Assembly: GCF_005144415.1 (NCBI RefSeq)
Contig: NZ_SWJE01000012.1
Location: 1-64,000, forward strand
Length of the DNA: 64,000 nucleotides
DNA from: Trinickia terrae
GTDB lineage: Bacteria; Pseudomonadota; Gammaproteobacteria; Burkholderiales; Burkholderiaceae
Direction of reading: 5' to 3'
Shown in pieces: positions 1 to 64,000 of the stretch. The translations under genes and the position numbers were made by a program. Position 1 is the stretch's first letter. Every line of letters begins with the position of its first letter. Under the pieces are notes generated by a model. The model had not been told where the DNA came from, did no database searches, and was given only the letters and a program-made list of their open reading frames with translations.

Positions 1-2
1 AG

Positions 3-830
3 CCGTATCACGATGCGGAGATCGAGCGGGTCAAGAAGCTGGTGTGGTGGGATGAGGTGCGCAACGCGGTGAAGGGGGAGTTTCCGGCGAGTCCGGATGT
101 GTTTCATATTCATCCCGTCGCGATGGTGGGGAATTTCTCTTGCCCACACCGTTTGAATATCGACAAGTTCGTCGAGTTGTACAAGCAAAGACATTCTGGC
201 GAGTTCGGCTGGTATGACGAAAAAACGAAAACGAAGATTTCTCTACCACCACTTCCCCAAAGATCAGAAGAAAATCTTCGAACGCTACTTCATTGGATCA
301 ATGACCTATACATAGCGATTAATCAAGATTTTTCGGCCAAGTATGTAGCCTATATGTTAGCCACGGCACGAGTTGAATCGTACGATTGGCATACTAAAGA
401 ATTCTTTGGACCAATCTCGGAGAAAATTAGCTATGAAGATGCAGAGTACGATTACGGATGCGGCGACGGGGCAAAGAATCCGGCTAGAGCGAAGAAACAT
501 GGCAACACCGAAATCGGCGATGGCTATAAATACAGAGGGCGAGGACTTGTTCAAATAACATGGAAGCAAAACTACACAGCGTTTAGCAGTATGGTCGGCG
601 AGGATCTGGTTTCCAATCCCGATGAAGCCCTTTCATGGAAGAGTGCCGCACGAATTATGGTGGCCGGTATGACCAATGGAACATTCACCGGCTATAAACT
701 CGCGGATTTCCTTGATGGCGCAAATTCGGACTACATCTCAGCAAGAAAAATCATTAACGGGGCGGATAAAAATTGGATCATTGCAGATTACGCAAATCAT
801 TTTTATAAGTTGATGGAGGAATGCACATGA
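3..830 (+). CDS. GH19-type lysozyme/chitinase-like protein, C-terminal part (probable T6SS effector)
   Basis: The reading frame is open from the first bases, so the true start lies before the window; the first in-frame GTG at 42 is probably internal. The visible part has a linker ending in [12 protein letters not shown], which I associate with Burkholderia type VI spike-linked proteins. It is followed by a glycoside hydrolase family 19-like domain with the signature [14 protein letters not shown] and an upstream ARVES that could carry the catalytic Glu. Family knowledge: GH19 enzymes cleave chitin or peptidoglycan glycan strands. The base composition is clearly AT-richer than the genes from 2.3 kb on, as in acquired effector cassettes. 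The stop overlaps the next gene's ATG (ATGA at 827). The effector role is inferred from the overlapping secreted partner and the linker; a phage-type lysozyme is the alternative. Confidence 0.72.
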
Positions 831-1744
831 AAATGCTCGCCGCTCATATTATTTGTGTTTTTTTTGTTTCACTTTCCGCACCAACAAGAGCAGCAGTGAT
901 TTGCGACTCGACGTCGAAAAACTGTAAGTTTTTCATCAATAACTCGGGCGCATTGATTGATGCCACTAGTGGCAAGACCATTGCTTTAGATGTTGGCAAT
1001 ACTGGAATGATGGCTGACGTTTCGGTATATCGCTATGGCGCGCAATATACGTTGATCCGCGAGAGCAACTCCAATGATCATGCCATCATTGCCGTTCCAA
1101 TTTCCCAGAATGGGAATGATATCGGCTTCAAAATCGCTTACTATATTTCGATTGATATGATAGCCTCATCCGGCAAGCAGCAAGCCAAATGGAGCGGAAA
1201 AAAAGTAATCTCTGAATTTAGAAAAATTAACGGAGAAATCTGGACCACATCAGAAAAACTGCTAGATAACGTCGCAATCAAAATCACGCACGCCTCAGGG
1301 TTTCCTGAAACAACTATCTATATAGCAACTGACGAATTAGGCGATTCCGAGCATTGCTTTGCGCCGTTCAGAAAAGATGGAAACAACTTTCCGACAGAAT
1401 TCATTTCTTGCCGAAAGGTTAATACCTTGCTGACAGATGGGGAAAACGTGTTTTCAGGCACCATAGGCAATATACCTGTTGAAATGGCGCTCAGCAACCG
1501 AGGTGACTCTCTGAGTGGAAAATATCGATATCTACGACAAAATAGCGGCTGGATCGATCTACGCGGAGTAATTTCGAAGAATGGCGAGGTAAGTATTGGT
1601 GAACTCGATAGATCAACAGAGGCTGTTACGGCTTCGTTTTCTGGTGTCGTTAGGGATGGAGCGCTCTCTGGACATTGGGTTTCCGCTGATGGCAGGAGGG
1701 CTTTGCCATTTGAATTGTATGTACAGGGTTTCGCGGATAATTAA
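827..1744 (+). CDS. Secreted protein, probable immunity protein of the upstream GH19 effector
   Basis: About 305 residues with a Sec signal peptide: a KML n-region, a hydrophobic [15 protein letters not shown] stretch and cleavage near TRAA. The product should therefore be periplasmic, where an immunity protein against a peptidoglycan hydrolase would act. I start it at the ATG at 827, because GGAGGA at 815-820 is ideally spaced for it and it forms an ATGA overlap with the upstream stop; an in-frame ATG at 821 is too close to that site. I recognise no family. The last 100 residues look like a beta-rich repeat domain ([14 protein letters not shown] and later [10 protein letters not shown]). The immunity role is inferred only from overlap, export and AT-rich composition. 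It could also be an accessory lysozyme-inhibitor-like protein. Confidence 0.7.
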
Positions 1745-1747
1745 GTA

Positions 1748-1999
1748 ATGATCGATAAAACCATCCTCCAAACAAATTTTCACGCCGGACAAAGATCAGT
1801 GATTACGGATAAGGTTTACTTGTACGACGAACCCCTTCCCCCAAGTCAGCATGCGATATATTTAACAAAATTTGACCACGCGAAATTGATTGAGGCTTCC
1901 AATGATTTAAGATTTTTGCAAATAAAGTTTACGAATAAAATTCGCAATCCAATTAAAATATTGATTGATTTTCGTGATATAGATTTTTGCGCGAAATGA
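1748..1999 (+). CDS. Small hypothetical protein
   Basis: An 83-codon AT-rich frame beginning 3 bases after the previous stop. It has no clear Shine-Dalgarno sequence, signal peptide or membrane segment. The product would be mixed charged/hydrophobic and ends in IRNPIKILIDFRDIDFCAK. The same-strand position and matching base composition suggest it belongs to the effector/immunity cassette, perhaps as a second immunity fragment. It may equally be a chance frame in AT-rich DNA. No function assigned. Confidence 0.4.
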   Translation: MIDKTILQTNFHAGQRSVITDKVYLYDEPLPPSQHAIYLTKFDHAKLIEASNDLRFLQIKFTNKIRNPIKILIDFRDIDFCAK

Positions 2000-2099
2000 A
2001 AGGTCGAATCATTGCAATGGATGAGTGTTCGCTTCCCAAACATGACAACCCAATCGAATGCTGAACCACCATTGATCAATTTTGCCTTCCCATTTCGCG

Positions 2100-2245
2100 A
2101 CGCGAAGGGCAAGCAGATTGTCGATCATGAAGATTTTCGTCGTGCAGGGTGTCACGATCGGCTTTGTCGGGGCGGCGACAGGCGTGGCGCTCGCTTGCCT
2201 CATCGCGTGGAGCATTCCGTCGCTGGCCGCTGCGTTACAAGTAAG
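2100..2245 (+). pseudogene. Fragment of a lolC/lolE-like lipoprotein-release permease gene
   Basis: In the frame of 2127 the sequence reads SIMKIFVVQGVTIGFVG and on to CLIAWSIPSL. This matches the membrane segment near the C-terminus of LolC/LolE permeases (FtsX family) of Burkholderia, from memory of that family. The flanking codons lose similarity on both sides and no full permease frame surrounds it. It sits just where the AT-rich cassette gives way to normal high-GC DNA, so it looks like a recombination scar. No other gene is seen between 2000 and 2341. Confidence 0.5.
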
Positions 2246-2341
2246 CTGCCGCGTTCCGCCCATCACCTGAGTTAGAATAGCGCCCCTCTCAAAATCCGCA
2301 TTCGCCGCACCCTCTCGCGGCGAATGCTCTGATAACACGCA

Positions 2342-2887
2342 ATGGCGAAACTTCTGACCGACTCCGAATTCCAGCGCTTTTCCGAACTCCAGCAGAAGCA
2401 GGCGAGCTTCACGATCACGGCCGAAGAGGCCGACGAGCTGCGCGACATCGTCGCTCGCGCCCAGAAAAAGCGCGACGATCGCGCCGCCGCGATGCAAGCC
2501 ATCGAAACCTACATCAGCCAGTTCGATATCTCGCCCGAAGAGCTGTTCTCCGCCGAGCAGATTGGCGAGGCCGCGCGCACCTTCGGCCTGATTCCGGCCG
2601 CGAAGAAAGAACGCGTGCTGCCGCCGTCGCTGACGTTCAACGGCAAGCCGTATCAATGGACCTCGCGCGCCCTGCCCGACGAAATCCGCGTACCGCTCTT
2701 CGACGCTTTCACGGCAGGCCAGTCCGTGAAGAGCTTCATCGCGACACCGAAGGACGCCACGCGCAACGCCGCGACGATCGCGCGTCTCGAGCGCGAAACG
2801 GGCGCAATCTATGCGGATGCGTGGCTGGAGGAGTTGGCGGTGTCGCGCGCGCAGGTCGATGATGCCGCGACGAAGCTCGCGGCCTGA
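2342..2887 (+). CDS. Conserved-looking hypothetical protein
   Basis: A 181-residue soluble protein. Its first 65 residues are strongly helical and charged (KLLTDSEFQRFSELQQKQAS, then KKRDDRAAAMQAIE). A central stretch VLPPSLTFNGKPYQWTSRAL follows, and the C-terminus is again helical. The helical start followed by a short central motif is superficially like H-NS-type proteins, but the H-NS DNA-binding motif is absent. Codon use is typical of the chromosome, unlike the AT-rich cassette before it. It converges on the acetyltransferase gene. I do not recognise the family. Confidence 0.72.
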   Translation: MAKLLTDSEFQRFSELQQKQASFTITAEEADELRDIVARAQKKRDDRAAAMQAIETYISQFDISPEELFSAEQIGEAARTFGLIPAAKKERVLPPSLTFNGKPYQWTSRALPDEIRVPLFDAFTAGQSVKSFIATPKDATRNAATIARLERETGAIYADAWLEELAVSRAQVDDAATKLAA

Positions 2888-2914
2888 CGCGCACCGCACA
2901 CGTCTCATTTCAGA

Positions 2915-2957
2915 ACGACGGCTGGCGCCCTACTCTCGACAGGCGCGCAGCCGTCGT
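2915..2957. terminator. Bidirectional terminator-like hairpin between convergent genes
   Basis: ACGACGGCTG (2915-2924) pairs perfectly with CAGCCGTCGT (2948-2957), giving a 10-bp GC-rich stem. It lies between the stop at 2887 and the stop of the minus-strand acetyltransferase gene at 2957. There is no T-tract on either side, so termination is plausible but unproven. Confidence 0.4.
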
Positions 2958-5479
2958 CAAGCCGAAGCCCCCGCCCCCAGCGCCAGGCGCAAACCCACCA
3001 CGCCGGGATCCTCCGTCCGGGCGACGGCAAATCCCAGCGCCTTGGCGAGCGCGATCATCGGCGCGTTCTCGGCCAGCACTTCCCCGACGATCCATCGCGT
3101 GCCGCGCGAGCGCGCATACGCGATGATCCGCGTCATCAACAGCCGCCCCAGTCCCTTGCCTTTCTGATCGGAGCGCACGGCGACCGCGAATTCCGCGGTC
3201 TCGTTGTCGGGGTCCGCGATCGCGCGCACGACGCCGAGCGTCGTCACCGCGCCGTTCCCGTCTTCGGATGTCGCGATCAGCGCCATCTCGCGGTCGTAGT
3301 CGATCTGCGTCATGCGCGCGAGCTGCGAGTGATCGAAGCCGCGCACCGCGCCGAAGAAGCGCAGACGCAAATCGTCCGCCGTCATCGATTTGATGAACGC
3401 GTTGTGCGCGGCTTCGTCTTCAGGACGGATCGGGCGGATCGTCAGGCGCTCGCCGCGCCAATCGAGCGTCTCTTCGAGGCGGCGCGGATAGGGGACGATC
3501 GCAAGACGGCTGCGCGCCGCCGCGACCGTGATGCGCGGCGCGACGAGCACGGCGCGCGTACGCGTCACGCGCAGCGTGACTTGCAAACCGGCGAGCTCCT
3601 TCACGTCGCACACCGCTTGCGACAAAGCCGTCAGCGCGGCAAGCACCGGCTCGATCGAACACACCGCACGCGCGTATGGCGAACGCGAAACGACGTCGCG
3701 CGAGAGGATCGGGTTCAGCGGCGGCAGGCTATAGACGCAAACCGGTGCCGAGACGCCGTCGGCGGACGGCGCGGTAAAGCGGAACACCGGGCCGAAGTTC
3801 GCATCGTCGCGCAACTCGATGGCGAGATCGACGATCTTGGCGTCGTCGTCGGCGGCGGTAGCCGATGAGTCCGGGCAGCCGCTTGCGTTGCGGATATCGA
3901 CGATGCCGCCTTCGGCAACACCGCCTTCGTAGGCATGCACGCTCGCCGCGTCGCGAGGGCTCCCGCGCAGGACCGTCAAGCCAAAGCATTCGAAGAAGCG
4001 CGCCGCGGCCTCGCCCGATAGCTCGGCCTGCCCCGCGGCCACCGCGCTCCTCGCCTGCGCCTGCGCCGCGTCGATCGCCTCGGGAACCTGCGCGGGCAGG
4101 CCTTCCGGCGTCTGCATCAGCAGCTCGCGCACGAGCCGGTAGTCGACGAGACGCGCAAACGCGCGCGCGAGCCGCTGCGGCGTCGTGTGCACGGGAATCC
4201 CCTGCGCGTGCAGCGCGTCGCGCGTGGCGTTGTCCACCCCGCCGAAAAAGCACGCCAGCAGCCCGCGATACGCGAACTTCTGATTCTCGATCAACACGCG
4301 TGCGACTTCGGCGACGGGAGCGCTGTGCGTCGGCGCGTGCACGACGAATGCGGTGCCGGTGTCGCGATGCGGCGCGAGCGCTTGCAGCGCGCGGCCGAAA
4401 TGCTCGGGCAGCGCGTCGCCGCCGAGCAGCAGCGGGTTGCCGCCCAGCGGGTTGCCCAGCAACGCCCGGTCTTGGCGCGCGCCGCGCGCTGCGGACAAAT
4501 GCGGCAACGCTTCGGCCACCGCGCGCGCCGCTCCGTCAGGCCACAGGGCGAGCGCGTCGCCGGCCGCGGCAAACGCGTCGGCGGCGAGCGTCGCCACGCC
4601 ACGGTCGCTCGTGATCAACGTGGCCGACGAGCTCGCGGCCACGCGCCCCACGCCGAGCGTCTCGATCTCGTCGAGCAGATCGTCGAGCGAATGGACGCGC
4701 ACCACCCCGGCCCGCTGGAACGCGGAACTATAGAGCGCGTCGTCGGCATCCGAGCGCCCCGAGCGCAGCGCAAGCACCGGCTTGTTGCGCGCAGCCGCGC
4801 GCGCCGCCGACATGAACTTGCGCGCCGCGCGCACCGTCTCCAACTCGAGCAGGATCGCGCGCGTGTTCGGGTCGCTGGCGAGATAGTCGAGCACGTCGCC
4901 AGCGTCGACGTCGGCCTCGTCGCCGAGCGCGATCGCATGCGAGAACCCGAGCCCGCGCGCATGCGCCCAGCCGAGGACGGCGTTCGTGAGCGCATTCGAC
5001 TGCGAGACCCAGGCGACGCCGCCCTGCTTCACCGGAAACGGCGCCGCGCCGAACTGCGCGCTCAACGCAGGTGTGATGACGCCGACGCTGCCCGGCCCGA
5101 CGATGCGCAGCAAATACGGCCGCGCCGCCGTCAGCGCCTGCGCGAGCGCGTCGCGTTCGTCGCCGCGCCTGACCTCGCCGATGATGATCGCCGCGCGCGT
5201 GCCGAGCTTGCCGAGCTTGTGGACGATGGCCGGCCACGTGGCGGGCGGCGAGCAGATCAGCGCGACGCTCGGCGCCTCGGGCAAATCGCGGACGTCGCCG
5301 AAGGCGGCCTGTCCGTTCAGCTCGGCGTATTTCGGATTGACGGGCCACACCGGACCGGCGAAGCCGCCGCCGAGGACACGCGCCCAGACCATCGCGCCGA
5401 TACTGCGCGGCCGCAGCGAAGCGCCGACCACGGCGACCGATTTGGGCCGAAACAACGCGTCGAGATTGCGAACGGTCAT
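2957..5479 (-). CDS. Pat/PatZ-type protein lysine acetyltransferase (pseudo acyl-CoA synthetase fused to GNAT)
   Basis: About 840 residues, close to the 886 of E. coli PatZ. The order is an N-terminal CoA-binding Rossmann domain (RPKSVAVVGAS), succinyl-CoA-ligase-like domains (IVGPGSVGVI, then WVSQSNALTNAVLGWAHARG), an ATP-grasp-like region, and from about residue 680 a GNAT domain with the acetyl-CoA loop RSDQKGKGLGRLL. Such proteins acetylate lysines of central-metabolism enzymes, classically acetyl-CoA synthetase, in the cytoplasm; the ligase part senses metabolites. I start at the ATG at 5479, preceded by CGGAG, rather than at upstream codons that only extend a GC-rich open frame. It is divergent from the LysR gene, whose product may regulate it. 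A true ADP-forming acetyl-CoA ligase function is less likely. Confidence 0.88.
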   Translation of the reverse strand: MTVRNLDALFRPKSVAVVGASLRPRSIGAMVWARVLGGGFAGPVWPVNPKYAELNGQAAFGDVRDLPEAPSVALICSPPATWPAIVHKLGKLGTRAAIIIGEVRRGDERDALAQALTAARPYLLRIVGPGSVGVITPALSAQFGAAPFPVKQGGVAWVSQSNALTNAVLGWAHARGLGFSHAIALGDEADVDAGDVLDYLASDPNTRAILLELETVRAARKFMSAARAAARNKPVLALRSGRSDADDALYSSAFQRAGVVRVHSLDDLLDEIETLGVGRVAASSSATLITSDRGVATLAADAFAAAGDALALWPDGAARAVAEALPHLSAARGARQDRALLGNPLGGNPLLLGGDALPEHFGRALQALAPHRDTGTAFVVHAPTHSAPVAEVARVLIENQKFAYRGLLACFFGGVDNATRDALHAQGIPVHTTPQRLARAFARLVDYRLVRELLMQTPEGLPAQVPEAIDAAQAQARSAVAAGQAELSGEAAARFFECFGLTVLRGSPRDAASVHAYEGGVAEGGIVDIRNASGCPDSSATAADDDAKIVDLAIELRDDANFGPVFRFTAPSADGVSAPVCVYSLPPLNPILSRDVVSRSPYARAVCSIEPVLAALTALSQAVCDVKELAGLQVTLRVTRTRAVLVAPRITVAAARSRLAIVPYPRRLEETLDWRGERLTIRPIRPEDEAAHNAFIKSMTADDLRLRFFGAVRGFDHSQLARMTQIDYDREMALIATSEDGNGAVTTLGVVRAIADPDNETAEFAVAVRSDQKGKGLGRLLMTRIIAYARSRGTRWIVGEVLAENAPMIALAKALGFAVARTEDPGVVGLRLALGAGASA

Positions 5480-5540
5480 GGATGCTCCGTGAGAATGACT
5501 TGGCGCCGCGCGAGGCGGAATCGCGGCAGGGGCACGAATC

Positions 5541-5558
5541 ATCGCTAGCATAGGCGAT
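5541..5558. promoter_or_regulatory. Imperfect dyad, candidate LysR-type operator
   Basis: ATCGCTAGCATAGGCGAT is an imperfect inverted repeat (ATCGCTA against TAGGCGAT) in the 267-bp gap between the divergent acetyltransferase and LysR genes. LysR regulators commonly bind such interrupted dyads in divergent promoters. This is a match by eye only. Confidence 0.35.
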
Positions 5559-5684
5559 CGAGCCGCCTCGCGCGACGCGCGTTTATCCGCCGCGCGGCTG
5601 CCCTTCGCGGCGGACGCAGCCCGGCCTCGCGGCGAAACTTCGGCATAATCGCAGAACTCGACAAACCGGGGACAGACGCCCCCC

Positions 5685-5717
5685 ATGCGCTCGATGCGCT
5701 CGATGCGCTCGATGCGC
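5685..5717 (+). repeat. 9-bp tandem repeat ATGCGCTCG, 3.7 copies
   Basis: ATGCGCTCG is repeated exactly at 5685, 5694 and 5703, followed by ATGCGC. Each unit supplies an in-frame ATG to a 19-codon leader frame that ends at 5744, two bases before the LysR start. Confidence 0.9.
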
Positions 5718-5744
5718 AAACACAAGTACGACAGAAGGACATAG
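5685..5744 (+). CDS. Putative leader peptide upstream of the LysR gene
   Basis: A 19-codon frame reading MRSMRSMRSMRKHKYDRRT, with four in-frame ATG codons supplied by the 9-bp repeats. Its TAG stop (5742-5744) is two bases before the LysR ATG at 5747. The AAGGA that should serve the LysR gene (5734-5738) lies inside this frame. The arrangement would allow translational coupling. There is no strong ribosome site directly upstream (GGGG at 5667-5671 is rather far). Expression is speculative. Confidence 0.3.
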   Translation: MRSMRSMRSMRKHKYDRRT

Positions 5745-5746
5745 AC

Positions 5747-6643
5747 ATGCGGCGCTTGCCATCGCTGATCGCGTTGCGCTTTTTCGAAGAGACGGCCCGG
5801 CACCTGAGTTTCAATCGCGCGGCGGCCGCGCTGTGCGTCACGCAAGGCGCCGTGAGCCGCCAGATCAAGATTCTCGAAGACTCGCTCGGCGCCAAGCTGT
5901 TCGAGCGCGACCACAAGGGCATCCGGCTCACGCCCGCAGGCGAACAGCTGCTGCCGTGCGTCGCCGCCGCCTTCGACACGATCGAGCGCGGCACGCGGCA
6001 GCTCGCGTCGATGACCGGACGCAAGCGTCTCGTGCTGTCCGTTCCGCCGACCTTCGCGACGCAGTGGTTCTCACCGCGCCTTGGGTCGCTCGCGGTCGAA
6101 TTGCCGGATGTCGAGCTGTCGGTGCGCACTGTACCGAGCGATGACTGCCACTGCAGCGTCCGCTTCGGCCGCGAGGCGCGGCCCGGCGCGCAATCGGAGC
6201 TGCTGATGATCGAGCGGCATACGCTCATCGGCGCATCCAGGCTCGCCGGCGAGCCGCTCGAGACCTTGCTCGAACGCATGCCGGCGCTGCATGTGCTGCA
6301 CAACGACCGGCGGCTCGAGCTCTGGCCGAACTGGCTCGCGAAGGCGCAACTGCCCGCGCGCTACGCGGAGAACGGCATCGAGTTCTCGAATCTGGAGCAG
6401 GCAATTCACGCGGCGCGCAAAGGCGTCGGGCTCGCGGTTGTGGATCTCAACATGATCGCCGAGGAGCTGGCAGACGGATCGCTCGTGCGCATCTCCGATG
6501 TCGAGGTCACGGGGCCGTTCGGTTATTGGCTCGATATCGGCACGCATCATGCAACGCTCGAGCACGTACAGGCGTTTGCGAGCTGGATGCGCGAAGAGGT
6601 CCTGAAAATGTCCGACGCAGGCGGAAGCGCGACGACGCCCTAA
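5747..6643 (+). CDS. LysR-family transcriptional regulator, GcvA-like
   Basis: 298 residues, the usual length. The N-terminal winged helix-turn-helix covers about residues 8-65 (SFNRAAAALCVTQGAVSRQI is the recognition region), followed by LFERDHKGIRLTPAGE and a periplasmic-binding-protein-like effector domain to the C-terminus. The opening RRLPSLIALRFFEETARHLS is typical of the GcvA branch. AAGGA lies 8 bases upstream of the ATG. It is divergent from the acetyltransferase gene, so it may control that gene and itself. The effector molecule cannot be inferred. Confidence 0.88.
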   Translation: MRRLPSLIALRFFEETARHLSFNRAAAALCVTQGAVSRQIKILEDSLGAKLFERDHKGIRLTPAGEQLLPCVAAAFDTIERGTRQLASMTGRKRLVLSVPPTFATQWFSPRLGSLAVELPDVELSVRTVPSDDCHCSVRFGREARPGAQSELLMIERHTLIGASRLAGEPLETLLERMPALHVLHNDRRLELWPNWLAKAQLPARYAENGIEFSNLEQAIHAARKGVGLAVVDLNMIAEELADGSLVRISDVEVTGPFGYWLDIGTHHATLEHVQAFASWMREEVLKMSDAGGSATTP

Positions 6644-6673
6644 AAAAAATTCGCGCGGGCATGCCCGCGCGAA
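6642..6673 (-). terminator. Rho-independent terminator of cyoABCD
   Basis: TTCGCGCGGGCATGCCCGCGCGAA (6650-6673) is a perfect 24-bp palindrome. Read on the minus strand it is followed directly by eight T residues (6649-6642), giving a classic intrinsic terminator about 55 bases after the cyoD stop. It overlaps the stop codon of the LysR gene. Confidence 0.85.
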
Positions 6674-6726
6674 CCGGTACTGACGTGGAGGAACGCGGCG
6701 CGAAACGCCGCGCCGCGGCCTGCGAA

Positions 6727-7062
6727 CTATCGCGCCATCATGTTCATGGCAACGTTGTGCATCACCCACACCGTGCCGACGATCAGGAACAGCACGCACA
6801 GCACCGTATAGCCGAACGCCAGCGAATCCCAGCGCTGTTGCGACGACTTCACGCCCATGTGCAGGAAGCACACGAGATGCACGAGGATCTGCACAAAGGC
6901 CAGCACGGCGAGCACGATCATCGACGGACCCGGCGCCCATACGCCGCCGATCACGAGCCCGAACGCGGCGACGGTCAGGATCACCGACAGCACGAACCCG
7001 ATGACGTAGCCGCGCTTGCTGCCGTGTCCGGCTTCCGCTTGAATGGTATGCGCTTGAGACAT
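6727..7062 (-). CDS. cyoD: Cytochrome bo3 ubiquinol oxidase subunit IV
   Basis: 111 residues with a short polar N-terminus (SQAHTIQAEAGHGSKRGY) and three hydrophobic segments, starting GFVLSVILTVAAFGLV, as in E. coli CyoD (109 residues). It is the small inner-membrane subunit thought to help assembly and copper binding of the CyoB centre. Its ATG follows the cyoC stop with no spacer, so translation is probably coupled. It is the last gene of the operon; no cyoE (haem O synthase) follows, since a terminator lies directly downstream. Confidence 0.93.
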   Translation of the reverse strand: MSQAHTIQAEAGHGSKRGYVIGFVLSVILTVAAFGLVIGGVWAPGPSMIVLAVLAFVQILVHLVCFLHMGVKSSQQRWDSLAFGYTVLCVLFLIVGTVWVMHNVAMNMMAR

Positions 7063-7674
7063 TTAGACCACGCTCCCAAGATAGACAAAGGTAAACACGC
7101 AGATCCACACGATATCGAGGAAGTGCCAGAACAAGCTCAGGCACGTGAGCCGCGTGAGATCGCGCTGGGACAGGCTCGGCTTGCGCATGATCTGCACCAC
7201 GAGCGTCGCCATCCAGATCAAACCGATCAGGACGTGCAGGCCGTGCGTGCCGACCAGCGTGAAGAACGCCGAGAAGAACGCACTGCGCTGCGGCCCCGCG
7301 CCCTCGTGGATCAAATGCGCGAACTCCTGCATTTCGAGCACGAGGAACGCGACGCCCAGTACGAACGTCACGCCGAGCCACTTGAGCACCGTGCCCGTCT
7401 GCTTCTTGTAGGCGCCGATCATCGCGAAGCCGTACGTGATGCTGCTCAAAAGCAGCAGCGCGGTTTCCAGCGCGACGCCGGGAATATCGAACAGGTCCTT
7501 GGCCGTCGGCCCGCCCGCGAACTGGTGGCCCAGCACCGCGAACGTCGCGAACAACGACGCGAACAGAAAACAGTCGGTCATCAGATACAGCCAGAACCCG
7601 AAAACCGAATGCGACTCGTGCTCGTGGTCGTGGCCCGATTCGCCGTGTGCGGCGACAAGGGTTTGCGTCGACAT
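7063..7674 (-). CDS. cyoC: Cytochrome bo3 ubiquinol oxidase subunit III
   Basis: 203 residues, as in E. coli CyoC (204). After a His-rich N-terminus ([20 protein letters not shown]) there are five membrane segments, including [17 protein letters not shown] and the C-terminal [18 protein letters not shown] typical of haem-copper oxidase subunit III. It stabilises the catalytic subunit in the inner membrane. The ATG overlaps the cyoB stop (TGATG), indicating coupled translation. Confidence 0.95.
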
Positions 7675-9710
7675 CAGATGACCTCCTCTTCTTCAAGCGC
7701 TTCGCGGCGCTCTTTTTCCTTCGTCTTGCCCGGACGCTTGCCTTCGATGGCCGCCCAGCGCTTGTCCTCGATCGCCTTGACCTGCGCGGCTGGAATGTAA
7801 TAGCCGTCGTGCTCGCCGAAGCTGCGGCCGATCACGATCGCCGCGATGGCGAAGAGCCCCACGGCCGCCAGCCACCAGATGTGCCACACCAGCGCAAAGC
7901 CGAGCACCAGCGCGGACATGCCGATGAAGAAACCGGCGCTCGTGTTCGAAGGCATGTGGATGTCCTTGTAGACGGCGTCCTTGCCGAGACCGCGGCCGGT
8001 TTCCTTCATGTGCGCGAAGGCGTCGATGTCGTGCACGACGGGAATCACCGCGAAGTTGTAGGCCGGCGGTGGCGACGAGGTCGCCCACTCGAGCGTGCGG
8101 CCGCCCCACGGGTCGCCCGTCACGTCGCGGTATTCCGGCTTGTTGCGGTTGAGCACGGCCACCACGATGCTCGCGACCTGGCACACCACGCCGCACGCGA
8201 TCAGCACGACGCCGCCCGCCGCGACGATCAGCCAAGGATGCCACGCCGGGTTGTCGTAGTGGTTCAGGCGGCGCGTCATGCCCATGAAGCCGAGCACGTA
8301 GAGCGGCGTGAACGCCACGACGAAGCCCCACAGCCAGAACCAGAATCCGGCCTTGCCGAGCTTCTCGTTCAGCTTGAAGCCGAACACCTTCGGGAACCAG
8401 TAGTGGACGCCGGCGAGATAGCCGAACACCACGCCGCCGATGATCGTGTTATGGAAGTGCGCGATCAGGAACACGCTGTTGTGCAGCACGAAGTCGGCGC
8501 CCGGAATCGCGAGCATCACGCCCGTCGCGCCGCCGATCGTGAACGTGATCATGAAGCCGATCGTCCACAGCACCGGCGCCTTGAAATCGATGCGGCCGCG
8601 GTACATCGTGAACAGCCAGTTGAAGATCTTCACGCCGGTCGGGATCGCGATGATCATCGTCGCGATCCCGAAGAACGCGTTGACGTTCGCTCCCGAGCCC
8701 ATCGTGAAGAAGTGATGGAGCCACACGAGGAACGACAGCACCACGATGGTCGCGCTTGCGTACACCATCGTCTTGTAGCCGAACAGCGGCTTCTTCGCGT
8801 ACGTCGCGATCACTTCCGAGTAGATGCCGAACGCCGGCAGAACCAGGATGTAGACCTCGGGGTGTCCCCAGGCCCAGATCAGGTTCAGGTACAGCATCAT
8901 GTTGCCGCCGAGCTCGTTCGTGAAGAAGTGCATGCCCAGGTAGCGGTCGAGGCCGAGCAACGCGAGCGCTACCGTCAGGATCGGGAACGTCGCCATGATC
9001 AGGATGTTCGAGCACAGCGCGGTCCACGTGAACACCGGCATTCTCATCAGCTTCATGCCGGGCGCGCGCATCTTGATGATGGTCACGAAGAAGTTGATTC
9101 CGCTGATCAGCGTGCCGACGCCGGAGAGCTGCAGGCTCCATATGTAGTAGTCGACCCCCACCCCTGGACTGAACTGCAGCTCCGACAACGGCGGATAAGC
9201 GAGCCAGCCCGTCTGCGCGAACTCGCCGATCACGAGCGACACGTTGATCAGGACCGCAGCGATCGCCGTCATCCAGAACGAGAGCGAGTTCAGGAACGGG
9301 AAGGCCACGTCGCGCGCGCCGATCTGCAGCGGCACGATCAGGTTGAACAGGCCCACCATCAGCGCCATCGCCATGAAGAAGATCATGATGACGCCGTGCG
9401 CGGTGAAGATCTGGTCGTAGTGGTGCGGGGGCAGATAGCCGGGGCTGTCGAAGGCGATGGCCTGCTGCGCGCGCATCATCACGGCGTCGGAAAAGCCGCG
9501 CAGCAGCATCAGCCCCGCGACGACGAGATACATCACGCCGATCCGCTTGTGGTCGACGCTCGTCAGCCACTCGGTCCACAGGTATTTCCACTTGCCGAAC
9601 CAAGTGATCGCGCCGCCTGCGCACAGCACGATGATCCCCATGAAGACCGCCGCGCCCACGATGATGGGCTCGTGGTACGGGATCGCATCAAGTGTCAGTT
9701 TTCCGAACAT
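7674..9710 (-). CDS. cyoB: Cytochrome bo3 ubiquinol oxidase subunit I
   Basis: About 678 residues with some 15 membrane segments; it oxidises ubiquinol, reduces O2 to water and pumps protons. Visible hallmarks are the quinol-site [14 protein letters not shown] (Arg and Asp), the [10 protein letters not shown] haem b region, the CuB ligand and cross-linked His-Tyr motif [17 protein letters not shown], the His pair in [10 protein letters not shown], and [11 protein letters not shown] with the two haem-ligand His residues. I start at the ATG at 9710 ([11 protein letters not shown]), which aligns with E. coli CyoB, four bases after the cyoA stop; an upstream in-frame codon at 9737 would overlap cyoA. 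This gives the cell a high-oxygen terminal oxidase. Confidence 0.96.
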
Positions 9711-9714
9711 GCGC

Positions 9715-10605
9715 TTACCCCTGGATGCGGCAAACATTCCCCGTCATATCGAGGTAATGGCCGTTGTTGTACTTCGCCATAATCTTGTGGAAGAGCTCCG
9801 GATCGGTCGACGAGAAGTACCGCACCGGGTTCTTCTCGCTCGGCTTCGCCACCGCGTAGTAGGTGTCCATGTCGAGCCGCTCGGACGACGCCTTCACCTT
9901 CTGCACCCACGACTTGAACTCCTCGGGCGAGGTGGCGAGCGCGCGGAATTTCATGTCGGAAAAGCCGGGGCCGCTGTAGTTCGCCGAGATGCCCGCGTAG
10001 TCGCCCGGGTGATCGGCGATCAGGTGCAGCTTCGTCTGCATGCCCGCCATCGCGTAGATCTGGCCGCCGAGCTGCGGGATGAAGAACGAGTTCATCACCG
10101 CATCCGACGTGATGCGGAAGTTGACCGGCGTGCCAGCCGGGAACGCGACCTGGTTGACAGACGCGATGCCGTACTCCGGATAGATGAAGAGCCACTTCCA
10201 GTCGAGCGCCACGACTTGCACGTCGATCGGCTTGACGTCCGATTCGATTGGCCGGTACGGATCGAGCTCGTGGGTGGTCTTCCACGTGAGAATCGCAAGG
10301 AACAGGATGATCAGCGACGGGATGGTCCAGACGACGACTTCGATCGCCGTGGAATGCGACCATTTCGGCGCATAGGTCGCTTTCGTATTCGACGCACGGT
10401 AGCGCCAGGCGAATACCAGCGTCAGTACGATGACCGGTACGACGACGATCAGCATGGCGTAGGTTGCCGTTGCGATCAGCGATTTTTCGGCGTGGCCGAT
10501 GCTGCCTTTGGGGTCCAGCACTTCGAGATTGCTGCAGCCGGACAGACACAAGATCAGTCCGATTCCGAAGGGAGTAAGCCACCTTCTGATGGTTTTTCTG
10601 TCCAT
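9715..10605 (-). CDS. cyoA: Cytochrome bo3 ubiquinol oxidase subunit II (lipoprotein)
   Basis: About 296 residues. The ATG at 10605 gives MDRKTIRRW followed by a lipoprotein signal with lipobox LSGC, matching the E. coli CyoA layout. Two membrane helices follow ([20 protein letters not shown] and TIPSLIIPLAILTW-like), then a periplasmic cupredoxin domain. The CuA ligands of cytochrome c oxidases are not seen, as expected for a quinol oxidase (family knowledge). It is the first gene of cyoABCD. An upstream TTG at 10677 only lengthens the n-region unnaturally. Confidence 0.93.
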
Positions 10606-10726
10606 TACCTTTGCCCGTTTTTCATTGATCCACCCTCTCTCTTTCTTTCTGCCATTCCGGCACGCGCGAGACGGCAAGTCTGGAATGTGCCGGCGCAGAT
10701 TCTACGGAGAGCTGCAGAAACACATC

Positions 10727-10740
10727 GTGATCTTTCTCAA
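10727..10740 (-). promoter_or_regulatory. FNR/ANR-like box upstream of cyoA
   Basis: On the minus strand the sequence reads TTGAG-AAAG-ATCAC, eight of ten positions of the FNR/ANR consensus TTGAT-N4-ATCAA. It lies 122 bases before the cyoA start. In pseudomonads ANR represses cyo under low oxygen (established), so the position makes sense. Confidence 0.45.
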
Positions 10741-11090
10741 ACAAAGCGCATAACGGCGCTTAAGTTCTTTGAGTTCCCGGAGGGAGGAATGGTCGAAGGC
10801 GATTGCGCCCGGTGAGGAGCGTGTCAGGCTCGTTCGCGGCCGGGCCGCGTCGCCGGCGCGAATTGATTATCGACAGGTGATTGCCCGGAATCGCTTGGCC
10901 GGCGGTCGTCCAAGGCAAAAATCGAGACGAAGCCCCGCAACTTGGCGAGCACATCGCCGGCGCGGCGCGTTGTGACGATTTGCCGCATGGACGAAGTCGC
11001 GGCGGGGCTCCTGGATGCGCCGAAGCAAGGGTAGGACCGCCAACAAATCGAGAACAGCGCCGCGGCAATGCGCCGCGGACTTACGCCAAC

Positions 11091-11474
11091 TCACACCTTG
11101 AAAATGGCAACCTGATCCGCCGGCCGGTTCACTTGTTCGTTGAGCGACGTTGCCGTCGCCGGCCGGGCCGAGGAAATCGTCGCTGGCGCCCTGGTACATG
11201 ACCGGCGCCGTATCGAACTCAAGAGTCGGCAGGGTATTGAATTTATGCCATCACCGACGGTGTCCTTACGATTGGCCCCATCAAATCCTCGCTCCCACGA
11301 AGGCTTGCTTTCAAAGCCTTGCTGCTTGATTGGCTCCGGTGGCGGATATGCCATATTCCCGTCGCGTTCCGGCCAATAAATAGCCTGTTTCTCCGGATAA
11401 CTCGGGATGCTTGCCGAGGGGGCCATAAAATACGCGCCCCCCTCTTTCAGCCCGACATCGACGTCAGCCGGCAC
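11091..11474 (-). pseudogene. Decayed gene of unknown function with apparent compensating frameshifts
   Basis: The 127-codon frame (GTG start) reads like protein at both ends: YPEKQAIYWPERDGNMAYPP at the front and LNEQVNRPADQVAIFKV at the end. In the middle (about 11160-11240) it becomes Arg/Ser-rich nonsense. In that stretch the +1 frame reads sensibly instead (NTLPTLEFDTAPVMYQGASD, DDFLGPAGDG). This looks like a gene with two compensating indels, or with sequencing errors. The local base composition is lower in GC than that of the neighbours. I do not recognise the family; small cargo genes near secretion loci can look like this. Confidence 0.35.
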
Positions 11475-11725
11475 AACGGCTCACGCTCAATCATCCGATA
11501 AAAGGCCGCCGCGCACCGCGCCGACAAGAAGGTCGGGAAATCCCTACCAGGCCTAGCGATAAAGAAAACGCCCCGGGCAGCCGTAGTCCAGATTTGGCAC
11601 ACCGCCTACTCGATTGCCTCGCTCAACACCGCCAAGCCCGACTGGAAAATCCCCGGGGGCGAGCCTTCTTCGGCAACATGAAACATGACCGCAATCCTCT
11701 TACGAATAGGCGAAAAGGAAACTCC

Positions 11726-13345
11726 ATGAACTGGTTCGCGAATTTGAAGATCGCCACACGACTCATGGCCCTGTTGCTGGTGGCCCTGGTTGCGTTATGC
11801 GGCATCACGGGCTTCGGTTTGTACCAAGCCAGCCGAGTATACGAATCCGCGAGCTATGCGGCGGTGAACACGGTGCCGAGCCTCGTCGTGCTCGACAACG
11901 CGCAGTCGGCCTTCGACACGATGCAACGCCTGACGACCGAGCACATCCTCTCCAACGATCCCGAACGCCTCAAAGATCTGGAAGAGAAGATCGGTCAGCA
12001 ACGACGCGAGATCGACGCCCAGTTCAAGAATTACGAGCCGCTCATCTCCGACGACAAGGACAAGGGCATGCTCGCGACGGACCGCTCGCTGATGGCTCAG
12101 TTCGACTCGGTCCGCGACAACGTGCTCGCGCGCTCGCGCGACGACAAAAAAGAGCAAGCCGCCGCTCTGATGCGCACCAGCCTCTTCGAACTCGTGAAGC
12201 AAATGGATGCGGCGCTGGCAGCCCATCGCGCCTACAACCTGGAACTCGGTCAGGGCGGCACGAATGACGCGAAGCACATTTTCAACAATGCGAAGCTGCT
12301 CGAGTCGGCGAGCTCGGCGGCGGTGCTGATCGTTGTGCTGGTGCTTGGCGCGCTGATTTCCCGATCGATCACGCGTCCGCTCGGCGAAGCCGTGAAACTT
12401 GCCGATGCCGTCGCGCAGGGCGATCTGACCCGGCGCGCCGACGCGACGTCCAAAGACGAGATCGGGCAGTTGCTCGGGGCGCTGACGAACATGACCGACG
12501 GACTGAAACGCGTGGTCGACCGCGTCCGCGCCGGCAGCGAGTTGATCGCCATTGCAACGGCCCAAAGCGCGGCGGGCAACATAGATCTGTCCTCCCGCAC
12601 CGAGGAGCAGGCGGCCGCCCTCGAGGAAACCGCCGCCAGCATGACGCAGCTGACCGAGACGGTGAAGCAGAGCGCCGACAACGCGCGCCAGGCCAACGCC
12701 CTGGCAACGAACGCCACCGGCATGGCCGACGCCGGCAACGACACCGTGCAGGCCATGGTGCAGACCATCGGCAAGATCAGCGGCAGTTCCAGCAAGATCT
12801 CGGAGATCACCGGCGTCATCGAAGGCATCGCATTCCAGACCAACATCCTCGCGCTGAACGCCGCGGTGGAAGCCGCCCGTGCGGGAGAGCAGGGGCGCGG
12901 CTTTGCCGTCGTGGCAAGCGAAGTCCGCAGCCTGGCCCAGCGCTCCGCTGCCGCGGCGAAAGAAATCAAGGACCTGATCGCCTCGTCGGTCGCCCTGATT
13001 CACGACGGCGCGACACAGGCAGCGGACGTCGGCGCGACGATGGGGGACGTGAAGCAGGCCATCAAGCAGGTCTCGGATATCGTCGCCGAGATTGCCGCGG
13101 CCTCGGAGGAGCAAAGCCGCGGCATCGAGCAGGTCCACCGGGCAGTCAGCCAGATGGACGAGGTCACGCAGCAGAATGCCGCGCTCGTGGAGCAGGCTGC
13201 CGCGGCGGCGCAGTCGCTCGAAGAACAGGCGAACGACCTGAAAGTCACCGTAGCGGTGTTCAGGCTCGACGATAGGGAGTCATCGGTCTCGCGAACGGTC
13301 ATGCTTCAGAGCGGGCCGCGCCTTGCCGCGCCGCTTCACGCATGA
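11726..13345 (+). CDS. Methyl-accepting chemotaxis protein
   Basis: About 539 residues. The start at the ATG at 11726 is supported by AAAAGGAA at 11713-11720. Order: TM1 at about residues 10-32, a periplasmic four-helix-bundle sensor to about 187, TM2 ([15 protein letters not shown]), a HAMP domain ([20 protein letters not shown]), then the cytoplasmic signalling coiled coil with the conserved tip region [20 protein letters not shown]. The sequence ends without a CheR-tethering pentapeptide. It signals to a CheA kinase to bias the flagellar motor; the ligand is unknown. It stands alone, 10 bases from the convergent prfC stop. Confidence 0.93.
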
Positions 13346-13355
13346 CCGGGGCCGG

Positions 13356-14957
<1,602 letters not shown>

Positions 14958-15041
14958 GTTGGTCGGCGATTCGGGGATTTTCGGGCAACCCGTGATGATA
15001 CACGGAGCTGATCCTGCCCTCTTTCTACCCTTTCCGCCGCA

Positions 15042-16277
15042 TCACGCCGCCGCAATCGCCTCCGCGTACACCTCGGCAACCCGCCGCGCGATCACCGCGT
15101 TATCGAAGTTATCGCGCGCATAGGCATGGCAGGCCTCTGCATCAGGCAACGCGATCTCGCCGTCGAGCACCGCCCCGACTCCTTCCGCAATCGCCTCCGC
15201 CCCGGTCGAGCGCAGCACGAGGTCTTTCGACAACCCCGCCACCGCCTCCGGCAGCCCACCCACGGGCGTCACCAGCACCGGCGTCCCCGCCGCCAGCGAT
15301 TCCACCGTAATCAAGCCGAACCCTTCGAGCGCGACCGTCGGCACGACGCTGATCGTCGCCGCGCGATACAACGCCGCCAGATGCTCGTCGGGGACGAAGC
15401 CGAGCAGCTTCACGTTGTCTTCGAGACCGCTCGCGTCGATGCGCGCCTGCAATTCGTCCTGCAAGCGCCCCTTCCCGGCAATCAAGAGCAGCACATCCGG
15501 ATGCCGCGCTTTCACTGTCTTGATCGCGTCGATCAGATCCTCGAGCCCCATGCGCTTCACGAGCCGCCGCACCGCCAGCACGATCGGCCGGTCCTGCGGC
15601 AATTGCAGGCGTCGGCGCGCTTCACGTTTCGTGATGTCCAAGTCGAATTGCGCGACGTTCACGCAGCCGGGCACCACGCGAATGCGCTCCGGCGCGATGC
15701 CATACCGCGAGCTGAGAATCTGCCCGAACGCCTCCGACAACACGATGAGCCGCGACGAGCGCGCATACACCGTGCGCTCCAGCATGTGCTTCGCGCGCTG
15801 CCCGAGCGAATCGGCGCCTTCGACATGGCTCTCGTCGGCCCACGGCCCCTGGAAGTGCGACACCTGCGGAATGCCGCGCAGCACATCGAGGCCCGGAAAC
15901 GTATAGAGCGCGAAATGCGACGAGATCACGTCGGGCCGCTCTTCGCGCACCACGTTCGCAAGCATCTTGCGCGCCGCCATCAGGCGCAGCGGCAGCGAGC
16001 GCGCGGCCGGGCCGAAGCCCCGGATCGCGCCGCCGGTGTCGGCGGCGACGCGCGGCGAGCCCGCCACCATCCCGCGCACGGCGACGCCCGCCCCCGGCAG
16101 CGCGCCGACGAGCGAGTAGTACATGCGATCCAAGCCGCCCGCGCGCTCGGGGAACCAGTGCATGCCGATCTGCAGCGATTTGATCGAGCGCATCGGCCTG
16201 CCGCCACCGGAACCGTTCGACGACGACGCGCGATAGAAAGGGGAAAAAAGGGCTTGCGCCGCGGCAACTTCGCTCAT
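15042..16277 (-). CDS. bceK: Exopolysaccharide glycosyltransferase, GT4 family (BceK-like)
   Basis: 411 residues, GT-B fold. The N-terminal acceptor domain has HWFPERAGGLDRMYYSLVGA. The C-terminal donor domain has the GT4 motif EGFGLITVESLAAGTPVLV with the conserved Glu residues. AAGGAG precedes the ATG by ten bases. It is the last gene of the bceB-K series, 18 bases after bceJ. In cepacian synthesis such enzymes add sugars from nucleotide donors to the undecaprenyl-linked repeat unit on the cytoplasmic face. The symbol is assigned from gene order plus family; donor and linkage cannot be read from sequence. Confidence 0.82.
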   Translation of the reverse strand: MSEVAAAQALFSPFYRASSSNGSGGGRPMRSIKSLQIGMHWFPERAGGLDRMYYSLVGALPGAGVAVRGMVAGSPRVAADTGGAIRGFGPAARSLPLRLMAARKMLANVVREERPDVISSHFALYTFPGLDVLRGIPQVSHFQGPWADESHVEGADSLGQRAKHMLERTVYARSSRLIVLSEAFGQILSSRYGIAPERIRVVPGCVNVAQFDLDITKREARRRLQLPQDRPIVLAVRRLVKRMGLEDLIDAIKTVKARHPDVLLLIAGKGRLQDELQARIDASGLEDNVKLLGFVPDEHLAALYRAATISVVPTVALEGFGLITVESLAAGTPVLVTPVGGLPEAVAGLSKDLVLRSTGAEAIAEGVGAVLDGEIALPDAEACHAYARDNFDNAVIARRVAEVYAEAIAAA

Positions 16278-16295
16278 GATTGTTTCGCTCCTTGG

Positions 16296-17486
16296 TTAAG
16301 CGCGAACTGCGCCGCTGCGCGATTCGAGTTCGGTGCGGGCGGCGCGCAGCTCGCCCTTCGCATCGGCCATCTGCCGGTACAGCGCGATGTACTGCATCGC
16401 CATGCGCGACCAGCCGAAGTCGCGCGCGAGGCGGCTCGCGGCAGCGCCCATCGCGCAGCGCGAGCGGTCGTCGTTCGCGAGGCTCGCGACAGCATTGGCG
16501 AGCGCGTTGGCATCATCGGGATCGTCGAGCACGATGCCGCACTCGGGCGTGATGATTTCCGCGCCGCCCGCCGTGCGCGCGGTAACGACCGGCAAGCCCG
16601 CCGCCATCGCTTCGAGCAGCGACAGGCTCATCGCTTCATAGCGCGACGGAAACACGAACGCATCGACCGAATGCATGAGCGCAGGCATCTCCTTCACGAG
16701 CCCCAGAAAATGCACGCGCGATTCGATCTTCAGGGCGCGCGCTTGCTCGGGATACGGACTGCCCGGCAGATACCCGGCCACGGCGATATGAATGTGGTTC
16801 GGCAAGCGCGTAAGCGCCTGCAGCACGGTGCCGAGGTTCTTGCGCGGCGTGCGCAGGTCGCCGACGAACAGCAGCAGGAACGCGTCCTGCGGCAAGCCGA
16901 ACGCGCGCCGGTCGCCCATGGCGGATGCGAACGTCTCGGTATCGACGCCGTTGTAGATCACGCCAACCTTCTGCGCGGGCACACCCGTATTGCGGATCTC
17001 CGCGGCGACCTTCTGCGAGACGGCGGTCACCATCCGCGAGCGCTGGTAGGCCCAGCGCTCCAGCCGCGAGTTGATGAACGTGTAGACGAACTGATACGCG
17101 GACCACAGCCCCTTCGAAAATCCGAACGGGTAGTACGGGCTCGCGAACCAGCCGCCGTGCACGAAGTGGGCGGTGTTCACGTCGGCATGCGCCCACGAGA
17201 TGAAGCCGTTCACGTGCAGCACGTCGTATTCGTCGCGATGCTTCTTCAGCCACAGCGCGCTCTTCACCGCGAACACCTGCTGTCGCAAGAGGTTCGACGG
17301 CCAGCCCCGGCCGATGCGGATCGGCACCCAGCGCACACGCGGATTCGCGAGCAATTCCGGCGCGACGTGCGAAGCGACCAGCGTCACCGAGATGTTTTCT
17401 TCCAATGCGGCGCGTGCGATTTCGTAGTTGACGCGGCCTTGTCCGTCGTTATGACGTACCACGTGCGTAACAATGGCGACTCTCAA
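16296..17486 (-). CDS. bceJ: Exopolysaccharide glycosyltransferase, GT4 family (BceJ-like)
   Basis: About 396 residues starting LRVAIVTHVVRHNDGQGRVN, a GT4 N-terminus. The donor-site motif is PSRYEAMSLSLLEAMAAGLP. I choose a TTG start at 17486: GGGGGAG lies nine bases upstream, and TTGA overlaps the TGA stop of the preceding polymerase gene. No ATG fits; the open frame continues far upstream only as antisense-like GC-rich sequence. It forms part of the repeat-unit assembly line of the locus. The exact sugar is unknown. Confidence 0.83.
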   Translation of the reverse strand: MRVAIVTHVVRHNDGQGRVNYEIARAALEENISVTLVASHVAPELLANPRVRWVPIRIGRGWPSNLLRQQVFAVKSALWLKKHRDEYDVLHVNGFISWAHADVNTAHFVHGGWFASPYYPFGFSKGLWSAYQFVYTFINSRLERWAYQRSRMVTAVSQKVAAEIRNTGVPAQKVGVIYNGVDTETFASAMGDRRAFGLPQDAFLLLFVGDLRTPRKNLGTVLQALTRLPNHIHIAVAGYLPGSPYPEQARALKIESRVHFLGLVKEMPALMHSVDAFVFPSRYEAMSLSLLEAMAAGLPVVTARTAGGAEIITPECGIVLDDPDDANALANAVASLANDDRSRCAMGAAASRLARDFGWSRMAMQYIALYRQMADAKGELRAARTELESRSGAVRA

Positions 17487-18961
17487 TTTGACGGACTCCC
17501 CCGTAGTAGGCGCGCGCGCTGGATCTTCTGCCAGTGCGCGGCGGACAGCAGCAAAAAGACGCTCATGAACAGCAGCAGGCCCCCGGTGCCGATAAGCGAA
17601 TTGGTAAAGACGAGCATCGAGAACACAGCGAGCGCCAGACTCAAACAAGCCGCGGCGAATTTGTCGTCGCGCAGCGCGAACGACGCTCGCACCGCGCGCG
17701 CGAGCAGCCAGACGATTCCAGAGAGATAGAGCAGCGTTCCCGGCCAGCCGAGCACGAACGGGACGTTCATCACGCCGCTGTCGAAGTTGCCGTACTTGCC
17801 GAGTTCGCCGCCATCGTTCGAGAGCTTCGTGGACGTGCCCGTCGCGCCCATGCCTTCGCCGGAGACGTCGGTGAAGGCGGTCTGCGCGAAGGTCGCGTAG
17901 AACTGATTGCGCGCTTCGTAGCTCTGGTCGTCGTGCAGGTTGGTCACGGTCTGCAAGCGCTGCGAGAGGCGATCCGCGACCGGCCCGACTGCGAGCAGCG
18001 GCACGCACAATCCGCCGAGCACGATGGCGCTCATGATGATCCGCACCCGCACGCGGTTGCTCGACTTCGCGAGCTGGATCAAGACGGCGATGACCCAGCC
18101 GCCCCAGGTCGAGCGCACGAGGCTCAGGGCAAACGCGATGAAACCGGCCCCGCCCGCGAGCCAGCGGATGCGCTGCGCCGCCGCGAGCATGAAGACGAGC
18201 GAGCCCATCATCGCGAACGCGAACGGTCCCGACGAGTTCATCGTGCTGAACACGCGCACGCCGAACGGCACGGGGTCGCCTTGCGAGTTCATCTGCGAGC
18301 CGAGCATCCAGAGCGCGTCCCACGGCGGCATCACGAAGAACTGCACCATCCCGTAGACGCCCATGATCAGCATCCCCCAGACGAACGCCGAGAGGATCGC
18401 GTCGCGGTACTGCGGGTAGTTGCGAGAATCGGCCATGATGTGAAAGCCGATCAGGATCGGATAGACCCAGTTCGCGAGATCGTAGACGGCCGCGAGCACG
18501 CCGCTCGAGACGACACCGACGAGAAACGCGTACATGAGCCCGATCAGGATCAGCAGCACCGGCAGGCCGCGGCGCTGCGCGAGAACGCGGTAGTGGCGCA
18601 GCAGCGTGAGGCCGGAGAGCATCGTCACGGCGAGCGGCGCGATCTGGATCAGGCTCGTCGGCGTGAACGCGCCCTTTGCGAAGTCGGCGAGACGCCGCAC
18701 CTCGGGGCTCAGGAACCACGTCCACCACATGAAGCCGACATAGCGCGCCGGGCTCTTGAAGTAGAGCCAGATGCCCGTGGCCGTCGCGAGCACCGGGAAC
18801 GCGAGCGTGAGCACCGTGCCCTGGTGCGCGGCGATCAGGACGAGCGTGATGAACCAGAGGATCGCCTGCGCCGCCCAATGCTTGGGGTCGGTGGCGAAGA
18901 GGCCGCGTTTCGGCTCCTTCCGCGGCGCGGCGTACTGACGGGCGAGATGCGGTGTGCTCAT
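17483..18961 (-). CDS. bceI: Polysaccharide polymerase-like membrane protein (BceI-like, Wzy/O-antigen ligase type)
   Basis: 492 residues with about ten or more membrane segments (for example AILWFITLVLIAAHQGTVL, LPVLLILIGLMYAFLVGVV, LVFTNSLIGTGGLLLFMSVF) and a large periplasmic loop (SQRLQTVTNLHDDQSYEARN) typical of Wzy polymerases and O-antigen ligases. It would join repeat units at the periplasmic face of the inner membrane. It lies between the GT genes bceH and bceJ, as expected for the polymerase in this cluster; its stop overlaps the bceJ start. Confidence 0.82.
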   Translation of the reverse strand: MSTPHLARQYAAPRKEPKRGLFATDPKHWAAQAILWFITLVLIAAHQGTVLTLAFPVLATATGIWLYFKSPARYVGFMWWTWFLSPEVRRLADFAKGAFTPTSLIQIAPLAVTMLSGLTLLRHYRVLAQRRGLPVLLILIGLMYAFLVGVVSSGVLAAVYDLANWVYPILIGFHIMADSRNYPQYRDAILSAFVWGMLIMGVYGMVQFFVMPPWDALWMLGSQMNSQGDPVPFGVRVFSTMNSSGPFAFAMMGSLVFMLAAAQRIRWLAGGAGFIAFALSLVRSTWGGWVIAVLIQLAKSSNRVRVRIIMSAIVLGGLCVPLLAVGPVADRLSQRLQTVTNLHDDQSYEARNQFYATFAQTAFTDVSGEGMGATGTSTKLSNDGGELGKYGNFDSGVMNVPFVLGWPGTLLYLSGIVWLLARAVRASFALRDDKFAAACLSLALAVFSMLVFTNSLIGTGGLLLFMSVFLLLSAAHWQKIQRARLLRGSPSN

Positions 18962-18970
18962 GCGGCGGAC

Positions 18971-20128
18971 TCAGCGGCGCTCGGCCGGAACGATGCGCTC
19001 GGCGATGTCGAGATCGCGCGTATGGCGCTCGCGCCCGCGCATGGCCTGCGCGTTGCGTTCGGCCAGCATCGCGCGCGTGATCTGCACGTGCTGGTGCGCG
19101 AAATGCTCGGTCGTCAGCTGGCGGACCGTCAATTGCGCGCCGGCAGCCCAGGCGCGGCACAGCGTTGCCTCGGGATGCGCGGCGAGGTCGTCGGCCGCGC
19201 GCCGCAGCGCCGCCACGTCGTGCGGCGGCACGTAGGTGACCTGCTGCGCGGTGAAGTAGTCGCGCAGGCCGCCCACGTCGCTCGCGATCACCGGCTTGCC
19301 GAGCGCCGCCGCCTCCAGCACGACCGTGATCCCCGACGCGTGGTAGTTCGGCCGCAGCGGCACCACCACGAGGTCCGCCCAGTCGTACAGCTCGCGCTGC
19401 TTCGCGAGGCCGGACGCGGGCGCGATCTGCACGTTCGGCGCATGGAGCGCCTTCGGGATCTTGCGGCGCGTCGCCAAGCGCACCGTATAGCGCGAATCGT
19501 TGCCGAACGCCTTCACGAGCGTCGTCCAGTCGCGGTCGCGGTCGTTGCCGATCGCCGCGATCCGCAGCGGCGTGCCCGGTTGCCACTCGTGCGGCTCGGC
19601 GAGCGGAAAGTCGGTCATGTTCAGGCCGTAGTAGACGTGCAGTGCGTTGCGCCGCAGATAGCGGCGGCACAGCTCGGCGTTCTCGCTCGAGAGCGTCGTC
19701 AGCACGTCGGCGCGCGCGAGCAGCTTGCGATAGCACCAGCGCCGCAGTGCGCCGTAGCCGCGCCATTTGTCGAAGAGCCAGACGCTTTGCGCGAGCAGCA
19801 ACGGCTTCTTGCCGCGCGCGCCGGACAGCAGCAACACCAGCGCGACGGCCAGGTGCTCGGCTTCGGTGTGCGTCCAGATCACGTCGGAGCGCAGGATCTC
19901 GTCGCGATTGCGCAGCGTATGGATCAGATCGAAGCCGAGCATCAGCTTGAGCGCACGGCGCACGAGGCTCACCGGCCTGCTTTCCTTCGCATCGCGCGAA
20001 TAGCTGAGCGCGAACTCGCCGGACTCCGCGTGGTGATAGCCGTACAGGCAGCCGAAGTTGTCGCCCTTGCGGTAGACGCTCGGGTCGGCGCCGTAAAAAA
20101 GGTGTACGTGCACTTTGGTTGCTTGCAT
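18971..20128 (-). CDS. bceH: Exopolysaccharide glycosyltransferase (BceH-like, GT-B)
   Basis: 385 residues. It starts MQATKVHVHLFYGADPSVYR; the donor domain contains YHASGITVVLEAAALGKPVI, equivalent to the GT4 EX7E region. It has no membrane segment and is probably peripheral at the inner membrane. The stop is nine bases before bceI; about 100 bases separate it from bceG. Role: transfer of one sugar to the lipid-linked repeat unit. Symbol assigned from order. Confidence 0.82.
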   Translation of the reverse strand: MQATKVHVHLFYGADPSVYRKGDNFGCLYGYHHAESGEFALSYSRDAKESRPVSLVRRALKLMLGFDLIHTLRNRDEILRSDVIWTHTEAEHLAVALVLLLSGARGKKPLLLAQSVWLFDKWRGYGALRRWCYRKLLARADVLTTLSSENAELCRRYLRRNALHVYYGLNMTDFPLAEPHEWQPGTPLRIAAIGNDRDRDWTTLVKAFGNDSRYTVRLATRRKIPKALHAPNVQIAPASGLAKQRELYDWADLVVVPLRPNYHASGITVVLEAAALGKPVIASDVGGLRDYFTAQQVTYVPPHDVAALRRAADDLAAHPEATLCRAWAAGAQLTVRQLTTEHFAHQHVQITRAMLAERNAQAMRGRERHTRDLDIAERIVPAERR

Positions 20129-20227
20129 GCTTGAACTCCGGGGAACCGGTGTGGGGTTCTCATCGTCTTGCGGCGCGTTGCGGCGAACAGCAGGGCCTGG
20201 ACCTCGCCGAGACGCGCCGTGCTCACA

Positions 20228-21157
20228 TCACGGCGTCGCGCGCCGCGCATCGTTGGCGCCCAGGCGCACCGCGCGCCAGCGCGAGCGCACCACCGCGCCG
20301 TTCTTCGACGTCGCCGACAGCACCGCATGCACGAGCCCCGGATAGGCCCGCGTGCCCACTAGCGTGTACCACCACCACGCGGTCTCGCGCCGAAGCGGCG
20401 GCAGGTGCTCGCGCAGCACGAGATGCAGGTTGTAGGCAGCGTTGCGCACGGCGGCCATCGTCTGCACGTCGCGCTTGTTGTCGTCGAAGCGTTCGGCCGG
20501 GTAGTGATCGACGGCCACGCGCGGGTCGTAGACGAGCTTCCAGCCCCCGCGCTTCACGCGCATGCTGAACGCCATGTCGTTGTGGACCTGGGCGCCCGCG
20601 CCGCGCAGGCGCTCGTCGAAGCGGACGCCGGCGATCGCCGCGCGCCGGTAGCTCATGTTGGCGCCTTTGAGCATGTCGACCTCGCGCGGCTCGCCCACGC
20701 CGAGATGGTGATTGCCGATGAGCTTGCCCGACGGCAGGATCTTGCCGACGCGCTCGCTCCGGCCGTCGAGGACGCGGCCTCTTTCGTGAACCCAGTCGCG
20801 CCCGCCGAGCGCGCCTAGCTGCCGATCGGCGGAGAACGCGGCGGCGATGCGCTTCAGCCAGTCGGGACGCGGCGCGGCATCGTCGTCGGTAATCGCGATC
20901 ACGTCGCCCGACGCGGCGTCGAGCCCGCGATTGAGCGCCGCGACCTGCCCCGGCACTTCGATCAGCGCGACGCGCAGCGGAAGATTGCCGCGCACGGCGG
21001 GATCGGCGAGCCGTTCATGCGTCGCGTCGTCCTCGGGCCGCGCGACGACGATCACTTCGTCCGGCTTCTTCATCTGCCGCTGCAGCGCGATCAAGCAGCG
21101 CGCCAGATCGGCGGGACGGCGGTAGGTCGGAACCAGTACGGATAGCTTCATATGCAT
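20228..21157 (-). CDS. bceG: Exopolysaccharide glycosyltransferase, GT2 family (BceG-like)
   Basis: 309 residues, GT-A fold. The nucleotide-binding start is LSVLVPTYRRPADLARCLIA, and the metal site ITDDDAAPRPDWL provides the Asp motif. A candidate catalytic-base region follows (RGAGAQVHNDMAFSMRVKRG). Two in-frame ATGs (21157 and two codons later) are both served by GAGG. It begins six bases after bceF. The C-terminus HAVLSATSKNGAVVRSRW is basic. Confidence 0.84.
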   Translation of the reverse strand: MHMKLSVLVPTYRRPADLARCLIALQRQMKKPDEVIVVARPEDDATHERLADPAVRGNLPLRVALIEVPGQVAALNRGLDAASGDVIAITDDDAAPRPDWLKRIAAAFSADRQLGALGGRDWVHERGRVLDGRSERVGKILPSGKLIGNHHLGVGEPREVDMLKGANMSYRRAAIAGVRFDERLRGAGAQVHNDMAFSMRVKRGGWKLVYDPRVAVDHYPAERFDDNKRDVQTMAAVRNAAYNLHLVLREHLPPLRRETAWWWYTLVGTRAYPGLVHAVLSATSKNGAVVRSRWRAVRLGANDARRATP

Positions 21158-21163
21158 TGAACC

Positions 21164-23392
21164 TCACACACTCAGGTATTCCTGCACGGCGGCATAGCCC
21201 GCGCGCCCATAGCCGCGCGCAATCTGCGGCATCGCGTTGAAGATCCCGCCCTGCACCTGGATGCCGGCCGCCCGCAGGCGCTTGAGCGAATCGGTGATCT
21301 CCACTTCGTTGTGCATGCCCGAGCGCAGCACGAGGAAGGTCGCGCCGGCCAGTTCGCCGAAGATCGTGGCGTCGGTGACGGCGAGCACCGGCGGCGTATC
21401 GATGAAGATCACGTCGTAGCGCTTGCTCAGGCCGTCGAGGTACGTCTGCAGGCGCGGCGACATCAGCAGCTCCGAAGGATTCGGCGGACGCACGCCGCTC
21501 GCCACGAACTCGAGCCCCTTCACCATGGTGGGGCGAATCGCCTCTTCGAGCGAAATCTGCCCGCTCAACAGTTCCGAGAGACCGTTGTCGCGCTCGCCGC
21601 CCACATAGCGTTCGAGCGAGCCGCGCCGCATGTCGCCGTCGATCAGCAGCACGCGCTTGCCCGAGTTGGCGAGCAGCACCGCGAGATTGACCGCCAGGAA
21701 GCTCTTGCCGATGCCGGGCGAAGGTCCGGTCAGCACCGTGACGCGGTTCTTCGCATCCATCAGCGTGAACTGCATCGACGTGCGCAGGCTGCGCAGGCTC
21801 TCGACGCAGACGTCCCTCGGCCGCAGCTGCGCGAGGATCGGCCGGTCGCGGCGACTGGCGCGCTCGTTGGCGACATCGAGCTTGACGAGCTCGTGGCTGA
21901 GCGGCACGAGGCCAAAGATCGGCAGGCCGAAGTTGCGCTCGACGCGCTCGGGATCGTCGATGCCCGCGAACATATTGCGGCGCAGGAACACGATGCCCGT
22001 ACCGACGATCAGCCCGAGGATCACCGCCGCCGACAGGATCAGCACCTTCTTGGGCTTCACCGGCTCGCCGGGACGCAGCGCGGCGTCGACGAGGTGAACG
22101 TTGCCGCCCGTGCCCGCCTTCTGCACCGAGAGCTCCTGCACGCGGTTCAGGAGCAGCACGTAGATGTCCTCGGCCACCTTGGCATCGCGCTGCAGCGCGA
22201 CGGCCTTCACTTCCGATGCGGGCAGGTCGCGGAAGCGGTCGGAGAACTTCTGCTGCTCGGCCTGGAGCTGCGTGAGCTGCTGCTTGGCGGTCTGCATGAC
22301 CGGGTTCTCGTTGCCGTAGCGCTCCTGCATCGACGCGATCTGCAGGCGCAGCGCCGCGATCTGCTGCTCGTACTGGATGCTGCCTTCGAGATAGACCTTC
22401 GCCTCGTCGCTCGCGTTGATCGAGCCGGACTGCTGCTGATATTGCGTGAGCGCGGCCTCGGCGCGCTCGAGATCGGACTTCAGGCGCGGCGCTTCGCTCT
22501 CGAGGAAGGTCAGCATCTTGCTCGCCTCTTCCTGCTTGCTCGCGATGTGCTGGCGCAGGTACGACTGTGCGAGCGCGTTGGCGATCTCGGCAGCGCGCGC
22601 CGGGTCCTTGTCTTCGAGCGAGATCTGGATCACGCCGGTCTGCTTGCCCTGCTCGGTCACCGTGATCGCCGATTGAAACCCGGTGATCGCGTCGAGGTCG
22701 TTCAGGCGCGTCACCTTGAACTGCGTGCCGGGGCGCGCGACGAGCTGGTTGACCGTGATCGTCACGCCGCCGCCCTTCTCCTGCTCCCCTGCACGGCCGC
22801 GCAGCAGCAGCGCGCCGTCGGCGTCCTGCAGTGTGTACTGGCCATCGCCGAGCGCCGTCATCGTCAGCTTCTCGTTTTCGAGCGCGGGCGTCACTTCGAT
22901 CGAATCGACGTCGGCGATTTCACCGCCCCACGCGAACGACTTCAGGCCAAGCCACGGTTGCGCAGGCTTGCCGGGCTGCGCGAGACGCGCCGCGATGCTG
23001 CCGAGCAGCGGAATCGTCTTCGGCGCCACCGAGAAATTCAGCTTGCACTGCTCGACCACTGGAGCCACGACGCCGCGGCTCTTGATGATTTCGATTTCGG
23101 CGTCGGTGGGCATCGTCTGCGTGCCGCTGTTGATGACCGCGCCCGTCTGCGTCTGCGTGAGCGCCTGCGAGTTGTTGTCGCCCGTCTCCACGCGCACGTG
23201 CGCATCCGCCGAATAGATCGGCTTGGCGAGGTAGCAATAGAGCGCGGCCATCGCGACGATCGTGAGCGCGATGCCGATCAGCCACCAGATGTCGTCGAGA
23301 ATCACCTGCAGCAGCTGGCCTAGGACGAGATCCTCTTCCTCGGTCTTGATCGCCGCCATCGGCGCGCCATGCGTGTTGAAACTTGTGCTCAT
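21164..23392 (-). CDS. bceF: Bacterial tyrosine autokinase / polysaccharide co-polymerase (BceF-like)
   Basis: 742 residues. An N-terminal Wzz domain has TM1 (IWWLIGIALTIVAMAALYCY-like) and TM2 near residue 450 (ILSAAVILGLIVGTGIVFL), separated by a long periplasmic coiled coil. The cytoplasmic kinase has Walker A GPSPGIGKSF, Walker A' VLLIDGDMRRG and Walker B VIFIDTPP. The C-terminal tail ARGYGRAGYAAVQEYLSV carries three Tyr residues, the usual autophosphorylation cluster. It controls polymer length and export together with BceE; the phosphatase BceD should reverse its phosphorylation. Confidence 0.93.
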   Translation of the reverse strand: MSTSFNTHGAPMAAIKTEEEDLVLGQLLQVILDDIWWLIGIALTIVAMAALYCYLAKPIYSADAHVRVETGDNNSQALTQTQTGAVINSGTQTMPTDAEIEIIKSRGVVAPVVEQCKLNFSVAPKTIPLLGSIAARLAQPGKPAQPWLGLKSFAWGGEIADVDSIEVTPALENEKLTMTALGDGQYTLQDADGALLLRGRAGEQEKGGGVTITVNQLVARPGTQFKVTRLNDLDAITGFQSAITVTEQGKQTGVIQISLEDKDPARAAEIANALAQSYLRQHIASKQEEASKMLTFLESEAPRLKSDLERAEAALTQYQQQSGSINASDEAKVYLEGSIQYEQQIAALRLQIASMQERYGNENPVMQTAKQQLTQLQAEQQKFSDRFRDLPASEVKAVALQRDAKVAEDIYVLLLNRVQELSVQKAGTGGNVHLVDAALRPGEPVKPKKVLILSAAVILGLIVGTGIVFLRRNMFAGIDDPERVERNFGLPIFGLVPLSHELVKLDVANERASRRDRPILAQLRPRDVCVESLRSLRTSMQFTLMDAKNRVTVLTGPSPGIGKSFLAVNLAVLLANSGKRVLLIDGDMRRGSLERYVGGERDNGLSELLSGQISLEEAIRPTMVKGLEFVASGVRPPNPSELLMSPRLQTYLDGLSKRYDVIFIDTPPVLAVTDATIFGELAGATFLVLRSGMHNEVEITDSLKRLRAAGIQVQGGIFNAMPQIARGYGRAGYAAVQEYLSV

Positions 23393-23448
23393 GCTTCGTT
23401 CCCGGTTCCGGTCGCGGCCACCCCTGGAAGCCAGAGGCGGCCTGGGCC

Positions 23449-24618
23449 TTATTTCGTCAGTTGCTTCAGGTAGAACGCCGTCTCGATGGCGGGCAGCACC
23501 TGCTGGAGGACACGGTTGAACTGCACCGAGCTCGCGGTGCCGACGTAGACCACATCCATCGGCTGCAGCTGGAATTGCGCGGACAGGAGCAGCGAGTCGG
23601 GCTGCGTCATGTCGAGCCGGTAGATGTCGGGCGCGCCCGGCTTGCCGTGCAGGCCGCGAATCACGTAGATCTGGCGCACGTTCGCGTCGGTGTCGAGCAC
23701 GCCGCCGGCGTTCGTCAGCGAATCGGCGATCGTCAGGCGCCCGCGGATCATCTGCACCGGCATCGGCGTCTTCACTTCGCCCATCACGAACACGCGGCTA
23801 TCCGAGCGATCGGGGATGTTGATGATGTCGCCGTCCTGCAGCATCACGTTGTTCGCGATGTCGCCGCGGTCGAGCACGCCGTTGACATCGATCTGATAGA
23901 AGTGGTTGTTGCGCGTGAGGCGCACGCGCTGCAGGTCGGCATCCGAGTTCGTGCCGCCCGAACGCGTGATCGCATCGACGAGCGTAAGCGGCACGTCGGT
24001 GACGGCGAGCGGGCCGGGTGTCTTCACGTCGCCGGTCACCTGCACCTTCTGGCCGCGATAGGCGAGCACGCGCACGTCGAGCTGCGGGTTCTTGATATAG
24101 GGGCCAAGCGCGGCGGCGAGCTGGTCGCGCACTTCCTGAGTGGTCTTGCCGCCTACCTTGAAGCGGCCGACGAACGGAAAGAAGATCGTGCCGTCGCCGG
24201 CGACGGTCTGGCCGTATGGGTCGGCCTGACCCGGCAGCGCCGTCGTGTACGGCTGCGCGAGCGCGCCGGCGATCGTCTGCGTGGTGTTGCCGCCGGTCGA
24301 GAGCGACGTGCCTTGCGGCGTGGTGAGCTCGGGGTGATCCCAGATCGTGATGCCGAGGATGTCTTGCGGCGCAACGCGATAGACGTACTTCGACGCATCG
24401 CTGAAGCGCGATTCCGGCAGCACGGCCGGGGTGGCTTGCGCGTTGGCTTCCTCTCTAAGGAGCGAGGGCGTGATCAAGCGGACGTTGTAGGTGTCGGTGG
24501 GCGCCTGGCTGTTGTCCTCCTTGAGGCGCGACGTATCCAGGTAGTTGCCGGGCGCAGTGGCGCAGCCTGACACAAAAGCCGTCAGCAAGATTGAAATCGC
24601 AGCGCAACGTTTCAGCAT
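23449..24618 (-). CDS. bceE: Outer-membrane polysaccharide export lipoprotein (BceE-like, Wza/OPX)
   Basis: About 389 residues. The start MLKRCAAISILLTAFVSGCA has a lipoprotein signal with lipobox VSGC. An export domain follows (YRVAPQDILGITIWDHPEL, then GDGTIFFPFVGRFKVGGKT), and then two SLBB-type beta-grasp repeats (VQVTGDVKTPGPLAVTDVP and RVFVMGEVKTPMPVQMI). It forms the outer-membrane exit channel. The ATG at 24618 overlaps the end of bceD by seven bases; an in-frame ATG at 24633 would add five residues. Confidence 0.93.
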   Translation of the reverse strand: MLKRCAAISILLTAFVSGCATAPGNYLDTSRLKEDNSQAPTDTYNVRLITPSLLREEANAQATPAVLPESRFSDASKYVYRVAPQDILGITIWDHPELTTPQGTSLSTGGNTTQTIAGALAQPYTTALPGQADPYGQTVAGDGTIFFPFVGRFKVGGKTTQEVRDQLAAALGPYIKNPQLDVRVLAYRGQKVQVTGDVKTPGPLAVTDVPLTLVDAITRSGGTNSDADLQRVRLTRNNHFYQIDVNGVLDRGDIANNVMLQDGDIINIPDRSDSRVFVMGEVKTPMPVQMIRGRLTIADSLTNAGGVLDTDANVRQIYVIRGLHGKPGAPDIYRLDMTQPDSLLLSAQFQLQPMDVVYVGTASSVQFNRVLQQVLPAIETAFYLKQLTK

Positions 24619-25046
24619 ATTTTGTTCAGCCATCCGGTGACGAGATGTTCGATGAGGGCGAAGCTTTTGCGGTAGATGTCCTCGCTGTCGCCGTATGGGT
24701 CCGCGACATCCGAGTCCTCCCACTTGCCGAGCAGATGGACCTTGCCGCGAGAGGTCGGCGCCAGCGATTCCACCGCGGTGATCTGCTTGCGCTCGCTGAC
24801 CAGAATCAAGTCCGCATCGCGGATGAGTTGCGGGCTTAGGCGCCGCGAGCGGTGATCGGAGCTGTCGATGCCTTGGTGCGCCAGCAAACGCTGCATCGTG
24901 GAGTCGATCGACGCGCCGTCGCAGGCCTTTAGTCCCGCTGAGTGGAATCGGATTTGCCCGTGCGGGCGGCGGGCTCTGAATAGCAGCTCCGCTGCAGGAC
25001 TTCTGCATATGTTTGCGTGGCAGACCACCAGGATGTTTTTAAACAT
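24612..25046 (-). CDS. bceD: Low-molecular-weight protein tyrosine phosphatase (BceD-like)
   Basis: About 144 residues beginning MFKNILVVCHANICRSP. The catalytic P-loop is C-H-A-N-I-C-R-S (CX5RS), and the general-acid loop is near VADPYGDSEDIYRK. It dephosphorylates the tyrosine kinase BceF. I start at the ATG at 25046, because the phosphatase fold begins there and upstream codons run into the repeat element. It overlaps bceE. It is the first gene after the inverted-repeat element that separates it from bceC. Confidence 0.92.
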   Translation of the reverse strand: MFKNILVVCHANICRSPAAELLFRARRPHGQIRFHSAGLKACDGASIDSTMQRLLAHQGIDSSDHRSRRLSPQLIRDADLILVSERKQITAVESLAPTSRGKVHLLGKWEDSDVADPYGDSEDIYRKSFALIEHLVTGWLNKIC

Positions 25047-25113
25047 AGCGGTAGGCCTCGCTCGGTGTCTCGCGGGTTTGCGCTTTATCTTTCGCCTGGG
25101 CTTGTGGCACAAA

Positions 25114-25774
25114 TTCATTTCGCGCCGGTCCACAAGCGTTGCCCCTCCCCGGGGCGGGGGTCACTTTTGTCTTGCCAAAAGTAACCAAAAGCGCGTCCTG
25201 GGCGGACAGCCTTGGCCCGTTAGCACGCAGTCCTGTTGGCGTTAGCGGTCGGGGGCAAGCGTCATTGCTCGCCGCACGGCCCGTTAGCACGTGGACACTT
25301 TCAGACGCGGCCGAGGAAACTGCCCAGCGTTGGTAGTCAGGAAAGGCCTGAAGTGACATGCTCGTGGACACTGCGCATTGCGCACATGCAAACGCAAATG
25401 GTCCGGCCGCCCTCTTCGGCCCAGCCTCTACTTCGGTACTTGCGCTCATCATTGCCATTTCACTCCTCACTACAAGACTCCTTGTTGCAGTCGCTGTGCT
25501 TGCTTTGGCCGGCACACCATTTCTAACCAGGCGACGCTGGGGCACCAATGAACTGACACCCTCAATTTGATTCGTCGCAGCGCAACCCCGTGCCGCGTGC
25601 TAACGGGACGTACGGCGGGCGACAACGGTAGCCCTCAGACCGCTACCGCCAACAGGACTGCGTGCTAACGGGCCAAGGCCGTCCGCCCAGGACGCGCTTT
25701 TGGTTACTTTTGGCAAGACAAAAGTGACCCACGCCCCGGGGAGGGGCAACGCATGCGGCCGGCCGCGAAATGAA
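25114..25774. repeat. 661-bp inverted-repeat element, copy 1
   Basis: It is bounded by TTCATTTCGC (25114-25123) and its perfect inverse GCGAAATGAA (25765-25774). The arms (about 25114-25292 and 25590-25774) are inverted copies sharing GCCCCTCCCCGGGGCG-type, CTTTTGTCTTGCCAAAAGTA-type and CGCGTCCTGGGCGGACAG-type blocks. Each arm has two CCCGTTAGCACG motifs about 85 bp apart. The central 300 bp is not symmetric. A second copy lies at 38052-38585. Short open frames inside (for example 25358-25570) translate to low-complexity peptides and I do not call them genes. The element fills the 800-bp bceC-bceD gap. No target-site duplication is evident. Confidence 0.85.
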
Positions 25775-25812
25775 CCTTGCGCCGCGAACCTCAGCGAACC
25801 GCCCCCAGAACC

Positions 25813-25839
25813 CAACAACAACAACAACAACAACAACAA
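25813..25839. repeat. Trinucleotide microsatellite (CAA)9
   Basis: Nine uninterrupted CAA units lie five bases past the bceC stop (read as TTG repeats on the bceC strand). Confidence 0.95.
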
Positions 25840-25844
25840 AAGCC

Positions 25845-27251
25845 TCAACGCGCAGCCAAAGCGCCATTCACCGCAAAAGCACCGGCAAAAACACCGCCCC
25901 GCCCGATGGCGTGATACTCGACGCCGATCTCCCGCATCGTCTCGGGCTCGTACAAATTGCGTCCGTCGAAAATCAGCGGCGCTTTGAGCGCTTTTTTCAG
26001 GCTATCGAAGTCCGGGCTCTTGAATGCCTTCCACTCCGTGAGAATCACCAGCGCGTCCGCGTGCCTGACGGCCTCCATCTGCTCGTTGGCAAAACTCAGC
26101 CTTTCGAGCCATTCGGGCTGGTCCTCCAAATCCTGGTCGATTGCCCGCTTGGCATCGCGAATGGCGACGGGGTCATACGCCACCACCCGCGCCCCGCGCG
26201 CAAGCAGCGCGGCAATCAAGGTCCGGCTGGGCGCTTCGCGCATGTCATCGGTATTCGGCTTGAACGCAAGCCCCCAAACCGCAAACGTGCGATCCGACAA
26301 ATCCTCGCCGAGCCGCTCGACGATCTTGTGCGCCAGCACTTTCTTCTGCGCATCGTTGACCGCCGACACCGCTTTCAGGATCTTCAGCTCCTGCGCGTTT
26401 TCCGCCGCCGTGCGGATCAGCGCCTCGACGTCCTTCGGGAAGCACGAGCCGCCATACCCGCAGCCCGCATACAGGAAGTGATAGCCGATCCGCGGGTCCG
26501 AACCAATTCCGCGCCGCACGGCTTCGATATCCGCACCGATGCGGTCCGCGAAATTCGCCAGCTCGTTCATGAACGAAATGCGCGTCGCGAGCATTGCGTT
26601 AGCCGCGTATTTCGTGAACTCGGCCGAGCGCACATCCATCCAGAGCGTGCGTTCGTGGTTGCGGTTGAACGGCGCATACAGACGCCGCATCAGCTCGCGC
26701 GCCTTCTCGCCCGGCACGTCGTCATCGCAGCCGAGCACGATGCGGTCGGGCCGCGTGAAGTCCTCGACAGCCGCGCCTTCCTTCAGAAACTCCGGATTCG
26801 ACACCACCGAGAACATCGGCTCGATGCCGCGCGCCGCAAGCTCGGCCGCCACGGTTTCGCGCACGCGCAGCGCCGTGCCCACGGGCACCGTCGACTTGTC
26901 GACGATCACCTTGAAGCCGGTCATGTAGCGGCCGATGTTGCGCGCGGCCGCCAGCACGTATTGCAGGTCGGCCGAGCCGTCTTCGTCGGGCGGCGTGCCG
27001 ACGGCGATGAACTGCACGTCGCCGTGCGCCACCGCGGCGCGCACGTCGGTCGAAAACTTCAGGCGCCCCGCCGCCAGGTTGCGCGCAATGACTTCGCGCA
27101 AGCCCGGCTCGTGGATCGGCATGCCGCCGCTGTTCAACACGTCGATCTTCTTTTGATCGACGTCGAGGCAGAACACGTCGTTGCCGATGTCGGCAAGGCA
27201 TGCGCCCGTCACGAGACCCACGTAACCGCTGCCAATGATGGTCAGATTCAT
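25845..27251 (-). CDS. bceC: UDP-glucose 6-dehydrogenase (BceC-like)
   Basis: 468 residues. NAD-binding start [20 protein letters not shown]. The catalytic-Cys motif [16 protein letters not shown] lies near residue 260, and the C-terminal UDP-binding domain has [17 protein letters not shown]. It oxidises UDP-glucose to UDP-glucuronate, a cepacian precursor, with two NAD+. It follows bceB after 58 bases and is the last gene before the inverted-repeat element. Confidence 0.95.
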
Positions 27252-27309
27252 CCGTTACTCCTAGAAACAGGGAACTGTTTGTCGTGAGACCGGCAAAAAC
27301 GTGCCGTCG

Positions 27310-28707
27310 TCAATACGCGTTGCTGCCGGCAAAGCCCTTCCACAGCGTCAGGGCGACGATCTTGATGTCGAGCCAGAAAGTCCAGTGCTGCATGTAGTAC
27401 AAATCGAGCTTCACCCGCCCCATCATCTTTTCGATGCGGTCGGTTTCGCCGCGGTAGCCGTTGATCTGCGCCCAGCCCGTGATGCCCGGCTTGATCCGGT
27501 AGCGGTGCATGTAGCCGCGCACGAGGTCCTTGTAGATATCGTCGTGCTGGAGCGCGTGCGGGCGCGGCCCCACCACCGACATCTCGCCTTTGAGCACGTT
27601 GATGAACTGCGGCAGCTCGTCGAGGCTCGTGCGGCGCAAGAAGCGCCCTACAGGCGTGACGCGCGAGTCGTTCTTCGTCGCCTGCGTCACGGTGCCGGTC
27701 TTCTCGGCGTGCACCTTCATCGAGCGGAACTTGTAGATCTCGAACTCGTTGCCGTCGAGGCCCTTGCGCTTCTGCCGGAAAAACACCGGCCCCGGCGACG
27801 AGAGCTTGACCATCAACGCGATCACCACCATCAGCGGAGAAAGCGCAAGCAGCGCGCCCAAGGCAAATAGCCGGTCGAACACGAACTTCGGCAGGATGCG
27901 CATATCGGTGATCGGCGAAGCGGCGAGGTTGATCGCCGGCACGCCGAGCAGATCGACCACCACGTGATTGAACAGCGACAGGCTGCGCACGTCCGGAATG
28001 AAGCGGATATTCACGAAGTCGTGCTGGAATTCCGTCACGAGCTTGTGGATCGTGCGCTCCTGCGAAATCGGCAGCGCGAGCCACAGCTCGCGAATCGCGC
28101 GGCGCTTCACGAGCGCCGTCAGCTTCGCGAAGTCCTGCTCGAACGGCACGCCGGCCACCGTGCCGGCCGGCTCGCCGTCATGGCCCGCGTCCTCATCGGT
28201 CTCTTCGTTGAAGACGCACACCGGGCGGAATCCCGCATCGGGACGCCTGCGCATCTGCTCGACGAGAAACCGCCCGTACTGGCGGCCGCCCACGATGGCA
28301 ACCGTCTTGAAATTGAAGCCCTCGCGGCGCAATTGCCTGAGGATCGCGTAGACCAGCGTCTTCGTTGCAATCAGCAACGCAATCGTCGCCACCGCCCAAT
28401 ACGCGAGCCACAAACGCGACAGCTCGTCCGCGCGATGCAGGCTGAAGCTCATCAGGATGCCCGTGCCCTCGACGATCAGCCAACCGATCGCCACGCGCCA
28501 CAGGAGTTCGCGCACAGGCTTGCCGCGCCACGACTGATAGATGCCGAGCGCCGGAAAGAACACGATGGCCAGCACGCCGTTGAACGCGACGGCGAAGGTC
28601 TGCATGTCGTTGAGCCACACGAAACGGCCTTCGTGCAGCCCCGCCGCAATGAGCGCGCCCAGAGCGGCCATTGCGATGTCGATGATTCTCGATAGAACGC
28701 TCAGCAT
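27310..28707 (-). CDS. bceB: Undecaprenyl-phosphate glucose phosphotransferase (BceB-like, WcaJ/PHPT family)
   Basis: About 465 residues. Four N-terminal membrane helices lead to a CoA-binding-like domain ([20 protein letters not shown]). A fifth hydrophobic segment ([20 protein letters not shown]) precedes the catalytic domain with [33 protein letters not shown] and VGPRPHAL. It starts repeat-unit assembly by moving glucose-1-phosphate to undecaprenyl phosphate. The ATG at 28707 has GGGG at a suitable distance; a GTG three codons upstream is possible. It is the first gene of the minus-strand unit. Confidence 0.93.
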
Positions 28708-29170
28708 CCGATACACCCCAGTTCGTCAGTCACGTTCTGCGCGTGGATTCAAGGTCGCGAGGATTTCGCCCGGCGCTTGCCGCAATTCGCGGAAACCCTT
28801 GCTTGGGGTCAATGAAGCGGTATTAAAAAACATGCTGCAAGCGCAGCAATATTTCGAAAATTATTCAGCAAGATTTGCCGAATTTTTTTGGATTTCGTTC
28901 GGGATGTTTTTCCGAAATGACCGGGAAGAGCCGCTGTTGGCGGGCAAATCGACGGGTGACAGATGCTGTTTTGCATAGCTGCTCGACTGCGCGCGTGCAG
29001 CATGCCGATCGCCCCTTCGTCATGCGCAATCCGGTTTTCTCAATTGTTTTTCAATTTTTTATTTGAATCGGCACAATTGACGAAACACGAACTTTTTATT
29101 GTGAATATTGTGAATTTACGTCGTGCTAAAACTTGAGGCGTTCCTTTTCACGCCCCTGAGGAGTACGACC
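28708..29170. promoter_or_regulatory. AT-rich divergent promoter region between bceB and bceA
   Basis: 463 bases, much AT-richer than the flanking genes, especially 28810-29130. It contains an inverted repeat TTCAA-N8-TTGAA (29050-29067), a nearby CAATTG, and a direct repeat ATTGTGAAT around 29100. These are candidate sites for the regulator(s) of exopolysaccharide production or for H-NS-like silencing. No clear minus-35/minus-10 pair was found. GAGGAG at 29158-29163 is the bceA ribosome site. Confidence 0.6.
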
Positions 29171-30697
29171 ATGATTGCTCCGGCTGCTGTGGCCGACACC
29201 GAGCTCGCCACCCAACACGAACGTCCGCGCACGACCGGCGTGCGGCTCGCCGTGCATCCCGTGATTCTGGCCGGCGGCTCCGGCACGCGCCTGTGGCCCA
29301 TGTCGCGCGAGCACTATCCGAAGCAGCTCATCGGCCTGCTCGGCGAAGAATCGCTGCTGCAATCGACCACGCATCGCCTCGACGGCCTGACGAGCGGCTT
29401 CGAGCTCGCCGAGCGGGTGACCGTGGTCTGCGGCGAGGAACACCGCTTCACCACCGTCGAGCAGTTGCGCGCGAGCGGTCACGCGTCGCGCATCCTGCTC
29501 GAGCCGCTCGGGCGCGACACCGCGCCTGCGCTGACGATCGCAGCGCTCGACATCGCCGCCGAAAGCGGCGACGCACTGATGGTCGTCATGCCGGCCGACC
29601 ACGCCGTCGCCGATCTCAGCGGCTTTCAGACCGCGGTAGCAGCAGGCGTGCACTATGCATCGGAAGGCATGATCGCGACGATGGGCATCGTGCCCGATCG
29701 CGCGGAGACCGGCTACGGCTACATCCGGCTCGGCCAGCCGATCGGCGAAACCGGCGGCATTGCCGCGCGCAGGCTGGAGCGCTTCGTCGAGAAGCCGCAT
29801 GTGGAGCTCGCGCAGCAATACGTCGCGTCCGGTGAATATTGGTGGAACAGCGGCATATTCATCGTCCGCGCGTCGACCTGGCTCAACGCGATCCGGCATT
29901 TCCAGCCCGCGATTCTCGAAGCCTGCACGCGCGCTCTTGCAGGCGGCAAAACCGATGGCGACTTTTTCCGCCTCGATCGCGGCGCGTTCGCAAGCTCGCC
30001 GTCGAACTCGATCGACTACGCGGTGATGGAGCCGCTCAGCAACGATCAGTCCTCCTGCAACGGCGTGGTCGTGCCGCTCAACGCCGGATGGTCCGACGTC
30101 GGCTCGTGGGACGCGATCTGGAAGATCCTGCCCAAGGACGGCAACGGCAATGTCGGACGCGGACGCATCATGTTCGAGGGCGCGCAATCGACGCTTGCGC
30201 ACTCCGAAGGCCGCCTGATCGCGTGCGTCGGCACGCAGGACCTCGTCGTCGTCGAGACAGCGGATGCGATTCTCGTCGCGGATAAATCGCACGTTCAGGA
30301 CGTCAAGAAAGTCGTCGGCCGGCTGAAGGCCGAAAGCGGCCCCGAAGCGGCGAACCACCGCAAGGTGCATCGCCCGTGGGGCCACTACGATTCCGTCGAC
30401 AACGGCGAGCGCTTTCAAGTGAAGCGCATCGTCGTGAAGCCCGGTGCACGGCTGTCGCTGCAGATGCATCACCATCGCGCGGAACACTGGATTGTCGTGC
30501 GCGGCACCGCGCTCGTCACGCGCGGCGACGAAACGTTCATCCTGTCCGAGAACGAATCGACCTACATTCCGCTAGGCATCACGCACCGGCTCGAAAACCC
30601 CGGGAAGATGCCGCTCGAAATCATCGAGGTGCAGTCCGGCGCGTATCTCGGTGAGGACGATATCGTGCGCTTCGACGACAAGTACGGGCGCGAGTGA
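29171..30697 (+). CDS. bceA: Mannose-1-phosphate guanylyltransferase / mannose-6-phosphate isomerase (BceA-like)
   Basis: About 508 residues, type II PMI/GMP. The N-terminal pyrophosphorylase domain carries GGSGTRLWPMSREHYPKQL and FVEKPHVELAQQYV. The C-terminal cupin isomerase domain carries RPWGHYDSVDNGERFQVKRI and LSLQMHHHRAEHWIVV with metal-binding His residues. It makes GDP-mannose, the precursor of the mannose, rhamnose and related residues of cepacian. GAGGAG sits seven bases before the chosen ATG at 29171. It is transcribed away from bceB-K. Confidence 0.95.
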   Translation: MIAPAAVADTELATQHERPRTTGVRLAVHPVILAGGSGTRLWPMSREHYPKQLIGLLGEESLLQSTTHRLDGLTSGFELAERVTVVCGEEHRFTTVEQLRASGHASRILLEPLGRDTAPALTIAALDIAAESGDALMVVMPADHAVADLSGFQTAVAAGVHYASEGMIATMGIVPDRAETGYGYIRLGQPIGETGGIAARRLERFVEKPHVELAQQYVASGEYWWNSGIFIVRASTWLNAIRHFQPAILEACTRALAGGKTDGDFFRLDRGAFASSPSNSIDYAVMEPLSNDQSSCNGVVVPLNAGWSDVGSWDAIWKILPKDGNGNVGRGRIMFEGAQSTLAHSEGRLIACVGTQDLVVVETADAILVADKSHVQDVKKVVGRLKAESGPEAANHRKVHRPWGHYDSVDNGERFQVKRIVVKPGARLSLQMHHHRAEHWIVVRGTALVTRGDETFILSENESTYIPLGITHRLENPGKMPLEIIEVQSGAYLGEDDIVRFDDKYGRE

Positions 30698-30719
30698 GAG
30701 CGCAAAGAAAAGCGCGCTC
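30698..30719. terminator. Terminator-like hairpin between convergent bceA and the next gene
   Basis: GAGCGC (30698-30703) and GCGCTC (30714-30719) form a 6-bp stem directly after the bceA stop, 5 bases before the stop of the convergent gene. There is no T-tract; weak support. Confidence 0.3.
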
Positions 30720-30723
30720 CCGG

Positions 30724-31803
30724 TCATCCGGCCTGGTAAAGCAGTTCGGATGACTTGGATTCCGAGCGGCTGTCCAATGCGCGACGCCGCTCGGGAGTGA
30801 TGCGCTTGACGTTGCCGGACTTGCTCGCAGGCTGGGTTGTCGCCGAGCCAGGCGCGGGCAATGCGGGGAAAGCGGCAGCGGCATGCGCGGCGCTTTCGTC
30901 GGCGGCCGCCGCGGGCTCGACGCGATCGACAGCCTCGCTGCGGCTTTGGCCTTCAACCCAATCGCGGCCCCAATCGAGCGCGTAGTGCTGCGCCTCCGCG
31001 GAATCGACGAAGCGAGGTCCGATGAGGCCGGAGCGCTCGATGCGCTTGCCGTCCTTCACGATTTCGGTCCACGCGCGATACATGAGCTTTGCGACAGGCT
31101 GTGCCGATGCGTAGATCGTGTAGCCCTTGTAGTGGTCGACTTGCGCATCCGGCGAGGCGAAGTTCTGCCACGACGTGCCGCCCGGCAGGTCGCGCCGCGC
31201 GGCAGCGGACGCCGTGCTGCCGCCGGCAGCCGGCGATGCGGCCGCTGGAGACGCCGGCGCCGCATGTTGGGCCACAGTCCAAGCCTCGGCACGCGCATGC
31301 AGGCCTTGCAAGGTGTCGGCTTCGCGCGCCGCCTCTTTCGTCTCGCTGCCCGACAGCTGTCGCGTCATCGCCTCGATCGAGCCGCCCGGCACGCAAACGT
31401 TTGCGTGAACGGACGCTGTATGCCACGACTCGGGGTTCTTCCAGAACGCGCCGCGCAGGCGGTCCATGTCGGCCGTCGGCTCGGGGCGCGGCGCAGCGGC
31501 CGGCGCGGGCGGCTCGGGAATATAAACGAACGTGCGGCCGGATTCCGACAACACGCGAACCATTTCGATCAGCGTGCCGTCGACCAGCCACTCTTCGAAA
31601 CGGCGCCGGCATGTGGGTCCGGACGGATAGCGCCCGGGCAGCTTCGACCAAGGGTTGCCGGTCGTGAGAATCCACAGCACGGCGTTCACGACCACGCGTG
31701 TTTCGGCACGCGGCCTGCCGCGACGGTTCAGGCGTATCGGCTCGTCGGCCACGAGGGGCGATAGTCGGCCCCACTCATCGTTGTTCAACTCATCGAAGAA
31801 CAT
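30724..31803 (-). CDS. Protein with an IS5-type transposase N-terminal domain but no catalytic domain (domesticated?)
   Basis: About 359 residues. Residues 1-85 match the N-terminal DUF4096 domain of IS5-family transposases (FFDELNNDEWGRLSPLVADE, RGRPRAETRVVVNAVLWILT, SKLPGRYPSGPTCRRRFEEW). The DDE catalytic domain is missing. In its place are Pro/Ala linkers, a motif FWKNPESWHTASVHANVCVP (120-139), and a region around 225-285 with YKGYTIYASAQPVAKLMYRA and a Trp-rich end, then a basic tail. GGAG precedes the ATG by seven bases and codon use is normal, so it looks like a working gene rather than a decayed insertion. A DNA-binding regulator derived from a transposase is a reasonable guess. It is the immediate neighbour of bceA. 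Confidence 0.75.
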   Translation of the reverse strand: MFFDELNNDEWGRLSPLVADEPIRLNRRGRPRAETRVVVNAVLWILTTGNPWSKLPGRYPSGPTCRRRFEEWLVDGTLIEMVRVLSESGRTFVYIPEPPAPAAAPRPEPTADMDRLRGAFWKNPESWHTASVHANVCVPGGSIEAMTRQLSGSETKEAAREADTLQGLHARAEAWTVAQHAAPASPAAASPAAGGSTASAAARRDLPGGTSWQNFASPDAQVDHYKGYTIYASAQPVAKLMYRAWTEIVKDGKRIERSGLIGPRFVDSAEAQHYALDWGRDWVEGQSRSEAVDRVEPAAAADESAAHAAAAFPALPAPGSATTQPASKSGNVKRITPERRRALDSRSESKSSELLYQAG

Positions 31804-32375
31804 GCTTTTCTCCACGCAGCCTGGCCGGGCTGCGACTATTGGCAAGGATCGGCAGGTCATGCGCGATCGCCATGAGGTTGCACAATTTGCTTGAACGTAG
31901 GGCGCGCCGGTCAATTTCGCACGTAGGTAGTGCAGAATTTCCCCCGACTGACGCACGAAACGCGGTCTCACTCGTGCATGGGAAAATTGTGCACGAAGCA
32001 TACCATCGCTAGGGTTTGTCTGAATATCCCTATGGCTTTATGTTACGTACAGAAACAAGTTCGCCGCAATTCGTTACAGAGTAATGAATTGATTTTTTTA
32101 TTTGAACGATATGGGGCTGGCAGGAAAGCAGCCGCAACGCATATCGCTTGAGACCTCATGCGGGCGCGGCTTAGCGGGCGATTGAAGGTTGCATGCGGCG
32201 CAAAGAATGCCTAATTCATCGCAAAAGGTTAGGTAAGTTTTCGCAATGCCAATAGGAATGGCGAATTGCCGTTTGATAATCCGTTATTTACCGGATCGAG
32301 AAAATTCGAGTGCAAATGTTGCCGATTGCACAGGATGCCTGAATGGGATGCTCCGAATAGGTCAACCCGAATGGG
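31804..32375. other. AT-rich intergenic region
   Basis: 572 bases without a credible gene, AT-rich from about 32000 to 32340. It contains TTTTTTATTTGAA at 32094-32106, the same 13-mer as at 29055-29067 in the bceA/bceB promoter region. It probably holds the promoter of the minus-strand transposase-derived gene. Nothing else recognised. Confidence 0.5.
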
Positions 32376-32957
32376 TCAGCTCAAATCCTTGACGAGCGAC
32401 GCCAGCACCTCAGACTCGACCGGCGCGACGGGCACCGGGTAGTTTGGATGGTCGCATCCCATCGAAAGCCCTCCCCCCTGCTTCAACTTCGACTTCATTT
32501 GCGGCGTCAATTCGAAGCGCACGAAATGCACGGCCGAGGTCTTCTCGTCGGTCTCGCGATCGAGATCTTCGTCGGCGATCGCATAGACAGGCTCCTCGCC
32601 GTCGACCTGGATGAACACGCGGTCCTCGATGCCGATCAGGCGCCCGAGCGCGGCGCGGCGCTCGACCACGTTTTCATATTCGAGCTGCATCGTCGCCTTC
32701 AGATTGCTGCCGTCCGGCACGAGCGGCAGATAGGTGTTCAGCTCGCCGAGGATGCCCTCTTCATCGAAGATCTTCTCGATGTGGAGCATCTCCTGAATCT
32801 GGTAGCGAATCGTCGTCTCGTCCTCGAACAGGAAGGTCAGGTGATTGCCGAGATGAACGGCGCGGGTTTTCTTGTGTTCGATCACTCGTGCGCGCATCTC
32901 GACGCGCGCCTTCGAATAAGCCTCGAGCGTCAGCAGCGAATTCCTCGAAATAGTCAT
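32376..32957 (-). CDS. DUF3501 family protein
   Basis: 193 residues starting MTISRNSLLTLEAYSKARVE. It has the DUF3501 features RARVIEHKKTRAVHLGNHLT, FLFEDETTIRYQIQEMLHIE and a C-terminal FELTPQMKSKLKQGGGLSMG. The biochemical role is unknown. In many proteobacteria this family is encoded with rubrerythrin and a GlpC-like Fe-S protein, exactly as here, which suggests a redox or peroxide-response unit. It is the third gene of that operon, 26 bases after the Fe-S protein gene. Confidence 0.85.
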   Translation of the reverse strand: MTISRNSLLTLEAYSKARVEMRARVIEHKKTRAVHLGNHLTFLFEDETTIRYQIQEMLHIEKIFDEEGILGELNTYLPLVPDGSNLKATMQLEYENVVERRAALGRLIGIEDRVFIQVDGEEPVYAIADEDLDRETDEKTSAVHFVRFELTPQMKSKLKQGGGLSMGCDHPNYPVPVAPVESEVLASLVKDLS

Positions 32958-32983
32958 TGCGCGATCCTCGCATGAGAAGTGAG

Positions 32984-34321
32984 TCACACGCCGTAGGCCT
33001 TGCGCAGCAGCGTCAGCGGATGCGCAAGCGGCGCTTCTTTCAAGCCGTTTTCCTCGATGCCCTGCTCGATGTGGTGTCCTGCCAATTGACAATCGGACGC
33101 GATATAGTCCGGCGCCGCGTTGGCCATCGCCTTGAACACCGGCGTGCCGATCTTCATTGCCATGCCGTGGAACTCCTTCTTCACGCCGAAAGTGCCCGCA
33201 TGCCCCGAGCAGCGCTCGACCACGTTCAGTTCGGTGCCCGGCACGAGTGAAAGTGTCTCCGACGTCTTGCGCCCCATGTTCTGCACCCGCCCGTGACACG
33301 GCACGTGATAGGAAATCTTGCCAAGCGCGTTCTTGAAGTCGGTTTTCAACAAACCGTCACGATGACGTGATATGAAATATTCGAACGGATCCCAGAACGC
33401 CTCGCTCACCAGCTTGGCTTCTGCGTCATCGGGAAACATCAGCGGCAACTCGTGCTTGTACATCAGCACGCAGCTCGGAATCGCCGACATCAGCGCATAG
33501 CCTTCGCGCGCGTATTTGGCGAGCACCGGCATATTCTTTTCTTTTTTTGCCGCCACGCCGTCCAGGTTGCCTTGCTCGAGCAGCGGCATTCCGCAGCACG
33601 CCTCGCTCGACACGAGCACATACGGAATCTCGTTGTGCGCGAGCACCGCGAGCAGATCGTGGCCGATGCCTGGCTCGTTGAAATTCACGTAGCAGGTCGC
33701 GTAGATCGCGACCTTGCCGGGTGTGCGCTCGCCGTCGCGCACGGCATGCCCGGGCGACTTCTGCGCCGCGCTCCTGAACTTGCGCGGCGCGAAATCCGGC
33801 AGCCACGCGTTCTTGTCCACGCCGAGCGCCGACTCCATTGCACCGCGCGCAAGCTTCGTGTGGTTCACCGCGTTGACCGTTTGCGTGACGACCGGAATGC
33901 CCGCGAGGTGGCCGAGCACATCGGTGTTCGACAAGAACTTGTCGCGCAGGCTCGCCTCGCCGCGCTTATAGCGGGCCGCCTTCCCGCGCAGCATCAGATG
34001 CGGAAAGTCGACATTCCACGGATGCGGCGGCACATAGGGGCATTTCGTCATGTAGCAGAGGTCGCACAGGTAGCACTGGTCGACCACCTTCGGGTACTCG
34101 CTCGTGGCGACGTCGTGCGCCTCGCCGGAATCGGTTTCGTCGACGAGATCGAACAGCGTGGGAAACGCGCCGCACAGCGAGACGCAACGACGGCAGCCCG
34201 CGCAGATGTCGAACACGCGCGCGAGCTCTTTGTCGAGCGATGCCTGATCGTAGAACTCTTCCGAGCGCCAATCCAGCGGGTGACGAGTGGGCGCCTCGAG
34301 ACTGCCTTCTTTATGTGGCAT
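32984..34321 (-). CDS. GlpC/heterodisulfide-reductase-like Fe-S protein
   Basis: 445 residues. Two ferredoxin-type 4Fe-4S motifs lie at the N-terminus: CAGCRRCVSLC (Cx2Cx2Cx3C) and CYLCDLCYMTKCP. Two CCG-type domains follow, with EACCGMPLLEQG and ERCSGHAGTFGVKKEFHG. Members pass electrons between quinone or soluble donors and a partner dehydrogenase; no flavoprotein partner is encoded here, so rubrerythrin is the obvious candidate acceptor (inference). AAGGAG is eight bases upstream of the ATG. Confidence 0.88.
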   Translation of the reverse strand: MPHKEGSLEAPTRHPLDWRSEEFYDQASLDKELARVFDICAGCRRCVSLCGAFPTLFDLVDETDSGEAHDVATSEYPKVVDQCYLCDLCYMTKCPYVPPHPWNVDFPHLMLRGKAARYKRGEASLRDKFLSNTDVLGHLAGIPVVTQTVNAVNHTKLARGAMESALGVDKNAWLPDFAPRKFRSAAQKSPGHAVRDGERTPGKVAIYATCYVNFNEPGIGHDLLAVLAHNEIPYVLVSSEACCGMPLLEQGNLDGVAAKKEKNMPVLAKYAREGYALMSAIPSCVLMYKHELPLMFPDDAEAKLVSEAFWDPFEYFISRHRDGLLKTDFKNALGKISYHVPCHGRVQNMGRKTSETLSLVPGTELNVVERCSGHAGTFGVKKEFHGMAMKIGTPVFKAMANAAPDYIASDCQLAGHHIEQGIEENGLKEAPLAHPLTLLRKAYGV

Positions 34322-34485
34322 GACATCACGCTCCTTGACGGTATCGGCCTTGAGCGGCGACGAGCGATGCGCTGCTGAGCGAAATGCGGAAGCGGGCTTG
34401 AAACGCGCGGGGCGCCGGTGGGCGCCGCGCGCTCATTGAAACGATGCCGCGCATGCCGGCGCGCGCCGGCACGCTTGCGCCTGCG

Positions 34486-34908
34486 TCAATCGACGAGCGC
34501 TTCGAGCGCCTTCGTATAGCGATTGGCGTGACTGCGTTCGGCTTTCGCCAAGGTTTCGAACCAGTTGGCGATTTCCTCGAAACCTTCTTCGCGGGCCGTG
34601 CGCGCCATGCCCGGATACATATCCGTGTATTCGTGCGTTTCGCCGGCCACGGCCGATTGCAGGTTCAGCCGGGACGAACCGAACGGCAGGCCCGTTGCCG
34701 GGTCGCCCACCGCCTCCAGATATTCCAGATGACCATGCGCATGGCCCGTCTCGCCTTCAGCCGTCGAACGGAATAGCGCCGAGATATCGTTCTGTCCCTC
34801 GACGTCCGCCTTGGCGGCGAAGTACAAGTACCGCCGGTTCGCCATCGATTCGCCTGCGAATGCGTCCTTCAGGTTCTGCTCCGTCTTCGTACCCTTGAGT
34901 TGTGTCAT
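34486..34908 (-). CDS. Rubrerythrin (diiron domain only)
   Basis: 140 residues starting [20 protein letters not shown] after a strong AGGAGG. Two ferritin-like ExxH-type motifs are visible: [16 protein letters not shown], and [15 protein letters not shown] followed by [16 protein letters not shown]. The C-terminal rubredoxin domain of classical rubrerythrins is absent, so electrons must come from another protein, possibly the Fe-S protein of the next gene. Role: reduction of H2O2 at a diiron centre in the cytoplasm. First gene of the three-gene unit. Confidence 0.9.
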
Positions 34909-35137
34909 CTGGACCTCCTGTTGATCCGGCGCAGTGGGGGCGCCTTGTCGGACCTGGCTTGCCTGTGGGGATGATGCACGCCGCGGCGCCTGCAACAGGG
35001 GCACCGTACTGTTAAATCTAGGAGGTAGCACGCCGGTTCCCAATTGGCATTTTCTATGCCCGCGATAGCAGAAACTGGCGTCGAGGATTGTCGAACGAAA
35101 GGAAAACGTCAGCGGAATGGCTGTGAGGCAGCGGCTT

Positions 35138-35698
35138 TTACGCCGCCTTGACGGTGCCCACGACTTCTTCGAGGCGCGCTTTCGAGTGGAACAGGCGGCT
35201 CGCCATCACGCTGCCCTGGAACGACGCGAACAGCGTACGCGCGACGCTTTCGGCCTTGCCGTTGAAGCGCAGCGTGCCCTCGGCCTGGCCGCCTTCGAGC
35301 ACCTTCGTGAGCCACGCCTCGTTGGTCTTGTAGAAGGCCTGCACGGCATGGCGCACGTCTTCCGGCAGCGATGCGATATCGGCGGCCAGCATGCCGCACA
35401 GACAGACTTGATTGCCGTCGCCCATCACGCGGCCGAAGAGCTTTGCGTAGCGATCGAGCTTCTTGTCGGCCGGAAGCGCTTCGTCGATGCCGCGGATCGA
35501 CGCCATGACCTCGGTGCTATAGACGTTTACCGCTTCGAGCGCCAAGTCTTCTTTCTTGGGGAAATAGTAATGGATGCTCGACGTTTTCACGCCGACGAGC
35601 GCGGACAGGTCGCGGTAGCTGAAGGCGTTGTACCCGTGGGTCATCATCAGGGTCAAGGCCTGTTCGAGCAGCTGTTCGCGGACGGTTGAGGTTTCCAT
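35138..35698 (-). CDS. TetR-family transcriptional regulator
   Basis: 186 residues. N-terminal helix-turn-helix: EQALTLMMTHGYNAFSYRDL, then VGVKTSSIHYYFPKKEDLAL. The ligand-binding domain contains CLCGMLAADIASLPEDVRHA, resembling the TetR_C subgroup of NemR-like and YxaF-like regulators with a conserved Cys-rich segment. A CTACC/GGTAG dyad just upstream of the start suggests autoregulation. The effector is unknown; a reactive electrophile is a family-based guess. Monocistronic, between rubrerythrin and the peptidase gene. Confidence 0.88.
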   Translation of the reverse strand: METSTVREQLLEQALTLMMTHGYNAFSYRDLSALVGVKTSSIHYYFPKKEDLALEAVNVYSTEVMASIRGIDEALPADKKLDRYAKLFGRVMGDGNQVCLCGMLAADIASLPEDVRHAVQAFYKTNEAWLTKVLEGGQAEGTLRFNGKAESVARTLFASFQGSVMASRLFHSKARLEEVVGTVKAA

Positions 35699-35712
35699 GC
35701 GCTTGAGTTTAT

Positions 35713-35726
35713 CTACCGCTAGGTAG
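35713..35726. promoter_or_regulatory. Candidate operator of the TetR gene
   Basis: CTACC-GCTA-GGTAG is an inverted repeat 15 bases upstream of the TetR start codon. TetR-family operators often are short dyads of this kind overlapping their own promoter. Confidence 0.45.
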
Positions 35727-35759
35727 TTAATCAAGGTCGAAAGGGAAGGCGCAGGACCG

Positions 35760-36782
35760 TCAATGCCTGCAGAAACCACGCACCGCCTGCCATTGCGTTT
35801 CGTTGAGCGCGGTCTCGCCAAGCGGCGAACCCCGGTTCTGCGCCTGCCGCTCGGACGCGTCCGGGTGATCGGACAGGAAGGCGGGCACGCCATCGCCGCC
35901 CGCCCCCTCGCGCTTGGCGGCAGAGGCAAAGAACGCCGCCAAGCCGTCGCTGCGCAGGCCGCTTGCACGCAGATAGGCGACGCCGTTGGCGTCGGCGGCG
36001 CGCTCCATGTCGCGGCTGTACGAAAGACGCACCAGTTGCCCCGCCAGCGGCGAAACGTTGCCCAAGCCGAAATCGATGCCGAGCCCCGCTGCAATCGCGC
36101 TGATGCCGGCGCTGCGGATGAGGCCCTCGAGCGGATCGCGGCTGGCGATATGCGCGGTCTCGTGCGCCATCACGCCGGCCAGGGCATCGGGGCCGCCCGC
36201 GTGCTCGATCATGCCGCGCATGACGATCATCCGCGAGCCGGGCAACGCCAGCGCGTTGATCGACGGATCGTCGACGACGACGATATGAACCGGCCGCGTC
36301 AAACCCGCGGCATGCCTGAGACGCGCTTCCAGCTGCTCGAGCGCCTGCTGTCCGGCGGCGTCGATGCACACATGCCGGTGCATCAGCAGCGCCGATTCGG
36401 CGGTCTCGCCGAACCGCGCTTCGACGCCCGCCGGCACGAGCGCCGCGCCATAGCGAGGCACCCAGGCGACAACGGCAAACGCCGCGGCGAGCGCCAGAAC
36501 GCCGGCAAGCGGCCACCGCGCATAGCGGTATGACGCACGGCGCGGCGCGCATGACGGCGGCAGCGCCGCCTGCTGCACCATTACGCGGCCCAGCCGCCCC
36601 TTGCACCAGAGCGCGACGACGCCGTCAGGGTCCGCTTCGCCCACTGCCAGGCGATCGCGTGGCCAGCGCGTATATTCGCGGCCGGCCGCATCGAGAACGA
36701 GCAGATACTCGGCGACCCAGCGTAGCGCCGCCTGACGAGCCGCAGCGCTGACGCCGTCGTAGTAACGCGCCTCGGCGCCCAC
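35760..36782 (-). CDS. M48-family metallopeptidase, membrane-anchored
   Basis: About 340 residues from a GTG start at 36782, two bases after the DUF898 gene stop. A transmembrane helix lies around residues 91-110 (PLAGVLALAAAFAVVAWV). The M48 zinc-peptidase domain has HETAH at 207-211 (context DALAGVMAHETAHIASRDPL) and the further motif SRDMERAADANGVAYL providing the third ligand. The N-terminal 80 residues are a small cytoplasmic domain (WVAEYLLVLDAAGREYTRWP). Such pairs with YjgN/DUF898 proteins are common; the peptidase may process membrane or periplasmic substrates. The start codon is not certain. Confidence 0.83.
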   Translation of the reverse strand: MGAEARYYDGVSAAARQAALRWVAEYLLVLDAAGREYTRWPRDRLAVGEADPDGVVALWCKGRLGRVMVQQAALPPSCAPRRASYRYARWPLAGVLALAAAFAVVAWVPRYGAALVPAGVEARFGETAESALLMHRHVCIDAAGQQALEQLEARLRHAAGLTRPVHIVVVDDPSINALALPGSRMIVMRGMIEHAGGPDALAGVMAHETAHIASRDPLEGLIRSAGISAIAAGLGIDFGLGNVSPLAGQLVRLSYSRDMERAADANGVAYLRASGLRSDGLAAFFASAAKREGAGGDGVPAFLSDHPDASERQAQNRGSPLGETALNETQWQAVRGFCRH

Positions 36783-36784
36783 GG

Positions 36785-37891
36785 TCAGAGCATGCTGCCG
36801 TGGTCGAGCAGGTTGAGCATGCCTTCGCCGGTGCGCGGCATGCGTTCGCTGCTTTGCGCGAGCGCCTGCGGATCGATGCTGCCTTCGACGCGCACCATCT
36901 CGGCGGTGAAGCGCAGCGCGCGATGCAAGGCGATCGGGTACGCCAGGCCCAGCGTGCAGAAGACCAGCGCCAGATTGCCCAGCATGAGGCCCAGCAGGCG
37001 CGGGCCCGTCACGCGGCTCGCGAAACGCAATTGCGTGCCGAGCGTCGTATTGCCGGTGACGTGCCGCGCGACGAGCGCTGCATAGAAGCACTGGATCAGG
37101 AGCGCGCCGACCAGGAAGAGAAAGTAGAACGCGATGAGAGCGACGACTGCATGCCCGGACAATGCGTGCCGCCCTGCGCCATTCGCCAGCTCGCTCGTGA
37201 ACAGCGCCCCCAGGCTCTTGATAAAGATCGCCAGGAGCACGCCAAACAGCACGATGACGGCGATGAACGTGCCGACGAAAGCCAAATAGAGCTGGCCTGC
37301 ACGCCCCTCGAAATGAAACCGTTCGCTGCCGAAGCTGCTGGCGTTGATTCGGCGCTCGGCGAGACGCATCATCGTCCACGGCGTCATTTGCCCCAGCGTC
37401 ACGACGCACAGCAGACCATAGAGCAGCGCCATCACGCCATAGCGCAACGCGGAGCCGGACATGCCGCCGCGAATGCCGCACCAGAGCGTGCGGCTCAAGC
37501 GGTAGCGCTGGGCGCTGAAATGCGCACCCATCCCGACGACCACCAGGAACAGATACGCCGCGAAAATCGGCAACCCGCCGAGAGCGCGGCTTCCGGTCAC
37601 TCGCTGGAGAATGGCGCTCAGCACCACTGCAACTACGAAAATGCCGACGAAGGCGCCTATCGCCAGCAAATACCCTTTGAATAGCTCCCCGCCTTTGCCG
37701 GTGTATTCAAAGCGATTGCCTTGAAATTGCATGCGCGACCAGACATAGCGGCGCATTCTGCTGATCGCCCAAAAGCGATAGATGCCGAACGTGATCAGCG
37801 TAAGCAGCAGGTTCTTTAGAAAAATGCCGTAGATCTCGCCGATCTTGCCGTCGTATTGAAGCAGCGGGCGCTGCTCGCTATTCGAGTTCAT
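36785..37891 (-). CDS. YjgN/DUF898 family inner-membrane protein
   Basis: 368 residues with repeated DUF898-type units: GKIGEIYGIFLKNLLLTLIT, then YRFWAISRMRRYVWSRMQFQ and GNRFEYTGKGGELFKG. The pattern recurs in the second half (FHFEGRAGQLYLAFVGTF). About eight membrane segments. Function unknown; possibly a transporter or membrane organiser. It is co-transcribed with the M48 peptidase directly downstream. Confidence 0.87.
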   Translation of the reverse strand: MNSNSEQRPLLQYDGKIGEIYGIFLKNLLLTLITFGIYRFWAISRMRRYVWSRMQFQGNRFEYTGKGGELFKGYLLAIGAFVGIFVVAVVLSAILQRVTGSRALGGLPIFAAYLFLVVVGMGAHFSAQRYRLSRTLWCGIRGGMSGSALRYGVMALLYGLLCVVTLGQMTPWTMMRLAERRINASSFGSERFHFEGRAGQLYLAFVGTFIAVIVLFGVLLAIFIKSLGALFTSELANGAGRHALSGHAVVALIAFYFLFLVGALLIQCFYAALVARHVTGNTTLGTQLRFASRVTGPRLLGLMLGNLALVFCTLGLAYPIALHRALRFTAEMVRVEGSIDPQALAQSSERMPRTGEGMLNLLDHGSML

Positions 37892-38644
37892 TTCTTGTAC
37901 CCCCGGATATTGATTATGTTTCTACTATGCGCGTTCTGGAGATTCGATTTTCTATCGATCCAGATCACTGCATATTAGTCCGTCGGGAACAGATGCTCAA
38001 CTTAAGCGGGGCTTGGGGGGGTTGAGTAAGTTCGCTCAGGGTAGTGGCTAGTTCATTTCGCGGCCGGCCGCATGCGTTGCCCCTCCCCGGGGCGGGGGTC
38101 ACTTTGGTCTTGCCCAAAGTAACCAAAGGCGTGTCCTAGGCGGACGGCCTTGGCCCGTTAGCACTCAGTCCTGTCTGCGGTAGTGGTCGATGGGCTACCG
38201 CTGTCGCTCGCCGCACCGCCCGTTAGCACGCGGCACGTGGTTGCGCAGATTCGAATCAAATCAATGCGGGCGGTCAGGAAAGTCCTGAAGAGGCTTGTTT
38301 TGCGATGCTGCGTCATGCGCCCGAGCTCACTCTCAATCGTAGGCAACACGGGGCGCGGCCAAACCACCGCCTTCAATTTGTATCGTCGCAGAGCAACCAC
38401 GTGCCACGTGCTAACGGGACGTACGGCGGGCGACAACGGTAGCCCTCAGACCGCTACCGCCAACAGGACTGCGTGCTAACGGGCCAAGGCCGTCCGCCCA
38501 GGACGCGCTTTTGGTTACTTTTGGCAAGACAAAAGTGACCCACGCCCCGGGGAGGGGCAACGCTTGTGGACCGTCGCGAATTGAAGTTTCAAGAAAGCCT
38601 TAGCGAACGAACCAACCCGCGAACACCCCACCGCGCCGAAGGCC
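37892..38644. other. Intergenic region with inverted-repeat element copy 2
   Basis: Promoter region of the DUF898 gene (37892-38050), then the 534-bp repeat element, then about 60 bases to the siaC stop. No gene is seen; in siaABCD operons of pseudomonads siaD would follow siaC at this place. Confidence 0.6.
38052..38585. repeat. 534-bp inverted-repeat element, copy 2
   Basis: Its ends are TTCATTTCGC (38052-38061) and GCGAATTGAA (38576-38585, one mismatch to the perfect inverse). The right arm from about 38418 to 38563 is almost base-for-base the right arm of copy 1 (about 25602-25752). The two then diverge at once: copy 1 continues ATGCGGCCGG and copy 2 TTGTGGACCG. The left end of copy 2 carries the GGCCGGCCGCATGCG tip that copy 1 has on its right. 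The tips are thus exchanged relative to the arms, a mosaic pattern suggesting recombination between copies. No transposase inside. Confidence 0.85.
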
Positions 38645-39037
38645 TTACGTCTCGATCAGCACTTCATTAAACACAACAGACGTCACCCCAATCCCATACA
38701 ACAGATCCTGCCCAAGCTCCTGAATCGCGTCGTCGTCCGGATCGAATTCCCAGTCGATATCGACGGCGCAGCCGCGCTTGGTCGCATCGTGCAGAAGCGT
38801 AAAGAGCTGCCGCATCGCCTTCGTCGACGCACTGTTGATATAGGTAAGCCGCACCCGCATCACAAAGTGATCAGGCGCCGCAGTCTCCAGATACTGGCCG
38901 ATCAACTGCAGAATCGGCCCAAAGAACGTGTTCGGATTTTCAGGGTGGCACTCGCCTTCGACCGAAAGCCGCTTTTCAGCGGGCGAAAACTCGATCGCGG
39001 GAGTGAAGTCGGTACGGGGTAACTTGATCGGCGTCAT
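38645..39037 (-). CDS. siaC: SiaC-like regulatory phosphoprotein (DUF1987)
   Basis: 130 residues starting MTPIKLPRTDFTPAIEFSPA. DUF1987 features are GECHPENPNTFFGPILQ and the motif LTYINSASTKAMRQL (residues 64-78), whose Ser/Thr cluster corresponds to the phosphorylated site region of Pseudomonas SiaC. Established: unphosphorylated SiaC binds and activates the diguanylate cyclase SiaD, the kinase SiaB phosphorylates it and the phosphatase SiaA reverses this. Third gene of siaABC here, 16 bases after siaB. No cyclase follows. Confidence 0.85.
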   Translation of the reverse strand: MTPIKLPRTDFTPAIEFSPAEKRLSVEGECHPENPNTFFGPILQLIGQYLETAAPDHFVMRVRLTYINSASTKAMRQLFTLLHDATKRGCAVDIDWEFDPDDDAIQELGQDLLYGIGVTSVVFNEVLIET

Positions 39038-39053
39038 CGTGCTGCCTCTGGAA

Positions 39054-39617
39054 TTAGACAAATGCCTTGATATGAAAGCGAGCGAACCGCTCCGGCGCTT
39101 CTTCGTCGCCCGTGAATGCGTATTCGATCGGATGCGCGCTGTCGCGCGCGATGGTCAAGAGCCCAAGGCCTGCGCCCTTGCTGATGGTGTCGTTGACGGC
39201 GTGGTCGTCGTTGGCGAGCTGCTCGCGATAGGCCTGCTTGATTTCCTCGAGCGTCATCTGCTTGAGCTGCTCGAGCTTGGCCGTGATGCGCGCCACCTGT
39301 TCGTGCGGCACGAGATTGCCGCAGATGATCCAGTAACTGTCGCCCTCGCGGCCGACGGCGATCGCGCCCGGGCGCGACTCTGAGTTTCCGTCGGCCTCCA
39401 CGCAGCCGCCGTAATGCAGCACGTTCTGCGCCATCTCCATGAAGGTCGAAAAGAGCTTGCGCTTGGCCGGGCCGCCCACGTCCTCCTGCTCGAGCCGGCT
39501 CTTCAGGCTCGTCGACAGCGAACGCCGCACTTCTTCGTCGAAGTGGCCGCTGTAGTAGTAGACGAGGCCCGCGCTATCGGCTGCGCTGTGAAATGCCTGG
39601 AATGCGCTGAAGTCCAT
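39054..39617 (-). CDS. siaB: SiaB-like protein kinase
   Basis: About 187 residues starting MDFSAFQAFHSAADSAGLVY. The GHKL-like ATPase features are the N-box region STFMEMAQNVLHYGG and a C-terminal glycine loop SKGAGLGLLTIARDSAH. It phosphorylates SiaC. I prefer the ATG at 39617, because GAGG is seven bases upstream; the alternative ATG at 39623 overlaps the siaA stop (ATGA) but has GAGG only two bases away. Confidence 0.87.
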   Translation of the reverse strand: MDFSAFQAFHSAADSAGLVYYYSGHFDEEVRRSLSTSLKSRLEQEDVGGPAKRKLFSTFMEMAQNVLHYGGCVEADGNSESRPGAIAVGREGDSYWIICGNLVPHEQVARITAKLEQLKQMTLEEIKQAYREQLANDDHAVNDTISKGAGLGLLTIARDSAHPIEYAFTGDEEAPERFARFHIKAFV

Positions 39618-39619
39618 CG

Positions 39620-40906
39620 TCATGCCTCGTTCGTGAACGTGAAGAAGCAGACGTCGTCGCGGCGATGCTGGCTGCCCTGCCACTCGGCAAAGCTCGCGAG
39701 CAGCGTGTCGCCGAACTGCTGCGGGCTTTGCGCGCGCTGCTCGGCAAACAGCTTGTAGAGGCGCTTGCGGCCGTGCGCGATCTTCTTCGGGCCGCCGACC
39801 TGGTCGATGATGCCGTCGGTGGTGATCAGCGCGCGGTAGCCGGGCTGCAGCGCCTGATAGCGGCTCGTGAACGCGAAATCGTCGGGCGTGTCGCTGTAGC
39901 CGACGCCCATCTTGTCCCCTTCGAGCACGACCACTTCCGCTTGCGCATCCGCCACGAGCGCAAGCTCGAGCCGCGCAGCCGCGTATTGCATCTGCGTGCC
40001 CTTGCCCGTGAGCACGAACATGAACGCATCGAGCCCGTCGTCGGACTTGCCGCGGCGCGGCGTCTGCACGCTCGCGCCGCTCGCCTCTTGGCCGAGCACC
40101 TTCTTGATGTAGCGGCTCAGGCCCGAAAGCACCACGGCCGGGTCCGGCTCTTCGCCGCCCGTCGCGATATGGTTCTCGAGGTACGAGAGCGTGATGAGCG
40201 TCATGAACGCGCCCGGCACGCCATGGCCCGTGCAGTCGATGATCGCGCCGAATACGCCGTTTTTCGTGGCGCGAAAGAAATAGCAGTCGCCGCCGACGAC
40301 ATCGCGCGGCAGCCATTCGAGGCGCGCGGAAGGCAGGCAGGCCGCGAGCTCGCGATCCGAGTTGCCGAGGTTCGATTGCTGGATCGCGGAGGCGTACTCG
40401 ATGCTCGAAAGCAGTTGCCGGGTCTTCGCCGCTTCGATGTCCGACATCGCCTTGATGAGCGCCATGCCGCTGCCGACGCCGGTATATTGACCGTCGCGCG
40501 TGCAGATGAAACCGTCCTTCATCACGCGCGATTCCGGCTCGACCGCATTGCGCACGACGACCTCGATCGGCGTCTTGACGTCGACGACGAGCGGCTCCTG
40601 GTTCGCAAACGAGACGCACGCGCGCTTGCCGAACACTTCGCGCGAAAACGGCCGCCCGTACTGCTCCATGAACACGTTGCGGTTGACGAGCGCGATCGGC
40701 GCACCGTCCTTCACCACGGCCACCGCTTCGATGTCGGGAGTCTCGAGAAAGTATTCCTGCAATTGCGCGTTCGTCATCGTCGACGGAATCGCGGCCGCTT
40801 CCGCGGCAATCTGCCCCGCGTGCACGACGAGCCCGGGAGCCGCCGCGTCTTGCTGATCGGAACTGGCGGTTGCCAGAGCGCTATAGAGCTGTTCGATACT
40901 GGCCAT
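39620..40906 (-). CDS. siaA: SiaA-like PP2C/SpoIIE phosphatase with N-terminal sensor-like domain
   Basis: About 428 residues. Residues 45-130 look like a CBS-like or ligand-sensing module (IEAVAVVKDGAPIALVNRNV, MEQYGRPFSREVFGKRACVS). The C-terminal SpoIIE-type PP2C domain has metal-binding Asp motifs RDVVGGDCYFF, IIDCTGHGVPGAFMT and ALITTDGIIDQVGG. No transmembrane helix or HAMP domain is seen, unlike Pseudomonas SiaA, which is a membrane sensor. Role: dephosphorylates SiaC in response to an unknown signal, here probably cytosolic. First gene of siaABC, divergent from wspA. Confidence 0.87.
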   Translation of the reverse strand: MASIEQLYSALATASSDQQDAAAPGLVVHAGQIAAEAAAIPSTMTNAQLQEYFLETPDIEAVAVVKDGAPIALVNRNVFMEQYGRPFSREVFGKRACVSFANQEPLVVDVKTPIEVVVRNAVEPESRVMKDGFICTRDGQYTGVGSGMALIKAMSDIEAAKTRQLLSSIEYASAIQQSNLGNSDRELAACLPSARLEWLPRDVVGGDCYFFRATKNGVFGAIIDCTGHGVPGAFMTLITLSYLENHIATGGEEPDPAVVLSGLSRYIKKVLGQEASGASVQTPRRGKSDDGLDAFMFVLTGKGTQMQYAAARLELALVADAQAEVVVLEGDKMGVGYSDTPDDFAFTSRYQALQPGYRALITTDGIIDQVGGPKKIAHGRKRLYKLFAEQRAQSPQQFGDTLLASFAEWQGSQHRRDDVCFFTFTNEA

Positions 40907-41498
40907 AGAAGATCCCACTGCAAACGAAGACAGGAAGTCACGCGACGTAAGGGGCAAATGCAAGTCGGCACGGACGCGTCAAGCGGCGTCGCAGCCACCG
41001 TAGCCGCCCGGGAAATTAGCGCTGCGGCATGACAATTCCGTTAACGCAAGGCCACGTTTTTCCTTACCGCGGGTCTTTTTGGGCAATAGCTTACGAATTC
41101 CAAAGAAAAACTTTCCGAGGCCTAAAGTTTGTCTAAAATTGACCGATATAAATGGCCCGGCTTTTGAAGCGGCGGCTTGAAAAGCACGAGCCCAATGCTT
41201 TCACGCTGCTTTCAAATATTGCAATAACCACCAATTGACCCGTGCGCCCAGACCTATAGAAAATTCGGCAAACCACTGAGAAGCGAGACCATTCCAGGCA
41301 TGACACGCGGCGCAGCCCTTGACCGGAGAGCCTGCCGCCAAGACCGAAGCCCCGATCTGCCGGACATTACATGCACTTTTCGGCGAAATGGTTCTTCCCG
41401 AAGTCGTATAGCTTTGACGAGCAGCGTGCATGGCCGGGAATGCGCCTATCGGACTGGCGCCGGCGCCCGCTTATTCACTTCAGAAAGAGGCATTGACG
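40907..41498. other. Divergent intergenic region between siaA and wspA
   Basis: 592 bases controlling two biofilm signalling operons. It contains the sigma-28-like promoter at 41123-41149 pointing to wspA, and an AAAGAGG ribosome site for wspA at 41484-41490. No gene is supported here. Confidence 0.6.
41123..41149 (+). promoter_or_regulatory. Sigma-28 (FliA)-type promoter for the wsp operon
   Basis: TAAAGTTT (41123-41130), an 11-base spacer, then ACCGATAT (41142-41149). The enterobacterial FliA consensus is TAAAGTTT-N11-GCCGATAA, so the minus-35 is perfect and the minus-10 matches 6 of 8. It points towards wspA, with a leader of about 340 bases. Confidence 0.6.
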
Positions 41499-43175
41499 AT
41501 GGCTACCGTGTCGCCACGCGCTAACAGCGCCCCCTTGCCCGGCGTATCGGCCGGCGCCAGGTTCACCCTCGGGCGCCGCATTGTCGCCATCTTCGGCGCG
41601 CTGTTCGTGCTGATGCTAGTGATGGCCGCGATTTCCTATACGCGCCTCAGGGCGATCGACGACGAAGCGGTCAGCCTGAACCGAGACTCGGTGCCGGGCC
41701 TCTACTACGCCGCCGCGCTGCGCATCACCTCGGTCGAAAGCTACGAAGCGCTCGAGCGCGCTGTGTTCGCCAACACCGACGACCAAGGCGCCAAGCGCGA
41801 TTTCGACCATTTGGCGAACGTGCTGCGCGAATTCGACAAGAACGTCGGCGACTATCAAACCACGCTCTTTCGCGACGACGACAAAGCGCGCTTTAACGAA
41901 TTCAAGTCCGCTTACGACCAATATCTGCCTTTGGTCAGCGACGTCGTTCACGAGGCGCAGACGTCGCGGCCCGCCGCGCACGCCTCGTTCGCGCGCGTAT
42001 TCCCCGCATGGCAGAAGGTGATTGCCCAAGCCGACAAGCTCGTCGCCGAAAACCACGGTCAGGCCAACGACTCGGCCAACGCGATCCGCGACTCGGTGAG
42101 CGGCACCGAATACACGCTCGCCACGGCGCTCGGCGTCGTGCTGCTCGTCGCGCTCGTCACCGGCTATGCGCTCCTTCGCGCGATCACCGTGCCGATGGCG
42201 CGGCTCGTCGAAGTGCACGACGTGATGCGCACCGGCAATCTCACGCAGCGCCTGAACCTGCGCCGCAACGACGAGTTCGGCACGCTCGAGGACGGCTTCA
42301 ACCGCATGGCCGAAGAGCTCACGAGCCTCGTTGCGCAGGCGCAGAAGTCGTCGCTGCAGGTCACGACCTCGGTCAGCGAGATCGCCGCCACGTCGAAGGA
42401 GCAGCAGGCCACCGCGAGCGAAACCGCCGCGACCACCACCGAGATCAACGCGACCTCGCGCGAGATCTCAGCCACCGCGCGCGACCTGCTGCGCACGATC
42501 AACGAAGTGTCGGCGGTCGCGGAGCAATCGGCGACGCTCGCGGGCGCGAGCCAGAGCGGCGTCGCGCGCATGGAAGAGACGATGCGCGGCGTGATGGAAG
42601 CCGCGGGCTCGGTCAACGCGAAGCTCGCGATCCTCAACGAGAAAGCCGTCAACATCAACCAGGTCGTCGCCACCATCACCAAGGTCGCCGACCAGACCAA
42701 CCTGCTCTCGCTGAACGCGGCGATCGAAGCCGAAAAAGCCGGCGAGTACGGCCGCGGCTTCGCCGTGGTCGCCACCGAGATCCGCCGCCTCGCCGACCAG
42801 ACGGCCGTCGCCACTTATGACATCGAGCAGACCGTCAAGGAGATCCAGTCGGCGGTGTCGGCCGGCGTGATGGGCATGGACAAGTTCTCCGAGGAAGTGC
42901 GCCGCGGCATGCGCGACGTGCAGGAGGTGGGCGGCCAGCTCTCGCAGATCATCAACGAAGTGCAGGCGCTCGCGCCGCGCTTTGCTCGCGTGAACGACGG
43001 GATGCACACGCAGGCGAGCGGCGCCGAGCAGATCACGCAGGCGCTCTCGCAGCTGTCCGAAGCGGCGCAGCAGACCGCGGAATCGCTGCGCCAGTCGTCG
43101 CAGGCGATCGACGATCTCACGCTCGTCGCCAACCAGCTTCGCACCGGCGTGTCGCGCTTCAAGATCGAAGCCTGA
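41499..43175 (+). CDS. wspA: Wsp surface-sensing chemoreceptor
   Basis: About 558 residues; Pseudomonas WspA has 542. TM1 lies at about residues 27-46, followed by a periplasmic four-helix sensor, TM2 (TLATALGVVLLVALVTGYAL), a HAMP domain (VPMARLVEVHDVMRTGNLTQ) and a signalling coiled coil with tip VADQTNLLSLNAAIEAEKAG. AAAGAGG precedes the ATG by eight bases. In the Wsp system WspA responds to surface contact or envelope stress and activates the kinase WspE, raising cyclic-di-GMP through WspR. First gene of a complete seven-gene operon. Confidence 0.94.
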   Translation: MATVSPRANSAPLPGVSAGARFTLGRRIVAIFGALFVLMLVMAAISYTRLRAIDDEAVSLNRDSVPGLYYAAALRITSVESYEALERAVFANTDDQGAKRDFDHLANVLREFDKNVGDYQTTLFRDDDKARFNEFKSAYDQYLPLVSDVVHEAQTSRPAAHASFARVFPAWQKVIAQADKLVAENHGQANDSANAIRDSVSGTEYTLATALGVVLLVALVTGYALLRAITVPMARLVEVHDVMRTGNLTQRLNLRRNDEFGTLEDGFNRMAEELTSLVAQAQKSSLQVTTSVSEIAATSKEQQATASETAATTTEINATSREISATARDLLRTINEVSAVAEQSATLAGASQSGVARMEETMRGVMEAAGSVNAKLAILNEKAVNINQVVATITKVADQTNLLSLNAAIEAEKAGEYGRGFAVVATEIRRLADQTAVATYDIEQTVKEIQSAVSAGVMGMDKFSEEVRRGMRDVQEVGGQLSQIINEVQALAPRFARVNDGMHTQASGAEQITQALSQLSEAAQQTAESLRQSSQAIDDLTLVANQLRTGVSRFKIEA

Positions 43176-43204
43176 CCGTCATCCAGCCCGGGCGGCCGCA
43201 CGCA

Positions 43205-43714
43205 ATGCTCTTCCTCCTGTTCGAACTCGACAGCGACCGGTACGCGCTCGACGCGAGCCGGATCGCCGAAGTGCTGGCGCTGACGCCGGCCAAAGCGATC
43301 CCCGGCGCGCCCGCCTGGGTGGCCGGCGTGATCGACCGGCGCGGCGAGCCCGTGCCCGTCGTCGACGTGGCGCAGCTCGCGCTCGGGCGTCCCGCCCGGG
43401 AGCTGCGCTCCACGCGCCTCGTGCTCGTGCGCTACCGTCCGGACGCCGCGTCTGAAGGCGGCGCAAGCGGCCCGGCCGGAGAGCGGCTGCTCGGCCTGAT
43501 CGTCGAGCGCGCGACGCAGACGCGGCGCATCGAGCGCGACCGCTTCGCCGATACCGGCGTCGCGACGCCGCACGCGCGCTGGCTCGGCCCCGTGGCGAGC
43601 GATGCCGACGGTCTCGTCCAGTGGGTCGACCCGCGCGACATGCTCGACGACGACGTCAAGGCGCTGCTGTTCGCGAAGACGTCCGCCGAGCCACAGCCGG
43701 CGCCTGCATCATGA
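43205..43714 (+). CDS. wspB: CheW-like adaptor
   Basis: 169 residues, CheW fold: LFELDSDRYALDASRIAEVL at the start, AWVAGVIDRRGEPVPVVDVA in the middle. It links WspA to the kinase WspE. It starts 29 bases after wspA and overlaps wspC by ATGA. No strong ribosome site, so coupling to wspA is likely. Confidence 0.92.
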   Translation: MLFLLFELDSDRYALDASRIAEVLALTPAKAIPGAPAWVAGVIDRRGEPVPVVDVAQLALGRPARELRSTRLVLVRYRPDAASEGGASGPAGERLLGLIVERATQTRRIERDRFADTGVATPHARWLGPVASDADGLVQWVDPRDMLDDDVKALLFAKTSAEPQPAPAS

Positions 43715-45135
43715 GCGCATCCGCCTCCCTGGACGCCGCCTTGCCGCGCTATGAAGCGTGGCTCGCCCGCGAGACCGGCATCGACGCGGAAACGCTCGGC
43801 GCGAGCGGCCTCGCGCGCGCGGTGCTGGAGCGCACGCGGGCAACGCAAGGCCTCGGCGAACCGGCGGCAGAGATCTCCGAAAACGCGCTCGAAGCGTACT
43901 ACCAGCAGCTGATCGCCTCGCCCGAAGAACGGCAGGCGCTGATCGAAACGCTGGTCGTGCCCGAGACATGGTTCTTCCGCGATCGCGAAGCGTTCGCCGC
44001 CCTCGCGCGGCTCGCGCACGAACGGCTCGTGCGTGAACCGGCCCGCGCGCTGCGCGTGCTGAGCGCCCCCTGCTCTACGGGCGAAGAGCCCTATTCGATC
44101 GCGATGGCCTTGCTCGATGCGGGGATCGCGGCCGAGCGCTTTTCGGTCGACGCCGTCGACATCAGCGAGCGGGCGCTCAACCATGCGCGCCTCGCGATGT
44201 ACGGACGCAACTCGTTTCGCGGCCATGCGCTCGAATTCCGCGCACGGCATTTCAGCGCGACAGAGGACGGGTGGCGCTTGCACGAGCGCGTGCGCGAGGC
44301 GGTGCGCTTTGCGCGCGTCAACCTGTTCGAAGCGCCGCCGTCGAATGGCGGCGTGAAGTACGACTTCATCTTCTGCCGCAACATGCTGATCTATTTCGGC
44401 CGTGATGCGCAGGATCAGGCGATCCGCCGGCTCGACGCGCAGCTCGCGGATGGCGGCGCGATCTTCGTCGGCCCGGCCGAGACCGGCTTGATGATGCGGC
44501 ATCCGCTGAGCCCGGCGCGCATTCCGCTTGCGTTCGCGTTTCGGCGCGCGCAGCCGGAGGAAACGGCGGCGCGTGGGGCGTTTGCGTTGCCGGTGTTGCC
44601 GATGGCAACAACCGCGACGGCTGACAAAGGCGCCGCCGATAGACAACCGCTGCCGGTTATCGCGCGACGTTCGGGCACGGCATCCGCGCCCGCAACTGTC
44701 TTTACGCCGCCGCGCCCGATCGAGCAGCGTGTTCCTGCGCCGCCCGCGCAGCCTCGCCCCGTCACACGGCCTGCCGCGCCTGCGCCCGCCACGCTCGAAG
44801 ACGCACGCCGCAGCGCCGACGCCGGCCGTCTCGACGAAGCCGCGATGCTCGCGCACGCATTCATGAAGCAGCACGGCCCGCACGCCGACGCGTTCTACCT
44901 GCTCGGCCTGATCGCCGACGCGCAGAACCGCGGCGACGAAGCACACGACCACTACCGCAAGGCGCTGTACCTGGAGCCCACGCACTACGAGGCGCTGACC
45001 CATCTCGCGGCATTGCTCGACATGATGGGCGACACGGCCGGCGCAGAACGGCTGATGCGCCGCGTCGAACGCGCCACGCCGCCGACGGCGCCGGCAAGCG
45101 CCGGTGCGCGTAACGCTCTCGCGAGGACCTCATGA
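43711..45135 (+). CDS. wspC: CheR-like methyltransferase with TPR domain
   Basis: 474 residues. The CheR domain has the SAM motif VLSAPCSTGEEPYSIAMALL, plus VDAVDISERALNHARLAMYG and FIFCRNMLIYFGRDAQDQAI. A Pro/Ala-rich linker (about 275-345) leads to TPR repeats (ADAFYLLGLIADAQNRGDEA, HYRKALYLEPTHYEALTHLA). It methylates WspA glutamates to raise its activity. It overlaps both neighbours by four bases. Confidence 0.94.
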   Translation: MSASASLDAALPRYEAWLARETGIDAETLGASGLARAVLERTRATQGLGEPAAEISENALEAYYQQLIASPEERQALIETLVVPETWFFRDREAFAALARLAHERLVREPARALRVLSAPCSTGEEPYSIAMALLDAGIAAERFSVDAVDISERALNHARLAMYGRNSFRGHALEFRARHFSATEDGWRLHERVREAVRFARVNLFEAPPSNGGVKYDFIFCRNMLIYFGRDAQDQAIRRLDAQLADGGAIFVGPAETGLMMRHPLSPARIPLAFAFRRAQPEETAARGAFALPVLPMATTATADKGAADRQPLPVIARRSGTASAPATVFTPPRPIEQRVPAPPAQPRPVTRPAAPAPATLEDARRSADAGRLDEAAMLAHAFMKQHGPHADAFYLLGLIADAQNRGDEAHDHYRKALYLEPTHYEALTHLAALLDMMGDTAGAERLMRRVERATPPTAPASAGARNALARTS

Positions 45136-45857
45136 AACGCGACCCGAACCCCACACCGGGCGCGTCGCCTGTCGACGCTTGCTGGAACCGCATCGGCACG
45201 CGCGGCGACGGCTCGTGTCCGCAACTGGCGACGTATTCGCGCTGCCTGAACTGTCCCGTCTTCGAGAAGGCCGCCTCCACGCTGCTCGACCGCCCGCTCG
45301 ACGACACGGACCTTGCCGCCGCGCTGGAAGTTGCGCGCGCAACGAACGCGGATCGAACGCGCGATGCGGCTCGCAGCGAAACGGCCACCGAGGCAACGCA
45401 AGCGCAATCCGCGCTCGTCTTCCGCATCGCCGACGAATGGCTCGCGCTGCCGAGCACCACGCTCAAGCAGATCGACAACCTCCGCCCGATCCACTCGCTG
45501 CCGCACCGGCGCAACCGCGCCGTGCTGGGGCTCGTCAACGTGCGCGGCGCGCTGACCGTCGCCGTCTCGCTCGGCGAGCTGCTGCGTCTCGACCGCGCCG
45601 CCGCGAGCGCGCCCTCGTCGCGCAAGCGCTATCCGCGCATGCTGGTGGCCGCCCACCGCGGCGAGCCCGTGGCGTTTCCAGTGGACGAAGTCGAAGGCGT
45701 CCTGCGTTTTGCGGCCAGCGAGCTCTTGCCGGTGCCGACGACGCTCGCCCACTCGACCGGCTCGCACGCAAGCGGCGTGCTCGCGTGGCGCGACACCACG
45801 ATCGGCCTGCTCGATCCGGACCGCGTGTTCGAATCGCTTGCCGGGAGCCTGAAATGA
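45132..45857 (+). CDS. wspD: CheW-like adaptor with Cys-rich N-terminus
   Basis: 241 residues. The N-terminal segment is typical of WspD, with conserved Cys (ACWNRIGTRGDGSCPQLATY, SRCLNCPVFEKAA), followed by a CheW domain (SALVFRIADEWLALPSTTLK, RNRAVLGLVNVRGALTVAVS). It is the second adaptor of the Wsp complex. It starts inside the wspC stop (ATGA). Confidence 0.92.
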   Translation: MKRDPNPTPGASPVDACWNRIGTRGDGSCPQLATYSRCLNCPVFEKAASTLLDRPLDDTDLAAALEVARATNADRTRDAARSETATEATQAQSALVFRIADEWLALPSTTLKQIDNLRPIHSLPHRRNRAVLGLVNVRGALTVAVSLGELLRLDRAAASAPSSRKRYPRMLVAAHRGEPVAFPVDEVEGVLRFAASELLPVPTTLAHSTGSHASGVLAWRDTTIGLLDPDRVFESLAGSLK

Positions 45858-45879
45858 AACAACCCCGGCGCCTACCGCG

Positions 45880-48240
45880 ATGAGCACCGAAGACGACCTG
45901 AGCCACGTGCCGCTGCTCGAGCTGTTCCGCGAGGATGCGGCGACGCAGACGCGCGTGCTCTCCGACGGCCTGCTCGCGCTCGAGCACGCCCCAGCCGATG
46001 CCACCGCGCTCGAAGCCTGCATGCGCGCCGCGCATTCGCTGAAGGGCGCCGCGCGCATCATCGGCTTGCAAAATGGCGTCGACATCGCGCATCTGATGGA
46101 GGAATGCTTCGTCTGCGCGCAGCGCGGCGAGCTGACGTTGAGCGCGTCGCACATCGATGCGCTGCTGCATGGCATCGACTTGATCGCACGCGTCGGCGAG
46201 ACGAATCCTGCCGAGGCCGTCACGCGCGCGGATGTCGACGCGTTTGCGATGCGGCTCGCTTCGTCGCACGCGGCGCCTCGCGTCAGCAGCAGCGCCGCCG
46301 CAGGCACAACCACAGGCTCGTCGAAAGACGACGAAGAGGCGACGATGCGCGCCGCGCTCGCGCTGCTCGGCGCGGATGCCGCCGCGCTTGGCGGCGGCTC
46401 TCCTCGCACGGCGAGCGACGCATTCCCCGACGCAGCCAAACCTGCCGTCGAGCCTGAACCGCAGCCCGCCTCCGCACGCGAGCGCATGACGCGCGACGCC
46501 GGCCGCATGCTCCGCGTGCGCGCCGACAACCTCGACCGGCTCTTGAGCCTCGCCGGCGAATCGCTCGTGGAATCGCGCTCGCTCAAGCCGTTCGCCGAAT
46601 CGATGCTGCGCGTGAAGCGCACCCAGCGCGAAGCGGCGCGCGCGCTCGATGCGTTCTACGAAGCGCTCGCGGAACACCTCGACCCACAGGTGCTCGCCTC
46701 GCTCGGCGACGTCCGCGCGCTGCTCTCCAACGCGCAGCAGCTTCTCGCCGCGCGCATCGACGAGCTCGACCGGTTCGACCGCCGCAGCGCCAACCTCGCG
46801 CAACAGCTCTACGACGAAGCGCTGCAATGCCGGATGCGCCCGTTCGGCGACGCCACGCACGCGTATCCGCGCCTCGTGCGCGACCTCGCGCGCTCGCTCG
46901 GCAAGCGCGTGCGCTTCTCGATCGTCGGCTCGGCGACGCAGGTCGATCGCGACATCCTCGACATGCTCGACGCGCCGCTCGGCCACCTGCTGCGCAACGC
47001 GCTCGACCACGGCGTCGAAACGCCGGAAGAACGCGTGGCCAAAGGCAAGCCCGCCGAAGCGACGCTCACGCTCGACGCGCGGCACAGCGCGGGCAAGCTC
47101 CTGATCAGCGTCGGCGACGACGGCGCGGGCGTCGATCTCGAGCGGCTGCGCGCCGCCGTCGTGCGCAGGCAGTTCACTGACGAAGACACCGCCGCGCGCC
47201 TTTCCGAGCAGGAGCTGCTCGAATTCCTGCTGCTGCCGGGCTTTTCGATGCGCGAGCACGTGACCGACGTATCGGGCCGCGGCGTCGGGCTCGACGCCGT
47301 GCGCGAGATGGTCACCGCCGTGCGCGGCGCCGTGCGCATCTATAACGAACCGGGTCACGGCGTGCGCTTCGTGCTGCAACTGCCGCTCACGCTTTCGGTG
47401 ATCCGCAGCCTGCTCGTCGATGTGGGCGGCGAGGCCTACGCGTTCCCGCTTGCGCACGTGCGCCGCACGCTCGAGTTGCCGCGCGACGACATCGACATGC
47501 TCGAAGGCCAGCAGCACTTTCCGTTCGAAGGGCGGCCCGTCGGGCTCGTCACCGCGCACCAGTTGCTCGGCGCAGACGCGGCCGAGGAAACGCGCGCGAG
47601 CGTATCGGTCGTCGTGATCGGCGACGAGCATGAAACGTATGGCGTCGCGGTCGACCGTTTCCTCGGCGAGCGCATGCTCGTCGTGCAGCCGCTCGACGCG
47701 CGCCTGGGCAAGGTCAAGGACATCGCTGCGGGCGCGCTGATGGAAAACGGCGACGTCGTGCTGATCGTCGACATCGACGACCTCCTGCGCTCCGTCGACA
47801 AGCTCGTGCGCGGCGGCCAGCTCGATCGTGTGCGCCGCGCGGAAGGCGTCGCGGCGCGGCAGCGCAAGCGCGTGCTCGTGGTCGAGGACTCGCTGACCGT
47901 GCGCGAGCTCGAACGCAAGCTGCTCGAAAAGCGCGGCTACGCGGTGACCGTCGCCGTCGACGGCATGGATGGATGGAACGCACTGCACGGCGCGAGCTTC
48001 GATCTCGTCGTGACCGACATCGACATGCCGCGCATGGACGGCATCGAGCTCGTCACGCTGATCAAGCGCGACGCGCTGCTCAAGACGATGCCGGTGCTGA
48101 TCGTCTCGTACAAGGATCGCGATGAAGACCGCCGACGCGGACTCGAAGCCGGCGCCGACTACTACCTCGCCAAAGGCAGCTTCCACGACGAAGCGCTGCT
48201 CGATGCCGTGCGGGATTTGATCGGAGAGGCACACGGATGA
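45880..48240 (+). CDS. wspE: Hybrid CheA-type histidine kinase with receiver domain
   Basis: 786 residues. The HPt domain has the phospho-accepting His at 52 (MRAAHSLKGAARIIGL). Dimerisation follows, then an ATP-binding domain with LLRNALDHGVETPEERV, ISVGDDGAGVDLERL and DVSGRGVGLDAVREMV. A CheW-like regulatory domain comes next, and a C-terminal receiver with VVEDSLTVRELERKLLEKRG and phospho-acceptor Asp in DLVVTDIDMPRMDGIELV. It phosphorylates WspR (output) and WspF (feedback). Confidence 0.95.
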   Translation: MSTEDDLSHVPLLELFREDAATQTRVLSDGLLALEHAPADATALEACMRAAHSLKGAARIIGLQNGVDIAHLMEECFVCAQRGELTLSASHIDALLHGIDLIARVGETNPAEAVTRADVDAFAMRLASSHAAPRVSSSAAAGTTTGSSKDDEEATMRAALALLGADAAALGGGSPRTASDAFPDAAKPAVEPEPQPASARERMTRDAGRMLRVRADNLDRLLSLAGESLVESRSLKPFAESMLRVKRTQREAARALDAFYEALAEHLDPQVLASLGDVRALLSNAQQLLAARIDELDRFDRRSANLAQQLYDEALQCRMRPFGDATHAYPRLVRDLARSLGKRVRFSIVGSATQVDRDILDMLDAPLGHLLRNALDHGVETPEERVAKGKPAEATLTLDARHSAGKLLISVGDDGAGVDLERLRAAVVRRQFTDEDTAARLSEQELLEFLLLPGFSMREHVTDVSGRGVGLDAVREMVTAVRGAVRIYNEPGHGVRFVLQLPLTLSVIRSLLVDVGGEAYAFPLAHVRRTLELPRDDIDMLEGQQHFPFEGRPVGLVTAHQLLGADAAEETRASVSVVVIGDEHETYGVAVDRFLGERMLVVQPLDARLGKVKDIAAGALMENGDVVLIVDIDDLLRSVDKLVRGGQLDRVRRAEGVAARQRKRVLVVEDSLTVRELERKLLEKRGYAVTVAVDGMDGWNALHGASFDLVVTDIDMPRMDGIELVTLIKRDALLKTMPVLIVSYKDRDEDRRRGLEAGADYYLAKGSFHDEALLDAVRDLIGEAHG

Positions 48241-49238
48241 ACATAGGCGTCGTCAACGATTTGCCCCTCGCCGTCGAAGCGATGCGCCGTGCGATCGCGA
48301 AACGCCCGGACCACCGCGTGCTATGGGTCGCAACCGACGGCGAGCAGGCCGTCGATTTCTGCATCGCGCAGCCGCCCGACATCGTGCTGATGGATCTCAT
48401 CATGCCGAAATTCGACGGCGTGGAAGCGACGCGGCGCATCATGGCGCGCGCGCCATGCGCGATCCTCGTCGTCACGCACAGCGTGGGCGCGAATGCGTGG
48501 CGCGTGTACGAAGCGATGGGCGCGGGCGCGCTCGACGCGATCGATACGCCCACGCTCGCCGACAGCATGGCCGACGCCGCGCAGCCGCTGCTCGCGAAAA
48601 TCGACCAGATCGGCCGCCTGCTCGACAACCCGGGCGCCTATCGCCAGAGCGCGCCCGCGACGGCGCGCTCCGGCAGCACGCCGCTCGTCGCGATCGGCGC
48701 ATCCGCCGGCGGCCCGACAGCGCTCGCCGCCGTGCTCGGCGCGCTGCCGGAAGACTTTCCCGCGGCGCTCGTGCTCGTGCAGCACGTCGACCGTGCATTC
48801 GCCGACGGCATGGCCCAGTGGCTCAACGGCCAAACACCGCTGAACGTGCGCATCGCGCAGGAAGGCGACGCGCTTCAAAAGCGCACCGCCCTGCTCGCCG
48901 CAACCGACGACCATGTGCGCCTGACGCGCGACGGCACGCTCGTCTATACGCGCGAGCCCGCGGAGATGCCGTACCGGCCGTCGGTGGACGTGTTTTTTCA
49001 GAGCGTCGTCGAGCACTGGCAAGGCGACGCGATCGGCGTGCTGCTGACCGGCATGGGCCGCGACGGCGCGATCGGCCTGAAGGCGATGCGCGCGAAGGGG
49101 TACCACACGATTGCACAGGACCAGGCGACGAGCGCGGTGTACGGAATGCCGAAAGCGGCCGCCGCGCTCGATGCCGCGCGCCAGATTCTGCCGCTCGAGC
49201 ACATCGCGCGCGAGCTGACCGCGCTCGTCACAGCGTGA
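48237..49238 (+). CDS. wspF: CheB-like methylesterase
   Basis: 333 residues. The receiver domain has the Asp in DIVLMDLIMPKFDGVEA. The methylesterase domain has the catalytic Ser in IGASAGGPTALAAVLGALP, the His in LVLVQHVDRAFADG and the Asp in TGMGRDGAIGLKAMRAKG. It removes methyl groups from WspA and so damps signalling; loss of WspF in pseudomonads causes wrinkly, high-cyclic-di-GMP colonies. ATGA overlap with wspE. Confidence 0.95.
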   Translation: MNIGVVNDLPLAVEAMRRAIAKRPDHRVLWVATDGEQAVDFCIAQPPDIVLMDLIMPKFDGVEATRRIMARAPCAILVVTHSVGANAWRVYEAMGAGALDAIDTPTLADSMADAAQPLLAKIDQIGRLLDNPGAYRQSAPATARSGSTPLVAIGASAGGPTALAAVLGALPEDFPAALVLVQHVDRAFADGMAQWLNGQTPLNVRIAQEGDALQKRTALLAATDDHVRLTRDGTLVYTREPAEMPYRPSVDVFFQSVVEHWQGDAIGVLLTGMGRDGAIGLKAMRAKGYHTIAQDQATSAVYGMPKAAAALDAARQILPLEHIARELTALVTA

Positions 49239-49299
49239 GGACAGCGCGCGCTACACACAAGCACAGAGAGAAATTGGATTCCAGAGAAGAGGCAACAGC

Positions 49300-50433
49300 A
49301 TGAACGTCGATCACCCCGGCTCCCTTGACGAAGCGGCAACCGAGCGGCCCGTGGCGGACGGCGCCGACGCGGCGCTCGAAGCAGCACGCACCGCGCTCAT
49401 GACGCCACCGGCCACCGACATGCCGGTGATGGTCCTGCTCATCGACGACCAGACGATCGTCGCCGAAGCGGTGCGGCGCGCCCTTGCCGATGACCCCAAC
49501 ATCGATTTCCATTACTGCTCGCGCGCCGACGAAGCGATGGACGCAGCGCACAAGACGCGGCCCACGGTGATCCTGCAGGACCTCGTGATGCCGGGCATCG
49601 ACGGGCTCACGCTCGTCAAGGAGTACCGCGCCGATCCGGCGATGCGCGACGTGCCGATCATCGTGCTCTCCACCAAGGAAGAGCCGGTCATCAAGAGCGC
49701 GGCGTTTTCGGCAGGGGCCAACGACTACCTGGTGAAGCTGCCGGACCGGATCGAGCTGGTGGCGCGCGTGCGGTATCACTCGCGCTCGTACATCAACCTG
49801 CTGCAGCGCGACGAAGCATATCGCGCGTTGCGGCAATCGCAGCAACAGTTGATGGAGGCGAATCTCGAGCTGCGGCGGCTCACGCATTCGGACGGTTTGA
49901 CGGGGTTGTCGAACCGGCGCTATCTCGACGAGTACCTTGGCGCCGAGTGGCGGCGCGGGGCGCGGCACGAGTCGGAGCTGGCGATGCTCATGATCGATGT
50001 CGATAACTTCAAGCCGTATAACGATACGTATGGGCATGTGGCCGGGGATGATGCGCTCAAGCAGATCGCGGAGACCGTGGCGAATTGCCTGGGGCGGCCG
50101 GGGGATCTTGCTGCGCGGTTTGGCGGGGAGGAGTTTGCGGTTGTGCTGCCTGGGACGCCTCCCGGTGGCGTGAAGCAGCTTGCGGAGAAGATTCGCGCCG
50201 AAGTCGAGGCGCTGAGGCTGCCGCATGCGGGCTCGTCAACGGGCGAGTATCTGACCGTCAGCATCGGCGGAGCTTCGCTTGTGCCGGCGGCGGAGATGCC
50301 GATTACGTCGCTTGTCGAGCTCGCGGATTTTGCGCTTTATCAGGCTAAGCGCGAGGGGAAGAATCGGGTGGTTATCGTTGAGGATTCGGTGGGGGTGGGG
50401 GAAAGGCCGGGGGTTTCGGTGGGGCGGGATTAG
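49300..50433 (+). CDS. wspR: Response regulator diguanylate cyclase
   Basis: 377 residues. The receiver domain carries VLLIDDQTIVAEAVRRALAD with the phospho-acceptor Asp in VILQDLVMPGIDGLTLV. A helical stalk leads to a GGDEF domain with the active-site GGEEF in ARFGGEEFAVVLPGTPPG and the inhibitory I-site RPGD five residues before it. It makes cyclic-di-GMP when phosphorylated and clustered. About 35 residues precede the receiver. It follows wspF after 61 bases. Confidence 0.95.
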   Translation: MNVDHPGSLDEAATERPVADGADAALEAARTALMTPPATDMPVMVLLIDDQTIVAEAVRRALADDPNIDFHYCSRADEAMDAAHKTRPTVILQDLVMPGIDGLTLVKEYRADPAMRDVPIIVLSTKEEPVIKSAAFSAGANDYLVKLPDRIELVARVRYHSRSYINLLQRDEAYRALRQSQQQLMEANLELRRLTHSDGLTGLSNRRYLDEYLGAEWRRGARHESELAMLMIDVDNFKPYNDTYGHVAGDDALKQIAETVANCLGRPGDLAARFGGEEFAVVLPGTPPGGVKQLAEKIRAEVEALRLPHAGSSTGEYLTVSIGGASLVPAAEMPITSLVELADFALYQAKREGKNRVVIVEDSVGVGERPGVSVGRD

Positions 50434-50513
50434 GGACCGCTGTTCGATAGGTGTCACCGGTTCACCACGGCGAATAGAGATCAGATTTGTGATTGATTGG
50501 GCGGGGGTTTACC

Positions 50514-50519
50514 TATAAT
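50514..50519 (+). promoter_or_regulatory. Minus-10 element TATAAT of the 50574 gene
   Basis: A perfect TATAAT 55 bases before the start codon; the minus-35 is poor (TTGATT at 15 bp spacing). Confidence 0.4.
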
Positions 50520-50541
50520 CACTTTGGTCGCCCCTCGGTAT

Positions 50542-50556
50542 GAGGTAGTTCACCTC
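50542..50556 (+). promoter_or_regulatory. Leader hairpin next to the ribosome site
   Basis: GAGGT-AGTTC-ACCTC is a perfect inverted repeat a few bases before AAGGAGAG (50560-50567). It could be an operator, or a hairpin that affects translation or mRNA stability. Confidence 0.35.
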
Positions 50557-50573
50557 TATAAGGAGAGAACGAG

Positions 50574-51059
50574 ATGACTGAGACCGAGCAACACGAACAT
50601 GCCTTGACCCAAAAAGCACTGAACATGCTTGCTACGTGGGGAAAGAACCCGAGCATTGATGGCGGAGAGAACATCGCATTCTCCGTATGTCGCCAAGGCG
50701 CACCTAGCGATGCATTCATTGGCAGCGGGGATTGCACTCCCTTCACTCCTACCGGGCCGCGTGGAACGCTGAACGGCCAGCCCGCCGGATTTACTGGAGC
50801 ACCAACCGCGTATTTTGACGATTTCAGCAGCTCATCACCAACCATCAATCAGGTCCCATTCAATTTTTCATTCGACCTGGATAGCGGCAAGATCTCAATG
50901 AGCGGAGCATTTCCCGACTTGCCAGGAAGCCTGGAATTTTTTGTGGAGTATATTCGCGAATTCGACGGGCGCGGTGGCAAGAACATTTTGTTCCACTCAG
51001 AACAGGCCTCTGATAATGCAGGATATGTGCTCGCCGTCCAGCTCGTAGGGGCGTCCTGA
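50574..51059 (+). CDS. Hypothetical protein
   Basis: 161 residues, soluble, acidic, no signal peptide. AAGGAGAG is well placed and TATAAT lies upstream, so it is very likely a real, independently transcribed gene. Composition is less GC-rich than the wsp genes. Notable stretches are AFSVCRQGAPSDAFIGSGDC (two Cys), TPTGPRGTLNGQPAGFTGAP and a C-terminal half rich in aromatic beta-like sequence (VPFNFSFDLDSGKISMSGAF). I do not recognise the family. Confidence 0.68.
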   Translation: MTETEQHEHALTQKALNMLATWGKNPSIDGGENIAFSVCRQGAPSDAFIGSGDCTPFTPTGPRGTLNGQPAGFTGAPTAYFDDFSSSSPTINQVPFNFSFDLDSGKISMSGAFPDLPGSLEFFVEYIREFDGRGGKNILFHSEQASDNAGYVLAVQLVGAS

Positions 51060-51459
51060 ACGCAAGGTCGAGCGCATTGCGGCAGCCATCGAGGCGGGAT
51101 CGCTAGAAAGTCTTGATCGGTACACGGCGGTCGACGACCGCTCGCGCTTCCGGGTGCGGGCTGTCTATTCATTGCGAAATACTCGAAATACGCTGCTTAT
51201 TCTCGAAGTGAAACGATGTTTGTGAATCGCACAATTTATTGATGTGCGAAAGTCCGCTGTCTGGGCGAAGCCGCCAATTGAATGTCTGCCCACATGCTTT
51301 GACGAATGACAGGAACTGGCCGACTGTTGCCCGACACGGTCGGCCGAAGCCGACCCTGAGCAGCCACTCAAGCCCGTCGGGCCTCGACGACTGTTTGTGA
51401 CGAAGCAGCGGTCAGTCGTCGTCGGGTAGCGACAAAGAAGATTGGCCCACTCCAATGGA
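51060..51459. other. Intergenic region with a strong hairpin
   Basis: No credible gene. GGTCGGC-CGAA-GCCGACC (51338-51355) forms a 7-bp stem with a tetraloop. The surrounding sequence (51290-51400) resembles the degenerate intergenic repeats common in Burkholderiaceae genomes, recognised from memory only. Confidence 0.4.
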
Positions 51460-51858
51460 TCATTCCTTCGTGTACTTCCGAATTGCTTCGGCCGTGACGG
51501 GCGTGAAGAAGTTGATCAGGTTTCCATCCGGATCACGAAACAGCATTGAGCGATTTCCCCACGGCTGGGTTGTCGGCTGCTGCACCACATCTTTCGCCAG
51601 CTTCCCGAGCTTCTTGTATTCCTCGTCCACATCGCGCACGCGGAATTCCATGATTAGCGAGCGGTTGCTTTCCGGTGTCGCTGCTCCTGCGCCGAACATG
51701 TCCATCGTGCGTTTGCTGCCGATCGCCAGAGTACAGGATGGCGACGATAGCTCGGCGAATTCGGCCGTGTACCAGGTGGCTGTCAGCCCGATGTCCTCGT
51801 AGAATTGGACGAGTCGTTTGATGTCGTTGGTAATAATGCGGGTTGAAACGAAGTCCAT
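51460..51858 (-). CDS. VOC (glyoxalase/bleomycin-resistance) superfamily protein
   Basis: 132 residues with the paired beta-alpha-beta-beta-beta VOC fold. The start MDFVSTRIITNDIKRLVQFY matches module 1, and SMLFRDPDGNLINFFTPV is the typical end of module 2, with the metal-site Asp/Asn region. The substrate cannot be inferred. Divergent from a WYL-type regulator gene, a frequent pairing. Confidence 0.87.
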   Translation of the reverse strand: MDFVSTRIITNDIKRLVQFYEDIGLTATWYTAEFAELSSPSCTLAIGSKRTMDMFGAGAATPESNRSLIMEFRVRDVDEEYKKLGKLAKDVVQQPTTQPWGNRSMLFRDPDGNLINFFTPVTAEAIRKYTKE

Positions 51859-52011
51859 TTTTCATCCTCGAGTCGTTATGTCTGCATTCATACCGGGCTT
51901 CGGTAAGCCTAAAGCCCGGAGATAATGTCGCCACTGTTGAGGTGCGCGGCATCGTACGTATCCTACAAAAGGGCTGCTGCCACCGTTTTGTCAGCAGCGA
52001 ATAGAACCGTC

Positions 52012-52404
52012 ATGCGCCGATCCGATCGACTTTTTCAGATCATCCAGATCTTGCGACGCTCGAAGCGTCCAGTTACCGCTCGTGGTCTGTCCGATGAGTT
52101 AGAAGTCTCGGTGCGGACCGTTTATCGCGACATCGCAGATTTGATGGGGCAACGTGTTCCGATTCGCGGCGAACCAGGACGCGTGAGCGAACGCACGGTG
52201 TGGCCCCTACTCATTGGCTACGCGGACGCTGTGCGGTTGCTTGTTGCATGGTGCGAGCTACGTCAGCAATTTCGTCACTTCAGAACGGATCGAATCATCC
52301 ATGTTGGATTTCTTGACGAGCATCATGGAGAGCGGAGAACCGAACTCGTGGCGCGTTGGAAACGGTACATGAAAACATCACGCGGACTTGAACTGCCGGA
52401 GTGA
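52012..52404 (+). pseudogene. YafY/WYL-type regulator with internal deletion
   Basis: 130 codons against about 230 for the family. The N-terminal HTH is intact (RRSDRLFQIIQILRRSKRPV, LEVSVRTVYRDIADLM). Straight after PIRGEP the sequence jumps to the C-terminal end of the WYL domain (ERTVWPLLIGYADAVRLLVA, WCELRQQFRHFRTDRI). About 100 residues including most of the WYL fold are missing without breaking the frame. It may still bind DNA but should lack normal ligand sensing; probably non-functional. Start at the ATG at 52012. Confidence 0.75.
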
Positions 52405-52647
52405 ATTGTCGCGCGGGCCGCATGCCGACGGACAGGATGCGGCGAAAAAATCGCCTTCCGTTTCCATTCCAATCCGACCGCATCCGGTAGACCGTAGCCT
52501 GCACACTTGCTCTTCAGCCAGTCTACGATGCTCAGTACCGTTCCGCACCAATACATGAGGGAGTGTTGCCGAGGCCACTAAAGCAACATCGGAGATCTCC
52601 TATGCTTGAAGAGTTTTCTTTCGAGGCCTTAGGCAAGGAGAACCACC

Positions 52648-52953
52648 ATGCGCATGCTTCTCAACATACGAATTCCCCACGAGCCGTTCAATGCCTTTGT
52701 GCGCGACGGCACCATCGGGGAAGTGATGGCGAAGATACTTGAAGAGACGAAGCCGGAAGCCGCCTATTTTACGGAGCAAAGCGGAGCACGCGGGGCCATC
52801 CTCGTCATCAACCTCGATGAGCCGTCGCAGATTCCCGCGTTTGCTGAGCCGTGGTTTCTCAAGTTCAACGCCGACTGCGAGTTTCGGGTTGTGATGGTAT
52901 CGGAAGACCTGCAAAAAGCCGGGCTGGAGATGCTCGGATCGAAGTGGAAATAG
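52648..52953 (+). CDS. Small DUF3303-like / 'pantothenate synthetase-like' protein
   Basis: 101 residues: MRMLLNIRIPHEPFNAFVRD, then EVMAKILEETKPEAAYFTEQ, SGARGAILVINLDEPSQIPA and FAEPWFLKFNADCEFRVVM. This is the pattern of a small ferredoxin-like-fold family often mislabelled pantothenate synthetase; it lacks the ATP-binding HIGH motif of PanC, so that activity is not expected. AAGGAGAA lies upstream. Monocistronic, function unknown. Confidence 0.78.
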   Translation: MRMLLNIRIPHEPFNAFVRDGTIGEVMAKILEETKPEAAYFTEQSGARGAILVINLDEPSQIPAFAEPWFLKFNADCEFRVVMVSEDLQKAGLEMLGSKWK

Positions 52954-53004
52954 CGGCGCTGCATGCCGCGGAGCCAGGCCGCGGCATGCATTTGGAAATA
53001 GCTT

Positions 53005-54252
53005 CTATTTCAAACCAAAACCCATTTGCGCCCGCCCAAGCGGCGTAAGGTCATCGACAGTCGCGCGCCCAACAAAATCCACCTCGAAATGATCCGCCGG
53101 AAAATCGGGCGGGCTCTTGCCCTCTAGAAAGCTCGGCAACTGACGCCTGAGGTACGCATCGTTCTTGGCGCACGACGGCGCCGAAGCGATATACATCACA
53201 TTGCTATACCCCTTGCCGCGATGCGCGTCCTCGACTGCATGAATGACATCGCTATGCCAGAACACCGTATCGCCCGCCTGCATCAGCGGAATCGAAGACA
53301 GCGCACGAAATAGCGGCGCATGGTATTCCGGCTTGATCGAGAGCGCCCGCCCCGGCATCGCTCCGCACAGATCGTCGTCCGCGACATCATCCTGAAGCGC
53401 TCGCAAAAGGATATAGACCATGGCGTTCGCTATCGGCACGAGTTGAAGCGTGCCGTCGCCGGGCCCTTGCGGGGTAAGCGCCGTCCACCCCTGAAACGTG
53501 CGGAACATGGAGCAGACAGCCGGCGAAGGAATCTCCTCGACTTCCGTCCGATAAGCCGCGTCGAACGGATCGTAGCCGCGCCAGTTCCCTGAGAAGACGT
53601 GGCGATACACCTTGCGAAAGTTCGACTCGATCCAGCGTTCGACCGAGCCGCCATCACAGTGTGCGGATAGGCCAAGCGATTCCGAACCAGGAGGCCGCCG
53701 GCGCAAGCGATCGGCGTAGACCGGCACATGCTCGGGATCGAAGTGAACGCGTCCTTCGCTTTCCGCTTGCCATAGCCGATTCAAAAACACGCGTGCCTGC
53801 GTAAGCGCCGGCGACTGTCGCGCAAGCACTTGCGGCTTCGACCAGTACACCCCGTAAATCTGCGGCTTGCTTGAAGCCAACTGGCCGAAATAGTTGTCCT
53901 CCGCGCGATCCAGCAGCTTCGCATCGAGGTTGTTGCGCCGGACATATTCGGCGATGTCGTCATCCCACTGCTCGACGAGCGATCGATCGAACACCTTGCG
54001 GATCACGCACGCGCCTCGCGCTTTGACAAGCGCGATCTGGTCGGCGCTTACGCGATTCGCAGCGATGTCTTCGAACTGGATTTCGGGGATGACCGGCTCG
54101 CCGCGGTCTCGAAGGTTCGCAATATGCCGCGCTTCCTGGTTCATCGCGGCTTCGACCTCGGCGAATACCGTCCGGTAATTCGGCAGCATCTCGCGCAACT
54201 CGCGCTTCGTCTTTCTGATTGCCGCTGGCAGGTCATCGATCTGCAATGCCAT
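53005..54252 (-). CDS. ybiU: YbiU family protein (DUF1479, 2OG-oxygenase-like)
   Basis: 415 residues, as in E. coli YbiU (421). DUF1479 features are QIALVKARGACVIRKVFDRS, NYFGQLASSKPQIYGVYWSK, LGLSAHCDGGSVERWIESNF and MQAGDTVFWHSDVIHAVEDA. HCD and a later His fit the iron-binding His-X-Asp...His triad of non-haem iron oxygenases (structural inference). GGAG precedes the ATG. Divergent from an AraC gene across a strong dyad, so probably under its control. Confidence 0.87.
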   Translation of the reverse strand: MALQIDDLPAAIRKTKRELREMLPNYRTVFAEVEAAMNQEARHIANLRDRGEPVIPEIQFEDIAANRVSADQIALVKARGACVIRKVFDRSLVEQWDDDIAEYVRRNNLDAKLLDRAEDNYFGQLASSKPQIYGVYWSKPQVLARQSPALTQARVFLNRLWQAESEGRVHFDPEHVPVYADRLRRRPPGSESLGLSAHCDGGSVERWIESNFRKVYRHVFSGNWRGYDPFDAAYRTEVEEIPSPAVCSMFRTFQGWTALTPQGPGDGTLQLVPIANAMVYILLRALQDDVADDDLCGAMPGRALSIKPEYHAPLFRALSSIPLMQAGDTVFWHSDVIHAVEDAHRGKGYSNVMYIASAPSCAKNDAYLRRQLPSFLEGKSPPDFPADHFEVDFVGRATVDDLTPLGRAQMGFGLK

Positions 54253-54278
54253 CGCGTCGTCTCCTGTCGGCCTGAGTT

Positions 54279-54292
54279 AGTGCTTTAGCACT
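54279..54292. promoter_or_regulatory. Palindrome between ybiU and the AraC gene
   Basis: AGTGCT-TT-AGCACT is a near-perfect dyad 27 bases upstream of the ybiU start codon and 85 bases before the AraC start. Candidate regulator binding site; AraC proteins more often bind direct repeats, so another regulator is possible. Confidence 0.4.
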
Positions 54293-54376
54293 TAGGTGAT
54301 GTCGGTGCGTTGGAGCGTACGCCGGCAATGCCCATTCCGGCGATACTATCCGGTCAAATGCTTTGCACCTTCAGCC

Positions 54377-55360
54377 ATGAAAGCAGCCTACGAGCGCGTC
54401 GATTTCGGCGCGAGCTGTTCGGTCAGGGTTTACCACCGGCGACTGCCGAGAATTCCCTTCGAATGGCACCACCATCCGGAGTACGAGCTGACCCTGACCA
54501 TGAACAGCCAGGGCAGGCGCTACATCGGGGATTCGGTCGCCGCTTACGGCGATGACGACCTGGTGCTCGTCCCGCCCAACCTGCCGCACACGTGGGCGTC
54601 GAATCGCTCGATAGACCCGGCGAATCCGCAGGTCGCCATCGTCATCTGGTTCGACGGCGCGTGGGCGAACCGGCTGGCCGACGTCTGTCCTGAGTACAAC
54701 GGCTTGCGCAATCTCATGCGGCGCGCAGCCTGCGGATTGGTGTTCGAAAAGGGCGCGGGAACGCTCATGCGCGAACAGCTCGATCCGCTGCTTTCCGCGA
54801 ATCCGAGGGAACGTCTCACGGCGGTGCTGAACATCCTGGTGTGGCTGTCGGAGCTGCCGGGTACGCCGCTCGCGTCGCCGAGCGCTTTCGATGGGCGTAC
54901 GGGCGCCGCCTCCGGGCACGAGCCCGATCAGCTCAATCGCGTACTGGCGATCATCGATACCCAGTTCGCGCGTCCTTTGCGTCTCGCGGCGCTCGCCAAG
55001 GCCTCCGGCCTGTCCGAACGATCGCTGACCCGGCACTTCACGCAGCATTTGGGCGAGAGCGTCGGAAGCTACATCACCCGGGTCAGAATCGGGCATGCCT
55101 GCCGCCTGCTGACCGACACGCAATTGCCGATCTCGGTCGTTGCCGCGCGATCCGGCTATTCGAATGTGGCGAATTTCAATCGACAGTTCAAAGCAACGAA
55201 GGAATTGACGCCCGCCGCGTACCGGCAGCAATTCACCGGGGCGCGACGCGCCGAAGCCGAGACGGCCCCCGCCCTCACCGAACGCTCGCCGTCCCTTCAG
55301 ACCAAGGCGCCGGGCGCAAAAAGAAAGAGACCACGCTCGCCACATGGCGCGACGACATGA
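54377..55360 (+). CDS. AraC-family transcriptional regulator
   Basis: About 327 residues. The N-terminal cupin sensor domain has FEWHHHPEYELTLTMNSQGR and DDLVLVPPNLPHTWASNR. The C-terminal double HTH has RPLRLAALAKASGLSERSLT, FTQHLGESVGSYITRVRIGH and LPISVVAARSGYSNVANFNR, followed by a basic tail. I start at the ATG at 54377, where the cupin domain begins. It likely activates the divergent ybiU. Ligand unknown; the His-rich cupin suggests a sugar or small metabolite. Confidence 0.88.
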   Translation: MKAAYERVDFGASCSVRVYHRRLPRIPFEWHHHPEYELTLTMNSQGRRYIGDSVAAYGDDDLVLVPPNLPHTWASNRSIDPANPQVAIVIWFDGAWANRLADVCPEYNGLRNLMRRAACGLVFEKGAGTLMREQLDPLLSANPRERLTAVLNILVWLSELPGTPLASPSAFDGRTGAASGHEPDQLNRVLAIIDTQFARPLRLAALAKASGLSERSLTRHFTQHLGESVGSYITRVRIGHACRLLTDTQLPISVVAARSGYSNVANFNRQFKATKELTPAAYRQQFTGARRAEAETAPALTERSPSLQTKAPGAKRKRPRSPHGATT

Positions 55361-55649
55361 AGCCCCCCGCACGCGGGACTAAAGAGTTGACCGCCTGAAG
55401 CCGATAACGCAGTCAAGCGTCGGAACATCCTTACACCGCATTACATGGGGCACCACCCCGGATTTCGCCGCTGCGGCAGCGGGCGCCTACAAGCGCCCGC
55501 CATGAATTGCTTGCTATTCGCTTACGACTCGAGACAGCCTCCACACGGCCGAGTGCGTCTTGAAAGCTCGCTGGACGCGAACGGTCGTTTCGGTGCGATA
55601 TCGCTGCAGCTCTCCGATTGGTTCGAGACGATTTAACTGGATCGAAGAA

Positions 55650-56894
55650 ATGCAAATACTAGAACTAGAAAATTCGCCGACAAGTGCGAATCCTGCGGAG
55701 CCTCCCCCCGCACGCGCCTTTCCGCCACCTGCCGCGGCCCCGACTCAGGAAGGGCCGGCCGGCATCCGCTTCGATTTCAACGAGGGCTGCCGGGTCACGC
55801 TGCCGCCGGGCAACTGGCAAGTTTCCCTGAGGGATCACGATACGGGCAACGTGCTCTTCGAGACCGCGATCGCAAACGGCTATGTCGCCAGCACGAAAAG
55901 GTATTTCGTGCGGTTCGAGATCCTCGTCTGGTCGAGAGTCGCGCTGGCAAGGGATAGCGCCGCAGCCCCGCTGTTCCGGCATGTCTACGATGCCGCCGGC
56001 AAGGAAGTGCTCGTGCAGCTGCCGGTGGGCACACTGGGCGACACGATCGCATGGATGCCCTACGTCGCGCACTTTCAGCGGCGGCACAAGTGCCGCCTGA
56101 CCTGCGCGATGTCGGACAAGCTGATTCCGCTGTTCGCCGATGCGTACCGCGAAATCGAATTCGTCACGCACGAGCAGGTGAAGCCGAATCGCTACTACGC
56201 GACCTACAACCTCGGCCTGTTCTTCGACGACGAAGAGCGCGTGAATCAGCCATGCGACTTCCGCCACGTCGGCCTGCATCGCACGGCGGGCTACATTCTC
56301 GGCCTCGATCCGAAAGAGGAGCCGCCGCGCATCGCGCTGCCCGACGATACGCGCCCGATCGACGAACCGTACGTCTGCATCGCCGTGCAAAGCTCGACGC
56401 AATGCAAATACTGGAACAACCCCGCGGGATGGCATGACGTGATCGCCTTCTGCAAGGCAGCGGGGTACCGGGTCGTCTGCATCGATCAAAAGCGCGTGCA
56501 CGGCACCGGCATGACCTGGAATCACATCCCGCATGGCGTCGATGACGAGACCGGCGACAGGCCGATCGTCGAGCGAGCCCGCTGGCTCAAGCACGCGGCG
56601 TTCTTTGTCGGCTTGTCGAGCGGCCTGTCGTGGCTCGCGTGGGCCATGCGCATCCCGGTCGTGATGATCAGCGGCTTTTCGCACCCCGACAACGAGTTCC
56701 ATACGCCCTACCGGGTCATCAACTATCACGCCTGCAACAGCTGCTGGAACGACGTCCGCGTGCGCTTCGACCATCAAGATTTCTTCTGGTGTCCAAAACA
56801 CAAAGGAACACCTCGGCAATTCGAGTGCACGCGTCTCATCGAATCGAAACAGGTGATCGACGCGATCCGCGCGATACCCGGCGCGATACGCTGA
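55650..56894 (+). CDS. Autotransporter strand-loop-strand O-heptosyltransferase (BAHT family)
   Basis: About 414 residues. After a Pro/Ala-rich N-terminus come a beta-sandwich-like part (GIRFDFNEGCRVTLPPGNWQ) and a GT-B heptosyltransferase fold (EVLVQLPVGTLGDTIAWMPY, PYVCIAVQSSTQCKYWNNPA, FFVGLSSGLSWLAWAMRIPV). The C-terminus has four Cys (362, 365, 381, 393: CX2C-X15-C-X11-C), matching the iron site of TibC. BAHT enzymes (Aah, TibC) transfer heptose from ADP-heptose to Ser residues of AIDA-type passengers in the cytoplasm before export. It lies 70 bases before a huge AIDA-like gene, its obvious substrate. Confidence 0.9.
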   Translation: MQILELENSPTSANPAEPPPARAFPPPAAAPTQEGPAGIRFDFNEGCRVTLPPGNWQVSLRDHDTGNVLFETAIANGYVASTKRYFVRFEILVWSRVALARDSAAAPLFRHVYDAAGKEVLVQLPVGTLGDTIAWMPYVAHFQRRHKCRLTCAMSDKLIPLFADAYREIEFVTHEQVKPNRYYATYNLGLFFDDEERVNQPCDFRHVGLHRTAGYILGLDPKEEPPRIALPDDTRPIDEPYVCIAVQSSTQCKYWNNPAGWHDVIAFCKAAGYRVVCIDQKRVHGTGMTWNHIPHGVDDETGDRPIVERARWLKHAAFFVGLSSGLSWLAWAMRIPVVMISGFSHPDNEFHTPYRVINYHACNSCWNDVRVRFDHQDFFWCPKHKGTPRQFECTRLIESKQVIDAIRAIPGAIR

Positions 56895-56964
56895 CGTAGA
56901 TAAAAAGCGCAGCAGGCCCGGATCGCACCACCCGTGCGAAGCCGCCCTCGAACGCGCAATACGA

Positions 56965-59900
56965 ATGACATTACTAGAGGCGGGTGATGGGGGTATGGCG
57001 ACTCGAGATTTCGACTGGCGGGCAAGCGGCCTTGGCCGCGCGCACGACTATGGCTATGGCGACGCACATGACGTGCGCATCGATGGACCGAAGCTAGGAC
57101 AAGCGCGCGCAGCATGGCTCACCAGGCTTCTCGTGAGCCCGGCGATCTATGTCGTGACGTTCTCGCCGTCCACGGTGCACGGCCAGACGATCACAGTAAG
57201 CGCGGGCAACATCCAGGACGGCACCGCCGTTGGAGCGAACGTCGTCGCCAACGTCTTCGGCACGGCCAATACGTTCACCATCAGCGGCCTGGGCGCGCTG
57301 AACGTCTCGTCCGGCGGCGTAACGAGCGCGTCATTCATCAATCCGCTCGGCACGGAGACGGTCTTCTCCGGCGGCACGGCGTTCGCCTCGCTCGTCAGCG
57401 GCACGCAAATCGTGAGCAGCGGCGGCATCGCGAGCGCAACGTTCGTCGCCAACGCCGGCCAGCAATATGTGTGGTCGGGCGGCGTCGCGAGCGGCACGCA
57501 ACTGAGCCTGGGCGAGAACGTCGTGTGGGGCGGGCTCGCGGTCGGCACGTGGGTAAGCGCCAGCGGACTCGAAACGGTGCTGTCGGGCGGCACGACAAAC
57601 GGCACGACGGTCGGCAGCGGCGGCGCGCAAAGAATTCTTGCGGGCGGTCTCGCAAGCGCCACGACCATCGCGAATGGCGGCCTGCAAACGGTCTTCTTGG
57701 GCGGAATCGCCAGCTCGTCGACAGTGACGAGCGGAGGGCAGCTGGTGATCAGCAGCGGCGGCAGCGCCCTCGCGGTGAACCAGCAAAGCGGCGGCATATT
57801 CGTCGCCGATACGACAGCGGGCAACGTCTCGGGCACGAACACAAGCGGCACGTTCAGGATCTCAAGCGGCGTCGCATCGGGCCTGCTGCTCGAGAACGGC
57901 GGCTTGTTTACCGTACTCGCGGGCGGCACCGCGAGCGGCAGCATTATCCTCACCTTCGGCACGCAGGTCGTTTCCTCGGGCGGCCTCGCGATCGATACGC
58001 AGGACCTGTTCACCCAAATCGTGTCGAGCGGGGGCGTCGCGAGCCGCTCGCACGTTCTCGATTTCGCTCAGCAAAGCATTGTCGCGGGCGGCCTCGCCAT
58101 CGGCAGCATCGTCGATACGAACGCGCGCGAAAGCATCTCGTCGGGGGGCATGGCGAGCGGCACGACGTTGAGCAACGGCGGTGTCCAGTACGTTTATGCA
58201 GGCGGCCAGGCCGTGGACACGGTCGTATCGAGCGGCGGGACGCAGCTCGCTTCCTCGGGCGGAGCCGCAACGGGGACCGTGGTGTCAGACCACGGCGCCT
58301 TCGGCGTCACGTCGGGCGGCACGGCAACAGGCCTCGTGCTGAACGCCGGCGCGTTGTTCTCCGCTACGACGGACGACGTGCTCGTCAGCGGCACCAACGC
58401 GCTTGGCGCGTTCAGCATCTCGAGCGGCGTGGCCCTGAACGTCCTGCTTCAGAACGGCGGCTCGCTGACGGTCGCGGCGGGCGGCGTCGCGAGCAACACC
58501 ACCATCGACCAGTTCGGCAACGCGGTTGTCATGTCGGGCGGCACGGCCATCGGCACGATCGATTTGTACACGCTGGCCGTATCGTCGGGAGGCGTCACGA
58601 GCGGCACGGTCGTCTCCAGCTTCGCGCAAGAAATCGTCGGAGCAGGCGGCCAGGCGGATGGCTCCGTGGTATCGGATTTCGCGCAGCAGGTCGTATCGTC
58701 GGGCGGCGTCGTCAATGCCACTTCGGTCGGCGCCGCGGGAACGATGATGCTTTCGGGCGGCACCGCGAATCAGGCGACGATCGGCAGCGGCGGCACGCAG
58801 CTCGTCTCGGCCGGCGGCGTGGCCAGCGGCACGACCGTCATGGGCGGCGGCTTGCAGTCCGTCCTGACCGGCGGGGCCGCGCAAGCGACGACGATCACGA
58901 GCGGCGGCGCGCAGAACGTTTCGTCGGGCGGCGCAGCGAGCGGAACCACGGTGTCGGCCGACGGCAATCAGACGATCTTCGCCGGCGGCCTCGCAACCGC
59001 CACGGCGGTCGCGAGCGGCGGCACGCAAACCGTGTCGAGCGGCGGGGTGGCGAGCCAGACCACGATCTCGGGCGGCGGCACGCAGACCGTGTTGGGCGGG
59101 GCCACGGCAAGCCAGACGACCATCTCCGGCGGGGGCGCGCAGATCGTCTCCTCCGGGGGCTTTGCCGCCGGCGCCACGGTGCTGAGCGGCGGCATGCAAC
59201 AGGTGCTCTCGGGCGGCGTCGCGAGCGGCGCGGTGATCAGCGCGGGCGGCAACCAGACGATCGCGCTGGGAGGCGAGGCCGACGCCTCGGTCGTCATGAG
59301 CGGCGCGCAGCAGACCGTATCGTCGGGCGGCATCGCAAGCGGCACGCGCGTCGACGGAGGCGGCACGCAAACGCTTTACCAAGGCGCCATCGTCACGAAT
59401 ACGACTGTCGGCAGCGGCGGCATGCAGATGGTCTCGTCGGGCTCCGTCGCGAGCGGCGCCGTGCTCGCGGGAGGCATTCAAAACGTTTCGTCGGGTGCGC
59501 TCGCCTCCGGCACCGCGATCAGCGCAGGCGGCACGCAGAATGTCGTGGCGGGCGGGCTCGCCAGCGCTGCGGTCGTGGGCAGCGGCGGTCTGCAATCGAT
59601 CGCCTCGGGCGGCGAAGCCGACGGCTCGGTCGTCGGTGCGGGCGGCACGCAAGATATCGGCAGCGGCGGCGTGGTGAGCGGAACGCTCGTGACGAGCGGC
59701 GGAACGCAAACAGTGGAAGCCGGGAGCATCGTCAGCACCACCAGCGTTAGCTCGGGCGGCACGCAGGTGGTCTCGTCCGGAGCGGTCGCAAGCGGCGTGA
59801 CGCTGGCTGGCGGCAGACAGACGGTGCTCGCCGGCGGCGCAGGCAGCGCAACCCAGGTCCTCAACGGCGCGCTGCAGGACGTGTTCGGCACGGTCGATCG

Positions 59901-61830
59901 CGACACGGTTCAAGGCGCGCAGACCATCCATGCCGGGGGCGTCGCCAGCCGGACCGCCATCAATGGCGGCTCGCAAATCGTGCTCGCGGGCGGCATCGCC
60001 AATCTCGCCATCGTGACAGGCGGAACGCAGACGATCTCTTCGGGCGGCATCGCGAACGCAACGACGGTCAGCAGCGGCGGCCAGCTGATCGTGGCCGGCG
60101 GCGGCATCGTCAACGGCGTTTCGGTCAGCTCCGGCGGCGCCATGCAAATGTTCGGCGCGATCAGCGGCGCCGTGATCGGCGCCGGGGGCACGATGCAGGT
60201 CGGCGGCGGCAGCGTGGCCGGCAACGTCGTGGACAACGGCGCGCTGATCTTCAATCGTTCGGACGACACCGTCTATGCCAACTCGCTGTCGGGTTCCGGT
60301 CAGATGATCCAGGCAGGCGCCGGCAAGCTGACCCTCAACGGCGACAGCAACGCATTCGCCGGCACGACGGTCGTGAGCGCCGGGCGGCTTGCGGTAGGCG
60401 ACGCCGCGCATTCCGATGCGAAGCTCGGCGGCAACGTTCAGGTGGAAGCAGCCGGCACGCTGCTCGGCCACGGCTCGGTGCTGGGCTCGATCGACAACGT
60501 CGGCGTCGTGCAGCCCGGCGGCTCGATCGGCACGCTCAGCGTGGCGGGGGACTACGTGCAACATGCGGCCGGCGCGCTGTCGATCGAAGTCAGTCCCGCG
60601 GCGGCGTCGAAGCTCGTGGTCGGCGGAACGGCGACGCTGAACGGCGCGTTGCATGTGATCTACGATCCGGGCACGTATAGCGCAAGCCAGACGTACGAGA
60701 TCGTGTCCGCCGGCGCCGTCGCCGGGCGCTTCGCCAGCGTCAGCTCCGGCGGGACCGCGGCCGCGCAAGTGACGCAAAGCGTCGCGTACGGGGCGACGTC
60801 GGTCGATCTCGTGGTCAACGCCGCGACGGCGAGCGCCAATCAATCCTCTTCGACTTCCGTCGTCGCACCGGTCGACACGAGCCTCTTTACCGCGCCGGCT
60901 ACGACGGCGCTCCTGACCGGCGAGGCGGCGGCCGCCCGGCTGCTGCAACGCGCATCGCAGCTGGCGAATCCAGGCGGCGCGGCGGCTCGTTCAGCGCCGG
61001 GGGCGCCGGGGAACGACGCGATCTGGATTGCGAGCTCCGTTGATCGCCTGTCGCTCGATGGCGATACGGCCGGCGCGCCGGGGTTCGGCGTGACCCAGTA
61101 TCAGTTCACGGCCGGCGCCGATTGGCGGCTGGGGCGCTGGATCGCGGGGGGCGCGCTGACCTACGCGCACAGCGATCTCTCGGAGCAGGCCACCGGCGAC
61201 AACGGCCGGGACGACACATTGCGCGCCTCGTTCTACGGGGCGCGCGAGGCCGGACCGGCGACGCTGGCCGCGGTCTTCTCCTACGCCTACCACGACGTGC
61301 ATCTGCGCCGCCCGTTCGGCGGCGCAAACACGGCCGAGGGCGGCACCGCGGGCAACGAGCTGATGCTGGGGACCCAAGCCGGCCTGCCGCTCGCATTGGG
61401 CGGCGTGCATTTCACGCCGCACGTCGGCTGGCTCGTTGCCTACTACCGCGGCAACGGGTTCACCGAAAGCGGCGCGGGAGGACAAAACCTCGACGTCGGC
61501 GCGGACAACGCGCGAAGCGTGCAACCGTATGCGGGAATCAGCGTCGACAAATCGTTCGGCGACGGCGCCAACCCGCTGACGCTGCAGCTCACCGTCGACT
61601 ACGGATGGGAGCTCGCTCGGCGCTCGCGTGCGGTATCGGTATTCAGCGCCGATGGCACGGCGTTCGGCGCGCCGGGTGTTTCGTTGCCGCAAGGCAGGCT
61701 CGTGACGAGTGTGCGCGCCGCCGGCGCGTTGACCCAGCAGATGGATTTCAGCGTCGGATTTACCAGTTGGCTCAACACGGGGCGGGGTTCGCAGCTCGGG
61801 GCCGATGTGGCGATCCGCTATCGGTTCTGA
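56965..61830 (+). CDS. AIDA-like autotransporter adhesin with strand-loop-strand repeats
   Basis: 1621 residues from the ATG at 56965 (1611 from an ATG at 56995; neither has a good ribosome site). The N-terminus is unusual: about 50 polar residues, then a modest hydrophobic stretch (LLVSPAIYVVTFSPSTVHGQ) instead of the usual long signal region. The passenger (about 110-1090) consists of roughly fifty 19-20-residue repeats of the type GGTQTVSSGGVASGTTV, the substrate motif of BAHT heptosyltransferases. A pertactin-like/autochaperone junction (FAGTTVVSAGRLAVGD) follows. The last 280 residues are the beta-barrel (TAGADWRLGRWIAGGALTYA) ending in Phe (DVAIRYRF). Predicted surface adhesin or self-associating protein. 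Confidence 0.92.
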   Translation: MTLLEAGDGGMATRDFDWRASGLGRAHDYGYGDAHDVRIDGPKLGQARAAWLTRLLVSPAIYVVTFSPSTVHGQTITVSAGNIQDGTAVGANVVANVFGTANTFTISGLGALNVSSGGVTSASFINPLGTETVFSGGTAFASLVSGTQIVSSGGIASATFVANAGQQYVWSGGVASGTQLSLGENVVWGGLAVGTWVSASGLETVLSGGTTNGTTVGSGGAQRILAGGLASATTIANGGLQTVFLGGIASSSTVTSGGQLVISSGGSALAVNQQSGGIFVADTTAGNVSGTNTSGTFRISSGVASGLLLENGGLFTVLAGGTASGSIILTFGTQVVSSGGLAIDTQDLFTQIVSSGGVASRSHVLDFAQQSIVAGGLAIGSIVDTNARESISSGGMASGTTLSNGGVQYVYAGGQAVDTVVSSGGTQLASSGGAATGTVVSDHGAFGVTSGGTATGLVLNAGALFSATTDDVLVSGTNALGAFSISSGVALNVLLQNGGSLTVAAGGVASNTTIDQFGNAVVMSGGTAIGTIDLYTLAVSSGGVTSGTVVSSFAQEIVGAGGQADGSVVSDFAQQVVSSGGVVNATSVGAAGTMMLSGGTANQATIGSGGTQLVSAGGVASGTTVMGGGLQSVLTGGAAQATTITSGGAQNVSSGGAASGTTVSADGNQTIFAGGLATATAVASGGTQTVSSGGVASQTTISGGGTQTVLGGATASQTTISGGGAQIVSSGGFAAGATVLSGGMQQVLSGGVASGAVISAGGNQTIALGGEADASVVMSGAQQTVSSGGIASGTRVDGGGTQTLYQGAIVTNTTVGSGGMQMVSSGSVASGAVLAGGIQNVSSGALASGTAISAGGTQNVVAGGLASAAVVGSGGLQSIASGGEADGSVVGAGGTQDIGSGGVVSGTLVTSGGTQTVEAGSIVSTTSVSSGGTQVVSSGAVASGVTLAGGRQTVLAGGAGSATQVLNGALQDVFGTVDRDTVQGAQTIHAGGVASRTAINGGSQIVLAGGIANLAIVTGGTQTISSGGIANATTVSSGGQLIVAGGGIVNGVSVSSGGAMQMFGAISGAVIGAGGTMQVGGGSVAGNVVDNGALIFNRSDDTVYANSLSGSGQMIQAGAGKLTLNGDSNAFAGTTVVSAGRLAVGDAAHSDAKLGGNVQVEAAGTLLGHGSVLGSIDNVGVVQPGGSIGTLSVAGDYVQHAAGALSIEVSPAAASKLVVGGTATLNGALHVIYDPGTYSASQTYEIVSAGAVAGRFASVSSGGTAAAQVTQSVAYGATSVDLVVNAATASANQSSSTSVVAPVDTSLFTAPATTALLTGEAAAARLLQRASQLANPGGAAARSAPGAPGNDAIWIASSVDRLSLDGDTAGAPGFGVTQYQFTAGADWRLGRWIAGGALTYAHSDLSEQATGDNGRDDTLRASFYGAREAGPATLAAVFSYAYHDVHLRRPFGGANTAEGGTAGNELMLGTQAGLPLALGGVHFTPHVGWLVAYYRGNGFTESGAGGQNLDVGADNARSVQPYAGISVDKSFGDGANPLTLQLTVDYGWELARRSRAVSVFSADGTAFGAPGVSLPQGRLVTSVRAAGALTQQMDFSVGFTSWLNTGRGSQLGADVAIRYRF
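57290..60240 (+). repeat. About fifty degenerate 57-60-bp coding repeats of the passenger
   Basis: Each unit encodes a strand-loop-strand repeat with GG...V.SGG. Two copies of a longer variant unit (VADTTAGNVSGTNTSGTF starting near 57802 and SATTDDVLVSGTNALGAF near 58360) lie 558 bp apart, pointing to a block duplication. Confidence 0.88.
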
Positions 61831-61861
61831 TGGTTCCGATGCCCGCCCCCGAGCGCGTTGG

Positions 61862-63004
61862 TCAGCCGTTCCCTTCGGCCGCTGCCTTGCGCGAACGGCC
61901 AGCCCGCGAGGCCGATTTGCGTGGCGCCTTCTTCGCCGGCTTGGCGTCGGCCTCGGAATCCGCCGATGGCTTCGCTGTGAAGAGTTCTTCTTGCCGTGTC
62001 TGCTCGACAACCGCTTCCGTTTCCTTCGCTGCGGTTTTGCGTCGACGGCGAGGCGCAGGGGTCTTCTTCGTCTCTGCTTCGCGCGGTGCGTCTTGCTCGA
62101 GCGGTTGCTCTTCGACGACTGCCGCCGGTTCAACGTTTTTCGCAACCTTGGACGATTTGATTGGCTTGCCGGGCTCCGCAGCCGCACCCTGACTGATCCG
62201 GTAGACAAACGCACCGGATTTATCGTCACGGCCCACTTCCAGCAAGCCGCGCGATTGCGCTTCGTCAAGCAGGTTGCCGAACGTACGGAAGCCGTAATAG
62301 GACTCGCTGAAATCGGGTTTGCGGCGCTTGATCGCGCTTTTCAGCACCGACGCCCAGATCTTGCCGCTCTCCCCGCGCTCGAATACCAGCGCCTCGAAGG
62401 TTTCGACGGCGATCGCAATGGCTTCCGCCTTGCGCCCTTCCAATTCCTGCTTCTGCTGCTTGTCGCCATTGGTCGAGCGCTTCGCGCTCGCTTCACGCGC
62501 CTCGCGTTTCGCGATGGCGCGTTGCTGCTCGCGCACGAGGTCGTCATAGAAGATGAATTCGTCGCAGTTGGCGACCAGAAGATCGGAGGTCGAATTCTTC
62601 ACGCCCACGCCGATGACCTTCTTCGCGTTCTCACGCAGCTTCGAAACCAACGGAGAAAAATCCGAGTCTCCACTGATGATGACGAACGTATCGACGTGCG
62701 ATTTCGTGTAGCAAAGATCGAGCGCATCGACGACCAGCCGAATATCCGCCGAGTTCTTGCCCGACTGGCGCACGTGCGGGATCTCGATCAGCTCGAAGCT
62801 GGCCTCGTGCATCGCCGCCTTGAACGTCTTGTAGCGGTCCCAATCGCAATAGGCTTTCTTGACGACGATGCTGCCCTTCAGCAGCAGCCGTTCGAGAACC
62901 GGCTTGATGTCGAACTTTTCGTACTTCGCATCGCGAACGCCGAGCGCGACGTTTTCGAAGTCGCAAAACAGCGCCATGCTGACGCTTTCCTGAGGTAAGG
63001 CCAT
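61862..63004 (-). CDS. NYN-domain (LabA-like) putative ribonuclease with OST-HTH/LOTUS domain
   Basis: About 380 residues. The PIN-like NYN domain (about 10-150) has SMALFCDFENVALGVRDAKY, KNSADIRLVVDALDL and VIISGDSDFSPLVSKLREN with the acidic residues of the active site. An OST-HTH/LOTUS-type RNA-binding domain lies around 195-270 (SVLKSAIKRRKPDFSESYYG, FGNLLDEAQSRGLLEV). A Lys/Arg/Ala-rich disordered tail completes it (APRRRRKTAAKE). GGAG is seven bases before the ATG. It probably acts on RNA in the cytoplasm; targets unknown. Convergent with the autotransporter gene. Confidence 0.87.
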   Translation of the reverse strand: MALPQESVSMALFCDFENVALGVRDAKYEKFDIKPVLERLLLKGSIVVKKAYCDWDRYKTFKAAMHEASFELIEIPHVRQSGKNSADIRLVVDALDLCYTKSHVDTFVIISGDSDFSPLVSKLRENAKKVIGVGVKNSTSDLLVANCDEFIFYDDLVREQQRAIAKREAREASAKRSTNGDKQQKQELEGRKAEAIAIAVETFEALVFERGESGKIWASVLKSAIKRRKPDFSESYYGFRTFGNLLDEAQSRGLLEVGRDDKSGAFVYRISQGAAAEPGKPIKSSKVAKNVEPAAVVEEQPLEQDAPREAETKKTPAPRRRRKTAAKETEAVVEQTRQEELFTAKPSADSEADAKPAKKAPRKSASRAGRSRKAAAEGNG

Positions 63005-63124
63005 TGATTTCTCCAGCCGGATTGGCGCAATGATGCGATGGATTGACAAGTGCGCACATGATAGCCGGTTGCCGTATCCGCTCCGGCGTCGGCACGGATG
63101 GCGGATGCGCTTGATCCCTTTCGG

Positions 63125-63856
63125 CTAAGCAACGACACGAACCGCATCGCCCACACATACCCCGAGCCGCGTCGCCGCGTCACCGCCATTCACCGCACAC
63201 TCCACGAGTCCGATCGAGTTTTCATACCAGAAGGCCTGCCCTGCCGGCACGTCCGAAAACGTCCTGGCATAGGCAACCTCCCTGCCCGCGATGCTCAGCG
63301 CGGCGCTCTTGGGCATGCTCTGCGCCCTGAGCCCGGTCAACGCATTGCCGTAGTGATCGACGTAAATGATCTCGGCCAAATCAGCGGCGCCGAGCGGCAC
63401 TTGCAAGCCTGCCGTTTCGCTCAGCTTGTCGAGCGGCGGCTCGCCCCAGCTGAGCCATGCCGCCATCGGGGCAAACAGGTCGCGTCCATGAAAAGAGTTC
63501 GAGAGCGTGGCGGGACGCCAAGTGATGCGCCAAGTCCGAACGCTCGCCGCCCGCGCCGCCACGACCGACAGCAAGCCATTGTCCGGCCCCACGAACCACT
63601 GCCCGTCGGCTTGCAGCACGACCGCATCGCGCTCGCTGCCCACGCCGGGATCGACTACCGCCAGAAAGACCGTATCCGACGGATACCACGCTCGAAGCGC
63701 CGCCAGCAGATGGGCGGCAGCGCGCACGCCGTAGTTCGGAACGCTGTGCAGCATGTCGACGATCGGGGTGCTCGCCGACGCCTGCTGCAGCAACGCAACC
63801 TTCATCTGCCCGACGTAGATGTCGTCGGCGCCGAAGTCCGTGAATAGCGCAATCAT
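63125..63856 (-). CDS. SAM hydroxide adenosyltransferase / SAM hydrolase-like protein (DUF62)
   Basis: About 243 residues. Start MIALFTDFGADDIYVGQMKV; further motifs are VFLAVVDPGVGSERDAVVLQ and WFVGPDNGLLSVVA, and a C-terminal beta-barrel contains EIIYVDHYGNALTGL. Family members (related to fluorinase and chlorinase) use water/hydroxide to split S-adenosylmethionine into adenosine and methionine. It follows a SAM-dependent methyltransferase gene by 11 bases, so both are probably in one transcript. Confidence 0.87.
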   Translation of the reverse strand: MIALFTDFGADDIYVGQMKVALLQQASASTPIVDMLHSVPNYGVRAAAHLLAALRAWYPSDTVFLAVVDPGVGSERDAVVLQADGQWFVGPDNGLLSVVAARAASVRTWRITWRPATLSNSFHGRDLFAPMAAWLSWGEPPLDKLSETAGLQVPLGAADLAEIIYVDHYGNALTGLRAQSMPKSAALSIAGREVAYARTFSDVPAGQAFWYENSIGLVECAVNGGDAATRLGVCVGDAVRVVA

Positions 63857-63867
63857 CGCGTGACCTC

Positions 63868-64000
63868 TCAAACCGTCGCGATCAAGAACGACTCTCCGCT
63901 CGACGGCCTCAGGCCATCGGCTCTGCCATCAAAGTAGCGCTGAACCAGATCGGCCGTCGACACATGCCGCGCCTCGCCGAATCCCGCCTCGCGCGCCAGC
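63868..64000 (-). CDS. C-terminal end of a probable SAM-dependent methyltransferase (partial)
   Basis: Only the last 43 codons are inside the window; the gene continues past 64000. The translation LAREAGFGEARHVSTADLVQ and RYFDGRADGLRPSSGESFLI is typical of the C-terminus of class I SAM-dependent methyltransferases related to those annotated TIGR00027/LCMT-like in actinobacteria and Burkholderia. The call rests on this short tail and on the SAM-linked neighbour, so it is tentative. Confidence 0.6.
   Translation of the reverse strand, partial: LAREAGFGEARHVSTADLVQRYFDGRADGLRPSSGESFLIATV

Follow-up and report, generated by a model that had tools for sequence, protein, structure and literature searches.

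The E. coli-type sigma-28 consensus is TAAAGTTT-N11-GCCGATAA. E. coli FliA sites are reported to agree with this consensus, and the class 3 promoters recognized there (tar-tap, trg, aer, ycgR and motAB-cheAW) are alike in their boxes and 11-base spacer to a site we describe upstream of the surface-sensing operon wspABCDEFR (PMC4183435). Like those promoters, the wsp site faces a chemosensory operon whose first gene encodes a methyl-accepting receptor. Unlike them, it is a predicted promoter that would give rise to a much longer leader (349 nt from −10 box to ATG), its target acts on cyclic-di-GMP rather than on the flagellar motor, and it is not conserved in relatives. A second parallel is bifA of Pseudomonas putida, also a cyclic-di-GMP gene, which has two starts, one sigma-28 and one sigma-70-like, in the same layout as that considered here for wspA (PMC5300878). 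The bifA case differs in that BifA breaks down cyclic-di-GMP and in that its starts, 103 and 40 nt from the ATG, were mapped and tested. As with wspA, the sigma-28 site is not general: bifA of P. aeruginosa PAO1 is described as having no sigma-28 consensus upstream (PMC5300878). For the same type of operon, the main promoter described in P. putida, P(wspA), differs from the site considered here in being bound by RpoS, not FliA, and the word 'FliA' is absent from the main text of that paper (PMC11784136). Open-access literature searches on FliA together with wsp, Burkholderia flagella or cyclases yielded no paper recognized, from its listing, as a report of FliA control of wsp.

The Wsp R-system of Beta- and Gammaproteobacteria has the gene order wspABCDEFR, with WspR last; WspR-type systems occur in Paraburkholderia and others, and WspH-type systems in Burkholderia only, according to the survey that describes these types, whose main text has neither 'promoter' nor 'FliA' (PMC8552884). 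In the window, the whole 64,000-nucleotide stretch of DNA analyzed, wspA to wspF and wspR were identified by domain content and order, and the expected order is present on the + strand. The first gene, wspA (41499–43175), encodes a receptor with 4HB_MCP_1, HAMP and MCP signalling domains. Its reading frame is open from 41430; the start at 41499 is preceded by AGAAAGAGG, and both the ATG and AGAAAGAGG are kept in G002, a genome of the same genus. Downstream lie wspB (CheW domain; 43205–43714), wspC (CheR methyltransferase with TPR; 43621–45135, with a true start probably downstream of 43621), wspD (CheW domain; 45132–45857), wspE (Hpt, histidine kinase, CheW and receiver domains; 45880–48240), wspF (receiver and CheB methylesterase; 48237–49238) and wspR (receiver and GGDEF diguanylate cyclase; 49300–50433). 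Judged by gene content, the system is of the WspR type.

The locus differs from the described Wsp R-system in that a divergent siaABC-like operon adjoins wsp. This operon (38645–40906, − strand) encodes SpoIIE phosphatase, DUF6272 and SiaC domains; the siaA-like gene with the SpoIIE phosphatase domain comes first (39620–40906), and the siaC-like gene (PF09345) occupies 38645–39043. No GGDEF-sized ORF lies between 37891 and 38645, and thus there is no adjacent siaD. A functional pairing of SiaC with WspR, the cyclase that ends the wsp operon, is conceivable. Within the stretches retrieved around wspA, siaA is found near wspA at none of 84 other wspA loci, and the matches to the siaA-like gene in G001 and G002 are N-terminal and partial only. 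The retrieved stretches of six siaA-relative loci (L235–L240, 29–42% identity) contain no FliA-type site scoring at least 13.

A FliA-type site between siaABC and wsp

The original prediction described a near-consensus FliA motif that points at wspA, and this description stands: TAAAGTTT-GTCTAAAATTG-ACCGATAT is present at 41123–41149 on the + strand, with sequence, coordinates and strand confirmed exactly. The −35 box TAAAGTTT (41123–41130) matches the E. coli-type box at every position. The −10 box ACCGATAT (41142–41149), set off by a spacer of 11, holds both of the mismatches to the consensus (2/16), namely A for G at its first position and T for A at its last. A first-position A also occurs in the fliC site of G025 and, according to a table in PMC4183435, in the −10 box of E. 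coli ycgR. The site is intergenic, lies in the divergent region in the sense orientation to wspA, and is the sole match in the window with at most three mismatches (shuffle mean 0.10). By eye, its spacer is AT-rich and the spacers of most other FliA-type sites are richer in G+C, a difference that counts against a FliA promoter. The second-best FliA-type score in the window (17.3) belongs to a site at 55380 (+), with a spacer of 12 and the form TAAAGAGT ... GCCGATAA.

FliA-type reference sites were collected from the genome itself and three relatives, and a weight matrix was built from 17 flagellar, chemoreceptor and GGDEF gene sites with the wsp site left out. The wsp site scores 23.5 on this matrix, above 14 of the 17 references, which range from 15.6 to 26.0 when each is left out in turn. 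Under independent-base or first-order models, and with references picked via a consensus-similarity filter, 0.04–0.36 sites of this score are expected in 2 x 7.24 Mb for 63–47% G+C. Because some of the 17 references came from the same type of search, the analysis was rerun on a matrix limited to the 10 sites of the flagellar cluster, where the wsp site ranks third of all 46 genome candidates, with 0.02–0.18 expected genome-wide under the same kinds of model. None of 20,000 simulated intergenic regions reached the wsp score. Matches with at most three mismatches number 46 genome-wide versus 27 for a reversed control pattern. A looser pattern, TAAAG-N15-CCGATA with one mismatch, gives 60 genome matches versus 81 for its reversed control and is therefore no commoner than that control, which leaves only the full-length match informative. 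The wsp motif is real, and a chance origin is unlikely.

The genome also has the machinery that such a site would need, with FliA, FlgM, MotA, FlgK, FliS and flagellin identified by NCBIfam models. The ~120 kb around the flagellar genes hold seven FliA-type matches, before motA, flgM, a YcgR-like gene (162 bits for the protein, against a curated cut-off of 400), flgK, fliS, fliC and a gene at C45:103076 without an NCBIfam match. The six named promoters have the same form as the wsp site. They lie 28–98 nt from their genes if the second start of the YcgR-like gene is used (its first start gives 42 nt), and the seventh match lies at 117 nt. G002 retains all six with little or no change in distance, and none of its listed sites corresponds to the seventh.

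Conservation upstream of wspA

A match to the WspA sensor half is present in 21 of 60 relatives. G002, with a WspA 87% identical, is the nearest wsp-bearing relative; G001 has no WspA match. Upstream of wspA, homology to G002 covers the 265 bases from 41234 up to the start codon (41234–41498, 76.6% identity). This common block does not include the FliA-type site, where the G002 sequence is unrelated. When the 592-base intergenic stretch was compared with 398 family genomes (its own included), a long match was found only in G002, and pieces of 28–50 bases in three more. Outside its own genome, the unique stretch at 40907–41233 is matched in this set only by a 28-base piece (G094, query 59–86), and a plasmid search returned nothing beyond the wspA side and a portion of the siaA coding sequence. 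Within the wspA leader, the piece at 41291–41340 has a 50-base, 84% match in G011 (C33), away from the WspA match of that genome, and a 33-base match in G071 (C21).

We scanned 94 wspA upstream regions of at most 700 nt each: the region itself, those of 13 relatives (31–87% identity, the lowest of which are perhaps not true WspA) and 80 others, taken as the best 80 of 560 relatives, with L145 contributing only 108 nt and L017 and L168 being probably one genome. A score of at least 15.6, the lowest of any reference, is reached in one of the 94 regions, that of the window itself, and in none of the 93 others. Six regions score 13.6–13.9 (Caballeronia L134, L135, L137, L138 and L140, plus L013); these matches were rejected because they look like the 3′ end, stop codon included, of an upstream frame. 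Matches in Ralstonia (L116 with three mismatches, L121 with four and L106 with five) were dropped on account of a poorly kept −35 box and scores below 12. For some Paraburkholderia upstream regions a sigma-54 promoter was considered by eye and dropped, since the group did not have it in common.

As a control, the same matrix was applied before motA, for which 38 of 61 genomes have a match and 30 loci were scanned. A site was found at 14 of these loci, 13 of the 19 in the family and one of the 11 outside, which indicates adequate sensitivity of the scan within the family but not beyond it. Thirteen other genomes have a WspA relative of at least 31% identity; eight of them have the motA site and none a wspA site. 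Conservation of the motif upstream of wspA in Burkholderiaceae, proposed earlier as a check on FliA control, thus fails. The idea that wsp is, as a rule, a FliA-dependent late flagellar operon in this family draws on the 41123–41149 site itself; it is contradicted by the count of one in 94, by the success of the same scan before motA and by the coding origin of the Caballeronia matches, and we regard it as almost certainly wrong.

Lack of conservation can be read in more than one way. The site before a PAS-GGDEF gene at C10:64560 scores 24.9 in the genome itself versus 14.2 in G002, though the two proteins are 96% identical, and it is weak or absent in six other relatives whose proteins are 59–79% identical. 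Outside the flagellar cluster, FliA-type sites evidently come and go quickly, and their absence from relatives is therefore no proof that they lack a function. The wsp site is missing from every relative examined; it may accordingly be a local, additional switch and not a family-wide rule.

Candidate transcription starts of wspA

The end of the −10 box lies 349 nt from the wspA ATG at 41499, beyond the usual distance between a FliA promoter and its gene; the original prediction gave no such distance. Transcription from the FliA-type site would begin near 41156, giving a leader at 41156–41498 (+). No terminator-like site was found between the FliA-type site and wspA. A riboswitch or other structured leader was rejected on the lack of any Rfam match in the window and on folding of 41156–41498 that is no better than that of shuffles (z −0.20). 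We also considered whether the site might instead serve a separate short RNA or small peptide from 41156–41498. These 340 nt hold no known gene, and sigma-28-dependent small RNAs are reported in E. coli (PMC10578931), but such a product is highly improbable given the same Rfam and folding results, the absence of a terminator-like site and + strand ORFs of only 28–74 aa.

Between the FliA-type site and wspA lies a sigma-70-like element, TTGACC-N18-GAAAAT (41235–41264, +), that matches nine of 12 consensus positions and is the one such match in the region, versus 0.3 in shuffles. The element falls inside the block common to G002, where it has a counterpart, and is a better candidate than the FliA-type site for the basic wspA promoter. 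The −10 preference of RpoS resembles that of sigma-70. A proximal common block with such an element would explain how wsp can be expressed in relatives without a FliA-type site. Several Paraburkholderia regions keep a AATGTAAAATTCGCCG stretch nearer the gene, and by eye GAAAATTCGGC here resembles it.

The best explanation, held tentatively and at slightly less than even confidence, is that 41123–41149 is a lineage-specific accessory FliA promoter added to the housekeeping-type promoter of wspABCDEFR. The site lies in the unique stretch (~40907–41233) that joins the divergent siaABC-like operon to wsp. Export of FlgM through the finished hook would free FliA-RNA polymerase, which would start at ~41156 and proceed through the 340-nt leader into wspABCDEFR, so that Wsp proteins made in step with motility would supplement those supplied at a basal level by the 41235–41264 promoter. 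Two starts are most likely under this model: a proximal one of housekeeping type that was inherited together with wsp, and a distal one, dependent on FliA, that was acquired when siaABC and wsp were joined or later. From the arrangement of these elements we infer FliA binding, the position of the start, read-through into wspA and an effect on cyclic-di-GMP.

A different account is that FliA can bind the site and nothing depends on it, the site having arisen by chance or in the siaABC–wsp rearrangement, with wsp transcribed from the proximal sigma-70- or RpoS-type promoter. This is a genuine possibility, if on balance a doubtful one. It would fit the absence of the site from the 93 other wspA loci, its position outside the G002-common block and its long distance from the gene, as well as the RpoS-bound main wspA promoter of P. 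putida (PMC11784136). The genome also has some equally strong sites within reading frames and without an obvious target (among them C12:376321 and C56:124849), and in E. coli 30 of 52 FliA sites are reported to lie inside genes, most of them without detectable RNA (PMC4183435). E. coli sites that lie inside a gene and over 300 nt from the next gene downstream were considered an unlikely source of that next gene's mRNA (PMC4183435), a judgement that counts against a FliA promoter at 349 nt. However, the chance expectation is well below one per genome, the site lies between genes and is directed at a chemoreceptor gene, and non-conservation is weak evidence when the PAS-GGDEF site is likewise degraded in G002.

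An accessory promoter would preserve part of the original prediction, which had made wsp a late flagellar gene. In its favor are a near-consensus, correctly oriented intergenic site, a genome with FliA, FlgM and other promoters of this kind, and an unobstructed path to wspA as far as terminator-like sites are concerned; the single occurrence among 94 regions, the distance of 349 nt and the intervening sigma-70-like element render 'late flagellar gene' too strong. The site may nonetheless add a FliA-dependent wspA start in its own lineage. If FliA drives wsp, some of the surface-sensing machinery would appear only once a cell has finished its hook, which would offer a testable answer to when Wsp appears relative to flagella, and such wiring would be gained and lost quickly. 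If it does not, the locus is a warning that a near-perfect sigma-28 site before an attractive operon need not be its promoter.

FliA-type sites elsewhere in the genome

Strong FliA-type sites precede chemoreceptor genes at C72:18143, C7:258767 and C11:116850, and near-consensus sites are found 71 nt upstream of the PAS-GGDEF gene (G000:C10:64560, L196) and 9 nt upstream of a GGDEF gene with an unnamed sensor part (G000:C12:38312, L199). FliA-type sites are thus common outside the flagellar cluster in this genome, and the candidate chemoreceptor and GGDEF gene sites lie 9–123 nt upstream of their genes. A weaker site (C2:148115, score 17.5) before a GGDEF-EAL gene overlaps an opposite-strand ORF.

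The FliA-like sites before other GGDEF genes make a wider link from FliA to cyclic-di-GMP possible. In its broadest form, FliA would have captured several cyclic-di-GMP genes in this lineage, comprising wspABCDEFR, the genes at C10:64560 and C12:38312 and perhaps that at C2:148115, besides the YcgR-like gene; we consider a capture of this breadth rather unlikely. Were it true, a finished hook would give the go-ahead both for swimming and for the surface sensing that ends swimming, in a sigma-28-wired checkpoint rewired between close relatives. Apart from these genes, the genome's best FliA-type match by mismatches (1/16; G000:C21:23646, L174) lies 32 nt before a gene for a lipoprotein-like protein of 208 aa that matches neither Pfam nor NCBIfam models.
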